Of a DNA stretch of 64,000 nucleotides, positions 1 through 64,000 are shown piece by piece. This DNA comes from Chloroherpeton thalassium ATCC 35110 (GTDB lineage Bacteria; Bacteroidota; Chlorobiia; Chlorobiales; Chloroherpetonaceae): positions 1,222,001 through 1,286,000 of the forward strand of contig NC_011026.1 in the NCBI RefSeq assembly GCF_000020525.1, given 5' to 3'. The notes below the pieces were generated by a model that saw nothing but the letters and a program-made list of their open reading frames with translations, was not told the DNA's origin and ran no database searches. Position 1 is the stretch's first letter. Each line of letters starts with the position of its first letter. Position numbers and translations under genes: made by a program.

Positions 1-554
1 TAACCTTCGCAGCTAAATCCGAACACGTTGCAATCTTCAAGCTTTGCAGTCATGGCTCTGGCTACGGCATGAACGTCGTCACCGATAAGACCAACAGGGC
101 AGGTTGAGTGAATCGCAATTGCTTTTGGTTTGAAGATCTCATAAGCTTCTTCAATGGCTTTGGTAAGTTTCTTTTCACCACCGAAAACGACATGGTCTTC
201 CTGCATATCGGTTGAGAAGCAGTAAGGCACATAGTTGGCTTCTTCTGCTGTTTCCGGTTTGGTTTGGTTGCGTCGGGTGAGCCAAGCATAATAGCTGCAG
301 CCGATTGGACCATGAACGATGTTTAAAATATCGCGAGTTGGGCCAAGCACAACGCCTTTACAACCGGCGTAGCAGCAACCGCGCTGGGTAATAATACCCG
401 GAACGGTGCGGATGTTGGCTTGGATTTCTTTGGGCTGATCAGGATCATTTAAAACAATCGACTTACTGCGCTTTTTGGCAACTTTAGTCGGGTACTTCTT
501 TAAAAGCTCCTCCTTCACTTCAGAAGGAGCTGGGTATTGCCTTGCTACTGACAT
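1..554 (-). CDS. nifD: Nitrogenase MoFe protein alpha chain NifD, 5' part
   Basis: Encodes the N-terminal ~184 residues of the molybdenum-iron protein alpha subunit, which with NifK holds the P-cluster and FeMo-cofactor; the gene runs off the left edge. The reading starts MSVARQYPAPSEVKEEL and contains the family stretches RGCCYAGCKGVVLGP and HGPIGCSYYAW, which carry P-cluster cysteines, then HSTCPVGLIGDD with the third. The ATG at 554 is preceded by CGGAGGAAG, a strong ribosome binding site. It follows nifI2 by about 40 bases, so it is the fourth gene of a nifH-nifI1-nifI2-nifD operon. No Met-to-stop frame closes inside the window, so the 3' end is unseen. Confidence 0.96.
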   Translation of the reverse strand, partial: MSVARQYPAPSEVKEELLKKYPTKVAKKRSKSIVLNDPDQPKEIQANIRTVPGIITQRGCCYAGCKGVVLGPTRDILNIVHGPIGCSYYAWLTRRNQTKPETAEEANYVPYCFSTDMQEDHVVFGGEKKLTKAIEEAYEIFKPKAIAIHSTCPVGLIGDDVHAVARAMTAKLEDCNVFGFSCEG

Positions 555-594
555 GTATTTCTTCCTCCGTTTTACACCTTTATATTTATTCCTA

Positions 595-975
595 TCAATC
601 CAGGATAGCGCTTCCGGTTTCTCCTGTTCTCACACGAACCGCATCTTCTATGGTCGATACAAAAATCTTTCCATCTCCAGGCTTGCCGGTTTGATTGGCG
701 CTGATAATAGCATCAATGGTAGGCTGCAGCATGTTATCATTTACCACAACGACCAAGTAGCGTTTTGAAACCAAACGAGGTGCATGATTGCCGAGCTGCT
801 CAATCGCTTCTTCATAACCTTCAGCCGCGCCTTTAAGCAAATCGTAGTGAACCTGTCCTTTTCCGCGACCAAGCACTCTACCAGAAGCCGTGAAGGACGA
901 AATGCCGGCTTTGATTAAAGCTTTCTTGGTCTCATTCATCTTATTAATGCGGATGATTGCCGTAATTTCTTTCAT
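595..975 (-). CDS. nifI2: Nitrogenase PII-like regulator NifI2
   Basis: A 126-residue PII/GlnB-family protein. It starts MKEITAIIRINKMNETKKAL and has a PII T-loop region and a C-terminal GKPGDGKIFVSTIEDAVRVRTGE segment typical of PII folds. In archaea and other nifI-bearing organisms NifI1 and NifI2 act as a heterocomplex that inhibits the MoFe protein when nitrogen or energy status changes, relieved by 2-oxoglutarate and ATP; that role is family knowledge, assigned here from position between nifH and nifD. Its ATG abuts the stop codon of nifI1 directly (no spacer), so its GGAGG ribosome site lies inside the 3' end of nifI1, suggesting coupled translation. Confidence 0.93.
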   Translation of the reverse strand: MKEITAIIRINKMNETKKALIKAGISSFTASGRVLGRGKGQVHYDLLKGAAEGYEEAIEQLGNHAPRLVSKRYLVVVVNDNMLQPTIDAIISANQTGKPGDGKIFVSTIEDAVRVRTGETGSAILD

Positions 976-1335
976 TTAGGCCTCCTTTTCCGCTTCAACG
1001 CTCATCGGCTCAGTTTCTTTTGCTCCGGTGCTAACCGTATAAACTTCGTCAATCTTTGAAATGAAGATCTTTCCATCTCCAAAAGAACCTTTTTCGCTGC
1101 TCTTAGCATTTTCCAGAATCGCTTTCAAGGCAAAATCTTTATCAGCGTCGGGAACAACCACGATGAGCATTTCTTTTGGCAATTCGTCGTAGGTGACATC
1201 GCCGACTTTCAAGCCGCGCTGCTTACCGCGACCGACAACGGAGACTTTCGTTACGCCCGGGTAGCCAGCTTCAAACAAGCCTTGCATAACAGCGGCAGAT
1301 TTTTCGGGGCGAACGATGGCTCTAATCATAATCAT
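976..1335 (-). CDS. nifI1: Nitrogenase PII-like regulator NifI1
   Basis: A 119-residue PII-family protein starting MIMIRAIVRPEKSAAVMQGL, with the PII pattern KVSVVGRGKQRGLKVGDV before the T-loop and GDGKIFISKIDEVYTVSTG near the end. It is the first of two PII-like genes lying between nifH and nifD, the arrangement that defines nifI1/nifI2. The two in-frame ATGs at 1335 and 1329 both follow AAGGAG; the first has the better spacing (about 9 bases). Expected to bind NifI2 and control nitrogenase activity after translation; not tested by anything in the sequence beyond family and position. Confidence 0.93.
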   Translation of the reverse strand: MIMIRAIVRPEKSAAVMQGLFEAGYPGVTKVSVVGRGKQRGLKVGDVTYDELPKEMLIVVVPDADKDFALKAILENAKSSEKGSFGDGKIFISKIDEVYTVSTGAKETEPMSVEAEKEA

Positions 1336-1361
1336 ATCTGGATTCTCCTTTTTCGTTTTTT

Positions 1362-2192
<831 letters not shown>

Positions 2193-2279
2193 CTACTCCG
2201 TTAAGTTTTATTGAATTTTGAACCTTAGATAGTTAGAAATATTTTTCCTTTCGGCTAAAATATTTATACTAAATATGAA

Positions 2280-2294
2280 GCAACATTCGTGCCA
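2280..2294 (-). promoter_or_regulatory. Sigma-54 (-24/-12) promoter of the nif operon
   Basis: Read on the minus strand this is TGGCACGAATGTTGC followed by TT, an exact match to the RpoN consensus TGGCACG-N4-TTGCW. The -12 GC lies about 94 bases upstream of the nifH ATG, so the leader would be roughly 80 bases. Such promoters need an enhancer-binding activator (NifA or a relative); none is encoded in the window. Confidence 0.88.
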
Positions 2295-2443
2295 AAGCGG
2301 ATTTTTCAAAAAAGTTTCATGTAAAATCATCTTTTTTGACTCAAAAAAGCAGAAATGGGAGGATGTCCGTTTCGATATCCAATCACCTCGACAGGTTGGC
2401 ACTACTCAAACAAGCTTACATTTTGGTTGGAAAATTTATGTTA

Positions 2444-2457
2444 CTACACATTGGTAG
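2444..2457. promoter_or_regulatory. CTAC-N6-GTAG palindrome upstream of nif, site A
   Basis: CTACACATTGGTAG has perfect 4-base arms followed by AAA. It lies about 160 bases upstream of the sigma-54 core promoter, where enhancer-type sites usually sit. A weaker relative, TTACATTTTGGTTGG, starts at 2416. Its role as an activator or repressor site is inference. Confidence 0.5.
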
Positions 2458-2518
2458 AAAATTTCAGGATAAAGCCTTTCGAAATTCGAATTCGAGAGAT
2501 GACGGGTTTGAAATTTTT

Positions 2519-2532
2519 CTACATTTTAGTAG
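2519..2532. promoter_or_regulatory. CTAC-N6-GTAG palindrome upstream of nif, site B
   Basis: CTACATTTTAGTAG, extended by TTT before and AAA after to 7-base arms (2516-2535). Its centre is 75 bases from site A. A third copy, matching its first 11 bases, lies at 2560-2570. The four related sites in 160 bases look like a cluster for one regulator. They do not match the NifA site TGT-N10-ACA. Confidence 0.5.
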
Positions 2533-2572
2533 AAATAAGTGTCGTGATATGAATGAGAACTACATTTTAGCT

Positions 2573-2864
2573 TGTTTCTCGTTTGAAGAAGCTTTTTTTC
2601 GTACTGAGGCTGTTGCTATTTCTTAACTGACTGTTGGTGTTTCGAGAAGTCTTCTCTTTTTGAAGTGCACAGCAGAATTTGCGGGAGCGCATGTTTGGCC
2701 ATATTTTTTTCGGCGCTTGTTGCTATGAGGGGTAAGTTTAGCAGCGTGTTAAAAAATTGAAACGCTTTCTCAGGATGGCAGCGTGCTTTCCTGTTTCTTT
2801 GAAAGCGCAAAACCTCCTTTGCTAAGCTCGTGCCATGTCGTGAAATTCACACACGTCTAAGCAG
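2573..2864. other. Spacer between nif control region and the MBL-fold gene
   Basis: I see no convincing gene, RNA or terminator here. Short frames exist on both strands but lack a ribosome site and resemble nothing I know. Confidence 0.4.
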
Positions 2865-4259
2865 CTATAACCGTTGTCCTTCTTTGGCCGGAATGGTATA
2901 GTGCGAATCGAAGGTGGTTCCAAAATGGTAAGAATACACTTTCACATTTGGCAATTCTTGTGCGAGCTGCTCGAGGTCTTCAAGCTCCGTGTGAACAGGA
3001 TCTTTTGCAACGGTCGTGTCGTGCAAAAGAATTTCCGATTCGGCAAACCATTCCGGCGAAAGTTTTTCATAAGTCGCTTTATCGATATCGCCGTTTTTCA
3101 AGCGGGCGTCAATAATTTGTTTGCGGTAGAGCACGTCGCCTGAAATGGAAAGCTGCCTGCCATTATAGGTAAGGCGCAAGCCAATAGTGGGAACAGGATG
3201 GTAATTATCACGGATTTCAATGTTGCAGCCGTAATAGCTTGAAAACGTATTTCTATCGGATAAGTCAAGAAATGAGATGTGTTGAGAAATGTCTCCGAAA
3301 AGCGGGTTAAAAATAGCTTTTAGCTGTTCGTAAATTGGTGTGGTGCTTAGCAGCGTCAGCACTTCACTGCGTTGGATTTTTCGTTGTAAAACAGCGCTAA
3401 AGCCTTCGATATGATCCTCATGACAGTGGGTGATCATGTGGTCTGTAACAAGGTCAGGATGCACTTGCAGTTTAACCGATTTTTCAAATGGCATAGCGGG
3501 CGGATCGATCCAAATGACTCGGTTGCCATAGTACAAGATGAAATTGCTTGTAACGCCAGGTCTTGTGCCAATGCCGGTTCCGCCCACCGTTAAGCTAAGA
3601 ATTTCAGGATCGTAAGTGGCGTGATGAACTTGAGAGAGCAACGCTTCGACATAAAGATTGGCTAAATCGTCGCTGGCCATAGTTGGGTATAAGCCCGAAT
3701 CAAAAATGAGATGGGTTTTATCATAAATTTTCACGCCGGTTGGATCGGACATGTCAATCGTAACATTTCCAATCTGAGTAGTGCTATCGGTCGGTTTCCA
3801 TTCAAATACGTCATCCACCCAACGGCGTTGAATAAATTTCGCTTGCTTCACGCCCTGCTCATCAGCAACAAAATCCCCGTTCATGGTGATTTTAAGTCGC
3901 TCGTAAAGCGTTTTCAAAAAAGCCTCATGGCCGATGAATTTAATTCGGTGCGGCGATTGGTAATCGATAAAGCGCGAGACCCAAAGCTCGAATTCAAAAC
4001 CTGTTTGTGTATCGCCAATTTGATTGACAGCGGGCGCTGTAACGCAAATGGCGACAGGCAGTTTTTGCAGATGCGGGAAAAAGGTTTTGAGTAGTTCAGG
4101 AACCGTATTAATCTGGATGAGCCCAGCTGAAGTATCAACAAGGTAAGCACAAAGCGCCCCAGCAGGTCCGCTAACACGGAAAACGCCATTTCCCAATGAG
4201 TAGAAGTTGTGAGCGATTCTTTTCGGGGTTTTTGTGCGTAACTTTTCAACAGATTTCAT
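2865..4259 (-). CDS. MBL-fold metallo-hydrolase-like protein
   Basis: About 464 residues. The C-terminal half has the metallo-beta-lactamase metal motif THCHEDH (HxHxDH form), followed by later single histidines and aspartates (SISGDVLY, LLHDTT, YSYHFG) that fit the remaining ligands. The N-terminal half, with a stretch about 200 residues long, is not a fold I recognise. The frame could extend upstream to 4346, but the ATG at 4259 is preceded by AAGGAGT at good spacing, so I chose it. Substrate unknown; the family includes glyoxalase II, RNases, flavodiiron-type and cyclic-nucleotide hydrolases. Follows the gamma-carbonic-anhydrase-like gene on the same strand. Confidence 0.75.
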   Translation of the reverse strand: MKSVEKLRTKTPKRIAHNFYSLGNGVFRVSGPAGALCAYLVDTSAGLIQINTVPELLKTFFPHLQKLPVAICVTAPAVNQIGDTQTGFEFELWVSRFIDYQSPHRIKFIGHEAFLKTLYERLKITMNGDFVADEQGVKQAKFIQRRWVDDVFEWKPTDSTTQIGNVTIDMSDPTGVKIYDKTHLIFDSGLYPTMASDDLANLYVEALLSQVHHATYDPEILSLTVGGTGIGTRPGVTSNFILYYGNRVIWIDPPAMPFEKSVKLQVHPDLVTDHMITHCHEDHIEGFSAVLQRKIQRSEVLTLLSTTPIYEQLKAIFNPLFGDISQHISFLDLSDRNTFSSYYGCNIEIRDNYHPVPTIGLRLTYNGRQLSISGDVLYRKQIIDARLKNGDIDKATYEKLSPEWFAESEILLHDTTVAKDPVHTELEDLEQLAQELPNVKVYSYHFGTTFDSHYTIPAKEGQRL

Positions 4260-4354
4260 ACTTTTTGACTCCTTCTGGGTTGAGAGGGAAGGTTTCCCGC
4301 GCTTCTTCTTAAATTTGTTGAGCTTGTTGTGATTTGAACGAATCAAAAATTGAA

Positions 4355-4876
4355 CTACTCGTCGCGATAGGCTTTCACGTAATTCACATAGTTTCCTGGC
4401 GACTCTTCAACATTTTTTCGCTCAGCTTCTGTAAGCGGTCGAATTACTTTTGCTGGAACACCAGCAACCAACATTCCTGAAGGGACCACAAATCCTTGCT
4501 TTACAAGTGAACCCGCGCCAATGAGCGAATACGGCTCACAAACGCAATTATCAAGCAGGATCGCGCCCATGCCAACTAAAACAAAATCTTTTACAGTACA
4601 GGCGTGCAAAACGGCATTATGGCCGATGGTGACATTATTACCTATCGTTAAAGGGCCTGTATCGTGAGTGACGTGCAGCGTCGCATTATCTTGCACGTTG
4701 GTTCTTTCTCCAATTTTGATAGGGCAAACATCGCCGCGAACCACAGCGTTAAACCAAATGCTGCTATCTTTTCCAATTTTAACGTCACCGACGATCACTG
4801 CGCCATCACAAATAAAAACGCTTTCATCAATGTTCGGCCAGATCCCTTTATAGGGCAATACTTTTCTAACAGACAT
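4355..4876 (-). CDS. Gamma-carbonic-anhydrase-like hexapeptide-repeat protein
   Basis: A left-handed beta-helix protein of the YrdA/PaaY/gamma-CA family, 173 residues from the ATG at 4876. The hexapeptide repeats run from IFICDGAVIVGDVKIG to IRPLTE. The family metal-ligand pattern is visible as HVTHDTG and, further on, TIGHNAVLHAC, and the characteristic VRGDV and NVQDNATLHV stretches are present. Members are zinc or iron hydratases, though many, including YrdA types, show little carbonic anhydrase activity. An in-frame GTG at 4930 would add 18 residues that family members lack, so I prefer 4876. Confidence 0.85.
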   Translation of the reverse strand: MSVRKVLPYKGIWPNIDESVFICDGAVIVGDVKIGKDSSIWFNAVVRGDVCPIKIGERTNVQDNATLHVTHDTGPLTIGNNVTIGHNAVLHACTVKDFVLVGMGAILLDNCVCEPYSLIGAGSLVKQGFVVPSGMLVAGVPAKVIRPLTEAERKNVEESPGNYVNYVKAYRDE

Positions 4877-5188
4877 AAATATAAAACGAATGTATTTAAA
4901 GAAATTCCCTGCCCCTGTGATGATTGTCACAGGCCGTGGCTGGTTTGGGAATGGGATTTCAAATCAGCATAAAGTTAAGGCAATTTTGACAAGGTCACGA
5001 AAATAAAATCGCTTTGCTGTGTAAAAATTCTGTTAGAAAAATAGCTTGAACACAAAGTAATCTGCGTTTTTTTGCTGGTCGAATTTTCTACCTGGAAAAT
5101 GCCGTAAGGAATCCATCTGCGAAAAATCAAGGGATGTGTATATTATTATATATAATCAAGTAAATGCAAGTTTCATAAAATAGGTCGA

Positions 5189-5941
5189 ATGGCTGAACAA
5201 AAGCAATCCATTTCGCAATTAAGTTGCAAAAACTTAAAAAAGGTTTATAAGAAGCGAGTTGTCGTTAAAAGTTCGTCGGTTAGTGTGGATCAAGGAGAGA
5301 TTGTTGGCCTTTTGGGCCCAAATGGTGCTGGAAAAACCACGACTTTTTACATGATTGTGGGGCTTATCTCACCCGATGGCGGCGATGTGTTTCTTGACAA
5401 TCGGGTAATTACCGATTTTCCGATGTATAAGCGGGCGAGGCTTGGCGTGGGCTATTTGCCGCAAGAGCCTTCCGTTTTTCGGCAGTTGAGCGTCGAGCAA
5501 AATATTTTGAGTGTGCTCGAATATTCCACGCTTTCGCGCAAGGCGCAAAAAGAGCGAATGGAAAAACTTCTGGAAGATTTTAACATCACGCATATTCGAA
5601 AATCGATGGGCTATGCGCTTTCGGGCGGAGAGCGCCGTCGCACGGAAATTGCCCGCGCGTTAGCTACCGAGCCCAAGTTCATTTTGCTCGACGAGCCGTT
5701 TGCCGGTGTGGATCCCATCGCGGTGGAAGACATTCAGCACATTGTTGCCGATCTAAAAACGCGAAATATCGGCGTGCTCATCACGGACCATAATGTCCAT
5801 GAAACGCTTTCCATCACGGATAGGGCGTATCTTTTGTTTGAAGGAAACATTTTAATGCAAGGCACGGCGGAAGAATTGGCTTCCAGCGAACAAGCCCGAA
5901 AGCTTTACTTGGGCGAAAAGTTTTCGTTGGAGCGGTTTTAG
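5189..5941 (+). CDS. lptB: LPS export ABC transporter ATPase LptB
   Basis: The cytoplasmic ATPase of the LptB2FG machine that lifts lipopolysaccharide from the inner membrane towards the outer membrane. At 250 residues it has Walker [10 protein letters not shown] (about 42-50), the Q-loop region [17 protein letters not shown], the signature LSGGERRR, Walker [14 protein letters not shown] and the H-loop [10 protein letters not shown]. The LSGGERRR and [16 protein letters not shown] strings are characteristic of LptB rather than of branched-chain amino acid ATPases. It stands alone, without lptA or lptC beside it. Confidence 0.93.
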
Positions 5942-6019
5942 CTGAAAATATCCTTACGTAGTATTAACGTATCGTCTTAAGTTAAGAGCAATAAAATATT
6001 ATATACATAATAAGAAAAT

Positions 6020-7222
6020 TTAAAACCGCTTCTTTTTCCAGAAATAAATGTATTTGATTTTTTTTTCTACCCATCTGGTAATATTGCGCGTCTTCTTATA
6101 AGATTCAGAATTATCAAGGCAAATATCGGTATCTAAGAAGCTATATCCCCAAAATTGATTCATAGTAATTCGCAAGCGATTTGCTTTGTGTGGGATACTT
6201 AAGTCGATAGTTGTATCTGTTTCTATCAGCTTTTCCAGAATGTCAGCCCAGAACTTTGGGTTAAAATAACTATTGAATACGGATACATATTTATCTTCTG
6301 CATACATGTCGTTTGGTTTGGCAAGATTCAACCAAGGTTTATGGAAAAATTCGGCTTTTTTATCAAAAAACGGCGCTTCATAAACAACACTTGATGTGAT
6401 TGAGTAAACACCCATTATATTTGGATTTGACAAAGTTTGATAGATATTATCTTCAAGGATTTCAACAAAAGATAATTTTTTTAAATACTGAATTATCTTA
6501 GCAAGATCTTTATTGTATGGGTGTGGTTTGTAATAAACTTTATTATATGTGTCGCCAAGAGCTTGAAATTTTTCTCTAAAATCATTTTGCAGCGTTAACA
6601 CCTGGCCGTTATAGTAAAGGGACCTATCAATATTTGTTTGACCTGCAAATAAAGCTGAGTTTTTTACAATAGACATGTTTTGCTTCCATGTCATAGCTGC
6701 TTTATGAATATTAGCTTGCATGTGGCACAGGCTGTCATCTAGCCTGTAAGGAATTAAGTTCTCGAAAACTTGCTTCCTATTTGTTCTAAATCCTAAAATC
6801 AAATCATCTAAAAAACGGTAAGGGTGGTGGATAATGTCTATGTACGGAATATTAAGTTTGTTTAATATTCTTGATAGAACAGGGGAAATTTCAAAACTAA
6901 TAACGATAGCATCTTTGATGAATTTTTCGACATAAGAAATAGCCTCTTCTGTTATATTTTCTTCATCATAGATTTCGAACCAATCATTAACCGTCGCCAG
7001 TTTTTTATTCATTAATTGATAAAAAATATGTGCGTCAAAAAAGCCATCTTTTTCCCAGACCAAAAAACTGACGGGTAAACCGGTTGTTTTTCGCAATTGC
7101 CAATTAAAAAGCTCATAAACCCATTGCTGAAGTCCATTTAATCCTTGATTTAATTTCGAGTTTAGTGGTCGTGTTAAATCGCCAAGAATGACGATTTTTT
7201 TGATTTCTGCTATCATAAACAA
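6020..7222 (-). CDS. Capsule/polysaccharide-biosynthesis-type protein
   Basis: A 400-residue soluble protein, AT-rich in codon use. Two short patterns, YYKPHPYN and SITSSVVYEAPFF, resemble the KPHP and S-SS-E patterns of capsule polysaccharide and CDP-glycerol-type glycosyltransferases (KpsC/KpsS-like, GT-B fold); the rest is not something I can place. It is divergent from the two GT2 genes and is probably part of the same surface-glycan island. Function is inferred from these motifs and context only; the substrate cannot be told. Confidence 0.55.
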   Translation of the reverse strand: MFMIAEIKKIVILGDLTRPLNSKLNQGLNGLQQWVYELFNWQLRKTTGLPVSFLVWEKDGFFDAHIFYQLMNKKLATVNDWFEIYDEENITEEAISYVEKFIKDAIVISFEISPVLSRILNKLNIPYIDIIHHPYRFLDDLILGFRTNRKQVFENLIPYRLDDSLCHMQANIHKAAMTWKQNMSIVKNSALFAGQTNIDRSLYYNGQVLTLQNDFREKFQALGDTYNKVYYKPHPYNKDLAKIIQYLKKLSFVEILEDNIYQTLSNPNIMGVYSITSSVVYEAPFFDKKAEFFHKPWLNLAKPNDMYAEDKYVSVFNSYFNPKFWADILEKLIETDTTIDLSIPHKANRLRITMNQFWGYSFLDTDICLDNSESYKKTRNITRWVEKKIKYIYFWKKKRF

Positions 7223-7304
7223 ATTTTTATTTTAAAGATATTTTAATCAAGTGGTTCTGTGATATTTGTCGTTTGATTCAAGCTATTTATTTATAAAAAA
7301 TAAT

Positions 7305-8222
7305 ATGAAAATTTCTGTTGTTATATCAAATTATAACTATGTGCGGTTTCTTGATGGCGCAATTGAAAGTGCCTTGAAATGTAATGGCAGTTTTTTACAT
7401 GAAGTTATTGTCATTGATGACGGCTCAACCGATGAGTCGCGTGAGATGTTAGTGAAAAAATATGGCACGCACGAAAAGGTAAAATTAATATTTAAAGAAA
7501 ACGGTGGTCAGTTTTCATGCTTTCGGAAAGGTATTGAAATTTTCACAGGAGACATTGTGTGTTTTTTAGACCCAGATGACCGCTACGATTCTGAGTATTT
7601 CAAGCGAATTGCGGAAGTCTATCAAAAAAAGCCCTATGTTGATTTTGTCTATATAGGTTATAGAGATGTAGGAGAGCGAAATCAAATAATTTTAGATGCA
7701 AAAAACGACTTTGAGATTGGAACAACAGCCATGATGACGGCCATAACAGGTAGTCACTTTTGGTCTATTACTTCTACCATGTCTATGCGAAGGTTTTTGG
7801 CCAAGCAAATTCTTGCTTTACCGAATCATTATGATTGGATGTTTCGAGCTCGCGCCGATACGGCCCTTGAAATCGCTGCTGTTATTATTGGGGCTTATCG
7901 TTATTACATTGCCAAGCCTTTGATGCAACGAACGGTTCACGAAAATAATTTTACTCATACAATGAAATCGTGTGGGAAAATAGAACAGCGTTACTGGGAA
8001 GGTTTTCGACGGGTAAATGCTTTTTTTGCAAGGGAGTATAATATTCCAAACGATTCTTTGCGGCTACTGAAGCGTGAATATAAAAGCTTGCAGGTCAAGG
8101 ATAAGCAAACCCGCAAGTACTATATCAAAGCTGCAAAGTTAATGCGTGTCTCTCCGTTGGAGAGATGGAAATTTTTGATTTCGGTGTATAAGTATTATTA
8201 CAAGCAAAAAAGAGCTCGTTAA
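7305..8222 (+). CDS. Family 2 glycosyltransferase, first of tandem pair
   Basis: A GT-A fold glycosyltransferase of about 305 residues that would transfer a sugar from a nucleotide-sugar donor. It opens MKISVVISNYNYVRFLDGAI, the usual GT2 first strand, then VIDDGSTDES and FLDPDDRYDSEY, the latter with the metal-binding DxD-type motif. The frame extends 13 residues upstream to 7266, but the paralogue next door starts at the position equivalent to 7305, so I chose that. No clear ribosome site. Tandem duplicate of the next gene; AT-rich. Confidence 0.8.
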   Translation: MKISVVISNYNYVRFLDGAIESALKCNGSFLHEVIVIDDGSTDESREMLVKKYGTHEKVKLIFKENGGQFSCFRKGIEIFTGDIVCFLDPDDRYDSEYFKRIAEVYQKKPYVDFVYIGYRDVGERNQIILDAKNDFEIGTTAMMTAITGSHFWSITSTMSMRRFLAKQILALPNHYDWMFRARADTALEIAAVIIGAYRYYIAKPLMQRTVHENNFTHTMKSCGKIEQRYWEGFRRVNAFFAREYNIPNDSLRLLKREYKSLQVKDKQTRKYYIKAAKLMRVSPLERWKFLISVYKYYYKQKRAR

Positions 8223-8240
8223 AAGTTATTTGCAAAAAGC

Positions 8241-9149
8241 ATGAAAAAAATATCGGTTATAATATCTAATTACAATTATGGGCATTTTTTAAACGAGTCA
8301 ATTCAAAGTGTTTTAAATTGCGAAGGTGATTTTTTGCATGAAATTATTGTCGTTGATGATGGCTCAACCGATGATTCAAAAGATATACTTTTGCAGCATT
8401 ACGGAGCACATGAAAAAGTAAAGCCAGTAATTAAGGAGAACGGCGGGCAATTCTCGTGCTTTCGAAAAGGAATTGAAATAGCTACTGGCGATATTCTTTG
8501 CTTTTTAGACCCTGACGACCGATACGAACCTGGGTATTTTAAACATCTTTCAGAAGTTTATGAAGCAAAGCCTTATATCGATTTGGTTTATGTAGGTTAT
8601 CAAAATGTTGGAAAAAAAACAGAAGTGATTTTAAAAGCCTCACAAGATTTTCCAATTGGGATTACAGCAGTTCGCGTTGGGCTAACAGGAACGCTATTTG
8701 GCTCATTAACATCGGCTCTTTCCATGAATCGCTATTTAGCAAAAAAAATTCTGTCACTTCCTTCTTACTACGATTGGGACTGGAAAGTCAGCGGTGATAT
8801 TGTACTTCAATTAGGCGGGATTATTTTAGGGGGCTATGCCTATTACTTGGCCAAACCGCTCATGCGGCGTATGATACATGATACAAATGCAGTGGCTAAC
8901 CGAACGGAAAAAGACCCCATTGAAGAATATAAATACCAAGCCCACCGCCGCCGTCTAATGTTAGCTTTTGTGAAAAATTTTAACATCGTTTTGGATGATG
9001 TCCGCTTGATTGAGAAAGAATTTGAGCGACTTCCCACCAAAGATTTTAAACTATCTTGGAAATATGTTGAGGCCGTAAAAAAAATGCGTGCGCCGGTACT
9101 AAGAAAATTTATCGGGGCTTTTCGTGTATTAATGGCCTATTTCAGTTAA
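8241..9149 (+). CDS. Family 2 glycosyltransferase, second of tandem pair
   Basis: A 302-residue GT2 enzyme that matches the upstream gene over its whole length: MKKISVIISNYNYGHFL, VVDDGSTDDSKDIL, ENGGQFSCFRKGIEIA and FLDPDDRYEPGYF are shared with only a few changes. The two sit 18 bases apart and are probably cotranscribed. The C-terminal ~100 residues are the least alike, which suggests the duplicates differ in acceptor. Followed by a strong terminator. Confidence 0.82.
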   Translation: MKKISVIISNYNYGHFLNESIQSVLNCEGDFLHEIIVVDDGSTDDSKDILLQHYGAHEKVKPVIKENGGQFSCFRKGIEIATGDILCFLDPDDRYEPGYFKHLSEVYEAKPYIDLVYVGYQNVGKKTEVILKASQDFPIGITAVRVGLTGTLFGSLTSALSMNRYLAKKILSLPSYYDWDWKVSGDIVLQLGGIILGGYAYYLAKPLMRRMIHDTNAVANRTEKDPIEEYKYQAHRRRLMLAFVKNFNIVLDDVRLIEKEFERLPTKDFKLSWKYVEAVKKMRAPVLRKFIGAFRVLMAYFS

Positions 9150-9213
9150 AAAAGCGTTCATAAAATAGGGATACTTTTTCTGCAAAAAAGAATAGGAGCT
9201 TTTTCCCAAAATG

Positions 9214-9247
9214 AAAAAGCCCTAAACCAGATGGCTTAGGGCTTTTT
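9214..9247. terminator. Bidirectional intrinsic terminator
   Basis: AAAAAGCCCTAA pairs with TTAGGGCTTTTT across a 10-base loop. It lies between the convergent glycosyltransferase and rseP genes, and the A/T arms let it work on both strands. Confidence 0.9.
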
Positions 9248-9271
9248 GCAGAAATGAATTGCGCCGATTGA

Positions 9272-10633
9272 TTATGGATTTACAATGTCATTAAAAATGA
9301 TGAATCCGATGAGAATCAAAAGCGCCGTCATGCCGATTTGCTGAATTCGAAGTTTGATGTTCAGCGGTACTTCGCGTCCCATAATTCCTTCCACCGCATT
9401 GATGACAATTTGTCCGCCGTCGAGCGCCGGCACAGGCAAAATATTCAGGAATGCGAGCGAAATGGAAAGCATGGCTAAAAATAGCAAGAAGCTGCCCGGG
9501 CCTTGCTCGGCGCTTTGTCCGGCAAGTTTTGCAATTTTAATTGGGCCGCCAACCGAACGGCGAATGTCTTCTTTCCCTGAAAGCAGCCGCCCAAAACCTT
9601 TCACCGTCATGGCGGTCATCTTCCAAGTTTGTTTTGAACCAGCCACAATGGCTTCAAAGAAGCCAAGTTCGGCGTACTCGCGCAGATCGGTTTGGTCCAG
9701 CGTGATGCCGATTTTTCCCTGTTCGTTCGGCACAATGGAAGACGTGTGAGCGACGCCCATCTTGCGAATTTTATCCGCGTTGATTTCCACGACTTTTCCG
9801 TTTCCGAAAACTTTCCACTCAATCTCAATCGGTTTATCGGCGTTGGCTGAGACGTTATCGATGACCTGTTGCCAATCATAGATTTCCTGTCCGCCGATCT
9901 TCGTAACTAAAGCGCCAGCCGTAAGCCCCGCTTTTGCTGCAGGATAATCCGCAAACGCTTCGGCAACGAGCGGCGGCACAATTGGCCGCATCGACGGAAC
10001 TTGGACGCCGTTTAATCGGGAAAAAATGTCGGAAGGCGCTTCAAAAGTGAGTGCTTTTCCATCGCGTAGAACCGTGTAGGTCAGCGGATGATGCGTGAAA
10101 AGTTCGGGGTCTAACGCCTCGTCCCAATATTTCACAGGCTTGCCGTTTACCTTGACGATCTTGTCGCCGGTGCGAATGCCCATGTCTTCAAAGACCGAAC
10201 CGGCCTCGACATACGCGCCGGTTGTAATCGGCGTTTTGGATTCACCATAAACCAGCGCCAGGCCGATGAAAATCACGGCGGCCAAAACCATGTTCATAAT
10301 TACGCCGGCAGCCAGCACAATCAAGCGTTGCCACACCGGTTTCGAGCGGAACTCCCAAGGCTCGGGCGCTCGGGATTGAAAATCGGTATCGAAGCTTTCG
10401 TCGATGATGCCAGAGATTTTCACATACCCGCCGAGCGGAATTGCGCCGATGCCGTACTCCGTTTCGCCGCGATGCGTACTCCAGAGTTTTAAGTTCCAGA
10501 AATCAAAGCCGATATAAAATTTTTCAACGCGCATGCCGAACAGTTTTGCCGCGGCAAAATGCCCGAATTCATGCACGGTGACAAGAATAAAAATGGCAAC
10601 GATGAAATAAAAAATAGTGCTAAAAAGATCCAT
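9272..10633 (-). CDS. rseP: RIP zinc metalloprotease RseP (site-2 protease)
   Basis: An inner-membrane intramembrane protease of 453 residues that cuts membrane-bound anti-sigma factors and signal peptides. The active-site HEFGH is at residues 21-25 in the first membrane segment. PDZ domains fill the middle (including VVEAGSVFEDMGIRTGDKIVK-like and AAKAGLTAGALVTKI segments), and the conserved NILPVPALDGG lies near the C terminus with the third zinc ligand. It follows dxr by 36 bases on the same strand, a common pairing. Confidence 0.95.
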   Translation of the reverse strand: MDLFSTIFYFIVAIFILVTVHEFGHFAAAKLFGMRVEKFYIGFDFWNLKLWSTHRGETEYGIGAIPLGGYVKISGIIDESFDTDFQSRAPEPWEFRSKPVWQRLIVLAAGVIMNMVLAAVIFIGLALVYGESKTPITTGAYVEAGSVFEDMGIRTGDKIVKVNGKPVKYWDEALDPELFTHHPLTYTVLRDGKALTFEAPSDIFSRLNGVQVPSMRPIVPPLVAEAFADYPAAKAGLTAGALVTKIGGQEIYDWQQVIDNVSANADKPIEIEWKVFGNGKVVEINADKIRKMGVAHTSSIVPNEQGKIGITLDQTDLREYAELGFFEAIVAGSKQTWKMTAMTVKGFGRLLSGKEDIRRSVGGPIKIAKLAGQSAEQGPGSFLLFLAMLSISLAFLNILPVPALDGGQIVINAVEGIMGREVPLNIKLRIQQIGMTALLILIGFIIFNDIVNP

Positions 10634-10669
10634 AAATCAATCGTAAGTGTTTTGAATTAAAAAGCGCGC

Positions 10670-11833
10670 TCAAACCGCGTGCATCGCATCCGCTTTGTCA
10701 TACACATATCGCCGTGTTTGTGCGTCGATGTCGATGAGGTCGTCGATGCTCGAGGCCGCTCTGCCGTCATGCGCCTGCATGGCATCGTCGATGAGTTCGG
10801 AAATATTTAAGAACGAAATTTTCTCCTTTAAGAACAATTCCACAGCTACTTCGTTCGCTGCGTTCAAAACCGCCGGATACGAACCGCCTTTTCTGCCGGC
10901 TTCATAGGCCAGCGCCAGGCAACGGAATTTTTCGGTATCGGGCGTTTCGAAATCGAGCTTCGAAATGTTTCGCCAATCGAGCCGTTCGTAATCCGCATAG
11001 AACCGCTCGGGATAAGTGAGTGCGTACTGAATCGGAATTTTCATATCAGGCACGCCGAGCTGGGCTTTCACGCTGCCGTCTTTGAATTCAACCATCGAAT
11101 GCACAATCGATTGCGGATGCACGACGACATCGATGCGGTCATAATCAAGATTGAACAGCCATTTGGCTTCGATGACTTCAAGCCCTTTGTTCATCATGGT
11201 GGCCGAATCGATCGTGATTTTTGAACCCATTTTCCAGTTCGGATGGTTGAGTGCGTCGGCGACGGTGATTTGTTCAAACCGAGATTTTTCCCAAGTTCTG
11301 AATGGGCCGCCGGAAGCCGTTAGAATAATTTTTCCGACGAATTCGGGCGCTTCGCCAACCAAACATTGGAAAATCGCGGAATGTTCGCTATCGACCGGCA
11401 GCATTTTGCAGCCGTGTTCTTCAACGAGCGAGGTGATAATTTCGCCGCCCACCACGAGCGTTTCTTTATTGGCCAAGCCGACGTCTTTTCCGGCTTTCAA
11501 CGCTTCAACCGTCGGTTTCAGGCCGGCAAAACCAACCACGCTGCCAATGACAAAATCCGTATCGCTACGGCGCGAAATCTCGCAAAGCCCTTCTTCGCCA
11601 GACATGATTTCGATAGATTCCCCCGCAAGCAGCGAGCGAAGTTCGCCTTCCAGCGACTCGTTCATAATCACCACGCCTTTTGGCCGGAAGCGTTTGGCTT
11701 GTTCGGCCAAAAGCTTGACATTCGAGCCGGCGCTGAGATAAGTTGCGCAGAATTGCTCGGGAAATCTTGAAATGACTTCAAGGGAGTTTGTTCCGATGGA
11801 GCCGGTTGAGCCGAGAATCGTAATTCGTTTCAT
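10670..11833 (-). CDS. dxr: 1-deoxy-D-xylulose 5-phosphate reductoisomerase Dxr
   Basis: Second enzyme of the MEP isoprenoid pathway: converts DXP to 2-C-methyl-D-erythritol 4-phosphate with NADPH and a divalent metal. The 387-residue protein has the dinucleotide motif GSTGSIGTNSLEVI at the N terminus, LANKETLVVGG, the metal-binding PVDSEHSAIFQCL and the substrate loop SGGPFRTW, then NHPNWKMGSKITIDSATMMNK. All are diagnostic. Probably the first gene of a dxr-rseP unit. Confidence 0.97.
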   Translation of the reverse strand: MKRITILGSTGSIGTNSLEVISRFPEQFCATYLSAGSNVKLLAEQAKRFRPKGVVIMNESLEGELRSLLAGESIEIMSGEEGLCEISRRSDTDFVIGSVVGFAGLKPTVEALKAGKDVGLANKETLVVGGEIITSLVEEHGCKMLPVDSEHSAIFQCLVGEAPEFVGKIILTASGGPFRTWEKSRFEQITVADALNHPNWKMGSKITIDSATMMNKGLEVIEAKWLFNLDYDRIDVVVHPQSIVHSMVEFKDGSVKAQLGVPDMKIPIQYALTYPERFYADYERLDWRNISKLDFETPDTEKFRCLALAYEAGRKGGSYPAVLNAANEVAVELFLKEKISFLNISELIDDAMQAHDGRAASSIDDLIDIDAQTRRYVYDKADAMHAV

Positions 11834-12228
11834 GAAAGCCAGAGTCCTTTCAAAATTAGAAAATCAGATCAGTGAAATTATTTCGGTTTTTTATAAATCG
11901 CCTAATTTAGACGTTTTATGTTTGGTGGGCAAACCTGCCCAGCCAGATAAGGCTTTTTTTAAGCAATGAACGGATTTCTCAATCACTTGCTAACGCTTTT
12001 GCATGGTTTCTCATCGGATTTTTTTCTGTTCGGGTGATGCTAAAGCGAGTGAGCCAGTTGCATTTTATTTTCATTTGGATCATGGTCGGTTCATGGGAAA
12101 AAGAATTCGGGAGAAGAAAATCTTCCAGCCTCGTTTATCAAATACCTTTCGGATGCTCTTTTTCTGGCTGGCGTCAATCTGATTGCGCTTGATCGGGTAA
12201 TTTTTCGGAGCACAAAAAGATAAATCGT
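11834..12228. other. Spacer upstream of dxr and tRNA-Val
   Basis: Divergent control region of about 400 bases. The dxr promoter must lie at its left end. I see no gene or clear structure in the rest. Confidence 0.35.
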
Positions 12229-12356
12229 TGAATGGCAAGCGTCGCGTTGTCATGCTGAGCCTTCTTAGGAGAAGCATCCAACCGGCGTGCGCGTGGATTC
12301 TTGGGCTAAGCAGCCTCAGAGTGACACGATTCTTTTTTGAATGGCAAGCGTCGCGT
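12229..12356. repeat. REP-like hairpin element between 19-base direct repeats
   Basis: The 19-base sequence TGAATGGCAAGCGTCGCGT occurs at 12229-12247 and again, identical, at 12338-12356. Between them lies an imperfect hairpin whose outer arms are TTGTCATGCTGAG (12247-12259) and CTCAGAGTGACA (12315-12326). The GTCATGCTGAG arm with GAAGCATC resembles a dispersed repeat seen in many bacterial genomes. Neither copy is in a gene. Confidence 0.65.
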
Positions 12357-12488
12357 CGTTACGATTCTTTTTTATCACCCCAGAGCGGATAATTTTTATG
12401 AAAAAAAAAATTTCAAAAAATGTTTGCAAAAAAGAAACCCGAGATATAAATTTGCAGCTCTTTGGTTTTAATTTCGGTTAAACAAAGC

Positions 12489-12562
12489 GGGCCTCTAGCT
12501 CAGTTGGTTAGAGCGACTGGTTTACACCCAGTAGGTCGGGGGTTCGACTCCCTCGGGGCCCA
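12489..12562 (+). tRNA. tRNA-Val, anticodon TAC
   Basis: A full cloverleaf can be folded: acceptor GGGCCTC/GGGGCCC, D-stem GCTC/GAGC, anticodon stem ACTGG/CCAGT with loop TTTACAC (anticodon TAC at 12523-12525), and T-stem GGGGG/CCCTC around TTCGACT. The discriminator is A; CCA is not encoded in full. It reads GUA and, by wobble, other GUN codons. Confidence 0.97.
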
Positions 12563-12566
12563 CAAA

Positions 12567-12604
12567 CAAAAAGCCACATTTCAGAAATTGAATGTGGCTT
12601 TTTT
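12567..12604 (+). terminator. Intrinsic terminator after tRNA-Val
   Basis: AGCCACATT (12572-12580) pairs with AATGTGGCT (12591-12599), preceded by an A run and followed by six T. It starts a few bases after the tRNA. Confidence 0.9.
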
Positions 12605-12643
12605 AGTTTGAGCCGAGCGTAAAAAAAATTATCACGCGATTTT

Positions 12644-13612
12644 GTGATTAAAACTTTCCCAAAAGAAAAGCTTTCCCAAAAGCTCAACGCGCTTCTCAGC
12701 CGCCTTCCTTCCATATTCGCTTCATTTTTCTTTGCGCTCTTGATTTGGCTTTTTGTTTCCATGACCAAAACCTACACCACCATTAAGCGGGTGCCTGTAA
12801 CGGTGGATTATAGCGAGTCGCAGTTTGCAGTTTGCAGCAATTTGCCGAAATATGTGGAGGTGAAATTTGATGGGATTGGCTGGAAAATTTTGTCGCTGTA
12901 TTACTCAAAAACAGAGTGGACGGTCGATCTTGAACAAGATTTTTCGGAAAACCTGATTTTTATTGAGACAAACAAAAACCCGCAGCAATATCTTACTTCT
13001 TTGCCCGATGGGCTTGTTCCCATCGAAGTGCTTCCTTCTACATTGACCATTCAGTTGGATGAAAAAATCACGAAAACCCTTCCGATTAAACTGCGGGCTA
13101 AAATTGAGCCGGCGGTAGGCTACACGATTGTAGGAAATCCCAAACTGACGCCCGATAGCGTTACGGTAACGGGCGCAAAGTGCGTGCTGAAGAAAATGAC
13201 TTGCTGGGAAACCCAGCGCGAACAGTATACCAAACTGGATAGCAAGTTTCAATTTTCGCTTGAGCTTTCTGACTCACTCGTGCAAAAAGTTACGCTTTCG
13301 GCTCATCGCACCCGAGTAACCGGTTTGGCTGAACAGCTGGCGGAACTAAATTTTCAAGATGTGCCTATCACGGTGAAGCAAGTGCCCGAGCGAGCTTCAA
13401 TAGCGCTGATTCCCAATCGAATAAGCGTTTTGGTTGGCGGATCGATCAGTGCACTTGCAAATTTAAAGCGAGATAGCGTTTCAGTTAGCGTGCCGTATGA
13501 GCGTATTTTGAATGATACAACCGGCGCGATTGTTCCCGATATTCAACTGCCAAAATTTATAAACTTACAGGACATCAGTCCAAAGGAGCTTCAATATATT
13601 TTAAGAAAATAG
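12644..13612 (+). CDS. YbbR-like domain protein
   Basis: A 322-residue protein with one N-terminal membrane segment (about 24-41, IFASFFFALLIWLFVSM) and an extracytoplasmic tail of repeated beta-rich YbbR domains, such as VPVTVDYSESQ, LPIKLRAKIEPAVGYTIVGNPKLTPDSVTVTG and VPITVKQVPERASIALIPNRISVLV. YbbR/CdaR proteins in other phyla regulate the diadenylate cyclase CdaA; here cdaA is not adjacent, so the partner is unknown. The exact start is uncertain: the ATT/ATG region near 12644 lacks a good ribosome site. Confidence 0.72.
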   Translation: MIKTFPKEKLSQKLNALLSRLPSIFASFFFALLIWLFVSMTKTYTTIKRVPVTVDYSESQFAVCSNLPKYVEVKFDGIGWKILSLYYSKTEWTVDLEQDFSENLIFIETNKNPQQYLTSLPDGLVPIEVLPSTLTIQLDEKITKTLPIKLRAKIEPAVGYTIVGNPKLTPDSVTVTGAKCVLKKMTCWETQREQYTKLDSKFQFSLELSDSLVQKVTLSAHRTRVTGLAEQLAELNFQDVPITVKQVPERASIALIPNRISVLVGGSISALANLKRDSVSVSVPYERILNDTTGAIVPDIQLPKFINLQDISPKELQYILRK

Positions 13613-13628
13613 CGCAGGGTCTTGAAAC

Positions 13629-14495
13629 CTATCGCGAAAGCTTGGCCTCTACCCACTTGCTGCTGACCCAGCCTTCGGCTTGAACTTGCACTTTATACCA
13701 GCCATCTTTTTCATCGAGAATATTGATCAGGGTGCCTTTTGGAAGCGGGGCGGCGGCTGTTGCCGATCGCTCGTTGGGTTGATAGCGAATATTGAGTAAA
13801 TCTGCACTCACGATGCCTTTGCCAAGCAGCAATTCCGATTGGTTGGGAATGGGTTGTGCGTCGGTTTCCAAAGAATCTTCTTTGCGATCGGTATAAAGCA
13901 CATGGTTTCGCAAAACATCTAATGGAAACGCAGGGCCAGGATCGGTTTTTCGTCCCGGTGAAATTTCCTCATGTCCCAAAATTTCTTTGATGTCATAGAC
14001 TTGGCGAAGCAATCGGCAAATCTCCTCAACGAGCAGAATTTGCGCTTCCGTGTAGCGATGCCAAAAAGAAAGGGTTTGTTCATGTCGATGCACGCCTGAG
14101 AAAACTTCGTTTGCCGCGTAGGATTTTCCAAACCAAGATAAATATTCTGTTCCCTGTTTGGTGAGGCGTCCGGCATTATCAATTTCGATGCCAATGCTGA
14201 ATTGATTTAACCCGCTGCGTTCATGCCAGTTGCTTTTTCCTGCGTGCCAGGTAATGCGATCAAATGGCGCAAGTTGATAGATTTCGCCATTTCTCCCGAT
14301 GACCAAGTGCGCCGAAGCTTTAAGATCCGGGCTGCAAAGCGTTTGCACGGAAGAGCGCGCATCGCGTCCAGCGGTGTAATGAATGACGATGGTATCCGCT
14401 TTGCCAGCAGAAAAAGTTCCGCTATGGTTCGGCGTCGAATAATCATGGCAAACAGCTTCGCCTTGCAAAAGATGATTTGAAATGGTGAGGTTCAT
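13629..14495 (-). CDS. N-acetylmuramoyl-L-alanine amidase with SH3 domain (endolysin-like)
   Basis: A 288-residue peptidoglycan amidase that cuts the MurNAc-L-Ala bond. The amidase_2 zinc site is visible: HYTAGRD, ITWHAGKS and, later, GHEEISPGRKTDPGPAFP with the metal histidine and catalytic lysine region. A C-terminal bacterial SH3 domain (LLNIRYQPNERS to GWYKVQVQAEGWVSSKWV) probably binds the wall. No signal peptide, as expected of an endolysin needing a holin. Its ATG overlaps the stop of the upstream holin-like gene by ATGA, so translation is coupled. Confidence 0.85.
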   Translation of the reverse strand: MNLTISNHLLQGEAVCHDYSTPNHSGTFSAGKADTIVIHYTAGRDARSSVQTLCSPDLKASAHLVIGRNGEIYQLAPFDRITWHAGKSNWHERSGLNQFSIGIEIDNAGRLTKQGTEYLSWFGKSYAANEVFSGVHRHEQTLSFWHRYTEAQILLVEEICRLLRQVYDIKEILGHEEISPGRKTDPGPAFPLDVLRNHVLYTDRKEDSLETDAQPIPNQSELLLGKGIVSADLLNIRYQPNERSATAAAPLPKGTLINILDEKDGWYKVQVQAEGWVSSKWVEAKLSR

Positions 14496-14986
14496 CCTTT
14501 TACAAGTTTTTCTTTGTTCAGTTTGTAGGCGTCGGTGCCGGTAATGAGGTTGGTGACTTTGTTTTGAGCGCCAAATTTTTCAACGGATCGCCCAATACCA
14601 TACACGCTGACAACGCTGCCCCAAGCCCACCAAAAATCATCTGGCAGCTGGATGTCTGGCACGGGATGTCCGCTTAAATAAACAATAATGGGAAACAAGA
14701 CATGCACAATGAAAATGAAGATCAGTCCAGCATAAACGATGGTGGGGCGAGCGCGCTTCGTGTAAGTGTCGCCTTGCACCAATTCGGCTTTCATAATTTC
14801 CATTTTGGCTTCCACTTCCTTGCGATACGTGGCTTCAAGTTCGGCATGTTGCTGCTGAAGTAGTGCTTTCACTTGCAGCTCAAATGCTTCTTGTTCTTTC
14901 GGGCTCAGCTTGAACTTGCTGACTAAACTATTGACTCCTTCGAGAATGCCGGAGAACGCATCGCCAAAAATTCCAAAGACGCTCAT
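14492..14986 (-). CDS. GTA/phage-type holin (3-TM holin family)
   Basis: A 164-residue protein with a charged coiled-coil N-terminal part (KFKLSPKEQEAFELQVKALL to EVEAKMEIMKAEL), then PTIVYAGLIFIFIVHVLFP and FWWAWGSVVSVYGIGRS membrane segments. This order matches the GTA_holin_3TM family found in gene transfer agents and phages, which makes inner-membrane holes that let the endolysin out. Directly upstream of, and overlapping, the amidase gene; no other phage gene is nearby. It is the first gene of the pair; the promoter must be in 14987-15109. Confidence 0.75.
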   Translation of the reverse strand: MSVFGIFGDAFSGILEGVNSLVSKFKLSPKEQEAFELQVKALLQQQHAELEATYRKEVEAKMEIMKAELVQGDTYTKRARPTIVYAGLIFIFIVHVLFPIIVYLSGHPVPDIQLPDDFWWAWGSVVSVYGIGRSVEKFGAQNKVTNLITGTDAYKLNKEKLVKG

Positions 14987-15109
14987 GATAATGAATTTTG
15001 GGGTTCATTTTTTTCTTTCAAAATTAAGGCGACTCGATTAAGAAAGCAAGAAAAATCTATGACTTGGTGGCGTATTGCGCCTCGTTAGGTTTCTTGCTAA
15101 GATCGAATG

Positions 15110-15143
15110 AAAAAGCCGCTCCAAAAACGAAGCGGCTTTTTTT
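15110..15143. terminator. Intrinsic terminator downstream of eno
   Basis: AAAAAGCCGCT pairs with AGCGGCTTTTT. It ends the minus-strand eno transcript 28 bases after its stop, and separates it from the holin-amidase pair. Confidence 0.88.
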
Positions 15144-15170
15144 CAGAATCTAAATTTGATTACGCAAGAT

Positions 15171-16526
<1,356 letters not shown>

Positions 16527-16680
16527 CTATGGCATCATTGCCATAGCCTGTAAAAAACCTAAGCAACTTTTGAAATATAAAAAAGGGCTGACAAAGGAAA
16601 GCGCTGTTTTCGCGATAAAAAATCAGCGAGAGATGATTTTCATTTTCATAAAGTAGCCTAATCGGATAAATGCAATAAAA

Positions 16681-17124
16681 TTGGGTTTCATCGCCCGGAA
16701 TTTCTTAGATAAAAAAGGTGTGAAGAAAAAGAAACAAGCCCCTGTTAGTCCGTGGGATTGGCAAGTTGAGCTTCGATCTCCTAATCAAAAGCACCTTGCC
16801 AAAATTGCGCAAGGCTGTGAAATTGCCATGGGCGCGCCATCGATGGGGGTGCTGCACCTAAACGGTAAGCCCATCGAACCTTATGCCAATGCTTCCATCG
16901 TTTGGTCTGATGATTCGACTTTATTGGCGGTGCCTGTTTGGACAAACGGATGGAAACAAGTTGTGAAAGTATTCACAATAGATGGCCAGTGTATTTTTCA
17001 ATCAAAGCAGCGCTATCGCGTTTTGGAACTGCATGATTTTGAAAACGGGATCATCAAGGGAATAGATTCTCCTATTTATCAGCCCAAAAAAATGGAACTT
17101 TTCGTTGCAACCGAAAGACTCTAA
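16681..17124 (+). CDS. Conserved hypothetical protein with a tryptophan-rich N-terminal part
   Basis: I do not recognise a domain in this 147-residue protein. It contains PWDWQVELRSPNQKHLAKIAQG and IVWSDDSTLLAVPVWTNGWKQVVKVFTIDGQ, which read like a beta-sheet or WD/propeller-type blade, so it may be a small beta-rich protein. The frame opens with TTG at 16681, with no ATG upstream in frame before a stop, and no clear ribosome site, so the start is uncertain. Convergent with the propionyl-CoA synthase gene. Confidence 0.5.
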   Translation: MGFIARNFLDKKGVKKKKQAPVSPWDWQVELRSPNQKHLAKIAQGCEIAMGAPSMGVLHLNGKPIEPYANASIVWSDDSTLLAVPVWTNGWKQVVKVFTIDGQCIFQSKQRYRVLELHDFENGIIKGIDSPIYQPKKMELFVATERL

Positions 17125-17184
17125 GTGAAGCCGAGCTTTGGTATTTGTCGGTGCACGGCGTCACTTAGAAAAGCCTTGGCAGCG

Positions 17185-20100
17185 TTATTTTTTCACACTC
17201 CAAGCGGCGAAAAGTTCTTCTTTGCTTTTTAAGCCGAGCTCTGGCAAACAATGATTGCACACATACACGCTCGCACGATGGCGATTTTCCCACATTTCTT
17301 GATGTGCTTCTGGCAATTGCTCGAACTCCACAACCAGTGGCTCGGAAACTTCAATCATGCCGGCTTCGATCATCGCGTTCAGTTCGATAACTTCGGCGGC
17401 GTTGCTCATGTGCGTGCCAAAAATATTGGCAGTTGGCATGTAAATTTTTCGCTGGCGCATCCAAACTTGCGGCGCGTAGAAGCTGTATCGCCGGCCTTTC
17501 ATTTCCTCGGCATAAATCACCTTGCCGGTAAAATGTCGGGCAAGCGCCGTGCTAACCGAAAGCGTATCTTGCCCGGCGCGTTCAAATACAACATCGGGAT
17601 TTCCTTTGGCATTATCGGCGGTGCGAAACGGCATGCAGGCTTCCTGCGCGAATGCTTTGAAAACCGTGTCATTAAATTCGCGCACCGCATCTCTGAAATC
17701 GTCTATGTTGTGTTTGGGATTTGGGAGATTGCGCATGGTGGCCGGCCAACTAAACGCAGATTGCGTGCGCTGCAAGGTTTCAAGGCTGAAAACATGCTTG
17801 ACGGCGCTACCAAAACCGAGCGATTGAACAAACTCGCGTTGCGCGTCGGTGTTGCACGCCACCACAATTCTCGCGCCGCGTTCGCGCAAGGTTTCTATAA
17901 TTTCAAGCCCGTATTTATCCACAATGCAGCTTTGTTCGGTTTCTATGCCATAATAGGTCAGCACCGATTGATTTGCTCGAAAACGAATGCGGCGAAGCAT
18001 TTCGTCGGGTGTGGCGAGGCCAGCTTTGCCAATAAATGTGAAATGGTAGCCGCTCGACGCGCCAAAAAATGTGAGCGTGCCGCCTTCATCTAAAAGCTGA
18101 AACGAACGTGGAAAGCTCAGTTCGCCGGCATGCGACACCACATAGTCGGCCAACTTGCCCTGATTTTGCTCCTTAAATTCGCTGACCAGTGTTTCGCCAG
18201 CTTTTTCCCATTTTTCCCATTGGTCGGGATTTTCCGGCACTTTTGTGAACGTTTTCGAAAGCTCGTTTTCCATGCGGTTGATCGTGCCGCCCGCGCCAAT
18301 GGCTTGAATAAATTCCGCGCGTTCTTTTGTGGAAACCAGTCCCACCGTGTGCAACCGATTTTTGAGTGCAATTTTCAAAGCGGCTAAGCCGGTTCCCGTT
18401 GCCGCGCCTTCGATGAAAATGCTTTTGCCTTCCTCCACTTGCAGCGTGCAAAACAGCGCACGGTAAATGGTGCTCATGGTTAAAATATAGCTGCCACCCG
18501 CTTCGATGCTAAGATCTTGTGGTTTTAGAACGCACTGTGGCGCTTGTGCGAGCATAAATTGCTGATGCGAGCCATCGCCGGTTTCGTAGCCTTGAATTTT
18601 AAAATTGCAATACATCGGGTCGGTGCCGATCATCGGCGAAAGCAACTCGCTTTGGCCTGGATAAACGGAAACCAAGTCGCCGACTTTCAAGCGGCCTTCG
18701 CGGAGCACTTCGCTGCCCATTTCAACAATAAGCCCAACACCGCCACTTCCCGTGATGTAAATATCTTTATCGACATGTTTGAACTGCGAAATCGGAATAC
18801 CCACAATAGCCCAAATGTCGTTGAAATTGACTTCGCTGGCGAGCATGTAGAGCAGCACTTCGTTTGCGCCAGGCCGCTCGACCGGAACAACAACTTTTTG
18901 CTCGAACTTTTCAGGATCGCCGTGTTCCGGCGCGCCAGTAATGGGGCTTCTGATAACGGCTTGCGCGTATTGATATTTCGGAATTTTGGTGACGGAAGGA
19001 TAAAACGGTGCATCCATTTTCAGCAAATCGCCTGTTTTCAAGCTTTCGGATTCTTCTTTCTCGCTCAGGAAAAGAAACGGTCTGGTGGCAAGCGGCGCAG
19101 ATTTTTTTTCCAAAAACGCTTTGATGCCGGCTTTTCCTTCGTTTGGGGCAATGACCGCTTCGGCGAAAAGCAAGGCTTCCGTTTCAAAGCCTTTGGTGAG
19201 GCCTTTTTCGTAGCCGTCTTTCACGGCAGCAATAATGCGCTCGGCGGCTTTTTGGCGACCGCTTAGCGTTGCCTGGTGAACCAGACGAAGAACTTCATGG
19301 TCAGCAGCCACATCGTCTGGAAATGAGCCGACAGCCATCCATTGCATCAAAACTTTTTGGCGATATTCCACGGCGCTTTTGAGGCGTTTGCTGTCGCCGG
19401 GTTTTTCCAAAATGAAATTGGTGGCCAATTCCACAGCGCGCGTAACGGCGTCGGTCTCGACCACTTCGTCAATCATGCCGATGTGCGCAGCGTCAGCCGC
19501 AGAAAGCAGCCTGCCGCCGAGCATAATTTCCAAAGACTTTTTGATGGCCGCGTGTCTATCGGAATAGCGTTCTAAAATGCGAGGCAGCCGCTGTGTGGCG
19601 CCATAAGCCGGCAGCAAGCGCAGGTTTATTTCCGGCTGACCGAAACGGGCTTTCTTTTCTGCAATGCGATAGTGGCAGGCCAGCGCAAACTCATTGCCGC
19701 CGCCAAGCGCTACGCCATTGATGGCAGCAATCACGGGCTTTTCCATGCACTCAATTTTGGTAAAAGCCAGGTGCGCGTTGTTCAGCGAAGTGAGCGCATC
19801 GTCCAGCGAGTGCATTTCGCGATAGAGTTGCTTCACATCGGCGCCAGCTACAAACGAGCGCGTGCCTTTTCCGGTGAAAATCACCGCTTTGACATTTTCG
19901 CGCCGCGCCAAATGATCCAGCACCGTGTTGAGTTCATCCAAGCTGCGTTCGTTGAGCGCATTGACCGGCGGATTAGAAAACTTGACGATCGCAATGAAAC
20001 TATCGCTTTTGACGGATGCGTATTGAATTCTGAAGTAGCGATATGCTTCATAAATTTGCTGCGAAGCCGCCGCCGCTTGTTTGCGCTTCCAATCGGCAAT

Positions 20101-22638
20101 TTTGCTTTTGATTTCGGGCAGCACCTCTGGATTTTTCAGCGCGGTTACGTCGCCAAGATCCTCGTCGTTCATCAAATGTTTAAGGCAACGGCGCATGTAT
20201 TTTCCGCTACGCGTTTCTGGAAACGCACTGACTTCGATATAATCGGATGGTACACTATCCGAACCCACATCTTTTCGAATGAGCTCATTTAAGCGGCGCA
20301 TGTCGTCTTGCATAAGCCGTTTGCCCTGAACAGCCAAAACAAACGCAATCGGCGTGAGGCCTTTTTCGCGATGCGGCCCGCCAACGACAATGACATTGCC
20401 AATCGGGGAATTGAGCGTCTGATTTTTATCCTTTAAAAGCGTGCTTTCGATTTCCTCCGTGCCAATTCGGCGACCCGAGACGTTAATCACATCGTCTGAG
20501 CGGCCATGAAAAGAATACGAGCCGCCAGCATGTTTCATGGCAAAATCGCCTTGTGTGTAGGCTAAAACCGGATTTTTGCCGTCCGACCAGCGCGACCAAT
20601 AGGTTTCGGTGTAGCGCGGAAGGTCGCCGAGCCATTGTTCTTTTTCAAATTTTTCAAGAAACGCTTCATCGTCGCCCCAAATGGTGCGAGCCAGCGAGGG
20701 AAAGGGTTTGGTGATAACCACTTCGCCGCGTTCTTCATTGTCAGCAACGCGATAAATTTCGCGTCCCTCTTTGTCTTTGCCTGTGCTGATCCAAACATCG
20801 CCAAAAACCCAAGGCATGGGATACGTGCGTGCGTCGGGTTTGAGAGGAAAGTGTTTGTTGTCGTAGAAATGCGTCCAAAGAATGCAGCCGTGCTCTGTTG
20901 CCCAATAGGAGTTGATGTAGCGCGGAGTGATAACTTTCATGCCAAATTCTTGCACCACCGGATTGCAGGGTTCAGCGAAAAAAGTGGCCACGCGCAAGCT
21001 TGAAAGATCACACTGCAAGACGTCTTCCAGGTTGAGCGGATTGGCCATCACGTGTTTTAAGAACGTGACGCCCGCTTTGAAAATCGTAACCTGATAGCGA
21101 TCGATGATGCTTGCAAAGCGTCCGGGACTTGGAAAAATCGGTGATCCTTCGGCTACAACGCTGGCGATTCTTGTCAAAAGTGTGGCGCTGATTAAATAAG
21201 ATTGGCCGGCAATCCAGCCCGGATCGGCAATAACATAAGCGGTGTCTTCGCCGCTGCGCGCATCAAAAGCTACTTTCATGGAATGTGCAACGCCAATCGT
21301 GAAACCGCCATGCACATGCACCGCGCCTTTGGGCTTGCCAGTCGAGCCGGATGTGTAAATAAAGAACAATGGAAACTCAGCATCGAGCGGCTCGCACATC
21401 GTGCTTTTATAAATCGCCCAAATAAAGGCTTTGCCTTCCAACGCAAGCAATTCGGCCTGGTTTTTAACCATAAAGCCAGCTTCTTGCGCCCGCTGAAGCA
21501 GTTCCTCAGCCGCCTCTTCGAGCAATTCATGCGACCATTTATCGCGGTCGGCTCGCCAGTGAATCGCTTGGCCGCTGTGCTTCACCACAATCACATGTGC
21601 CACACGCGAGGGCGCGGACACCAAGCCTTTGGCCAGTTCCGTTCGAATTTTGGATTTTTGCTTGATCGATAAATCCGATAATTCGGTGAGCGCGTGTCCA
21701 ACACAGGCCATGACATCGGCGCGCTCGACCGTGCTTTCCAAACAAAGCTTTGAGGTGATTTTTCCTAATATCCTGTTTGAAACCGCATCCTCAGCCTGCA
21801 TGGCTTTAAGGCGTTTGGCGATGAGCTGGGTTGCCGTTTCAAGCGGGATATAGTTGTCAAGTGCTTTGTCGGTGTATTCTTCCTTAAATTTTAGGAGCTG
21901 CGCGTTGCGATAAGCGCCATCGGTGGTAATGATGACTTTCGCGCCTGCATTTTCAAGCCGGTCAGAAAGCGATTTTGCAGAAAACCCACCAAAGATGGCC
22001 GTGTAAATAATGCCGAGTCGCTTGCAGGCTTCGGTGTAGTAGATCTGCTCCAAAATGTTTGGCATGTTTAGGCAAACGCGGTCGCCTTTTTTTAGGCCAA
22101 GTTTTTTGAGCACGAGTGCGCACTTGGCTACTTCATAAAGCAGCTTTTTGCGGGTGATGCGAAAAGAGCTAACCGGACCTCCACGACCATCATTTTTAGT
22201 GGCGTCCCAGCGATCGGACTCAAAGTAGAAAGCCGTTTCCTCGCCGTGTCCTGCCATCACATGCCGGTCGACTTCGTTGAAACAAGCGTTGGTCAGTCCC
22301 TTTTGAAACCAACGGAAAAACGGAGCTTGCGCGTCATCAAAGGTCTTCTTCCAGGGCGTGAACGAAGCTGGATAATTGACCTGAACGGATTCTCCGGTTT
22401 CGGCATCCAAGCCAATCCACTTTTTTTCTTCATCCGAGAAGGTAATCCACGCGTTCAGTTTTTTATCGAACCAATGAATTTCGCGCTTGGCGATATCGCC
22501 ATGAAACTCCTCAAATCGATAGATACAAGCATCTTGCATCTCGATATAGTCCCGATGGTCTCTTATGGGGTTTGTCCGCACGGCGTCTTCCGAATGCGAT
22601 TTTAGCGGGAACTGCCCCGCTCGTTTTTGCTCTGCCAT
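17185..22638 (-). CDS. Trifunctional propionyl-CoA synthase
   Basis: A single 1817-residue chain carrying out three steps of the 3-hydroxypropionate pathway: 3-hydroxypropionate to its CoA ester, dehydration to acryloyl-CoA, and NADPH reduction to propionyl-CoA. Domains in order: acyl-CoA synthetase (residues ~90-860) with YTSGSTGKPKG at 428-438, DVINVSGRRIGTEEIE and the adenylation lysine in TRSGK (Lys813); enoyl-CoA hydratase (~880-1190) with both catalytic glutamates, Glu983 (GGGNEF) and Glu1003 (GQPEI); and an MDR-type enoyl reductase (~1230-1817) with GAATGTGLAA at 1411-1420. The length is close to that of the Chloroflexus enzyme. No other 3-hydroxypropionate-pathway gene lies nearby. 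Confidence 0.92.
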   Translation of the reverse strand: MAEQKRAGQFPLKSHSEDAVRTNPIRDHRDYIEMQDACIYRFEEFHGDIAKREIHWFDKKLNAWITFSDEEKKWIGLDAETGESVQVNYPASFTPWKKTFDDAQAPFFRWFQKGLTNACFNEVDRHVMAGHGEETAFYFESDRWDATKNDGRGGPVSSFRITRKKLLYEVAKCALVLKKLGLKKGDRVCLNMPNILEQIYYTEACKRLGIIYTAIFGGFSAKSLSDRLENAGAKVIITTDGAYRNAQLLKFKEEYTDKALDNYIPLETATQLIAKRLKAMQAEDAVSNRILGKITSKLCLESTVERADVMACVGHALTELSDLSIKQKSKIRTELAKGLVSAPSRVAHVIVVKHSGQAIHWRADRDKWSHELLEEAAEELLQRAQEAGFMVKNQAELLALEGKAFIWAIYKSTMCEPLDAEFPLFFIYTSGSTGKPKGAVHVHGGFTIGVAHSMKVAFDARSGEDTAYVIADPGWIAGQSYLISATLLTRIASVVAEGSPIFPSPGRFASIIDRYQVTIFKAGVTFLKHVMANPLNLEDVLQCDLSSLRVATFFAEPCNPVVQEFGMKVITPRYINSYWATEHGCILWTHFYDNKHFPLKPDARTYPMPWVFGDVWISTGKDKEGREIYRVADNEERGEVVITKPFPSLARTIWGDDEAFLEKFEKEQWLGDLPRYTETYWSRWSDGKNPVLAYTQGDFAMKHAGGSYSFHGRSDDVINVSGRRIGTEEIESTLLKDKNQTLNSPIGNVIVVGGPHREKGLTPIAFVLAVQGKRLMQDDMRRLNELIRKDVGSDSVPSDYIEVSAFPETRSGKYMRRCLKHLMNDEDLGDVTALKNPEVLPEIKSKIADWKRKQAAAASQQIYEAYRYFRIQYASVKSDSFIAIVKFSNPPVNALNERSLDELNTVLDHLARRENVKAVIFTGKGTRSFVAGADVKQLYREMHSLDDALTSLNNAHLAFTKIECMEKPVIAAINGVALGGGNEFALACHYRIAEKKARFGQPEINLRLLPAYGATQRLPRILERYSDRHAAIKKSLEIMLGGRLLSAADAAHIGMIDEVVETDAVTRAVELATNFILEKPGDSKRLKSAVEYRQKVLMQWMAVGSFPDDVAADHEVLRLVHQATLSGRQKAAERIIAAVKDGYEKGLTKGFETEALLFAEAVIAPNEGKAGIKAFLEKKSAPLATRPFLFLSEKEESESLKTGDLLKMDAPFYPSVTKIPKYQYAQAVIRSPITGAPEHGDPEKFEQKVVVPVERPGANEVLLYMLASEVNFNDIWAIVGIPISQFKHVDKDIYITGSGGVGLIVEMGSEVLREGRLKVGDLVSVYPGQSELLSPMIGTDPMYCNFKIQGYETGDGSHQQFMLAQAPQCVLKPQDLSIEAGGSYILTMSTIYRALFCTLQVEEGKSIFIEGAATGTGLAALKIALKNRLHTVGLVSTKERAEFIQAIGAGGTINRMENELSKTFTKVPENPDQWEKWEKAGETLVSEFKEQNQGKLADYVVSHAGELSFPRSFQLLDEGGTLTFFGASSGYHFTFIGKAGLATPDEMLRRIRFRANQSVLTYYGIETEQSCIVDKYGLEIIETLRERGARIVVACNTDAQREFVQSLGFGSAVKHVFSLETLQRTQSAFSWPATMRNLPNPKHNIDDFRDAVREFNDTVFKAFAQEACMPFRTADNAKGNPDVVFERAGQDTLSVSTALARHFTGKVIYAEEMKGRRYSFYAPQVWMRQRKIYMPTANIFGTHMSNAAEVIELNAMIEAGMIEVSEPLVVEFEQLPEAHQEMWENRHRASVYVCNHCLPELGLKSKEELFAAWSVKK

Positions 22639-22946
22639 GTTTTCCTATTCAGACTATTTCGGGGGGAGATTGTATTCCTTAAAATTTAAAAATCAAGCTA
22701 AAAAGCTAAATAAGCAATCGCTAAGACAATCCAAAATGACTCGCAGTCATTTCATAGCCAAAAGCCATAGGCTGCGGTTGAAAAAACGATGAAGCTTTTT
22801 GCGTTGAGGTAAATGATTGCGATTCGGGCAGATTTTTTTGCGAAAGTGATTGGCGAACAAGAATTCATTTGCGGCGCCCATACGGGTAGCCGCACAAAAA
22901 ATATGATGACAGTTGTTTGCGAAGCGAGGGTGCGGGTTGATAAAAT
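22639..22946. other. Spacer upstream of propionyl-CoA synthase
   Basis: About 300 bases between two minus-strand genes. It should hold the promoter of the large gene and the end of the Crp/Fnr transcript. I see no clear terminator, operator or small gene. Confidence 0.35.
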
Positions 22947-23636
22947 TTAACTGAATTTTTGCTTGAACGCTTCAAAATCGGTGATGATGATTTTATTCAT
23001 GTCGCGTTCGATGAGGCCATCGCGTTCGAACATAGACAGCACGCGCGAAATGGTTTCGCGGGACGTGGCTGCATAATTGGCCATTTCCTGTTGGCTGGCA
23101 AAATTATCGATTTCAACGCGTCCGCGCCGCTGGCGACCAACATCGTTGGCAAGTCGCAAAATAACCGAAGCCACTTTGCCAATGGCGTCGGAAAGGGAAA
23201 TGCTTTTAATTTGGTGGTCGGTTTTGCGCAAGCGGCTCACCATTTCGCGAAGCAGCGCAAGGGAAATTTTCGGATTTTTCTCCAAAAGGTCGAGAAAGTC
23301 TTCGGCTGCAATTTTCAGCGCATGAACTTTAGAAATGGCGATCGCATCGGCAGAGCGAACAGCGCCATCCAAAACGGACATTTCTCCAAAAAAATCTCTT
23401 TCGGCTAAAATGGCTAAAATAACTTCTTTATAATCTTCGTTGGTTCGGGAAATTTTAACAAACCCATCCAAAATGATGTAGAGGGCATTACCGAGCTCGC
23501 TTTCAAAAAGAACGACATCATCCTTTTTGTAGGAAAGAAGTTGGCTTCGCTCTATAATGCTTTTTAGCTCATCGTCAGTAAGTGTTTCAAAAATACTGAC
23601 TTCGCCAAGCCTTTGTATAAGTTCTTTTTGTTCCAT
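22947..23636 (-). CDS. Crp/Fnr-family transcription regulator
   Basis: A 229-residue regulator: N-terminal cyclic-nucleotide-binding fold with GNALYIILDGFVKISR and the phosphate-binding cassette FGEMSVLDGAVRSADA (including the Crp-like Glu and Arg-Ser), then a helix-turn-helix FASQQEMANYAATSRETISRVL. There is no N-terminal cysteine set, so it is not an Fnr-type oxygen sensor; the cassette looks able to hold cAMP or a relative. Upstream of the propionyl-CoA synthase gene on the same strand, 300 bases away; whether it controls it is not shown by the sequence. Confidence 0.88.
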   Translation of the reverse strand: MEQKELIQRLGEVSIFETLTDDELKSIIERSQLLSYKKDDVVLFESELGNALYIILDGFVKISRTNEDYKEVILAILAERDFFGEMSVLDGAVRSADAIAISKVHALKIAAEDFLDLLEKNPKISLALLREMVSRLRKTDHQIKSISLSDAIGKVASVILRLANDVGRQRRGRVEIDNFASQQEMANYAATSRETISRVLSMFERDGLIERDMNKIIITDFEAFKQKFS

Positions 23637-23918
23637 GTGTTACGCATTTTGTTAATGGATTTAAATATAGAAATTTTTCATAAACCATTTGCCGTAAAAG
23701 TAAATCCTTAGAATGATTCCCTTTGGGGTTGGGCAAGTGCGGCAGGCCACAGAAAAAAGCCGCATTGCTTAAAAAAGGATGTTGCAGCCAAGATTTGTTA
23801 GATAGAAAGAAAACTTCAGCTTATTGCCGTTCAACAGGCGTTTAAAAATTGTAAAAAATATGAAATAGCTGTATCTTGAAAACTCGTATTTTTTAAACAA
23901 AACAAATGACTTACAGCC

Positions 23919-25214
23919 TTGGAAAGCAAATTTAAGCAGCTCAGCGATACCGAACAGGAGTTAGAGATTAGTTTTTCCCCTGATGAGTTTCAGCCCGAAT
24001 TGGATAAGCAATATAAACTGGCGCAAGCTAAAGCGCATTTGAAGGGATTTCGTAAGGGAAAAGCCCCGCTACAAATGATCAAGAAAATGCTTGGTAGAGA
24101 CATTCAGTATCAAGTTGTCGAAGAGCTTGCGGGGAAAAATTTTGAGAGCGTTGCCAAAGAGAACGACTTGAAATTGGTGGGTCAGGCCAAAATTCGCCAC
24201 TATGAACTTGCAGAAAATGAAAAGCTATCCATTTACCTCATCTATGAAGTTCATCCTGCGTTCGAATTAAAGCCGTTTAACGAGTACGAGTTCAAGAAAG
24301 CGGAATATCAAGTTTCGGATGAAACGGTTGAAAAAGAGCTGAAAAAGCTGCTTCAAAGCAAAGGAAATATGGTGGCGGTTGAAGGCGCTGCTGCCCCGAC
24401 TGACATTGTGATCGGCGATGTGCAAAAGCTGGATGCTGATGGCACTGCAATTGTTGGCGAACGTCAGGAAAATCAGTCTTTCCGCCTTGAGTATATGAAG
24501 GATGACTCGCCGTTTTTCACGGCCTTAAATGGTGTGAATAAAGGGGAAGAGCGTCGCGTGGAAGTTGAAGTGAAAGAAGAAGATGTTCCAGAAGAAAATA
24601 AAAAGCAGACATTTTTAATTTCGGTCAAGGAAATCAAGCGCATGGAGCTTCCAGAGCTGACCGATGAACTTGTTAAAGAACTTTCTCGCGGTAAAAATGA
24701 AACCGTGCAGGATTTCCGTGACGAGCTTCGCAAACAAATCGAAGCTTATTTTACAAACAAGTCGGAAGAAGACTTGATGGAAAGCGTCGCTCAAAAGTTC
24801 CTTGAGGAAAATGTGTTTACCGCGCCCAGCTCGCTTATAAAGATGTATGAAGACATGCTGCTCGATAATGCCAAACGCCAAATCGGTGGTGCGTTTCCTC
24901 CTGGATTTGACGAGACTTATTATCGTGCCGAAATTCGTCCGAATGCTGAAAAGCACGCGCGCTGGATGCTCATCAGAAATAAAATTGCGGAATTAAATGG
25001 TATTGAGGTTTCTGATGACGACATTAAAGCTTTGGCTGAAAAAGAAGCCAAACTCACTGGCGCAGAAGCGACCGAAGAGTTCGTAAATACTTATTTCTCT
25101 GAGCAGTATAAACCGTATGTGATCGACACGCTCTTGAGAGACAAAATTTATGAGTTCATCAAGGCGAACACAAAAATCGAAGTGGAGTCCAAATTGCCTG
25201 AAGCGGCTGTTTAA
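23919..25214 (+). CDS. tig: Trigger factor, ribosome-associated chaperone
   Basis: Binds at the ribosome exit tunnel and folds nascent chains. The 431-residue protein has the ribosome-binding signature LKGFRKGKAPLQMIKKMLG (residues ~40-60), a peptidyl-prolyl isomerase domain, and a helical C-terminal domain with the usual length. The start is TTG at 23919 (MESKFKQLSDTEQELEISF); a nearby ATG at 23906 is out of frame and soon stops. A normal ribosome site is not evident. Followed by a terminator. Confidence 0.93.
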   Translation: MESKFKQLSDTEQELEISFSPDEFQPELDKQYKLAQAKAHLKGFRKGKAPLQMIKKMLGRDIQYQVVEELAGKNFESVAKENDLKLVGQAKIRHYELAENEKLSIYLIYEVHPAFELKPFNEYEFKKAEYQVSDETVEKELKKLLQSKGNMVAVEGAAAPTDIVIGDVQKLDADGTAIVGERQENQSFRLEYMKDDSPFFTALNGVNKGEERRVEVEVKEEDVPEENKKQTFLISVKEIKRMELPELTDELVKELSRGKNETVQDFRDELRKQIEAYFTNKSEEDLMESVAQKFLEENVFTAPSSLIKMYEDMLLDNAKRQIGGAFPPGFDETYYRAEIRPNAEKHARWMLIRNKIAELNGIEVSDDDIKALAEKEAKLTGAEATEEFVNTYFSEQYKPYVIDTLLRDKIYEFIKANTKIEVESKLPEAAV

Positions 25215-25316
25215 AAGCGGGGCGTTGCGCTTTCGCGAAAACAGATTCAGAAAAAGTGGTTTTGGGGTGCTCGTCATCGGGTTTTGATTTTCAAGATAAA
25301 CTTCACAGATTTGCAA

Positions 25317-25345
25317 GCGTCCGGTAGTTGCCGGGCGCTTTTTTT
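25317..25345 (+). terminator. Intrinsic terminator after tig
   Basis: GCGTCCGG pairs with CCGGGCGC (one G-U pair) across a 6-base loop, followed by a run of seven T. Confidence 0.9.
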
Positions 25346-25377
25346 ATTGGTCGCTCCCGACATGAACGAGAATTGTT

Positions 25378-26397
25378 ATGAAAAACGCCGTTCCTAAATT
25401 TTTTTCCCTTCTCACAGTAATTTTGATTTCTTTTTCCCAGTTGACAAATGCGCAAGCCGTTCTTGGAAAATATGCCGGTGAATTTTTAACGCTTGGCGCC
25501 GGCGGACGCTATCTTGGCATGGGCGGTGCGGCGGTGGCGCTTTCGCAAGATGTCACGGCGGGGTATTGGAATCCATCGGGGCTGTTTTATATCGACTATC
25601 CTCAAGTTGCTTTCATGCACGTGGAAAGCTTTGGTAGCGTGGTCAATTATGATTACGCCAGCGTGGCGTTTCCATTTATGAGCAACAAAAGCTTGGGCAT
25701 TAGCGTAATTCGCGTCGCCGTTTCCAGCATTCCCGATACGCGCGCCGCTTGGGACTCGGAGGCTGAAGCACTTCGCACAAATGCCGATGAGCTAATCACT
25801 TATTTTGATGCAGCCGACTATGCGTTTATTTTTTCCTATGCTGCGAAAAGTTCTTATCAAATGGCGTATGGCATCAGTGCGAAAATTTTGCATCGCAACA
25901 TCGGTAGTATTGCAACGGCTTGGGGCGTTGGTTTCGACATCGGTTGTCAATACACCTTTTCAAATGGCGTTCAGCTTGGCGCGTCGGTGCAAGATGTGAC
26001 CACTACATTTTTAGCGTGGGACACGGGCGAAAATGAACTCATTGCGCCAACGCTTAAGCTTGGCAGCGCTTATGCTTTTGGATTCCTTTTTGGAAAAATT
26101 TCGCTCGCTATGGATTCGGACGTGCGCTTTGAAGGACGCAAAAAGTCGGCAACTTTTTCACTTGGGCAAGCAAGCTTTGATTTTCATGCTGGCGTGGAAT
26201 ATGCGTATCGCGATGTCGTGGCCTTGCGCGGCGGTGTGGACGATATTGGCCGCCCGACACTTGGCGCCGGACTGAAAATTTCTAAGCTCAATATCGATTA
26301 TGGACTTGCTTTATATAATCAAACCGATGAGCCTGGCAACACGCACCGAATTTCCCTACAAATCGAACTGCATCAAGAAAATTTTAAGCGAAACTAA
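25378..26397 (+). CDS. PorV/PorQ-family outer-membrane beta-barrel protein
   Basis: A 339-residue protein with a signal peptide (about residues 1-26, ending in TNAQA) and a beta-barrel body. The N-terminal pattern TLGAGGRYLGMGGAAVALSQDVTAGYWNPSGL is the hallmark of the PorV/PorQ (FadL-like, UPF0164) family of Bacteroidota/Chlorobiota. In type IX secretion PorV shuttles cargo; other members are of unknown role, and no other T9SS gene is in the window. So the family call is firm, and the function is not. Confidence 0.8.
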   Translation: MKNAVPKFFSLLTVILISFSQLTNAQAVLGKYAGEFLTLGAGGRYLGMGGAAVALSQDVTAGYWNPSGLFYIDYPQVAFMHVESFGSVVNYDYASVAFPFMSNKSLGISVIRVAVSSIPDTRAAWDSEAEALRTNADELITYFDAADYAFIFSYAAKSSYQMAYGISAKILHRNIGSIATAWGVGFDIGCQYTFSNGVQLGASVQDVTTTFLAWDTGENELIAPTLKLGSAYAFGFLFGKISLAMDSDVRFEGRKKSATFSLGQASFDFHAGVEYAYRDVVALRGGVDDIGRPTLGAGLKISKLNIDYGLALYNQTDEPGNTHRISLQIELHQENFKRN

Positions 26398-26490
26398 TTC
26401 CTAGCTCAGCATCTCCGAAAAAGCGTCTTTCTTGTCGATGCTTAAAAGCCAGGTAGCAGCATGCTCGCTCGCGTACGTATTTCGAAAAGT

Positions 26491-27558
26491 TTAGTGATTT
26501 CCAGGAGGTTCGGCAAAGCGCGTGGCTAAATGATGAAGGGTTTTGGTGGCAATTTCAGGATTGATTTCATAGCCAAAGCTATTTCGGCGCAAATCGGCGG
26601 CGGCGCAGAGCGTGGTTCCTGAACCGACAAACGGATCAAGGATGCGCTCGCCAACGTAACTAAATGCTTTAATAATTCGCATGGGCAATTCGTATGGAAA
26701 GGGCGCAACATGCGAGCGGTTGTTGCCGCTGCCTTCCGGCGCCATCACCCACACATCGCTTTTTTTGATGCTGAGCCAAAATTCCTTATCCAGCTTGGAT
26801 GCTTCTCGTTGGTCTTTGGTGACGTGGGCATATTTTCTCGCGCCGCGCCGCTCGGGTTTGTCAAATTCGAGGATAAACTCGTGCATGTTGTTAATTAAAA
26901 TGCCGCCCGGGTAAGGATACGTGCCGAAATGCGCACGAACCGCGTTTGTTTTGTGCCAAACGATATCGCGCTTAAACGTGAAGCCAATGGCCTCGCATAC
27001 ATCGATGGTGCGTCCAACCAAGTTCAGCGTTCGATATTTTCCATCTTCGAGGCTGATCGGCAAATTCATAATGTTGATAAAGGCTTTTCGCCCGGGTTGC
27101 AAAACGCGAAAAACTTCCTGCCAAACGTGGCCAATTTTTGAAAACCAATCGTCGATGTCGTGAATGTCGCCCAAGTCACCCGAAATGGGTTCGGCGGCGT
27201 AAAGCTTCGCGTTGAAATACGGCGGCGAAGTAACCATCAAGTGGATGCTGTCGTCTGCCAGTTCCTCGAGCGAGGACGAATCTTTGTTGAAAAGCTCGAT
27301 AAACACCTCATCAACCGTGATTTTGGATCGACTCAGCGAAGCAGGTTGTGGGCGATGCGCAAGTGATGCGCGACTGGCATAATCTTTTAAATCGGAAAGC
27401 GAAAAGCGCATTTGGCCGCTGGTCGCCATGCGCGCGTTGATTTCATTTGCGTTTGCCAAACGGTGGAGCTCAGAAACGGAGATGTTCAAATATTGTGCAG
27501 CTTCAGTAGCAGAAAGGTAACTACGATTGCGATACTGGCCAATGCTCACGAAATGCAA
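26491..27558 (-). CDS. Orphan DNA methyltransferase with N-terminal HTH
   Basis: A 355-residue beta-class amino-methyltransferase. Motif IV is TSPPY (residues 110-114) and motif I, near residue 317, is DPFVGSGTT; SPPY is commonest in N4-cytosine enzymes but also occurs in N6-adenine ones, so the base is not settled. The first ~65 residues form a MerR/excisionase-type helix-turn-helix (YLSATEAAQYLNISVSELHRLA to RFSLSDLKDY). No endonuclease gene is adjacent, so it looks solitary. The fused HTH could help it find sites or regulate it. Confidence 0.85.
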   Translation of the reverse strand: MHFVSIGQYRNRSYLSATEAAQYLNISVSELHRLANANEINARMATSGQMRFSLSDLKDYASRASLAHRPQPASLSRSKITVDEVFIELFNKDSSSLEELADDSIHLMVTSPPYFNAKLYAAEPISGDLGDIHDIDDWFSKIGHVWQEVFRVLQPGRKAFINIMNLPISLEDGKYRTLNLVGRTIDVCEAIGFTFKRDIVWHKTNAVRAHFGTYPYPGGILINNMHEFILEFDKPERRGARKYAHVTKDQREASKLDKEFWLSIKKSDVWVMAPEGSGNNRSHVAPFPYELPMRIIKAFSYVGERILDPFVGSGTTLCAAADLRRNSFGYEINPEIATKTLHHLATRFAEPPGNH

Positions 27559-27757
27559 ATTAACTGATTAAAAAGGAATCTAAATGAATATAATCCAAAC
27601 GGAGCTTTTAAAATAATCATTAAAAAACTTTAGCCAGCCAGGTGGCAACGCAACCGTTTTTCTCCGATGCGAAAGCTTGTTAGGCTTGTTTTTCAAAGTT
27701 GGTTTGTGTTTTTTTGCAAACCATTTTATAGAAACTTGTTATTAAATCACGGAAAAG

Positions 27758-29029
27758 ATGAACCTTTATGCGCTCGTAATTGCCGTCACATTAATTTTTT
27801 CATACATCCTAAAGCTTGTGGCCGAGTATTTGAATTTAAGCGCGTTGCAAAAAACGCTGCCGAAGGAATTTGAAGGCGTTTATGATGCCGAGTCGTATGC
27901 CAAGTCGCAGGAATATTTGCGTGTGAAAACGCGCTTTAGCCTTTTAACCGAAACCATTGATTTGGTCATCCTTTTTCTTTTTTGGTTTTTGGGCGGCTTT
28001 GAGTTTTTGGATTCATTTGTCAGAAGCTTCGGCTACGGCTCGATTCCCACCGGCCTTTTGTTCATCAGTATTTTAATGGCGGCGCAAGGCCTGTTGAATT
28101 TGCCGTTTGAATTGTATTCCACTTTCGTCATCGAAGAGCGATTTGGTTTTAACAAAACCACGCTCGCCACGTTTTTTGCCGATCATTTCAAAGGGCTGGC
28201 GCTGGGCGCATTGCTGGGCGCGCCGCTTTTGGCCGGCATTTTATGGTTTTTTGAAAATGCGGGGCCGCTGGCGTGGCTTTGGTGTTGGCTTTGCCTCACG
28301 GGCGTTACCATTTTGCTCCAATATCTGGCGCCGAGCGTCATCATGCCGCTTTTCAACAAATTCACGCCACTCGAAGATGGCGACCTGAAACGCGCGATTT
28401 TAAATTATGCCGAGTCCGTGAAATTTCCCTTGACCGGCATTTATGTTATCGACGGCTCAAAGCGCTCGACCAAAGCGAACGCCTTTTTCACCGGATTCGG
28501 CAAAAACAAACGCATTGCGCTTTACGACACGCTCATCGAGAACAACACCGTGCCGGAGCTCGTGGCGGTGCTTGCGCACGAAATCGGGCATTACAAGAAA
28601 AAACACATCTTGCAAAGCTTGGTGATCGGCACGCTGCACACCGGTTTGCTTTTCTATCTGCTTTCGCTGTTTCTAACCAATCAAGCGCTTTTCGATGCGT
28701 TTTTTGTGACGAACCTATCGGTTTATGCCGGATTGATTTTCTTCGGACTGCTGTATTCGCCGGTTGAGCTGTTGCTCTCGATTTTCATGCAAATTTTTTC
28801 GCGGAAAAATGAATTTGAAGCCGATCGGTTTGCTACTGAAACTTACGGCGACGGCGAGGCAATGGTCGGTGCACTCAAAAAGCTTTCGGTCAATAACTTG
28901 TCGAACTTGACGCCGCACCCATTTTATATTTTCCTGAATTATTCGCATCCGCCGGTGTTGGAACGCGTTCAAGCGATTCGCAAGGTGGCCGGGGGCATGT
29001 GCCAAGTCCAGAACGCATCGGTTGGATGA
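27758..29029 (+). CDS. M48 (Ste24/CAAX-type) membrane zinc protease
   Basis: A 423-residue polytopic membrane protease. The zinc motif HEIGH lies at residues 274-278, and the third ligand is in NEFEADRFA downstream, with the fold surrounding it as in Ste24/HtpX-like proteases. About six membrane segments precede it (for example DLVILFLFWFLGGF and LLGAPLLAGILWFF). Ste24 trims prenylated peptides in eukaryotes; bacterial homologues are poorly known. Start ATG at 27758 follows GGAAAAG. Confidence 0.88.
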   Translation: MNLYALVIAVTLIFSYILKLVAEYLNLSALQKTLPKEFEGVYDAESYAKSQEYLRVKTRFSLLTETIDLVILFLFWFLGGFEFLDSFVRSFGYGSIPTGLLFISILMAAQGLLNLPFELYSTFVIEERFGFNKTTLATFFADHFKGLALGALLGAPLLAGILWFFENAGPLAWLWCWLCLTGVTILLQYLAPSVIMPLFNKFTPLEDGDLKRAILNYAESVKFPLTGIYVIDGSKRSTKANAFFTGFGKNKRIALYDTLIENNTVPELVAVLAHEIGHYKKKHILQSLVIGTLHTGLLFYLLSLFLTNQALFDAFFVTNLSVYAGLIFFGLLYSPVELLLSIFMQIFSRKNEFEADRFATETYGDGEAMVGALKKLSVNNLSNLTPHPFYIFLNYSHPPVLERVQAIRKVAGGMCQVQNASVG

Positions 29030-29186
29030 CGCGCGGCAGTAAAAATATGGCGTGCCAGGCTGATTTTGCGGAGCAAGGCGCGCAGGTTTTCCCTGAAAAA
29101 TCTTTCCTGAAAATGGCCGCGCCATTTCGGAAGTCCTTATATTCGCACTTTCATGAGTAACCGCAGTTGAACTTATCAAAAAATCA

Positions 29187-30257
29187 ATGACACCAAAAGA
29201 ATTAGGCTTTTTTATGCCGCCCGAATGGGCAAAACATGATGGAACTTGGCTTTCTTGGCCGCATAATTTGGATAGCTGGCCAGGCAAGTTCGAGCCTGTC
29301 CCTGATGTTTTCATTGAACTGATTCGTTTTTTAAGTCCGCATGAGGAAGTGCATATCAATGTGGCCGGGGCGGAGATGGAACAAGACATTCGCCGGCGTG
29401 TCCAAGAAGGCGGCATCGTGCGCGACGCGGTCGCAAATATTTTCTATCATCATTTTCCTACGAACGATGCGTGGTGCCGCGATCATGGCCCAAACTTCGT
29501 GTTGAGAAAAATGCCAAACGGACAAGTTGAAAGAGCCATCATCGATTGGGGCTACAACGCGTGGGGTGGAAAATACCCGCCCTTCGATTTGGATGATAAA
29601 ATTCCCGCGCAAGTGGCCGAACTAATGGGCGTGCAACGCTTTGTTCCGGGAATGATTCTCGAAGGCGGATCGATTGATACGAATGGCAAAGGGACTCTAT
29701 TGACCACCACTTCGTGCTTGCTCAATCCAAACCGAAATCCCGAGCTTTCGCAGGCTGAAATTGAGCACAACTTGAAAGAATATCTTGGCATGACAAAAAT
29801 CCTGTGGCTTGAAGACGGCATCGTTGGCGATGACACCGACGGTCACATCGATGATATTTCGCGTTTTGTGAATCCAACAACCATCGTGACCGCAGTTGAG
29901 GAAAATCCAGACGATGAGAACTACGAGCCGCTGCAAAAAAATCTCGAATTGCTGAAAACTTTCACCGATCAAGATGGCAACCCATTCAACATTGTAGAAA
30001 TTCCGATGCCGCCGAAGATCGAATTTGAAGATGAGCGATTGCCGGCAAGCTATGCTAATTTTTACATCGCAAACAATGTGGTGCTTGTGCCGACTTATCG
30101 CCACGCAAATGATTATAAAGTGGTTGAAATCTTGCAGCCGCTTTTTCCTGATCGGCGCGTGCAAGCGGTGGATTGCACGGATTTGGTGTTGGGACTCGGC
30201 GCAATTCACTGTGTGACACACGAATCGCCTTCGCTGGATGCGCTCTCGGAATTGTAA
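29187..30257 (+). CDS. Agmatine deiminase family protein
   Basis: A 356-residue member of the peptidyl-arginine-deiminase/agmatine deiminase fold, probably agmatine to N-carbamoylputrescine. The family tags are present: FFMPPEWAKHDGTWLSWPHN, NDAWCRDHGP, EGGSIDTNGKGTLLTT, DGIVGDDTDGHIDD and the catalytic cysteine near the end in LGAIHCVTHE (Cys342). No neighbour for the rest of the putrescine pathway is present (no carbamoylputrescine amidase gene), so the physiological substrate is family-based. Followed by a terminator. Confidence 0.9.
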   Translation: MTPKELGFFMPPEWAKHDGTWLSWPHNLDSWPGKFEPVPDVFIELIRFLSPHEEVHINVAGAEMEQDIRRRVQEGGIVRDAVANIFYHHFPTNDAWCRDHGPNFVLRKMPNGQVERAIIDWGYNAWGGKYPPFDLDDKIPAQVAELMGVQRFVPGMILEGGSIDTNGKGTLLTTTSCLLNPNRNPELSQAEIEHNLKEYLGMTKILWLEDGIVGDDTDGHIDDISRFVNPTTIVTAVEENPDDENYEPLQKNLELLKTFTDQDGNPFNIVEIPMPPKIEFEDERLPASYANFYIANNVVLVPTYRHANDYKVVEILQPLFPDRRVQAVDCTDLVLGLGAIHCVTHESPSLDALSEL

Positions 30258-30321
30258 CCCGAATTGTGACTTCTCAAGCCGCGAGCGGCCTGTGAGATAG
30301 TCAGCGCAAGAATTTGAAAGG

Positions 30322-30357
30322 AAAAAAGAGACGCAGCCATTTGCGTCTCTTTTTTTT
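30322..30357 (+). terminator. Intrinsic terminator after agmatine deiminase gene
   Basis: AAAAAAGAGACGCA and TGCGTCTCTTTTTT form a long stem around a short loop, followed by more T. Confidence 0.92.
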
Positions 30358-30549
30358 AGCCGAAAAGCCAAACGCGTTTTTGCGAAAAATCAGGCATTGT
30401 TCAGCCCCGATTGATAAAACCCGAAAATGTGCGCCGCGCTTTTTACCAAAATCTTTGAATGAAAAACGCAGCGCCCATTCAGAATTTGGGTTTAATCTAA
30501 ACGACTATCGATACTATTTTTGGAATGACGCTGCTTTTTTAATGGTTTT

Positions 30550-30563
30550 ATGATTGAGATCAT
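30550..30563. promoter_or_regulatory. Fnr/Crp-like palindrome upstream of hcp
   Basis: ATGATTGAGATCAT is a perfect palindrome with 5-base arms and a 4-base spacer, the geometry of Fnr/Dnr/HcpR boxes (TTGAT-N4-ATCAA). It lies 80 bases upstream of the hcp start. hcp genes are commonly under such regulators, which suggests control by a Crp/Fnr-family protein, but which one is unknown. Confidence 0.5.
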
Positions 30564-30642
30564 TTTTTCACGCCTTGCCGCCCGCTACTTTTAAATCATT
30601 CAAACACAGTTTTTTACCATTAACTTTTCAGGAGAAAGTGTT

Positions 30643-32295
30643 ATGAGCATGTTTTGTTTTCAATGTCAGGAAGCACTGAAGGGCGAAGGCTGCACGGCGA
30701 TTGGCGTTTGCGGAAAAACGTCGGAAGTTTCCAACTTGCAAGATCTGTTGGTTTATGTTCTCAAAGGCATTTCGATTTGCCAAAATGAGGCCAGAAAACA
30801 GGGCGTGTCGCGCAAAGAGGCGGATACATTTATTATGGATGGACTTTTTATGACCATCACCAATGTGAATTTCGACGATAGCCGATTCATAGAAAAAATT
30901 AAAGCGGGAATCGAGTTGCGTGAGCAGATTAAAGCGGCGCTCGAAAACGCCGGCGCGAAATTGCCGGAAAACTTGCCCGACGCTGCCACTTGGACTGCCG
31001 AAACAGACGAAGCTATTCATCTGAAAAGCCATGGCGAGGAAATTCGCGCCACGAAAACCGACGATATTCATTCCCTTCGCGAGCTCATCGTTTATGGCGT
31101 TAAAGGCATGGCCGCCTACGCGCAACACGCGGCGAATCTTGGATTTGAAAATCCTGAAATTTATGCGTTTATGGAAAAAGCGCTTGCCGCCACAATAGAC
31201 GATTCCCTAACGATTGATGAGCTTCTTGCCTTAACGCTCGAAACCGGAAAATACGGCGTGGATGTAATGGCGCTGCTCGATAAAGCCAATACGGAAACTT
31301 TCGGCAATCCTGAGGTCACCACTGTGAAACTCGGTGTTCGCAAAAATCCGGGCATTTTGATTTCCGGCCACGATCTCAAAGATTTAGAAGAATTGCTGGT
31401 GCAAACCGAAGGCACGGGCGTAGATGTGTATACTCACTGCGAAATGTTGCCCGCGCACTATTATCCGGCGTTTAAGAAATACGAACATTTTGTTGGCAAC
31501 TACGGCAATGCGTGGTGGCAGCAAAAAGAGGAATTTGAGAGCTTCAACGGACCGATTTTATTTACCACAAACTGCTTGGTTCCGCCTGCGCAAAATGCCA
31601 GCTATCGCGACAAGGTTTATACAACCGGCGCCGTGGGTTTCCCTGGATTTAAGCATGTGACAGAAAATGCGGAAGGCAAGAAAGATTATTCGGAAATCAT
31701 TGCGCAGGCCAAGACTTGCGCCGCACCGAAATCGATTGAGTCGGGCGAGCTGGTTGGCGGATTTGCGCATCATCAAGTCATCGCGTTGGCCGATAAAGTG
31801 GTTGATGCCGTTAAGTCAGGTGCTATCAAGCAATTTTTCGTCATGGCTGGCTGCGACGGACGAATGCCTAACCGAAATTATTATTCCGAATTTGCAGAAA
31901 ATTTGCCGCAAGATACCGTTATCCTAACGGCAGGATGCGCCAAATTCCGTTACAATAAATTGCCACTTGGCGACATCGGCGGCATTCCGCGCGTGCTCGA
32001 CGCCGGCCAATGCAACGACTCGTACTCGCTTGCCGTCATCGCCTTGAAGCTGAAGGAAGTTTTTGGGCTGGAGGATGTCAATGAATTGCCAATTTCATAC
32101 AACATCGCATGGTACGAGCAAAAAGCGGTCATCGTATTGCTGGCGCTTCTCGCTTTGGGCGTGAAAAATATTCATTTGGGGCCGACACTTCCCGCGTTTC
32201 TTTCACCGGGCGTTGCTGGTGTGCTGGTTGAAAAATTTGGCATTGCTGGAGTTGGAGCGGTTAGCGACGACATTGCACAATTTATGAGTCGCTAA
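30643..32295 (+). CDS. hcp: Hydroxylamine reductase / hybrid cluster protein Hcp, [4Fe-4S] type
   Basis: A 550-residue Hcp, which reduces nitric oxide or hydroxylamine and protects anaerobes from nitrosative stress. Cys5, Cys8, Cys17 and Cys23 fit the spacing C-x2-C-x8-C-x5-C of strict-anaerobe Hcp, which holds a [4Fe-4S] cluster, not the [2Fe-2S] one of enterobacteria. Hybrid-cluster ligands are visible in [42 protein letters not shown] and [10 protein letters not shown]. Start ATG follows CAGGAGAAAGTGTT. No hcr reductase gene is adjacent. Terminator follows. Confidence 0.96.
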
Positions 32296-32335
32296 TGCAG
32301 GAAGCGCCATTTTCGCATCATCTCTAAAATAGAAG

Positions 32336-32375
32336 CGGGCGGTTAGGAGAATTTCTTAGCCGCCCGTTTTTTTTT
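32336..32375 (+). terminator. Intrinsic terminator after hcp
   Basis: CGGGCGG (32336-32342) pairs with CCGCCCG (32360-32366), and nine T follow. Confidence 0.9.
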
Positions 32376-32576
32376 GGCAAATCCAGCGTTTGGCGTTTAT
32401 CCTGATTTTAAAAGTTAGAACTCACAAAAAAATTGTGTTTTCGCAAATTCTCTCAAACACTTTAGGCAACCACGAAGCCCCAATGGTCATGTGGTTTTTG
32501 AAATTAATCATTTACTGTAATGAACTTCTATACTGAAGTTTAAGCATTAAAATTGTTATGGAAAAGGAGACCCCGC

Positions 32577-33467
32577 ATGTCTGATGAGCAAGCAGAGAAT
32601 CTCGGCTGTTTAGCGTTGATTATACTTTTTATTGCCGGATTGGTGGGCGGCAAATTTCTTCTGGAGTTCATAATGGTCCCTGATGGAGCTGACATCACAA
32701 TTGCCATCGCATTGTATGTGTTGCTATGGTTAGAACTATATGCAGAGGGAACAAAGAAAAGAGTGATACGATTTATTGCCACTTGGGCTGTTATGTTATT
32801 TATAGCAGCTGTCATAGGCATGTCCGCCAAGGCTATGAGTACGCTGTATGTGTTAGCTTGTTTATTTTACATGATAAGAAAGCTATTTGCAACGACCACT
32901 CCTGAGCCAGTCATCACTCTTGAGCCAAATAACCAGGCGGAAGAAGCACTTGTGCGATTAAAGGAATCACAAACGGGCAGTGCTCCATTCGTTCCGATAA
33001 GTTTAAATGTAAACGAGAAAGAATCAGTTGATCAACAACCACGCCTTGAAGCGCCACAACCTGAGCCGTCAAATGATGAGGAAAAATCCACTGTGCCTCC
33101 CAACGGCATTCCCTCCTTAACCGAATCCTCAAGACTTGAACAAGTAAGAACCGAGCGCTTAGATGATGTTCCATCGGATGAAAATGAGCCACAACATCGT
33201 CCCATAGCAAATGCTCCTGAAAACAAGCCGCCTTTGCAAAACATGGATATCAGCATTCGACTATTACATGCTGCGATGGCGTACAAAGGGCGAATCACCG
33301 CAGCGGAAGCCGCTGCGGGACTTTATATCCCGTACGAAGAGGCGCAACAGGAGTTGGAAGAGTTGGCCTCGCAAGGCGCGTGTCAAGTCACGGTTGGCGA
33401 AAGGGGCATTCTTGTTTACTATTTCCCCGAATTTGAAGATGATGATCATAAGAAAGGCGTTCTTTAA
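32577..33467 (+). CDS. Membrane protein with C-terminal winged-helix-like domain, first of pair
   Basis: A 296-residue protein I cannot name. Near the N terminus are three hydrophobic helices (GCLALIILFIAGLVGG, ITIAIALYVLLWLEL, RFIATWAVMLFIAAVIG). A low-complexity charged, proline-rich linker follows (about residues 100-225), then a C-terminal 70-residue domain DISIRLLHAAMAYKGRITAAEAA to GACQVTVGERGILVYYFPEF that is shared with the next gene and looks like a winged helix-turn-helix or a similar small domain. The ATG at 32577 follows AGGAG at good spacing; a longer frame from 32553 lacks a site. Role unknown. Confidence 0.6.
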   Translation: MSDEQAENLGCLALIILFIAGLVGGKFLLEFIMVPDGADITIAIALYVLLWLELYAEGTKKRVIRFIATWAVMLFIAAVIGMSAKAMSTLYVLACLFYMIRKLFATTTPEPVITLEPNNQAEEALVRLKESQTGSAPFVPISLNVNEKESVDQQPRLEAPQPEPSNDEEKSTVPPNGIPSLTESSRLEQVRTERLDDVPSDENEPQHRPIANAPENKPPLQNMDISIRLLHAAMAYKGRITAAEAAAGLYIPYEEAQQELEELASQGACQVTVGERGILVYYFPEFEDDDHKKGVL

Positions 33468-33490
33468 ATTTTAGTACGGTTTTTTTAATA

Positions 33491-33976
33491 ATGAATCCAC
33501 CAATAAAGAAACTAAAAAGAGATTCCTTTTTATGGGGTGCTGCATATGTGTCGGGTTGGGTAACTTCTGCGCTATCTGCTCTGAGCTTTTTTACTTGCCT
33601 CATTACAGCCCCTAATGATATTGGTACTTTATTTGTGTTCTTGCTATGTCTCGGTGTTGGGTGGCTTGGAGTTGAACGATCAAAAAAAGGGAAAGAAAAA
33701 ATAAACGCTATTTTGAAGCCAGTAGCCCCTCCTGATATCAGCGTTCAATTATTACATGTTGCTCAAGAGCATAAAGGGCGAATCACCACCGCGGAAGCCA
33801 CATTAGCGTTAGGCAGCGAATTTGAAGTTGTGAAACAGGAACTCGATGCGCTGGCCTCGCAAGGCGCGTGTCAAGTCACGGTCGGCGAAAAAGGCATCAT
33901 CTGTACTATTTCCCCGAGTTTGAAGATGTTGAGCATAAGAAAGACAGGCGCGTGTAAAAACTCCTGCGGATTCTAA
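33491..33976 (+). CDS. Paralogue of the preceding gene, 3' end frameshifted
   Basis: Encodes 161 residues: two hydrophobic segments (FLWGAAYVSGWVTSALSALSF and IGTLFVFLLCLGVGWLGV), then the same C-terminal domain as its neighbour (DISVQLLHVAQEHKGRITTAEA to GACQVTVGEKGI). After GEKGI the frame reads through a sequence (CTISPSLKMLSIRK) unlike the partner. Losing one base near 33902 explains this: the +1 frame reads YYFPEFEDVEHKKDRRV, then stops at 33955-33957, matching the YYFPEFEDDDHKKGVL end of the first gene. So it is a real gene with a frameshift near the 3' end, or a sequencing error. Confidence 0.6.
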   Translation: MNPPIKKLKRDSFLWGAAYVSGWVTSALSALSFFTCLITAPNDIGTLFVFLLCLGVGWLGVERSKKGKEKINAILKPVAPPDISVQLLHVAQEHKGRITTAEATLALGSEFEVVKQELDALASQGACQVTVGEKGIICTISPSLKMLSIRKTGACKNSCGF

Positions 33977-33988
33977 AAATCTTGTACC

Positions 33989-34021
33989 GGTGGTGGGTAA
34001 AAGCGCCGCCGCCCGTTTTTT
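33989..34021 (+). terminator. Intrinsic terminator after the paralogue pair
   Basis: GGTGGTGGG pairs with CCGCCGCCC (with G-U pairs), and six T follow. Ends the transcript of the two paralogues. Confidence 0.8.
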
Positions 34022-34220
34022 GCTTGTTTCTTCCTTATTTTCCACGCCGGTTAGGCCGCTTTTCCCTCGCGCATCGCAAGATATGTGTATATTTCCTCGT
34101 TTATGGCAGGCACTCCTGTTTTTCTTCATTTCACATTTTGATTTTCCTCTAATCTGTGGTAATTAAGCAGGTTAAAGGAAAATTATTCGTGAGGAATTTT
34201 TAACCGAAAACGCCGAGAAA

Positions 34221-35849
34221 ATGGGCATTCAGCTTTCAAATGATTTGCTATCAATCCAAGAAGCTCGAGACTTGCTTCAGCAAGCCGCCGAAGCGCTTAA
34301 GACATTCAAACATTTTTCGCAAGAAAAAGTGGACGCTATCGTGAAAGCGATGGCCGAAGCTGGCTACGAAGCTCGCGAGGAGCTGGCCAAAATGGCCGTC
34401 GAGGAAACCGGTTTTGGAAAAGTGGAGGATAAAATTCTAAAAAATATTCTCGGCTCAAAAACGCTTTATGAATACATCGCCCCGATGAAAACATGCGGGA
34501 TTATAGATAAGCGAGAAAATGGCAAAATTTGGGATATTGCCACGCCGATGGGCGTTGTAGCCGCGTTGATTCCTTCGACCAATCCAACGTCGACGATGCT
34601 CTACAAATCAATTATTTCGCTGAAATCCAGAAACGCGATTGTCGCTTCGCCACATCCGGCGGCAAAAAAATGCACCGCCCGCGCAGCGCAAATCATGCGT
34701 GAGGCAGCCGTAAGAGCCGGCGCGCCGGAAGGCTTGATTCACTGCATGACGAACCCAACGCTGGAAGGCACAGGGGAACTCATGAAACACAGTTTGACGG
34801 GCGTGATTTTGGCTACGGGAAGCACGCCAATGGTGAAAGCGGCGTATTCGTCAGGAAAACCGGCTTATGGCGTTGGGCCGGGCAACGTGCCTGCTTTTAT
34901 CGAGCGCACGGCGAATGTCAAAAAAGCGGTGGCCGACATTATTTTCGGAAAAACATTCGATAACGGCACGATTTGCGCTTCTGAGCAAGCTGTGGTTTGC
35001 GATTTGCCGATTAAATCTCAAGTGATTGAGGAGATGAAAAAACGCGGCGCGTATTTCTTAAATCCTGAAGAGAAAGAAACACTTTCGCGCTTTATGTTTC
35101 CACGCGGGTTAAATGCGGCAGTGGTTGGAAAACCGGCGGCAGTTATTGCAGCGCAAGCCGGAATTACAGTGCCGGAAACTACAAAAGTTTTGGTGGCGGA
35201 GCTTGCCGAGGTTGGAAAAATGGCGCCACTCTCTGCTGAAAAGCTTTCGCCTGTGCTGGCGTTTTACACCGAAGATGGTTGGGAAGCGGGTTGCCGGCGC
35301 TGCATGGAACTGCTTGATTTTGGCGGCATTGGGCATTCGCTTTCGTTGCATTCGCAAAACGAGCATGTCATCATGCAATTTGCCATGCACAAGCCCGCGC
35401 ATCGGATTTTGATTAACACGGTTTCGTCGGTGGGCGCAGTGGGCTATACAACCGCGCTGGCGCCATCTTTGACGCTCGGCCCAGGCACCATTGGCGGCTC
35501 TATCACAACGGAAAACGTTGGACCAATGCAGCTCTTGAATATCAAACGTGTTGCATTCGAAACCAATCCAGTCAATGATAAGGACGGCAATCCGGTTGCT
35601 CAAGCTGCAGTCGCAAGCAAAGAAGCCACCGTTAACGCAACCGCGCAAGTGGCAACGCAAACGAAGCCGAGTTATAAAAAGCTTCCTGAAAGCAGCATCA
35701 TGGCGGAAATCGAGGAAAGAATTCGTTTGAAAGCGGGCAACACGCCAGCCGGGTTTTTAGGAAAAAAAGTCACACCCGTTAAGGAAAATCAGAGCGGAAA
35801 GCTGACAAGTGAAGAGGTCGATGAAATTGTAAAAACCTTTCAAAAATAA
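34221..35849 (+). CDS. CoA-acylating aldehyde dehydrogenase with C-terminal extension
   Basis: A 542-residue member of the EutE/PduP/AdhE-N class of aldehyde dehydrogenases, which interconvert an aldehyde and its acyl-CoA with NAD. Diagnostic strings: MGVVAALIPSTNPTSTMLYK, ASPHPAAKKC and GTICASEQAVV with catalytic Cys252. Beyond the catalytic core (ends about residue 455) there is an alanine/threonine/lysine-rich linker, then LTSEEVDEIVKTFQK, an amphipathic helix. In microcompartment enzymes a similar tail targets cargo; no shell gene is seen here. Substrate not determined. Confidence 0.85.
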   Translation: MGIQLSNDLLSIQEARDLLQQAAEALKTFKHFSQEKVDAIVKAMAEAGYEAREELAKMAVEETGFGKVEDKILKNILGSKTLYEYIAPMKTCGIIDKRENGKIWDIATPMGVVAALIPSTNPTSTMLYKSIISLKSRNAIVASPHPAAKKCTARAAQIMREAAVRAGAPEGLIHCMTNPTLEGTGELMKHSLTGVILATGSTPMVKAAYSSGKPAYGVGPGNVPAFIERTANVKKAVADIIFGKTFDNGTICASEQAVVCDLPIKSQVIEEMKKRGAYFLNPEEKETLSRFMFPRGLNAAVVGKPAAVIAAQAGITVPETTKVLVAELAEVGKMAPLSAEKLSPVLAFYTEDGWEAGCRRCMELLDFGGIGHSLSLHSQNEHVIMQFAMHKPAHRILINTVSSVGAVGYTTALAPSLTLGPGTIGGSITTENVGPMQLLNIKRVAFETNPVNDKDGNPVAQAAVASKEATVNATAQVATQTKPSYKKLPESSIMAEIEERIRLKAGNTPAGFLGKKVTPVKENQSGKLTSEEVDEIVKTFQK

Positions 35850-35855
35850 AAAACG

Positions 35856-35880
35856 CGCCCCGGAGGAAATCCCCGGGGCG
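35856..35880. terminator. GC-rich hairpin after the aldehyde dehydrogenase gene
   Basis: CGCCCCGG (35856-35863) pairs with CCGGGGCG (35873-35880). The A-rich flank on its left makes it a normal terminator only on the minus strand, where a T run follows; on the plus strand there is no T tract. It could end the CcmD-like/RpiB-like minus transcript or stabilise the aldehyde dehydrogenase 3' end. A second hairpin, GTTCTGC/GCAGAAC, lies at 35920-35941. Confidence 0.55.
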
Positions 35881-35941
35881 ACCTATCAATAAAACAACAA
35901 AACAAAAACAACAAAGGAGGTTCTGCCTGAAAAAGCAGAAC

Positions 35942-36308
35942 TAACAAAGAACAGACCATAAAAATATGAAAAATCCTCTCAAATCCTACTTCCAATGAAC
36001 GGAATAATAAGCCGATTTCAATAATGTTTATCCTTGCCCTCAACTCCTGATAATTCTATACTTACAAATTCAATATCGAAATAAAACTCAGAGAAAAATG
36101 CCACAGGGTGCGCAAGCTTTTGCTCGCACGAGCAGGAAAAATAGTCAGTTCTGTGTCTTCGTTTGGGCGTTTTGTTCGTGAGGTTTATAGGCCGGTTTCA
36201 TTTGGAAGGTCAAGCGCCAGCAATCTAAATTTGAAAAACGTGTTCGTTCTCAAAATTTGCAAGGCGTTTTTATTTTCGGTTTTAGTGAAAACCGCCCGCG
36301 TTTTTATG
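35942..36308. other. Spacer between aldehyde dehydrogenase and CcmD-like genes
   Basis: About 370 bases without a supportable gene. A short hairpin, CGGTTTT-AGTG-AAAACCG, lies near 36273. Frames on both strands lack ribosome sites and recognisable sequence. Confidence 0.35.
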
Positions 36309-36470
36309 CTACTTCACTTTGCGCGAGGTCGCGTCTAATTCGGAAAATTGTTTTTCCATTTTGGACAGACGCAAATCAAGGCGAAATAAATAGCTGAAAA
36401 TGCCGGTCCAAATAATCATCACCACCGTCAGAACGATGTAAAGCGGATTTTGCTCTAAAAACTCAATCAT
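36309..36470 (-). CDS. CcmD-like small membrane protein
   Basis: A 53-residue frame: MIEFLEQNPLYIVLTVVMII begins it, followed by one hydrophobic segment (about residues 9-29) and then LFRLDLRLSKMEKQFSEL, a charged helix. This layout and the NPLYIVL opening match small CcmD-family proteins common in Bacteroidota. In cytochrome c maturation CcmD tethers the heme chaperone, but no ccm gene is adjacent, so the role is unproven. It lies about 50 bases downstream of the RpiB-like gene on the same strand. No clear ribosome site. Short, hence easily missed. Confidence 0.62.
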   Translation of the reverse strand: MIEFLEQNPLYIVLTVVMIIWTGIFSYLFRLDLRLSKMEKQFSELDATSRKVK

Positions 36471-36520
36471 AAAAACGTTGTCTATTTGTCCGTTCGTGAA
36501 AACGGGATTTCTTGCAAAAT

Positions 36521-37180
36521 TTATAAAATATCGTTGAACGAACGCTTCAGCAGCTTGGCCACAAGTTCTTCCAACTTATTTAAACGCGGCTGATTTTGAA
36601 CACCTTCGAAAGCTGTGTCGAAAAACGTTTCGGCGATGCTTAGCGCGATATCTTCGCCGAGCGTTTTGGCGCCGAGCGTCAGCACATTGGCGTCTATGCG
36701 GGTGCGAGCTGCACGAGCCGTAAATTCGTTGTGACACATTGCCGCACGAACGCCAGGAAATTTATTCAACATCATTGCCGATTCCACGCCCGTGCCGTCG
36801 ATCATCACGCCAAACGCAGCGCGTTTGTGCCGAACCGCCTCGCCAATGCTGAACGCATAATCGAGAAGTTCGCAATGCGTGTTTGTGTCCGTTCCCATAT
36901 CAATGACGCGAAAATTTTTCTCGGAGAGCATTTGCCGCAAAGCATCTTTCAACTCTACGCCTGTGTGGTCGCTGCCCAGGGCAACAGTCGTTGCCGAAGG
37001 AACCGGTTTTGAAAACCCAGCTACCTGTTCCGATTCCGCATCAAGGAAAACGATTTTAAAATCCTTTGCTCGATCGCGAGCAAGCGGCGTAATCAGGGTG
37101 AACTTTTTCACCAAAAGCGTGTCGCGGCCTCGTCGGGCGGCGTTCAAAACATCTTTTTCCGTAATTAGAAACCGCGCCAT
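36521..37180 (-). CDS. RpiB/LacAB-like protein lacking catalytic Cys and His
   Basis: A 219-residue protein with an N-terminal ~65-residue extension (VKKFTLITPLARDRAKDF) and then an RpiB-like sugar-phosphate isomerase fold: VALGSDHTGVELKDAL (substrate Asp-His at 71-72), GTGVESAMMLNKFPGVRAAM and DANVLTLGAKTLGEDIALSI. In Escherichia coli RpiB the catalytic Cys sits in CGTG and a His in HND. Here the matching sites read DGTG (Asp128) and RID, so both are lost. Ribose-5-phosphate isomerase activity is therefore doubtful. The TPLARD string is one I associate, from memory, with microcompartment-linked proteins. Confidence 0.7.
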   Translation of the reverse strand: MARFLITEKDVLNAARRGRDTLLVKKFTLITPLARDRAKDFKIVFLDAESEQVAGFSKPVPSATTVALGSDHTGVELKDALRQMLSEKNFRVIDMGTDTNTHCELLDYAFSIGEAVRHKRAAFGVMIDGTGVESAMMLNKFPGVRAAMCHNEFTARAARTRIDANVLTLGAKTLGEDIALSIAETFFDTAFEGVQNQPRLNKLEELVAKLLKRSFNDIL

Positions 37181-37249
37181 TTTCCATATTTTCGTTACTT
37201 TCTGAAAAGGCTCTAAATTTACGCTAAAAAGATATTCAATACGGAAAAA

Positions 37250-37528
37250 GTGGCAATAAAAAAATCAAAAGAATCGGAAAAGACGCTGGAGGAATTAATT
37301 GCAAGATTGGAGGCGATCGCCAATCAGATTCAAGACGGCGAGGCTGGACTGGAAAAATCTATCGAACTCTATGAAGAAGGTCAAGCCATTGCGCAAGAAT
37401 GCACAAAACGCCTGAATGCCGCGCAGAAAAAGTTGGAAACCATCAATCCAAATTTGATTGAGCCAAAGCCACAAAGTCGCCCTTATCAAGACTTGCCCGG
37501 CGACGAGAACGAAACCCTTTTTGCGTAG
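37250..37528 (+). CDS. xseB: Exodeoxyribonuclease VII small subunit XseB
   Basis: A 92-residue all-helical protein, TLEELIARLEAIANQIQDGEAGLEKSIELYEEGQAI, matching XseB, which binds many copies to XseA to make exonuclease VII. The start is GTG at 37250. XseA is not nearby. Length is typical; the C-terminal tail is not conserved. Confidence 0.88.
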   Translation: MAIKKSKESEKTLEELIARLEAIANQIQDGEAGLEKSIELYEEGQAIAQECTKRLNAAQKKLETINPNLIEPKPQSRPYQDLPGDENETLFA

Positions 37529-37651
37529 GCAAGCGGAGATTTTTTTGAATTTGAGCGACTATTACTTCAACAGTCATTTTCGCAACATTTTCCAAATTTG
37601 ATGTGTTGTTTATATTTGAATTGTGATAATCGCAAAAAGACGGTTGCTATC

Positions 37652-37816
37652 ATGAAAAAAAATTATAGAACAGATTACTTATACACAACCCCCTCATTTT
37701 TAACAGGCTTGGGCAGTGCTTTTAATCTTGCTGGAAATTATTACGGATACCGTCGTTTATTTAGCGCCGATGATGAGGCGGCAATCGCATCGGATTGGAC
37801 GACAATCACGAGATAG
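37652..37816 (+). CDS. Small conserved protein of unknown function (YLYTTPSFL type)
   Basis: A 54-residue protein from the ATG at 37652: YLYTTPSFLTGLGSAFNLAG, then YGYRRLFSADDEAAIASDW. The pattern (a YLY-TPSFL opening and an ADDEA-I-DW ending) resembles a small family present in many Bacteroidota and Proteobacteria; function is unknown. A longer frame opens at 37598 but its upstream part is not conserved in that pattern. No good ribosome site. Confidence 0.55.
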   Translation: MKKNYRTDYLYTTPSFLTGLGSAFNLAGNYYGYRRLFSADDEAAIASDWTTITR

Positions 37817-37906
37817 TCAAGAAATGTCGCATGTGAAATGAGTGATATTAACCCGATGGTTTTATAACGGGATTTCTTCGCCATGAAGTAAAAACGTGTA
37901 TTGAAA

Positions 37907-37938
37907 ACGTAGAGAGGTACGGCCGTGCCTCTCTACGT
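37907..37938. repeat. 32-base near-perfect palindrome
   Basis: The two 16-base arms meet without a loop and match at 15 of 16 positions; the centre is ACGGCCGT, the ends ACGTAGAGAGG and CCTCTCTACGT. It is of a kind of dispersed palindrome found in Chlorobiota and Bacteroidota spacers. Not followed by T runs, so not a terminator. Confidence 0.6.
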
Positions 37939-38033
37939 TGTTACGGTAGAAATTTTTATCACAATATGATACCGCCGGATTAACAGCAACATCACCTCAA
38001 AAAAAACTCCGCCGAAAACAGACCGACTTTTAC

Positions 38034-38066
38034 AAAAAGCGAAGCTCCCCCGAAAGAAAGCTTCGC
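38034..38066 (-). terminator. Intrinsic terminator of nrdJ
   Basis: GCGAAGCT (38039-38046) pairs with AGCTTCGC (38059-38066). Read on the minus strand the stem is followed by TTTTTG. It begins 11 bases after the nrdJ stop. Confidence 0.82.
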
Positions 38067-38077
38067 CTTCAACGCTT

Positions 38078-41000
38078 TTACGAACATCCGCTTGTCATGC
38101 CGCAATCTTCGCAGACCGTGCAGCTTCCGTTTTGCTTGACATTCATCGAGGCGCAATTTGGGCATTGCTCGCCCGTGTAGCCCTTCACACGCGCTTCCAG
38201 AATTTTCTGCGTTTCGCTCATCATGCGCGAGCTTGGCGCGGTCGTGTTCGGGTGCTTTTTGTTTGCGTGCTTGCCCTCCGACGACATTTTAATTTCGGGA
38301 TGCGCGGGACTGGCATGTTTCGGTTCGGCAACCGCGCTGCCTTTTTCCTTATCCGCGTGGCCATTGCCTGATGGCAGTTCATCAACGGCTTTCACATGCA
38401 CGAAATCCGTGCGCTGCAAGTAATCATAGCCGATGGAACGAAACACGTAATCCAAGATGGAAGTGGCGTTTTTAATTGCCTCGTGGCCGTCCACGCGGCC
38501 AGCCGGTTCAAAACGGGTGAAGGTAAAACTATCGACCAGCTCTTCAAGCGGCATGCCGTATTGCAACGCTTTGGAGGCCAACACGGCAAAGCAGTTCAGC
38601 AAGCCTTTGAACGACGCGCCTTCTTTATACATATCAATGAAAATTTCCCCCAGCGTGCCGTCTTCATACTCGCCGGTTCTGAGAAAAACCTTATGCCCGT
38701 TCACATACGCCTCGCGAATGTAGCCCTTGCGCTTTTTCGGCAGCCGCCTGCGTTCGTTGTGTTTAGCAATGCGCTCTTCGATGTGCGAATGAACTTCCTT
38801 CGGCCCTTTGGTTTCGTCGAGCGTTTGTTCGTCGCCGAGCATGACGATTTCGTCCAAGTCGTCGTAGCTCGCGCTGTTGAGCGGTTGCGAGAGCTTTGAC
38901 GTGTCGCGGTAAAGCGCAATGGCTTTGAGCATGTAGTGCCACGAGGAAAGATAAACTTCGCGAATTTGCTCGACCGTCGCTTCGGCGGGCATATTCACGG
39001 TTTTGGAAATGGCGCCGGAAATGAACGGCTGCACGGCGGCCATCATGCGCACATGCGCCATATAATCAATATAGCGCTTGCCTTTGCGACCGCATTTGCT
39101 CGCGCAATCAAATACCGGCAGATGCTCGGGCTTGAGGTGCGGCGCATCTTCAATCATCATCGTGCCGCAGATGTAGTCGTTTGCCGCCTCGATTTCCGCT
39201 TTTGCATAGCCGAGCGACTTGAGCATATCGAAGTTCGGGTCGTTCAGTTCTTGTTCGCTAAAGCCGAGCGATTTGCAAAACTCCTCGCCGAGCGTCCATT
39301 TGTTAAACGCAAATTTAATGTCGAACACAAGCCCCAGTTGCGACTCGACGGCTTCCAATTTTTCCGTCGTAAATCCTTTTTCCAAAAGGCTTTCGCGCGT
39401 GACGAACGGAGCGCCTTCGAGCGTGCCGTGCCCTTTACAATAATTTTCAATGTCTGCAATTTGCTCGTCGCTATAACCGAGATTCATCAGCGATTTATGA
39501 ACGGATTGATTGACGATTTTGAAGTAGCCGCCGCCCGCCAGCTTTTTGAATTTGACGATAGCAAAGTCCGGCTCGATGCCCGTCGTGCCGCAATCCATCA
39601 CGAGGCCGATGGTGTTGTGGCTGACAAACCCGTTGGCGATGTAAGTTACGTTTTCAGGCACGGAAAGGTCGTAGGTGAGCGCCTCGCCGCCGTCCTCGTT
39701 GTCCTCAACGACATCGTAATAAAAGTTTAAAGCTCGCAGCAGCGATTCGCACTCGACTTCGCCCAAAGCCCGCTCCAAGCTCGTGCGCGTCACAGCGCCG
39801 CGCCGCGTGATGGAAAGTTGCAGCGCGTTTTGCTCGTTTTCGCAAGCGAGCGCCGATTCGAATTCCGGTTCGGTCAAATAAACATCGTCGCTCCGTTCGC
39901 TTTGCAGCGTTTGTTCGGTGATAATCGCCGCCTGTTTGCGCTCGCCCATAAATCCGATTTTTTCCTTGAAGGCGTGTGTATAATTGCGATTGAGCAGGCG
40001 AAGGACATAGAGCGTAGATTGTCCCCAGCCGGAAATATCTTCCTTCGTCGTCGTCGGGAAACCGAGCGCGAGCATGAGCGATTTCACCTGCAAGGCAAAT
40101 TCCTTTTGCGACGACGTCCAACACGGCACGCCGTTCGTAACCGTTCCGTCCGCTTCGAACAGGCCGCGCAAAAATGCGGTGTAGCAAGCCGTATCGTTGG
40201 TGTAAAGAATCGCGTTCGGAATGCGCGGCAGCCAACCTTTGCCCTTGTGATGCTCGCTCGGCGGCAACTTGGCAAATCCGCAGGCCTGCCACCAAAGCGT
40301 CAAGCGCACGGAATGAATCGCCACCTCGATATATCCCTGCTTGGCTTCAACATGCACCTCAAGATTAAATAACGAGCGGCTTAACTCGGCGAGCCGTTGA
40401 ACGACGTCCGCGTCTTCTTTTGAGACGCAAAAACGAAGGCCTTTGCTATGAAGCGAGCCGTCGCCCATGAAATAGCCGACCAATTCGGCAAGCTCGGGCG
40501 TGACGATTTCCGGCGCAACCGCGCGAGGCTCGGCGTTCCAATGCAGTTCTCCGAGCGGCGGCAAGAGTGCGGTTTGCGGTTTGCCGAAAACGGTTTTCAT
40601 GCCGAGCGGCACAATGTCGCCTTTGGCAATTTCGCCGAAGCGTTTCCAAACCCATTCGCCCGTTTTTGTATCAACGACTTTGATGCGATGCTCCGGTGTG
40701 CCTTGAATTTCGTAACCGGCAGAGGTCACGATTTTGCGCGTTTTTGCCACGCCGTTGATATAAAACTTGGTCGCCTTTTTTGCGCCCTCGTCGGTCATCA
40801 CCTTGAAATCGGCATCTTGCCACTTTGCGCCCTGCGTGTCGCCGAGCGAACCGAGCGGCACCAGTCCGCGCTCGGTTGCGACAAGCGAGCCGCCCACAAG
40901 GCAGCCGGTCGGCGCAATCACACTGACCTGCGCGTTACGGAAGCCGTGTTTTTCGCCTAATTTCAATGCCCGATCCCAAGTTTCGCCCGCCACTTTGCAA

Positions 41001-43978
41001 AGCTTTTTCGGGCAATGCGCCGGGTCGAGGCTCATCGGAACGACGGATAAATCCTCATAGTCTTCTTTCGGGGCGTTGTGTGCAGCGTGGCGATGGTTGC
41101 GAACGACGCGCAGCATGGCGTCGCGGTTGTGCGCAAATTTCGGAAATGCGCCGATGTCGGCGGCCATTTCGGCGGAAGTCGCATAGGCTTCGCCGGTCAT
41201 AATCGCGGAAATTGCGCCCGCAACGGCAAGGGCTTTGGGCGAATCATACGGCGTGCCGGAAACCATCAGAAGCGAACCGAGGTTGGCAAATCCCAAACCG
41301 AGCGTGCGATAATCGTAGCTTTGCTGCGCGATTTTCGGCGAGGGATATTGCGCCATCAAAACGGAGATTTCAAGCGTGAGCGTCCAAACGCGGGCGGCAT
41401 GGCGCAGCGCATCGGTATCGACATCGCCCGTTTTTTCATTGACAAAATGAATCAGATTGAGGCTCGCAAGATTGCACGCCGTGTCGTCGAGGAACATGTA
41501 TTCGGAGCAATTATGAACGCCGATGCCGTTTGCGACAAAATGATGCGTTTCCGGTTCGGTCAAATCAAAAACCGGTTCTTCGCCGATGTATTCAAGCGAT
41601 TTGATTTTATCGTTGAGCGGTTCGGCATAAGCCGCGACGGATTGGTTGAGTTCGGCGAGCTTTCGAGCTTTTTCCGTTTCCGGGAAAAATCCGATTTCGG
41701 CTTCAAAGCGCACGCGCGAACTTCTGCTAATGCGCAGGCTGTGCATCTCCAAAACCGGATATTCTTTCACGCCGCCTTTGCCGTCAGGTAAAATTGCGGT
41801 CAAATTTCCGGCGCGGCGATTTTCATAAATCTTTGCTTTGATGCCAAAATTCAGGAGCAACAATTGCACTTGCCCGAGCAACGGAAGCGAAACCGAATCC
41901 AGCGCCACGTATTGCGATTTTTCGCCGTAGTTTGCCACCGTTCCGTCGGCGGTGAAAAGTCCTCTGAGCAGCGCGGCTTGCTCGGCGCGGGAAAGTCGGA
42001 AAACGCTATCGGTGAAAATTTTCTCGGCGCTGCCCTTGTCAAGCACGGCAAATTTTTCCATCACTTCAAGGATTCGCGGGCTGCCGACGGAAACCCGCGC
42101 TGTGGTTGCGGTTTCCACAACCGCACCTTTTTTATTATGCTCGCCAAGTTCGGGACGCAACTCATTGATAAATGAGTTTGCCCATTCCGCTACATCACGC
42201 TCGGCTTTGTCAAGCGTGAGAAATCCGACGCGGCGATCCTCACCGGCGGCTGTTTTTTCGTTTACCCTTGTAATGCAGCCGTCGCCCGTGAGCAAGCCGA
42301 TAAGCTGCGCCATGTTCGCCGAGCCGGTCGTTTCCGAGCCGAATTCCCCGCCGACCAGTCGGACGACATCGTCTTTCGTAAGTTCGCAGGCTTTTACATC
42401 GCCGCGATTTTCGGTGAAAACCAAATGGTCGCCGGTCAGTTTCAGCCGGTAGCCGCTTTTGGTTTTGAGTTCATAAACCGGTTTCGTGCCGGTCGGAAAT
42501 ATTTTTTCAACCCAATGAAGTTTGCCGTCGAGGCTTTTGATGCCGCGAGCCTCGCCGACCAAATCGCCGATGCGCTCCAAGCCTCTGTCGGTCGCAACAA
42601 GCGTCTCCGCCGTGACGCATGGGTTGCTGGCGTTGATTCTGCCGTCGTTCGGGCAGGTGTGCCATTCGTTGATGGTCGTGTCGAATTGCAAGCCCGGGTC
42701 GGCGCATTTCCAAGCGGAAAAGGCGATTTTGTTCCACAACTCCGCCGCGCGAACGGTGCGGCAAACCGAGCCGTCGGTGCGCCAACGCAGTTCCCACATC
42801 TCATCGTTTTCAACGGCCTGCATAAATTCGTTGGTCAAACGAATCGTGTTATTTGAATTTTGTCCGCTGACAGTGCTATAAGCTTCCGATTCGTAATGCG
42901 TGTCGTAACTTTCAAAGTCGAGCGAAGTGAAGCCCTGCGAGACGAGCGAAAGTGTGCGCAAAATGTAGTTCATCGGCACGCCGCGATAGAGCGCCCGCTG
43001 GATGAGGTCGTTGAGCGCCGGGTTGGTTTTTCGGTCTGCGCCGTTTTCGAGCGCTTCGTGCAAAATGGCTTTCAAAAAGGTGGAATTGATTTTTGAACCC
43101 GCCACCATTGCGGCCACTTTTTCTTCTTCCTTCGCCTTCCACTCGATGAATTCTTCGATGTCGGGATGGTCAATATTGACAATCACCATTTTGGCGGCGC
43201 GGCGAGTCGTGCCGCCGGATTTGATGGCGCCGGCAGCCGCGTCAAAGATTTTTAAAAAGCTCATCAAGCCGGACGATGTGCCGCCGCCCGAGAGCATTTC
43301 GCCTTCGGCGCGAATGTTGGAAAAGTTCGTTCCTGTGCCGCTGCCGAACTTAAAGACGCGGGCTTCGCGAACGACCAAATCGAAAATGCCGCCTTCATTG
43401 ACCAAATCGTCTTGGACGGATTGAATGAAACAAGCGTGCGCCTGCGGTCGGGTGTAGGAATCCTCCGATTGAGTGAGTTTTCCAGTGTCAGGATCGACGA
43501 AGAAATGCCCTTGCGAACGCCCGCTGATGCCGTAAGCTGCTGCAAGTCCGGTGTTGAACCATTGCGGAGAGTTCGGCGCGGCCATTTGTTTGAGCAGCAT
43601 GTAGGCGGTTTCGTCGTAATAGGCCTGTGCATCTTCCGGCGAATCGAAGTAGCCGTAGCGCTCGCCCCAGTCGCGCCAGCAAGCGGCCATGCGATGCACG
43701 ACTTGCTTAATGGACGTTTCCCCGCCAAAAACTTGATTTCCGTCTGCGTCTATAACCGGCTTGCCGTCTTTGCTGAGCTGCGGCACACCGGCTTTTCTGA
43801 AATACTTTTGTGCTAAAATATCCGTAGCAACTTGCGACCAATGAACCGGAACTTCCACATTGTGCATCTCAAACACCGTCGAGCCATCGGGGTTGCGAAG
43901 CACCGACGAGCGATAGGTGTACTCAAATAAATCAAACACAGTGCAATCCGGTTTGCTAAAGCGTCGTAAAATTTTCAT
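38078..43978 (-). CDS. nrdJ: Adenosylcobalamin-dependent ribonucleotide reductase NrdJ with two inteins
   Basis: Class II ribonucleotide reductase that makes deoxynucleotides without oxygen using coenzyme B12. The ORF extends upstream to 44068, but family starts resemble [20 protein letters not shown], at 43978. The host protein is interrupted by two inteins (370 and 430 residues), so the mature chain is about 1166 residues. Extein signs include [12 protein letters not shown], the active site NPCSE (Asn, Cys, Glu), CNLASLNL with the second redox cysteine, [22 protein letters not shown] and a C-terminal zinc-ribbon [22 protein letters not shown]. No cobalamin riboswitch is evident upstream. 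Confidence 0.95.
39614..40903 (-). other. Intein 2 of NrdJ, inserted at IAPTG/TIGL
   Basis: A 430-residue element. Starts Cys ([20 protein letters not shown]), block B is [10 protein letters not shown], and it ends GFVSHN before the +1 Thr of TIGLVMDC. Endonuclease motifs [11 protein letters not shown] and [12 protein letters not shown] are present. It sits in the phosphate-binding loop PTGT. The first 20 residues resemble those of intein 1 (LVAT-RGL), so both belong to one family. Confidence 0.93.
41510..42619 (-). other. Intein 1 of NrdJ, inserted at NASNP/CSEY
   Basis: A 370-residue self-splicing protein element. N-terminal splice residue is Cys ([18 protein letters not shown]), block B is near [10 protein letters not shown], and it ends GIGVHN before the +1 Cys. 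The LAGLIDADG endonuclease core is visible as [11 protein letters not shown] and [12 protein letters not shown], so it should be a homing intein. The +1 Cys is the cysteine of the NPCSE active-site motif. Confidence 0.93.
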
Positions 43979-44214
43979 GGGTTTAAAACTTCTTTCTAAA
44001 AATCTGAATAGTTTCTTGCGTGAATTGCAGCGGCATGGCAGCCGAATATCGAGCCATAAATATAACAAATCAGCTCTCGGGAGAGATATTTTCTTTTGTT
44101 TAAAAACGCAACCCGTTCTTTTTCATTCTGTGTGGAATAAAAATAGACGAAAGAAGCAGCGCTCTAATGATAAAGTGCCTTGTCTTTCTGTTGGTTCGGG
44201 TTTGTCCGTTTGAA

Positions 44215-44814
44215 TTAATTGTCTTCGACAACGAATGAATCAAATGGAACTTTTTCAGCGAAACGATCGATAGCTTCGCGCGTGACCGTGTAGCCATCCC
44301 AGCGAACTTTGTGCGAAACCCTGCCAAAATCGTCCGTTACTTTGATGATTTTAACGGGCACGTTTCGGGGGAATTTTTGGGCAAAGCGTGCCGCATTTTC
44401 CTCGGTGCTAAAGCTGCCAAACTGCAGCGTGTAGCGAACTTCCGGCGTAGCCGGTTTCTGCTCAGATTTTTCAGGCGCAGGCACAAGCTCGGCTTGTTCA
44501 TCTTTGAGCGCGGTGTTGTATTCCATGATTCTGGCTCTGCTTAGCGAGCCCAGCGACGAGTTGGGATAAATAATTAAAAACTGCTTATACATGGCCACCG
44601 CCACTTGTCCATCTTCCTCGAGCAGTGCATTTAGCATCATTTCCTCATCTTTTTCCAACGAAAGCGATTTGAGCTTTTCCAATGCTTCAAAATTGCCCGT
44701 TGTTGCTGATTTTAAAATCAACTCTGTCATCTTGCTATTTTCCTGCGGTGTGGCGCTTGGCAGTTGCATCAGGCACAAGCATAGCAGGTTTGGCAAAAAA
44801 ATTCCCAGTTTCAT
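44215..44814 (-). CDS. Secreted SPOR-domain protein
   Basis: A 199-residue protein with a signal peptide (about 1-20, LLCLCLMQLPSA), a short helical middle resembling a TPR half-repeat (AVAMYKQFLIIYPNSSLGSLSR) and a C-terminal SPOR domain (RYTLQFGSFSTEENAARFAQ to VPFDSFVV) that binds denuded septal peptidoglycan. Typically found at the division site. Placed 150 bases upstream of nrdJ on the same strand. Confidence 0.82.
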   Translation of the reverse strand: MKLGIFLPNLLCLCLMQLPSATPQENSKMTELILKSATTGNFEALEKLKSLSLEKDEEMMLNALLEEDGQVAVAMYKQFLIIYPNSSLGSLSRARIMEYNTALKDEQAELVPAPEKSEQKPATPEVRYTLQFGSFSTEENAARFAQKFPRNVPVKIIKVTDDFGRVSHKVRWDGYTVTREAIDRFAEKVPFDSFVVEDN

Positions 44815-45088
44815 AAAGCTTTTTTTGGACTTCGCGCATTAAAAAGTTTACCTGTTTTACAATTTAAAACGGCAAGCGAAATGAAACAATCTTCTTCGCC
44901 GAACACGATGACAACGCTCTGCTGGATAGCGTTAGAAAAACGCCTCATGTCAAGTGCGTCGCGATTCGTTCTTTGTTCGTCATTATTTTTACCGGATGGG
45001 TAAAGTTTATGCTTCTGACTCGTATGAGAAAGCCGAGCATCAAAATTTCCATCTTGTTTTTTTATTAAAGCTTAAACGGTTCAAATAC

Positions 45089-46870
45089 ATGCACGATTTT
45101 CATTTTCTTGGAGAGCTTATTTTAATTGGAATTTGCGCCATTGCCATTATTCTCATTTTTCAGCGGCTAAAAGTCCCGCCGGTTATTGGGCTGATTTTCA
45201 CCGGCATTGTGCTTGGGCCTTCAGGTTTTTCGGTTGTGCATGATACGGAGCTGATTTCCGTGCTGGCGGAAATGGGCGTCATTTTGTTGCTTTTTACCAT
45301 TGGGCTTGAGTTTTCGGTAGATGAGCTGAACCGGCTAAAAAAAATTGTGTTGATTGGCGGCTCGGGGCAGCTTTTGCTGAGCATCATGTCGATTTCGCTG
45401 CTCTCGTTTCTGACGATGAAAGCGGTTGGCGGCGAACTCTCCGTGCGCGAGGCCATGTTTCTCGGATTTGCGTTTGCGGTGAGCAGCACGGCGATTTGTT
45501 TGAAAATTCTCAACGATCGCGAAGAACTCGATTTGCCTTACGGGAAAATTGCGCTGGGCATTTTGATTTTCCAGGACATTGCGATTGTGCCGCTAATGAT
45601 TGGCATCACTTTTTTGAGCCCGCATAAGGAAACGTCATTTCTCACTGTGTTTCGTGAGTTGGGGTTGATTAGCTTTTTTGCGGTTGCGGTGTTTGGCGGA
45701 TTTCGGTTGCTGATGCCGCGCGCTGTGGAAATCATCAGTTCGTTGCGAGCCAAAGAAGTGTTGGTGATTGGAGCGTTGGTGCTTTGTTTTGGTTCGGCTT
45801 ATCTAACTTCGCTCATTGGACTTTCGCTGGCGCTGGGTGCATTTGTGGCCGGCATGGTGATTGCCAGCACCGACGAAAGTCACCAAATTGGCCATGCCAT
45901 TGAGCCTTTTCGCGAAGCTTTCACCAGTATTTTTTTTGTTTCCGTTGGCTTGCTTTTAAAAGTCAATCTAATCGATTTGCCGGTTTTTATGCTGCTCGCG
46001 TTGGGCGTGTTGCTCATCAAAGGCGTGCTGGTTGCGGTGTTGTCGTTATTTCTCGGCTATTCGTTTCGTGTCAGTTTGATGGCCGGCATGGCGCTGGCGC
46101 AAATCGGCGAATTTTCATTTGTTTTGGCTGAAGCGGCGCTCAAAAATGACGTCATTCAAGAACCGCTCTTCAACTCGATGCTCGCCATTATTGTGGTGAC
46201 CATGATCGTCACGCCATCGATGATTGCCATTGCGCCGCATTTGGCCGAGCAAGTGGAACCGGCTTTGCGCTTCATTCCGCTGGTGCAGAAAAATTCCCAC
46301 AGCGTGCGCACTTCGGCCACAGAAGGCACGGTGATCCATCCTGGGGAAGTTCATGCGGCCATTATCGGGTTTGGCCTCAACGGGCGCAATGTGAGCTCCG
46401 TGCTGAAAGCCACAAATATTTCCCACACCATTCTCGAAATCGATCGCGATATCGTTCGAGAAATGAAAAAAGCCAATGAGCCAATTTACTACGGCGATTG
46501 CACCGACCGAAAAGCACTTCAGCGTGCCAAAATCGATAAAGCGCGCGCCATTGTGATCGGCATTTCCGATACAACCGCCATTCGCCAAAGCATTCGCCTG
46601 ATTCGCCAACTCAATGAAAAGGCGTATATCATCGTTCGCGCCCGGTCGCTCTCGCTTGTCGATGAACTATACAAAGCAGGCGCCGATGTGGTGGTCACGG
46701 AAAAGTTTGAGACCTCCATCCAGATTTTCTCCATTTTGCTTCAGCATTTTACCGTCGAGCCGGAATTGATTTTGGAGCAGCAAGAAATCATTCGGCGCGA
46801 TTGCGAAAAAATTTTCTTGCGCACAGCCACGCAAAATAGCGGAAAGCAAAACTCTCAAGTTGAAGTGTAG
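45089..46870 (+). CDS. CPA2 cation:proton antiporter with RCK/TrkA-N domain (KefB-like)
   Basis: A membrane protein of about 593 residues: some 12 transmembrane helices of the Na+/H+ or K+/H+ exchanger fold (from LGELILIGICAIAIILIFQR through MLLALGVLLIKGVLVAVLSL), then a cytoplasmic TrkA-N nucleotide-binding domain with GFGLNGRNVSSVLK and EIDRDIVREMKKANEPIYYGDCTD. Such RCK domains gate KefB/KefC with NAD(H) or glutathione adducts. The frame opens at 44954 (GTG), but the conserved region begins with the first helix, so I chose the ATG at 45089. Confidence 0.87.
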   Translation: MHDFHFLGELILIGICAIAIILIFQRLKVPPVIGLIFTGIVLGPSGFSVVHDTELISVLAEMGVILLLFTIGLEFSVDELNRLKKIVLIGGSGQLLLSIMSISLLSFLTMKAVGGELSVREAMFLGFAFAVSSTAICLKILNDREELDLPYGKIALGILIFQDIAIVPLMIGITFLSPHKETSFLTVFRELGLISFFAVAVFGGFRLLMPRAVEIISSLRAKEVLVIGALVLCFGSAYLTSLIGLSLALGAFVAGMVIASTDESHQIGHAIEPFREAFTSIFFVSVGLLLKVNLIDLPVFMLLALGVLLIKGVLVAVLSLFLGYSFRVSLMAGMALAQIGEFSFVLAEAALKNDVIQEPLFNSMLAIIVVTMIVTPSMIAIAPHLAEQVEPALRFIPLVQKNSHSVRTSATEGTVIHPGEVHAAIIGFGLNGRNVSSVLKATNISHTILEIDRDIVREMKKANEPIYYGDCTDRKALQRAKIDKARAIVIGISDTTAIRQSIRLIRQLNEKAYIIVRARSLSLVDELYKAGADVVVTEKFETSIQIFSILLQHFTVEPELILEQQEIIRRDCEKIFLRTATQNSGKQNSQVEV

Positions 46871-46883
46871 CGCAGGCCAGCTT

Positions 46884-46917
46884 CAGAAATTCGCCGGTCT
46901 TTTCTGGCGAATTTCTG
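46884..46917. repeat. 12-base inverted repeat after the antiporter gene
   Basis: CAGAAATTCGCC (46884-46895) pairs perfectly with GGCGAATTTCTG (46906-46917), loop 10 bases. No T run follows, so it may stabilise the 3' end rather than terminate. Confidence 0.55.
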
Positions 46918-47051
46918 CATCGCGCAAGCTGAACCCAAAACGCCAACCGCCAGCGCGTTCGAATGGCCGAATGAGATTTCAACGCTGAAAATGGTGGAAA
47001 AATAAAGGGGGAATTAAACGGTGTAAAGCAATCACACGTCGCCTTCCATTT

Positions 47052-47444
47052 TCATGAGGTCGGCCATTTTGTGATCATCCACTTTGATGTGGGTAATTGT
47101 CCATTCTGCAAATCGTTGCACAGGGAAAGGTTTGCCAGAACTTTGCTGTTTTTGCGTTCTTTTTCAAAATCTTCCAGCATTCTTATAAAACGTTGGTGTT
47201 GATCCACATGCTGGAGCATGTCAGGATAGCCGTATTCCTCCATGTGTTTTTCCTCCATGCTAAAATGATGCACGGTGTAGTCGTAAAGGAAAGCGACTAT
47301 TTTCTGAACTTCTTCCTCCGGTTTTTTCTTGGAAATGGCCGTGTAAAGCGTTTTGACGGCTTCCACCAGTTCCTTGTGCTGAAGGTCTTGCCAAATAATT
47401 CCTGTCTCCAATTCTGGGGACCACTTCGCAAAATGATCGTCCAT
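47052..47444 (-). CDS. Bacteriohemerythrin, 3' end frameshifted
   Basis: A four-helix diiron oxygen-binding protein. Ligand patterns include WQDLQHKELVEAV, DYTVHHFSMEEKHMEEYGYPDMLQHVDQHQRF. The annotated frame then reads NSKVLANLSLCNDLQNGQ, which does not fit, but another frame over the same DNA gives FAEWTITHIKVDDHKMADLM, ending at 47032; this is the expected last helix (WL-NHI---D). The two are joined by one missing base near 47118-47125. Without the correction the final His and Asp ligands are lost. It is either a sequencing error or a real broken gene. Confidence 0.72.
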   Translation of the reverse strand: MDDHFAKWSPELETGIIWQDLQHKELVEAVKTLYTAISKKKPEEEVQKIVAFLYDYTVHHFSMEEKHMEEYGYPDMLQHVDQHQRFIRMLEDFEKERKNSKVLANLSLCNDLQNGQLPTSKWMITKWPTS

Positions 47445-47628
47445 AATCCGCTCTGTTTTTTTTGATGTTGTGTTGAAAAAATTTTTAAGAAAAGGGTGCC
47501 AGGGTTATCAGAAACCAACTAACTGAAAACAATTTACAGTTTAAATTGATAAAAAATATCGACGCTTTTTGCCATTTAAGCAGTTATTTTAATTTGTTTT
47601 AAGCGCTCCTAACACCAGTTTTTGAACG

Positions 47629-50600
47629 TTATCCTTTCAAAATTTTTTCAACCAAGCCATCAATTTCTTGGAAGCGGAGTTGCAAGTTTTGTCGAATGGT
47701 TTTGCGCACGCGTCCCAGCGCGTTAGGCGAAAGGTCGGCGTTGAGGTAGTTTTTCAAAATAACTTCGTGAACTTCGGCGGCGCACGCGTTGCCTTGAGCC
47801 GCCAATTCTTGGTGGGCGTTGTTTCCCGCGTCGTACTTCGGCAGCGGCAGCTCTAAGATTTTTTTATGAATATGGCGTTCTCCAAATAAACCTCTGCTCT
47901 GAAATGCTTTTATCGCTTGATTGGCGTAGCCGCTGTTCAAATAGCTGGCTAAATAAGCCGCCTCATCGGGATTGTCTGTGGCGAACCAAAAAGTTTTGCA
48001 GTCAATGATAAATTCAAAATCAAAGTGCGTTCTATCAATCACAACTGCGCTCGCGTCTTTTGCAGAAGCAGTATAGAGAATAAGGTGACGTGTATTTAAG
48101 TTTTGATCAGTCAGTTTCTTTTGCCAGTTCAAATAATCGTAGATCGAAATGGTTTTATTTCTTTCGGTTTTATGTTTTTCCCAATCTTCTTCGGCTTGTT
48201 TGAACCAGTTTGACGTTTCCAATAATCCCGATTCCAGAAGCTCGCGTTCGTTTCTCAAAGCAATTCTTCGCGTTTTGGTTTCGCCAACTTCAACGCTCTC
48301 GATTTCGATCGGCAAAAGCACCAAAAGCGGATTGATGAGCCCGAACGGCACGATGTTTCTGGCCAGCGCTGTTCGGAAGAGGAATTTTGTTTGAACATGG
48401 CCTTCCAGCGAGAGCTGTTTCCAAGGCGCTTTGGCTTCTTGAAATTTTGACGATTTGACAAACAAGAGCTCGTAGTCGGTGAGGTCGCCTTCGATGTGTT
48501 GGGCTACATCGATGAAGAAAAACGGGCGAGGATAAATGGTTGCGCCGTTTTTGAAATGCGTCGCATAAAAGCTTTGCTTGCCGGAAGCCGTTATTTTTTC
48601 TTGTGTTAGCGCACTTGGGGAGTGTTTGGCAGTTGAAAGTCTTGCGTAGTGCCAGCGGGTTTCGCGAAGCTGAAGCGCGCTTTCAACTTCCGCCAGATGG
48701 CAGTTGGGCGTTTCGAACTTGCCGGAAATGACTTTGCCCGCGATGCCCGTTTCGGGAATGGCGCGCTCGTGCGATTTGTCGTCGGCGTTCAGGTGTTCGG
48801 GAAGCGATTCGGCAAAAAGCACCGCTGCCGGCACATTGAACAGCGGCGAAACATTCGACAAATCCCAAACTTGCGAGAGCCGAAAGCCTTTGGCCTTGCC
48901 GGAGCGCGTGCTCTCGTGCTGGTCGGCGCTCAGAAAACTGCGCGGCATCACGAAGGCAAGCTGGGCGCCGGGCTTCATAAAATAGCCGGTGCTATGCGCC
49001 AGAAAAATCGCGGCAAGTTCCAAATGGGGCATGTTGGCGGTGGAAGTGGCCAGGCCATAGCGCGAGGCCAGCGTAGAAAGCTCATTTTGATATTCGGCGT
49101 TGGAGACATCGGAATAAGTCAGCCAGGGCGGATTGCCGACCACAATGTCAAATTGCCCTTTAAGGAAAAACGGCTTATAGAGATTGAGCAAAATGAACGC
49201 CCAAATGCTATCGCGCCCTTCTTCTTTGGCGGTTTTGAGCGCTTTATAAATGCCGTAGAAATCGTCGGCATGAAGCCGCGCCTCGTTGCCCAATTTTCCG
49301 ACAAAGCTTTTGCTGAAAATCTCGTGGCGCAGTTCGGCTTGGCCTTGTGTGCGCAGGGCGAGGTCGTCGGAAAAGCGAACGGCGCTATCGAAAAGCGAGT
49401 GTTTTTCAAACACGTCTTTCATGAGCTTGTACTTTCGACTATCGACCATCACATGATAGTTTTGGCCAAAAAGCTCGGTTGTGCCTTCGGGCAAAAGCAG
49501 CGTGTTGGCCAAAAATACATTGAGCGCAACGGGTTTGCCGGCCTTGCGAATGCTTTTGCCGAGCGAAACGAGCAGCGTGGTTTTGGCAATTTGAACCGAA
49601 AGCGGATGCACATCGATGCCTTGCACCTGCGCGGTGAGCTGATCGGCGGAAAGGTGCGGAAATTGATTGCGCAAGCGTTGCACCGCCGCGCGCAAAAACG
49701 AACCGCTGCCGCAAGCGGGGTCAAGAATCTTGCTATCTTCGCGGATGGGCAAATCTTCGAGAACGAGTTCGCAAAGCCAGTCGGGCGTGTAGTATTCGCC
49801 GAGCGCGTGGCGGGTTTCAATATCGATGAGTTCTTGATAAACGCCTTTCAAAATATCCTCGCGCACGTCGGAAAAATCATAATCGGCAAGTTTTTCGGTA
49901 ATGTCGCGAAACATGGATTTGAGCGCGCTGAAATGCGTGTCGGTTGCAATCCAGTGGAAGAAATCGTCTTCGACAAAGCGCAAGATGTTGTGTTCGTGAA
50001 AAGCCTTGCCGTTTAAGACGGTTTGCAGCGCGTTGGTATCGGGCAGTTTTTGCGGCGAAATGACCGTGAAAGCCAAGAGTTTGGCAAACGCGCTAAGATA
50101 AGTGTGAATGAAAAAGATGTCGTCGGAATCGCGAAAATTGCCATAAGCAAGAGAAAGAAATCGCCGCCATTCGTTGTAGGCCGTTTGCACGTCGGATTTT
50201 TGCGAAATGTCGGGCAAATAAGCTTTCATGGTTTTCATGGCACGGGAAAAAAGGCCGGAGTCCGCGCCGAAGTCGATCACGATGCTGGCAAGTGTGGGGC
50301 GTTCGGGCTGCGACTTGAAAAGATAGCGATCGAGGAAAAGCGGAAACTCCGCGAAGTTCTCTTCAGCCAACACGAAGGAATCCGTTTTCTTGAGTTCGAT
50401 GTCTTCAGCCGCCACGCGCAAATTGCCGAGCAGCAAGGTTCGCGTAATGCGATTGTAGATGCGCCATTCCGCGCCATCGGTGGAAATGAGCGTAAAGTCG
50501 TCCTCGCTTCCCGCACCGAGATTTCCGGCCAAATATTCCTTGAGTTGATCTTCGGCATGTGCGCCCGTGCGGCGAAGGTCTTTTTCCCATTCGATAATCA

Positions 50601-50832
50601 CGCGGTTGTATTGGGTGTCGGCCTTGCCGGTTTTCAATCGGTGGCGAAGCGGAATGTTGAAGATCGTTTTTTCCGCGCCCAGCGTCATTTGCCCGATGAT
50701 GTGTTGGGCGTCCGGGTCGTCTTGGAAAAGTTGGGTAATGAAGCGGATAAAATGTTCCTTTTTGGCCGATTCGGTGTTGGCGTGCCGAATGCCTTGGAAA
50801 TAGTCGCCGATGAGCTCAGGAGAAAAGTGCAT
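47629..50832 (-). CDS. Solitary type IIG-like restriction-modification protein
   Basis: A 1067-residue protein combining an N-terminal part that may be a PD-(D/E)xK nuclease (VIIEWEKDLR, near residues 78-87, weak evidence), a helical connector, a gamma-class N6-adenine methyltransferase with GEYYTPDWL (345-353), motif I DPACGSGSF (371-379) and motif IV NPPWLTYSD (567-575), and a long C-terminal region that should read the target. Type IIG enzymes cut and methylate from one chain. No separate S or R gene lies nearby. The recognition sequence cannot be predicted from the sequence alone. Confidence 0.82.
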   Translation of the reverse strand: MHFSPELIGDYFQGIRHANTESAKKEHFIRFITQLFQDDPDAQHIIGQMTLGAEKTIFNIPLRHRLKTGKADTQYNRVIIEWEKDLRRTGAHAEDQLKEYLAGNLGAGSEDDFTLISTDGAEWRIYNRITRTLLLGNLRVAAEDIELKKTDSFVLAEENFAEFPLFLDRYLFKSQPERPTLASIVIDFGADSGLFSRAMKTMKAYLPDISQKSDVQTAYNEWRRFLSLAYGNFRDSDDIFFIHTYLSAFAKLLAFTVISPQKLPDTNALQTVLNGKAFHEHNILRFVEDDFFHWIATDTHFSALKSMFRDITEKLADYDFSDVREDILKGVYQELIDIETRHALGEYYTPDWLCELVLEDLPIREDSKILDPACGSGSFLRAAVQRLRNQFPHLSADQLTAQVQGIDVHPLSVQIAKTTLLVSLGKSIRKAGKPVALNVFLANTLLLPEGTTELFGQNYHVMVDSRKYKLMKDVFEKHSLFDSAVRFSDDLALRTQGQAELRHEIFSKSFVGKLGNEARLHADDFYGIYKALKTAKEEGRDSIWAFILLNLYKPFFLKGQFDIVVGNPPWLTYSDVSNAEYQNELSTLASRYGLATSTANMPHLELAAIFLAHSTGYFMKPGAQLAFVMPRSFLSADQHESTRSGKAKGFRLSQVWDLSNVSPLFNVPAAVLFAESLPEHLNADDKSHERAIPETGIAGKVISGKFETPNCHLAEVESALQLRETRWHYARLSTAKHSPSALTQEKITASGKQSFYATHFKNGATIYPRPFFFIDVAQHIEGDLTDYELLFVKSSKFQEAKAPWKQLSLEGHVQTKFLFRTALARNIVPFGLINPLLVLLPIEIESVEVGETKTRRIALRNERELLESGLLETSNWFKQAEEDWEKHKTERNKTISIYDYLNWQKKLTDQNLNTRHLILYTASAKDASAVVIDRTHFDFEFIIDCKTFWFATDNPDEAAYLASYLNSGYANQAIKAFQSRGLFGERHIHKKILELPLPKYDAGNNAHQELAAQGNACAAEVHEVILKNYLNADLSPNALGRVRKTIRQNLQLRFQEIDGLVEKILKG

Positions 50833-51368
50833 AGTGTTCGACTCAACTGATAAAAAAAATCAATATAAAAATCTCTGGCGTAAGTCTCGTGCCAAATAGC
50901 GGCGGTTTCCGGTCATGATCAGTTGCATGACGGCGCGCTTGGCTGCGCTCGCCAGGATGTGCGTTCTCTGCGATTTCTCAATGATAATCAAGCTGGCGAT
51001 GGCGAAGTGAACGAAAGGTGAACAAGCTTTTCAGGAACGCATCTTGTTTTCGCTAAATGGAGCAAATCGGCAAGCTATTCTCGTAGCGAGTCGCTTTGAA
51101 TTTTTGCGCGTGTTGGAAACGCTTGGGTGTGCGCGGGTAAACGGTTTGGTTGGGCCCCAATTGGCAGTTGAAAAAAAGTTTGGCAAAGAGGCTTTCCATG
51201 ATGCGAAATGTCTCGCCTAACTATTTTTTTTGATTGAAATCCACAAAAAGAAAAAGGTTCTATCGATAGGGGATTTGAAGCGCATTTGCCAAAGCAAAAT
51301 CTTTCCACTATTATTTGCACGGATTTGAGCTGAAGAAAAACGAGAGTTACTATAAAACCGTCAATTTT
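50833..51368. other. Spacer between type IIG gene and DUF454 gene
   Basis: About 535 bases with no gene I can support on either strand. No tRNA, terminator with a T run or repeat is evident. Confidence 0.35.
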
Positions 51369-51773
51369 ATGAGAACAGAAAAAGTGATCCGATTCATTTA
51401 TGTGGCGCTTGGTTCGATTTTCGTGGCGCTGGCAATTTTGGGAATATTTCTTCCACTGCTTCCCACAACACCGTTTCTTTTGCTTGCCGCCGCTTGTTAT
51501 GCAAAGGGTTCAGCGCGTTTTTACGAGTGGCTCATCGAGCACAAATGGCTGGGCCCGTATGTCAAGCCGTTTCGTTCAGGCAAAGGCATGCCGCTGCGCG
51601 CTAAGGTGGTGACGCTGGCGCTGATGTGGCTGGCAATGTCAACCTCCGCGATTTTTTTCATCGAGCCGATTTCTCTTATCGCAACGATGGCAGCAGTTGG
51701 CATTGGCGTTACGATTTACTTGCTTCGAATGCCGACATTTCAGCTCTCGGAATCCGAAGTTGAAGCGGGATAA
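51369..51773 (+). CDS. DUF454/YbaN-family inner-membrane protein
   Basis: A 134-residue membrane protein with the YbaN pattern: FIYVALGSIFVALAILGIFLP, LPTTPFLLLAAACYAKGSARFYEWLI, then a charged PFRSGKGMPLRAKV loop and two more hydrophobic helices. Function is unknown across the family. The frame opens at 51315, but conserved start MRTEKVIRFIYVALG is at 51369. Its last 34 bases overlap those of the convergent plsC-like gene. Confidence 0.82.
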   Translation: MRTEKVIRFIYVALGSIFVALAILGIFLPLLPTTPFLLLAAACYAKGSARFYEWLIEHKWLGPYVKPFRSGKGMPLRAKVVTLALMWLAMSTSAIFFIEPISLIATMAAVGIGVTIYLLRMPTFQLSESEVEAG

Positions 51774-52498
51774 GCGTTTGCAGCAGCCTGCGTGTGTTTT
51801 TTGTGTGTGTTGAAAATGACTTGAAACGCCGCCTGCTGAAGTTTGTCTGCGTTGCGATGATCGTCGTTTGTGAGTTGGATGGGTTTATCGATCACCAAGG
51901 TGATCGTGCCACTATGAATTTTCAAGCTGTTTTTTTCAGCAATCAAATGGCTATTGAGGATCGTGACAGGCAAAACGGGAAGCCCGGTTCTTGAAGCAAG
52001 CAAAAACGCCCCGCGCTTGAACGGCTGGATCGACCCATCAATGGCGCGCGTGCCATCGGCGAAAAGATGAACCGACTTGCCATCGCGCAATTTTTCCTCT
52101 GCCCGCAACAAGCTTTTGAGCGCTTCTTTGGTGTGGCCGCGCTTAATCAAAATAAAATCTCCGTAGCGCAACGACCAGCCAAAAACGGGAATTTTCCCAA
52201 GTTCTTCTTTTGCAATGAGTCGCAAATTCAAGTTCATGGCCACGAGCATGGCTGGAATATCGGCCATGCCGGCGTGATTGCTCACCACCACATAAACGCC
52301 GTCGGGTGAATAATTTTCTGCACCGATAATCTTGAGCCTGATGCCCAGCAAGCGCAGGCAGCCTTCACTCCAAATTTGGGAAATTTTGTGATAGACCTTG
52401 CCGCTTCCATCGACAAGGCCGGCAAGAATCGACGCTAACGACAGAATAAAGGTATATGGAAAAACAATGAGGATGAAAATGAGCGTTTGAATGGTCAT
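51740..52498 (-). CDS. 1-acyl-glycerol-3-phosphate acyltransferase (PlsC family)
   Basis: A 252-residue membrane-bound acyltransferase that makes phosphatidic acid from lysophosphatidic acid. The NHx4D catalytic motif is at residues 74-80 (NHAGMAD), the second region GDFILIKRG, and the third FADGTRAIDG replaces the usual EGTRS, as in many lysophosphatidate acyltransferases. An N-terminal membrane helix precedes it. Ends overlap the convergent DUF454 gene. Confidence 0.88.
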   Translation of the reverse strand: MTIQTLIFILIVFPYTFILSLASILAGLVDGSGKVYHKISQIWSEGCLRLLGIRLKIIGAENYSPDGVYVVVSNHAGMADIPAMLVAMNLNLRLIAKEELGKIPVFGWSLRYGDFILIKRGHTKEALKSLLRAEEKLRDGKSVHLFADGTRAIDGSIQPFKRGAFLLASRTGLPVLPVTILNSHLIAEKNSLKIHSGTITLVIDKPIQLTNDDHRNADKLQQAAFQVIFNTHKKHTQAAANAYPASTSDSES

Positions 52499-52553
52499 TG
52501 TAGAAACCCGTGTGATGAATCGTTGAACAGCGTTCTTTCAAGTAAACTAACCC

Positions 52554-53234
52554 TCATTGAATGTAATTTGCGATCGTTTCTTCGAGCTGCGTGAGATTTT
52601 CCACGACAAGCGTCGGTTGAATTTCCCACGGATCAAAAGTGATGTCAGGCGAGCGTTTTACCCAAACCGAGAGGAGGCCTGCGGAAATAGCGCCAATCAC
52701 ATCAAACGGATTGCTGGAAATGAGCCATGTTTCGGTGTTCCGCGATTTTGTGCGCCGCAAAAAGTGGCAATACACGGCAGGGTTGGGTTTGTAAGTTCTG
52801 ATTTCATCCACGCTAATCACATCTTGAAAATAGCCTAAAATGCCAGCGCCGGCCAGCAATTGCGAGACATCTTCAGTTAGGCCATTTGAAAACGCAAACA
52901 TTCTCGCCCCGATGGCGTCTAAAGTGGTCAATCCTTGTTTGGCCTCAGGAAAAGCCGGCAATTGTTTGTAAGCTTCCATAAGCGCATCTTTTGTCGCTTC
53001 TGATAGCGGGGCTTTGAAATGATTGGAAGCCGCTTCAAGCGCCTGGCGAGTGCAAAGATTGAAATTTTGATAATTTTGCATCAGGCCGCGCCGAAAGGAA
53101 TATTCAAGCTGTTTTTCACGCCAAAAATGGCTAAACGCAACAGCTTCATCGCCAAGGTGTTGGGTTAAAGCCGCAACAACGCTGGTTGTATCGATCAGCG
53201 TGCCATAAACATCAAATGCAAGAGTGAGAGCCAT
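52554..53234 (-). CDS. HAD-family (S)-2-haloacid dehalogenase-like hydrolase
   Basis: A 226-residue HAD protein. Asp8 in FDVYGTLIDT is the nucleophile, SNG is the second motif, and SSNPFDVIGAISAGL is the fourth, with the L-2-haloacid dehalogenase style of spacing. Helical cap is between residues 15 and 95. These enzymes remove halide from short 2-haloacids, but many act on other small phosphates or acids, so substrate is not settled. Confidence 0.85.
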   Translation of the reverse strand: MALTLAFDVYGTLIDTTSVVAALTQHLGDEAVAFSHFWREKQLEYSFRRGLMQNYQNFNLCTRQALEAASNHFKAPLSEATKDALMEAYKQLPAFPEAKQGLTTLDAIGARMFAFSNGLTEDVSQLLAGAGILGYFQDVISVDEIRTYKPNPAVYCHFLRRTKSRNTETWLISSNPFDVIGAISAGLLSVWVKRSPDITFDPWEIQPTLVVENLTQLEETIANYIQ

Positions 53235-53538
53235 AAGTTAATTTTGATTAGGGTTGTTACAGCCATAAAAATAAGAATTTATTTAGAATTCTTATTGAGC
53301 GCGTGTTGATTCCTTTTTTTGCGGATTTCTTGTGCACAACTTGCTATTTCAATTTAAAGCTATTATGATTCTTTTCGAATGCCGCGCATCACAGTGCATT
53401 GAAATTTCCATAAAGCGTGCCGGTCTGTGCCAAGTTTTGCTTTGGTTGCAAAAAGAAATATTTTCAAGAAGGAACAGCGCTGATTAGCAGCAGCTTATAA
53501 ACCTGCTCCTTATAATCGCTCATAAACTCCTTTACGCT
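53235..53538. other. Spacer upstream of hprK
   Basis: About 300 bases between divergent genes; it should hold both promoters. I see no small gene, and no HPF gene, which often precedes hprK in other bacteria. Confidence 0.35.
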
Positions 53539-54561
53539 ATGGATTTTAAGAAAAAGCCGATAAAAAAGAAGTCTATCACAGTTGCGTACTTTTATGAGCA
53601 TCTCAGCTCGCGACTCAGTATCAAACTTAAAAAGCTAAATCAGGTTGATGAAGAAAAGCGCAAAATTTATGAGCGCGATATTCATCGGCCAGGCCTTGCG
53701 CTTGCGGGATTTACCAATCTTTTTACATATCGGCGTGTTCAAGTTTTTGGCAACACCGAAACCTGGTTTTTGAATCATCTTGGGACGGAAGAGCGAAAGC
53801 AAGCGTTCAGCAATATTACGCGCTACAAAGTGCCGTGCATTATTGTCACCAACAACAATAAGCTCGATCCAGAATTGGTGGAAATGGCTACCGAAGCCGG
53901 CATTCCGCTCTACAGAACTTCTCACACAACAACCAAATTTATTTATCTCATTACCGATTTTCTGGACGATCAGTTTTGTCATTATCAGCATTATCATGGA
54001 TCGATGGTCGATGTGTATGGCGTGGGCATGTTTATTACCGGGCGAAGCGGTATTGGCAAATCGGAAGTTGCGCTGGACTTGATAGAACGCGGGCATCGGC
54101 TGGTGGCGGATGATTTGGTTGTTATTACGCGTAAGGGCGAATCGGTGTTGATGGCGTCGGGAACAGAGTTGGTTCGCCATTTTATGGAAATTCGCGGCTT
54201 GGGCATTATCGATGTGGAGGCCATGTTTGGCATTCGCGCGATTCGTCACCAAAAGCGTGTGGAAATTGTGGTAGAGCTGTTGGAATTTGAGCCAGGCAAA
54301 GAATTTGATAGAACGGGCTTGGAAAATAAATCGGTGGATATTTTGGGCGTCGAGGTGCCGCTGGTGCAGTTGCCTATTTATCCTGGAAAAAATATCACGG
54401 TAATTGCTGAGGTGGTGGCGTTAAATTATCTCCTCAAACATTATGGCTACGATGCCGCAGAAGAGTTTGATCGCCGAATTCAGCAGCAAATTGCGACTCG
54501 CGCGACGGTAAATAATCCAGCACAGCGTGCGGTGGAATATTTCGAACACGATTTTGAATAG
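53539..54561 (+). CDS. hprK: HPr kinase/phosphorylase HprK
   Basis: Phosphorylates and dephosphorylates Ser46 of HPr to link PTS to carbon control. The 340-residue protein has the catalytic His in HGSMVDVYGVG (His153), the P-loop GRSGIGKS (168-175), the acidic pair ADDL (190-193) and the signature FMEIRGLGIIDVEAMFG (215-231). All are intact. HPr is not in the window, but EI (ptsI) starts 8 kb away. No sugar permease is seen. Confidence 0.94.
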   Translation: MDFKKKPIKKKSITVAYFYEHLSSRLSIKLKKLNQVDEEKRKIYERDIHRPGLALAGFTNLFTYRRVQVFGNTETWFLNHLGTEERKQAFSNITRYKVPCIIVTNNNKLDPELVEMATEAGIPLYRTSHTTTKFIYLITDFLDDQFCHYQHYHGSMVDVYGVGMFITGRSGIGKSEVALDLIERGHRLVADDLVVITRKGESVLMASGTELVRHFMEIRGLGIIDVEAMFGIRAIRHQKRVEIVVELLEFEPGKEFDRTGLENKSVDILGVEVPLVQLPIYPGKNITVIAEVVALNYLLKHYGYDAAEEFDRRIQQQIATRATVNNPAQRAVEYFEHDFE

Positions 54562-54811
54562 CTTTTGTGAAAAAGTCCACATAATGCAAATGGCAGGAGC
54601 AATGGTGCTAAATTTTTTTCAGCCAGTTTGCCTCTGCCGTTTGCGCGCAACTTTCAAGTAGCAAATCTCGATTACACAACGCTTTCCCTGAATGAAGATC
54701 AACGGCGATTAAAAAATTACTAAATTCGCTATTTGGCGTGCCAAAAACACCAATGTGTGACTTGGCGCAAGCTGATTTTTTATTGATAAAACCTAACTTC
54801 TAATTTGTGGG

Positions 54812-55717
54812 GTGACTGGGGATTTTTTGAAGAAAAAAGAAAAAAAGACGGCGGTTGAACAAACAGGAAACGATTTGGTGGACTGCTTGATAGAAAACAA
54901 CGATGATAAATTGAAATCCTCAGCGGTGCAAGACATGGCGGATGCGATTCTGGATGAGCCGCTTTGCGACGATGACTCGGTTGGCCGGCAAAGCCAAGCA
55001 GTTCATACAGCAGCAGCCGAAGAGAGAAGTAAAGCAACGAAAAAAATAATTACGCATTCAGCATCCATCGATAGTCACGAACGGCTTGATATCAAGCAGC
55101 AGCTGGAAGCGCTGATTTTTAGCAGCGATGAGTCGTTGTCTGCAAAAATGATTTTAGCAGCCTTTGATGACGCGCGATTTTCTGAGGAACTCATTGATGA
55201 GCTGGTGCAAGAATTAAATCACGATTACGAAAAAACTGGGCGTGTTTTCAGAATCCGCAAAATTGCCGGCGGCTTTCGCTTTTTGACAGAGCCGGAGTTT
55301 CATTTTACCATACAGAAACTCATGCAGCCCAAATTGCAGCGGAGAATTTCCCAAGCTGGTCTGGAAACATTGGCTATTGTTGCGTATAAACAGCCGATTT
55401 CGAAAGCGGAAATCGAGGCGATTCGTGGGACGAATTCCGATTATGTTGTTAGAATGCTTTTGGAACGAAATTTGGTGAAGGTTTCAGGACGGGCGGAAAC
55501 CGTTGGAAAGCCATTGCTTTATAGCACAACCAAAGAATTTTTGGATTATTTTAGCCTGAGCTCGCTTTCTGATTTGCCAAAACCTCGTGAAATTCAGGAA
55601 TTAATGAAAGAAGCGGAGTCGCAAAGTTTGCTCAATGCCGAGCTTGAAGAGCGGGTTTCTTTGAAGTTGGCCAATGATGCAAAAGAGGAAGCCAAAAAGC
55701 AACGCCCAAAATACTGA
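54812..55717 (+). CDS. scpB: Segregation and condensation protein ScpB
   Basis: Part of the SMC-ScpAB condensin. The ~200-residue ScpB core begins at DIKQQLEALIFSSDESLS (about residue 93) and includes FRFLTEPEFHFTIQKLMQPK and LETLAIVAYKQPISKAEIEAIRGTNSDYVVRMLLERNLV with the winged-helix domains. An unusual ~90-residue charged N-terminal extension precedes it; the GTG start at 54812 is not certain, so part of this may not be translated. Followed after 34 bases by rluB. Confidence 0.9.
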   Translation: MTGDFLKKKEKKTAVEQTGNDLVDCLIENNDDKLKSSAVQDMADAILDEPLCDDDSVGRQSQAVHTAAAEERSKATKKIITHSASIDSHERLDIKQQLEALIFSSDESLSAKMILAAFDDARFSEELIDELVQELNHDYEKTGRVFRIRKIAGGFRFLTEPEFHFTIQKLMQPKLQRRISQAGLETLAIVAYKQPISKAEIEAIRGTNSDYVVRMLLERNLVKVSGRAETVGKPLLYSTTKEFLDYFSLSSLSDLPKPREIQELMKEAESQSLLNAELEERVSLKLANDAKEEAKKQRPKY

Positions 55718-55751
55718 CTGAATTTTATCAACTGTTTCTCTATTTGTTTGG

Positions 55752-56645
55752 ATGTCTCAAGTAAAAAAAGAAAAAGATCGGCCTGCTCCAAAAAGTGGTG
55801 TGCAGCGCAAACAAGAACCAACGCGCGCGTTTCTCAGGCGAAAAATTAAAACGGAACAAAACATAAACGACCCGATTATTCGGCTAAATAAATTTATCGC
55901 GCTTTGCGGAGAAGCGTCTCGCCGAAAAGCCGACGAGATGATCGAGCAAGGGGAAGTGATGGTGAATGGAAAGGTCGTTATGGAGCTTGGTTATAAAGTG
56001 GATCGTCGGGCAGACGAGGTGGTGGTAAATGGGAAAAAGCTTCACGAAAACACACAAAAAATTTATATCTTATTAAATAAACCAAAGGATGTGGTCACCA
56101 CGAGTTCTGATGAAAAATCACGCAAAACGGTGGTTGAACTGGTTGGTTTAAAAGATCGTGTTTTTCCAGTTGGGCGATTGGATCGAGACACGACGGGCGT
56201 TCTTCTACTAACAAATGACGGCGATTTAACTTACAGACTAACGCATCCGACATTTGGCGTCCAAAAGCAATATGTAGCCACACTTGACAAGAAAATTACC
56301 AGTGTCGATCTTCAAAACATCAAAAAAGGGTTTCGGTTAAAAGACACGGGTGAAAAAGTTTCCCCATGCAACGCAAGAATTTTAGATGATGGTTATACGA
56401 TATGGGTTGCCATTCATGAAGGAAAGAACCATCAGATTCACCGCATGTTTTGGTCGTTTGGTTATAACGTCAAAAAGTTGGTACGCGTTGCATATGGTGG
56501 CCTTGAAGTAGGCACGATGAGACGAGGGGAATGGCGATTTTTAACCCAACTTGAAGTTTCTAAGTTGTATAAGCAAGTTCAGTTGGAGGGTAAGCAGCGA
56601 ATTCAAAAAAATCAATCAACTCATAACAAGAAGGAGTCATTGTAA
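55752..56645 (+). CDS. rluB: Pseudouridine synthase, RsuA/RluB family
   Basis: Isomerises a uridine in ribosomal RNA. S4 RNA-binding domain (about residues 42-90, IRLNKFIALCGEASRRKADEM) followed by the synthase domain with catalytic Asp144 in GRLDRDTTGVLLLTNDGDL. RluB acts on 23S U2605; RsuA and RluE are related, so the exact site is not settled. A lysine-rich N-terminal 35 residues is added. The stop overlaps the next ATG (TAATG), so it is cotranscribed with the TPR gene. Confidence 0.87.
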   Translation: MSQVKKEKDRPAPKSGVQRKQEPTRAFLRRKIKTEQNINDPIIRLNKFIALCGEASRRKADEMIEQGEVMVNGKVVMELGYKVDRRADEVVVNGKKLHENTQKIYILLNKPKDVVTTSSDEKSRKTVVELVGLKDRVFPVGRLDRDTTGVLLLTNDGDLTYRLTHPTFGVQKQYVATLDKKITSVDLQNIKKGFRLKDTGEKVSPCNARILDDGYTIWVAIHEGKNHQIHRMFWSFGYNVKKLVRVAYGGLEVGTMRRGEWRFLTQLEVSKLYKQVQLEGKQRIQKNQSTHNKKESL

Positions 56646-57811
56646 TGGGACATCAAAAAAAACTTCTCTGGATTATTATTGCGGTATTTCTTTTTGGCGG
56701 CTTTTTTAGTGGTTGTGGCACTCCAAGAGAAAAGTCAATTCAGCTAATGAGTTCAGCCGGTCAGTTAATTGGTCAAGCGCAGGAATTGCAGCGCAAAATC
56801 GATATGGGCGAAGGCAATGCCGCGCAACTTCAAGGCCAAATTGACCAGTTAAAAATCGAAGCGATTAAGCAGTCTAAGGAAGCCATTGAAACGGACACCT
56901 CAAACGTAGATGCTTATTACAATTTCGGCATCATTCTCCAAAGCATTCAGCAGTTTAATAAAGCCATTGAGCAATATAAAATTGGATTAAGCAAAATTCC
57001 TCAGCCGCCGTATCATGCTACATTTGATAAAGAAATGGCTGATTCGCTGCAAAACCTTTACAACAACTTCAACGTTGGATTGGTTGTTTGCAATAAAAAC
57101 ATGAAAAACTACACTGAATCAATTGCTTATGCAAACAACGTGAAACAGTATTTCCCTTCACGCTATGCAGAAGCCTTGTTTAACTATGGCTTCTTTTTGC
57201 AAGCAACCATGAGCAAGAGCAACGATCCGGTTAAGCAAGTTGACTCTGCCATTACGGTGTTCCAACACTCCATCCGCTGGTATGGCGAAGCGGCAGCAAG
57301 AGGCAGCGCCGACCCAACGCAAATTTATCAAACCGCATATTATACAGAGCAAGCTTACCGCGCTAAAGCTAAAGCGGCCAACACCAAGCCTGATTATGAT
57401 GGAATTGTTGATGCTTACCAGCAAGCTGCTAAAGCCGACCCGCGCAATCCAGAAATTTATGTTCGCCTTGCCGCTACTTACGACGAAGCCGGCCAGTCCA
57501 ACAAAGCATTGGACGTGTATAAGACGGCTGTTGAAAAGAATCCAGAAAACAGAACCGTTGTTAATAACTATGCCATGCTTTTAGCGGAAAAAGGCAAAAC
57601 CAAAGATGCGATCACTCAACTTAGCTCGCTGGTTGAAAAAAATCCTTCCTACGCAATGGCTTATTTCAACATGGCTTCCGTGTTGCAGAAAACAGGCAAA
57701 AGCCTTCGCAGCGCAGAGGTTAAAAAATATTTGATGAAATACGTTGAGCTGGCCAAAAACGATCCGGCACAAGCGCAAAACGTGAAAGAAGTTGAGCAGC
57801 TAATCAAGTAG
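56645..57811 (+). CDS. TPR-repeat lipoprotein
   Basis: A 388-residue lipoprotein: N-terminal signal with lipobox ending FFSGC (Cys23 acylated), then tetratricopeptide repeats from about residue 70, for example YNFGIILQSIQQFNKAIEQYKI, RLAATYDEAGQSNKALDVYKT and YFNMASVLQKTGKSL. TPRs bind partner proteins, so it may act as an envelope scaffold. It is third in scpB-rluB-TPR. Confidence 0.82.
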   Translation: MGHQKKLLWIIIAVFLFGGFFSGCGTPREKSIQLMSSAGQLIGQAQELQRKIDMGEGNAAQLQGQIDQLKIEAIKQSKEAIETDTSNVDAYYNFGIILQSIQQFNKAIEQYKIGLSKIPQPPYHATFDKEMADSLQNLYNNFNVGLVVCNKNMKNYTESIAYANNVKQYFPSRYAEALFNYGFFLQATMSKSNDPVKQVDSAITVFQHSIRWYGEAAARGSADPTQIYQTAYYTEQAYRAKAKAANTKPDYDGIVDAYQQAAKADPRNPEIYVRLAATYDEAGQSNKALDVYKTAVEKNPENRTVVNNYAMLLAEKGKTKDAITQLSSLVEKNPSYAMAYFNMASVLQKTGKSLRSAEVKKYLMKYVELAKNDPAQAQNVKEVEQLIK

Positions 57812-57845
57812 AAGCCGCTCGCTGAAATGTCCATTTGATATCATG

Positions 57846-57884
57846 AAAAGCCTGAATCTTTTGAGTTGAGATTCAGGCTTTTTT
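57846..57884 (+). terminator. Intrinsic terminator after TPR lipoprotein gene
   Basis: AAAAGCCTGAATC pairs with GATTCAGGCTTTT, with more T following. Ends the scpB-rluB-TPR transcript. Confidence 0.92.
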
Positions 57885-57979
57885 ATTTTCACTGTCAGGA
57901 AACTTACTTTAGAAAGGTGTCTTGCCAATGCTGCATTGCACCGCAACTTTCATAAAGCTAAACTTTCCCGCATTTCAAC

Positions 57980-59545
57980 ATGAGCAATTTTCTGCAAAAA
58001 AACTGGCGAGCTTTTTTTCTCCTGAGTTTTTCTTTCTGCTTCATAAGTATTCCTACTGCACAAGGCTTTGCGCCACACGGCCAAAGCAAACAGATTATCG
58101 GGGTGCGCCAGCTTCAACGGGAATTGCGCCACGCTTTTTTGACGCGCTCGCCTGGCAATTTCTTTTGGGGCGTCAGGATCGAATCGCTTGAAAAAAATCA
58201 AATGATTTACAGCTTAAACGATCACAAGAATTTTATCCCAGCCTCGAATCAGAAGATTTTAACCGTTGCAGCGGCGTTCAATTTTCTCGACACAAATTTT
58301 CGGTATAGCACAGAAGTCTATTTAAGCGGTAACGGTAATTCTAACGGAAACACTCAGGGAATTTTTGATGGAGACGTAATTGTCAAAAGCAATGGAAATC
58401 CGTGCATTGCAAGCCATTGGTTAGAGGCGCGTCCAACTATTTTTTTTCAATGGTTGGCCGATAGCTTAAAGCGCATGGGCTATGCGGTGATAAAAGGCGA
58501 CTTTATCGGCGATGATAGCGCGTTCTTGATTTCTGATATGGGGCGCGATTTTCGCGGCGGTGATGGCGATTATCCGGGAAGTTGGGAATGGGGCGACATG
58601 CTGTTTGCCATGGCTTCGCCAGCTTCCGCCATTTCGTTCAACGAAAATATGGTTCGTGTGACAGCTTATCCGGGCGCTAAAGTTGGGGACAAGCCGATTG
58701 TGGAAACGACAGTTGAGAGCGCTTTTTTGCCCATTACAAATCAAGCCGTCACGGGCGAAGCAAATAGCCAGAAAACCATTCGAATTACGCGTGAACTTGG
58801 CACGAACCATGTGCTCATTGTTGGCAATATTCCAATTGGGCGGTGGCGAGAGTCCGAGCCGATTGCTGTCGAGCAGCCGACTCTGTTTTTTCTAACGGTG
58901 ATGCGCGAAACTTTTGAAAAAAAAGGAATTCTCCATGCCGGTTTGTTGCGCCGAGCAGAAGGGGTTTGGCCTGGGAGCGGCGATTCGCTGCGCTTGCTGT
59001 ATCGATATGAGTCGCCGCGATTGATTCGTATTTTGGAATATATCAACAAGGAAAGCAACAATTTCGCAGCCGGGCAAGTGCTCCGAACGCTTGGTAAATC
59101 AGTGGTAAATGAGGCTTCGCATGAAGCTGGTTTGCAAGCGATTGAAATCTATCTCGAATCGTTAGGTATTACGGAAGTTTCCTATCGATTGAAAGATGGC
59201 AGCGGGCTTTCCCGACAAAATCTCATTTCGCCAGAGGCGCTCGTCAAAGTTCTGAAACATGTCTACCAATCAAAATATTTTGGTGCATTTTTGAATACGC
59301 TTTCCGTGGCTGGCGTGGATGGCACGCTGTCGCGGCGGCTGGTTGGCACAAATGCGGAAACTCGAGTTTTTGGGAAAACCGGATTTTTAAGTTCTGTGCG
59401 GACTTTCATTGGTTATGTTCAAGCCGCCGATGGCGAATGGTTGGGCGTCTCGCTCATGAGCATGAACTACACCCAACCTACGCGTCAAATAGAATCTTTG
59501 CAGGATGAAGTCTTAAGGCTTTTAGCCAATTGGCGGCGGAAATAA
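57980..59545 (+). CDS. dacB: D-Ala-D-Ala carboxypeptidase/endopeptidase (PBP4 type, S13)
   Basis: A 521-residue periplasmic low-molecular-weight penicillin-binding protein that trims peptidoglycan peptides. Signal peptide about residues 1-28. SxxK is SNQK at 89-92 in NFIPASNQKILTVAAAF, SxN is SNN in KESNNFAAGQVL, and the third motif is KTG in VFGKTGFLSSVRTFIGY. The inserted domain between the first two motifs is as in S13 enzymes. Confidence 0.9.
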   Translation: MSNFLQKNWRAFFLLSFSFCFISIPTAQGFAPHGQSKQIIGVRQLQRELRHAFLTRSPGNFFWGVRIESLEKNQMIYSLNDHKNFIPASNQKILTVAAAFNFLDTNFRYSTEVYLSGNGNSNGNTQGIFDGDVIVKSNGNPCIASHWLEARPTIFFQWLADSLKRMGYAVIKGDFIGDDSAFLISDMGRDFRGGDGDYPGSWEWGDMLFAMASPASAISFNENMVRVTAYPGAKVGDKPIVETTVESAFLPITNQAVTGEANSQKTIRITRELGTNHVLIVGNIPIGRWRESEPIAVEQPTLFFLTVMRETFEKKGILHAGLLRRAEGVWPGSGDSLRLLYRYESPRLIRILEYINKESNNFAAGQVLRTLGKSVVNEASHEAGLQAIEIYLESLGITEVSYRLKDGSGLSRQNLISPEALVKVLKHVYQSKYFGAFLNTLSVAGVDGTLSRRLVGTNAETRVFGKTGFLSSVRTFIGYVQAADGEWLGVSLMSMNYTQPTRQIESLQDEVLRLLANWRRK

Positions 59546-59570
59546 ATCGGAGCGCAGCGCCACTTCAATT

Positions 59571-60251
59571 TTACTTTTTCACCAAAATAAACCGGAATTT
59601 CTCGCGGCCTTGAGCATCCCAATACTTGTGGTAATAGGATTTTTCGTCCGGCTCAAGCGCCATGCACTTTGCTTCGTCCGAAATGAGTTCGTAGCGTGTG
59701 TCGTTTTGGCCGAGCTCGCGCATAATCGGAAAATATTCCGCCGAGTCGGAAATCACGCTAATCATTCCGCCAACTTGCAAGGCGCGGTGCATTTCGGAAA
59801 GAAAGTCTTCGGAAAAAATCAGATACTTGCTATCCTTGGCGCGCACGACCGGAACGGGAAAATGAAAGAAAATCTTTTGAACCGAAGCATCCGGTAGCAG
59901 TGGATAAAGCAAGCGAAAATCCGTTTTAATGAATCGGACGTTTTCTATCTGTTCTCGAACTGAATACTTGATCGCGCGATAGAGCGGTTTCATCGAAACT
60001 TCCACCCCGATGAAGTTTACTTGCGGATTTTTTTGCGCGAGCGAGCAAACCAAATCGCCAGTAGCGCAGCCGATGTCGATTTCAAGCGGATTTTCATTTT
60101 GGAAAAACGATGGCGAGCTGACTTGTAGAAATGTGTCTGGATGATGATAAAGCTCCTTCGTGTTCCAATGATGCAAATACTTCGCCAAAATTTCCGGTTC
60201 TGGCGGCTTCACTTTGAGCCGTGAAGGATGCCTGCCGCGCCCTTTTCCCAT
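59571..60251 (-). CDS. trmB: tRNA (guanine-N7)-methyltransferase TrmB, divergent
   Basis: Makes m7G46 in tRNA with S-adenosylmethionine. The 226-residue protein has the SAM-binding EIDIGCATGDLVCSLAQ and GVEVSMKPLYRAIKY, and a core order matching TrmB. The family motif FPDPWxKxRHxKRR is changed to FPVPVVRAKDSK: the Asp is Val and the basic patch is largely gone. It may use another set of contacts or another substrate, so the name is by fold, not by activity. Confidence 0.72.
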   Translation of the reverse strand: MGKGRGRHPSRLKVKPPEPEILAKYLHHWNTKELYHHPDTFLQVSSPSFFQNENPLEIDIGCATGDLVCSLAQKNPQVNFIGVEVSMKPLYRAIKYSVREQIENVRFIKTDFRLLYPLLPDASVQKIFFHFPVPVVRAKDSKYLIFSEDFLSEMHRALQVGGMISVISDSAEYFPIMRELGQNDTRYELISDEAKCMALEPDEKSYYHKYWDAQGREKFRFILVKK

Positions 60252-60529
60252 GAGTAAAACGATCGTTTGAGTTAAGTATAAATAGCGGGCAAAAATATTT
60301 TTTTTCGGAAAATGAGCAAGTTTTCTATCTGATTTTTAACTGAAAATTTTGAATAAAGCTCGCAAAACAAGGCAGATGAAGCAAGGAAACACAAATTATC
60401 TTCAACTGAAACCCGAAAATTACTTATATTTTTCGAATACATTTTCGTAAGGTTTTAACGCAAAATCTTGATGCAACTTGCAATAGGATTTTAAAATTCT
60501 TTTCTAATAGAAGAAAGGCTTAGAGGCAC
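60252..60529. other. Spacer upstream of pnp
   Basis: About 280 bases, AT-rich, between divergent trmB and pnp. It should contain both promoters. rpsO, often upstream of pnp, is absent. No other structure is evident. Confidence 0.35.
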
Positions 60530-62719
60530 ATGGTCTTTACAAAAGAAATTGATTTAGGACAAGGAAAAGTCCTAAAAATTGAGACGGGTAAAATGGCAAA
60601 GCAGGCCGATGGCTCGGCAGTGGTTTCGCTTGAGGAAACAATGGTGCTTGCCACAGTCGTTTCAAAAAAAGATGCCCCACCAGCAAATCAAAATTTTTTT
60701 CCATTACAAGTAGAATATCGTGAGAAATACTCGGCAGCAGGGAAGTTTCCAGGCGGATTTATCAAGCGTGAAGGTCGGCCTTCGGATAAAGAAATCCTGT
60801 CTGCTCGCCTGATTGACCGCGCACTTCGACCGCTTTTTCCTGATGGATATTATCAAGAAACCCAAATTATCGTTACGGTGATTTCATCTGATCAGTTAAA
60901 CGACGCAGATGTATTGGGTGGCATTGCTGCTTCTTGCGCGTTGATGGCTTCGGATATTCCGTTTGAAAATCCGATGTCGGAAGTTCGGGTCGGTCGCATC
61001 AACGGCGATTTTTTGATTTTCCCGCACGTCCAAGAGCTTGAAGAAAGCGACATGGACATTTGTATTGGTGGCACAGCCGATACAATCTGCATGCTGGAAG
61101 GCGAAATGAGCGAAATTTCGGAAGCCGAAATGATCGGCGCGATCAAGTTTGGGCACGATGTGATTCGTAAAATTTGTGAGGCACAGCGCGAATTGCGCGA
61201 GGTTGTCGGTAAACCGAAACGGGTGTTTGAGCCAACAATAATTCCTGACGACATGAAAGCCGCGATTCGAGAGGTTGCGGAAGCTCGGCTCAAAGAGCTT
61301 GCCTATCAGCCTCTTAAGAAAGAAGAGCGTGCTGATAAAACAGCGGAAGTTTATGCCGACGCATCGGCGGCAGTTCTTAGAAAATATAAAGCGGAAATCA
61401 CCGACGAGATTCTGGCTGAAAACCCTGAAAAGGCAATTTACTTAAACGAAAAAGCCATCAACGACTACATTCACGACATTGAAAAGCATGTTATGCGTGA
61501 AATGATTTTAGCCGATGCCAAACGGTTGGATGGCCGCCGTCTGGATGAAATTCGTCCGATTAGCATTGAGCTCGGCTTAATTCCGCGTGCGCATGGATCG
61601 GCGCTTTTCACGCGCGGCGAAACACAGGCGCTTGTAACGCTGACGCTTGGCACTAAAAAAGACGCGCAGCTTACCGACACGCTTTTTGACGATGCCGATA
61701 AGCGTTTCATGTTGCATTATAATTTCCCGCCGTTTTCGGTTGGTGAAGTCGGTCGCATGGGCAGCGTAAGCCGTCGTGAAATTGGGCATGGTAATTTAGC
61801 TGAGCGCGCCATTAAAAAAGTTGTTCCAGCAGAGAACGCATTTCCATACACGATGCGTGTGGTTTCCGACATTTTGGAATCGAACGGATCGTCATCGATG
61901 GCGTCGGTTTGTGGCGGCACATTGGCTGCAATGGACGGCGGCGTGCCAATTAAAAGCCCTGTGGCCGGGATTGCAATGGGATTAATTAAGGAAGGCGAGC
62001 GCTACGCGGTGCTTTCCGATATTTTGGGCAACGAAGATCATCTTGGCGACATGGACTTTAAGGTTGCCGGAACAATTGATGGCATCACCGCTTGCCAGAT
62101 GGACATTAAAATCGACGGTCTGGATTATGCGATTGTAGAGAAAGCGCTTGAACAAGCTCGCCAGGGAAGAATGCACATTTTGAAAATCATGGACGAGGCG
62201 ATTACCTCACCGCGTCAAGAGCTTGCTAAATATGCCCCGCGCCTAACGACTATTCAAATTCCTGTGGATGCAATCGGTGCTGTGATTGGAAAGGGAGGCG
62301 AAACAATTCGTGCTCTCACATCTGAAACCAATACTGAAATAGATATCGCTGATGATGGAACGGTTACCATTGCATCGGTTTCGTCAGAGGGCAGTGCGGC
62401 AGCTGTGGATGCCATCAAATTGCTGGTGTCTGACCCGGAAGTTGGAATGGTGTATAATGGAAAAGTCAAGGAGGTTCGCGATGATCTTGGTGCCATTGTT
62501 GAGATTCTTCCTGGCGTAACCGGGTTGTTGCATATTTCGGAGCTTTCGCACCAGCGTGGCACAAAGCCGAGCGACATTTTGAAAGTGGGTCAAAAAACAA
62601 AGGTCAAGCTAATTCGGATGGCCAAAGATCCGAAAGATCCGCGTCGAACCCGCTATTCACTTTCTATGAAAGTTTTGGTAGAACCTCCTGCTGAAGATGG
62701 CCAAAAAGAGAATGAATAA
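60530..62719 (+). CDS. pnp: Polynucleotide phosphorylase
   Basis: 3'-5' phosphorolytic exoribonuclease of the degradosome. The 729-residue protein has two RNase PH cores ([22 protein letters not shown], and later [14 protein letters not shown], with [20 protein letters not shown]), then a KH domain ([25 protein letters not shown]) and an S1 domain near the end ([20 protein letters not shown]). Full-length and standard. Followed by a terminator. Confidence 0.97.
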
Positions 62720-62762
62720 AGCGAAAAGTAATTTCGATTTTTGTCGAACTTTCTAATCAATT

Positions 62763-62806
62763 AAAGGACTTTTGAAGCGTGTAAAAAACTTACAAAAGTC
62801 CTTTTT
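62763..62806 (+). terminator. Intrinsic terminator after pnp
   Basis: AAAGGACTTTTG pairs with CAAAAGTCCTTT and a T run follows. Confidence 0.9.
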
Positions 62807-62965
62807 CATTATATCAGATTTTTTCTGCGTATTCGGTTGGCTCAAGCTGCAATGCCGCCTCTCCTTTTCAGATGCTGCGCTACGGAAAAGTGTAAATCCC
62901 TTTGAAATGCAAGGCTTTTGTTATAATATACCTGAATAACATTGTTGGTTAAAAGTTGTTTGAGT

Positions 62966-64000
62966 ATGAAAGGTACGGAACAAATTCATGAAAATGGGAC
63001 TGATGCGAAAGTAGAAGAGCTGGTATTTCATGGACATGGTGCCTCAAAAGGAATTGCGATAGGCAACGCATTTGTTTTTAGACGAGAAAAAATCACACCT
63101 GAAAGTAGAACCCTCCCGAAATCGCAGGTTGAGCATGAACTTTCTCGTTTGCAAACCGCTCTTGAGCGGTCAGAAAAAGAATTGCGCAAAATTGAGGCCG
63201 TTACGGTAAGGAAATTGGGCGAGATCTTTTCAGATATTTTTTCTGCGCAAATCATGATGCTTCACGATGAGGTGCTGATTAGCCGAATTCGTGGACGAAT
63301 TTGCGAGGAATTGCAATATGCCGATGCCATTGTCGACCAAGAAATTTCGATTTACCAAGAAATGATGCTGGCTTCCGACGACATGGCTTTTCGCGAGCGC
63401 GCAACAGATATTGAGGATTTAAAAGAGCGCATCATTCGAAATCTGCATTCAGGTTCTATTACTTCTCGCGTAGATGAAGATTCTATAGTCATTTCGAGCA
63501 TGTTAACGCCTGCCGATGTGGTGCTTTTCAGCCGACAGAATGTGATGGGTTGTGCCACAGATGGCGGGGGTTTAACCTCACACGTTTCTTTGATTTGTCG
63601 TTCGTTGAACATTCCAATGGTTGTTGGCCTTCACAATATTTCCGAAAAAGTGCATACTGGGCAGCCCGTAATTCTCGATGGCATTTCGGGAACGGTGTTT
63701 GTGAATCCAACGCCTGAGCGCCTCGAGGAATATATGCGTCGCAAAGAACGCGTAGAGGAAATGGCTTCTCGCTTAACAGAGTTTGCGGAAAAAGATACAT
63801 ATACGAAGTGCGGAAAGCGTGTTCATATCTATTCGAACATCGATTTTAAAGAAGAGCTATCCGTCATGGAAAAGTACGGGTCCGAAGGAGTTGGGCTGTA
63901 TCGTAGTGAAAGTCTTTTTGTCTCGCGGGGAAAAGCGCCCAGCGAAGAGGAACAGTATAATTACTATAAGGATTTGGCCGCGTGTCTTGCGCCAAAACCA
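62966..64000 (+). CDS. ptsI: PTS enzyme I (PEP-protein phosphotransferase), 5' part
   Basis: First 345 residues; the gene runs off the right edge. Enzyme I autophosphorylates from phosphoenolpyruvate and passes phosphate to HPr. The start ATG at 62966 gives MKGTEQIHENGTDAKVEEL, and GASKGIAIGNAF opens the conserved part. HPr-binding helices follow (EVLISRIRGRICEELQYADAI), and the active-site His206 lies in GGLTSHVSLICRSLNIPMVV. The PEP-binding barrel begins after. Together with hprK this suggests a regulatory PTS; no permease is in the window. Confidence 0.93.
   Translation, partial: MKGTEQIHENGTDAKVEELVFHGHGASKGIAIGNAFVFRREKITPESRTLPKSQVEHELSRLQTALERSEKELRKIEAVTVRKLGEIFSDIFSAQIMMLHDEVLISRIRGRICEELQYADAIVDQEISIYQEMMLASDDMAFRERATDIEDLKERIIRNLHSGSITSRVDEDSIVISSMLTPADVVLFSRQNVMGCATDGGGLTSHVSLICRSLNIPMVVGLHNISEKVHTGQPVILDGISGTVFVNPTPERLEEYMRRKERVEEMASRLTEFAEKDTYTKCGKRVHIYSNIDFKEELSVMEKYGSEGVGLYRSESLFVSRGKAPSEEEQYNYYKDLAACLAPKP

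Follow-up and report, generated by a model that had tools for sequence, protein, structure and literature searches.

A propionyl-CoA synthase gene of Chloroherpeton thalassium, probably working outside the 3-hydroxypropionate bi-cycle, and its split counterparts in related Chlorobiales

The propionyl-CoA synthase gene and its neighbours

The window (the whole stretch of 64,000 nucleotides analysed, from contig NC_011026.1 of Chloroherpeton thalassium ATCC 35110) contains, at 17185-22638 on the minus strand, a single uninterrupted ORF of 1817 aa with an ATG start. Its Pfam domains are arranged in the order ACAS_N, AMP-binding, AMP-binding_C, ECH_1, ADH_N and ADH_zinc_N. The best solved relative is 6eqo, which we take to be the propionyl-CoA synthase (PCS) of Erythrobacter NAP1 (the PDB record is titled "Acetyl-coenzyme A synthetase"). 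Residues 27-1814 of the query align with residues 25-1840 of this chain (2048.9 bits, E=0; 53% identity over the whole chain), the next-best solved structure scores far below it, and chance is excluded as an explanation of the match. The Erythrobacter enzyme has been described previously (PMC11599936, PMC10176485).

Three enzyme parts lie on the one chain in the order expected of PCS. The ligase part (3-hydroxypropionyl-CoA synthetase, ACS-like; residues ~93-847, 20098-22362, minus strand), delimited by Pfam/NCBIfam and the alignment to 6eqo, retains the adenylation motifs SGSTGKPKG, WATEHG and SGK(813)YMRR, with K813 as the A10 lysine. The enoyl-CoA hydratase (crotonase) core, with its C-terminal part and a linker (residues ~873-1235, 18934-20022, minus strand), keeps both catalytic glutamates, E983 and E1003, in the alignment, and has A1011 and A1014 in place of glycines that are invariant elsewhere. 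The enoyl (acrylyl)-CoA reductase part (residues ~1236-1814, 17197-18933, minus strand) has the MDR/zinc-dehydrogenase fold and is related to crotonyl-CoA carboxylase/reductase. From these parts and the end-to-end similarity to an authenticated PCS, the gene is predicted to encode an intact trifunctional PCS, in agreement with the original prediction, which had also named the full-length chain, the two glutamates and the adenylation lysine. The enzyme type is known, and the window gene adds one more example. It shares with the Erythrobacter enzyme the three parts, their order and the active-site residues, but differs by substitutions at otherwise invariant sites, including G585C, H723R, G1011A and G1014A, and by its host, a member of the Chlorobiales with ATP-citrate lyase.

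In Pfam/NCBIfam searches the flanking genes were those for an enolase, a trigger factor and a Crp/Fnr regulator, plus a 147-aa ORF that is uncharacterised and matches no family, so that the earlier statement that no cycle gene is adjacent holds. Directly upstream of PCS, across a gap of 308 bases, is the Crp/Fnr-type regulator gene (22947-23636, minus strand); we infer only that it may be linked to PCS regulation, and the adjacency is not shared by the relatives examined. Roseiflexus RS-1 joins PCS, malonyl-CoA reductase (MCR) and a carboxylase in an operon (PMC5459899), whereas the PCS of C. thalassium is not so placed. A foreign base composition of PCS was considered and rejected: its GC (0.51) and GC3 (0.55) fall inside the range of the other window genes, and the composition thus gives no sign of recent transfer. 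The description of the genome as nif-bearing was not confirmed, as no nif gene was found among the window ORFs scanned. Elsewhere in the window, a CoA-acylating aldehyde dehydrogenase (34221-35849, plus strand; TIGR02518 above cut-off) lies 11.6 kb from PCS, and a class II ribonucleotide reductase (38078-44068, minus strand) contains an intein (residues ~514-853) that includes LAGLIDADG endonuclease domains.

Genome-wide search for bi-cycle genes and a succinyl-CoA outlet

The genome is a single contig of 3,293,456 bp with 99.86% completeness. An SDR domain search of it found no protein of the size of MCR (~1220 aa, two SDR halves): 12 SDRs were detected at E<=1e-33, and the SDR ORFs do not exceed 349 aa, apart from weak partial matches, the longest within a 648-aa ORF. 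The identical search detects MCR in three relatives and thereby served as its own positive control. No match to TIGR04253 (mesaconyl-CoA isomerase) was obtained in this genome or in six relatives, and for the malyl-/methylmalyl-/citramalyl-CoA lyases the genome yielded nothing beyond a single weak PF03328 hit (489-aa ORF, 27.6 bits). With no MCR, no isomerase and no convincing malyl-CoA lyase, the 3-hydroxypropionate (3-HP) bi-cycle is not encoded in this genome, and the earlier view of a lone PCS outside a closed 3-HP cycle is upheld.

The bi-cycle genes that were found are those for propionyl-CoA carboxylase (by presumed substrate) and methylmalonyl-CoA mutase. There are two MmdA/PccB-type carboxyltransferases, one of them adjoining the beta subunit of a Na+-translocating decarboxylase, three biotin carboxylases, and the large and small subunits of methylmalonyl-CoA mutase (the large one above the NCBIfam cut-off). 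This is the outcome, together with the missing MCR, of the genome search proposed in the original prediction. The genome also has an AclA-type ORF (ATP-citrate lyase, 622 aa). It is accordingly predicted to encode an outlet from propionyl-CoA to succinyl-CoA, and green sulfur bacteria are reported to assimilate propionate by a route from propionyl-CoA to succinyl-CoA (PMC11269200). Given such an outlet, uptake of 3-HP or redox balance, the roles suggested at the outset, are reasonable for PCS. Among candidate sources of 3-HP within the genome, no convincing enzyme of the 3-hydroxyisobutyrate-dehydrogenase type was found (best E 2e-9), nor was a class-III CoA-transferase.

PCS and malonyl-CoA reductase in related Chlorobiales

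PCS was present in seven of the 98 genomes of the class: two in the family of C. thalassium (f1; C. thalassium itself and G087), one in family f3, four of nine in family f4 and none of 86 in family f2, which, judged from its number of genomes, must be the Chlorobiaceae. Outside f2, PCS carriers thus make up 7 of the 12 genomes of the order, and a sample of 394 genomes from the phylum contained no further PCS. In a maximum-likelihood tree that also included Erythrobacter, Aneurinibacillus and two haloarchaea, the seven Chlorobiales sequences formed one clade (support 100/100), as did those of f1 (100/99) and f4 (99/98). A tree that follows the families fits inheritance within the order better than a recent lone acquisition, and PCS probably dates far back among the Chlorobiales outside the Chlorobiaceae. 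The recent, isolated acquisition implied by the original prediction is not supported: PCS occurs in three families, its tree tracks them, and the sister families carry an MCR of the Chloroflexus type (see below).

Within f1, the PCS of C. thalassium and G087 share 57% identity, and G087 has the longest ingroup branch of the tree. The C. thalassium protein departs from the reference rows at 15% of their invariant positions, compared with 8-11% in f3/f4, 14% in the haloarchaea and 22% in G087, so that some change or loosening of function, e.g., in substrate use, is possible. Clearly relaxed selection on the C. thalassium PCS was considered and dropped, since a simpler invariant-site test overstated its excess and the clade-fair controls leave only the modest difference given by these figures.

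A PCS of full length, with no MCR in the DNA read around it, also occurs in Aneurinibacillus aneurinilyticus (L001) and on haloarchaeal plasmids (L019, L020), with 57% and 51% identity; none of the three is associated with a Chlorobiales gene. In Natrinema, unlike in C. thalassium, a cluster of the methylmalonyl-CoA mutase family is found 5.1 kb away from PCS. The Aneurinibacillus PCS (L001, 2361-10018) is flanked by two ORFs resembling uracil-DNA glycosylases and one resembling a uracil/xanthine permease (named by eye), and a link from pyrimidines to 3-HP is conceivable there. On a Haladaptatus plasmid (L021, 3230-12408) a free-standing PCS-type reductase adjoins genes for a hydratase, an acyl-CoA ligase and a BCCT transporter, a cluster looking like one for acrylate or DMSP degradation.

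The three sister-family genomes tested for MCR (G088 of f3, G089 and G092 of f4) each encode a protein of 1220-1231 aa with two SDR halves (L033 5230-8892, minus strand; L034 8372-12037, plus strand; L035 5421-9116, minus strand), with 69-73% mutual identity. These proteins match the solved full-length chains 8hi4 (1229 aa) and 8hjw (1219 aa) with more than 1100 bits, which we take to be the MCRs of Roseiflexus and Chloroflexus, respectively. For the C-terminal half, the scores are 789 and 762 bits against 8hi5 and 8j29 (the corresponding halves of the same two types) and a lower 638 bits against 6k8s. No SDR ORF of MCR size was found in G087 at E <= 1e-15; among the PCS carriers, the search for MCR covered these four genomes and C. 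thalassium. In G089, MCR and PCS are on one contig, ~31 kb apart, and in G092 a biotin carboxylase gene lies ~1.9 kb from PCS. Families f3 and f4 therefore appear, from their gene content, to encode the conversion of acetyl-CoA via malonyl-CoA and 3-HP to propionyl-CoA and to lack the bi-cycle's glyoxylate half. The resemblance to Chloroflexus and Roseiflexus lies in enzyme type and extends to the MCR of the sister families, but for the second cycle no isomerase was found in the seven genomes with PCS and no convincing lyase in C. thalassium. The co-occurrence of MCR and PCS in Chlorobiales was not described in the open-access papers searched, which is no proof of novelty.

In G088, G092 and G095 the PCS frame ends just after the hydratase motif GTQRLPRxL and restarts at a new ATG, the second ORF comprising the remaining hydratase part and the entire reductase (L024 5314-8475 and 9180-11567; L027 8885-12046 and 12698-15073; L028 9314-12330 and 14618-17006, respectively). 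The halves are separated by an antisense gene with a CxxCH motif and a weak but above-threshold match to Cytochrome_P460 in G088 (L024 8509-9081, minus strand) and G092 (L027 12079-12624, minus strand; 52% identity between the two), and in G095 by genes for a BsaWI-type restriction endonuclease and a DNA methylase (L028 12685-14600). An intron or intein as the cause of the interruption was rejected: Rfam returned nothing, and the DNA shows a stop codon, other genes and then a new ATG, i.e., a split gene. Purifying selection evidently acts on both halves (dN/dS 0.04-0.19; in the comparison with G088, dS approaches saturation). G095 is weaker evidence of the split because its PCS has two further frameshifts and its assembly 13% contamination. 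In G089 the frame is unbroken across the split site (the gene is spread over two contigs). The break and the intervening gene are shared by two families, and in the tree the unbroken G089 is placed between these; such a pattern points either to an early split followed by re-fusion or to transfer. PCS also exists as separate enzymes (PMC10176485); systems of separate ligase, hydratase and reductase follow the same reaction sequence, but the break in the sister families is inside the hydratase domain and not between domains. No split within the hydratase domain was described in the open-access papers searched, again no proof of novelty.

Possible role of PCS in Chloroherpeton and its relatives

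For C. thalassium we favour, with a probability of roughly 0.6, a PCS that sends 3-HP through propionyl-CoA to succinyl-CoA, as the surviving second half of an MCR-PCS arm that serves salvage of 3-HP or acrylate and no bi-cycle. By analogy with the solved and assayed homologue, the ligase domain would convert 3-hydroxypropionate, ATP and CoA to 3-hydroxypropionyl-CoA, the hydratase domain would convert this to acrylyl-CoA, and the reductase domain would reduce acrylyl-CoA to propionyl-CoA with NADPH. Propionyl-CoA would most likely be carboxylated by a biotin-dependent enzyme to methylmalonyl-CoA and converted by methylmalonyl-CoA mutase to succinyl-CoA, which would enter the reductive TCA cycle; the genes of this route are present, and we infer its flux and the carboxyltransferase substrate. 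The ancestral arm would have run from acetyl-CoA via malonyl-CoA, 3-HP and propionyl-CoA to succinyl-CoA, as the sister families still seem to encode, and in the Chloroherpeton lineage, which lacks MCR, PCS would salvage external 3-HP or acrylate, or draw on some other source inside the cell. The two f1 genes remain uninterrupted at 57% identity in genomes without MCR, so the frame has outlasted a deep divergence, which argues for a job independent of MCR, most simply the salvage of external 3-HP or acrylate. Chloroflexus excretes 3-HP.

That PCS serves a complete bi-cycle for CO2 fixation has next to no chance of being right and is already contradicted: PCS, the carboxyltransferases and methylmalonyl-CoA mutase are there, but the key genes listed above are missing from a near-complete, single-contig genome, and the presence of ATP-citrate lyase speaks for the reductive TCA cycle. 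MCR is absent from both f1 genomes and conserved sites have changed faster in this family, above all in G087, as would be expected of a remnant with little function after the loss of MCR; we nevertheless regard this as unlikely, because both genes remain intact at ~1800 aa, with a frame long maintained and the catalytic residues kept, and the rate of the C. thalassium gene is near that of the haloarchaeal PCS.

It is quite unlikely that an internal route to 3-HP has gone unrecognised and the arm from acetyl-CoA carboxylation still runs, for example through a non-SDR malonyl-CoA reductase or through an acylating aldehyde dehydrogenase, such as that at 34221-35849, paired with a dehydrogenase of the alcohol or SDR type. 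MCR is retained in the sister families, this aldehyde dehydrogenase gene lies in the same window as PCS and the genome offers the 12 SDRs mentioned; against this, there is no conserved gene neighbourhood, and the product of 34221-35849 is best described as an acetaldehyde dehydrogenase. A PCS acting chiefly on acrylate or propionate (in detoxification or propionate activation) in place of 3-HP would be in line with the Haladaptatus plasmids, where the PCS-type reductase adjoins enoyl-CoA hydratase, acyl-CoA ligase and BCCT transporter genes, and with the reduction of acrylyl-CoA by the C-terminal domain of PCS (PMC4029986), but it is improbable, as the whole three-domain architecture, needed only for 3-HP, has been kept.

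The salvage reading for C. thalassium can be embedded in a wider scenario, which we consider about evenly balanced between right and wrong. The non-Chlorobiaceae Chlorobiales would have inherited an MCR-PCS arm turning acetyl-CoA and two bicarbonate into succinyl-CoA, with no glyoxylate half, for acetate assimilation in photoheterotrophs; PCS would have become a two-subunit, hydratase-split enzyme in some of them, and the Chloroherpeton family would have lost MCR and kept PCS for salvage of 3-HP. Loss of pyruvate:ferredoxin oxidoreductase and of ATP-citrate lyase was reported for the photoheterotrophic Chlorobiales in a paper that makes no mention of 3-HP, propionyl-CoA or malonyl-CoA (PMC9560492); an AclA-type ORF is present in G092. 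An MCR-PCS arm would give such photoheterotrophs a path from acetyl-CoA to succinyl-CoA.

The surprise of this locus lies in the relatives, i.e., in the predicted combination of a Chloroflexus-type MCR with PCS in Chlorobiales and in a PCS apparently split inside a catalytic domain. Such a natural split of the hydratase part would let biochemists probe how toxic acrylyl-CoA is contained in a two-chain chamber. PCS and MCR serve as markers of the 3-HP bi-cycle in genome surveys, and since PCS, on its own or accompanied by MCR, is present here in an order usually characterised by the reductive TCA cycle and without the other half of the bi-cycle, these markers would over-call autotrophy. The MCR-PCS pair is a testable answer to the question of how photoheterotrophic Chlorobiales may make C4 compounds from acetyl-CoA.
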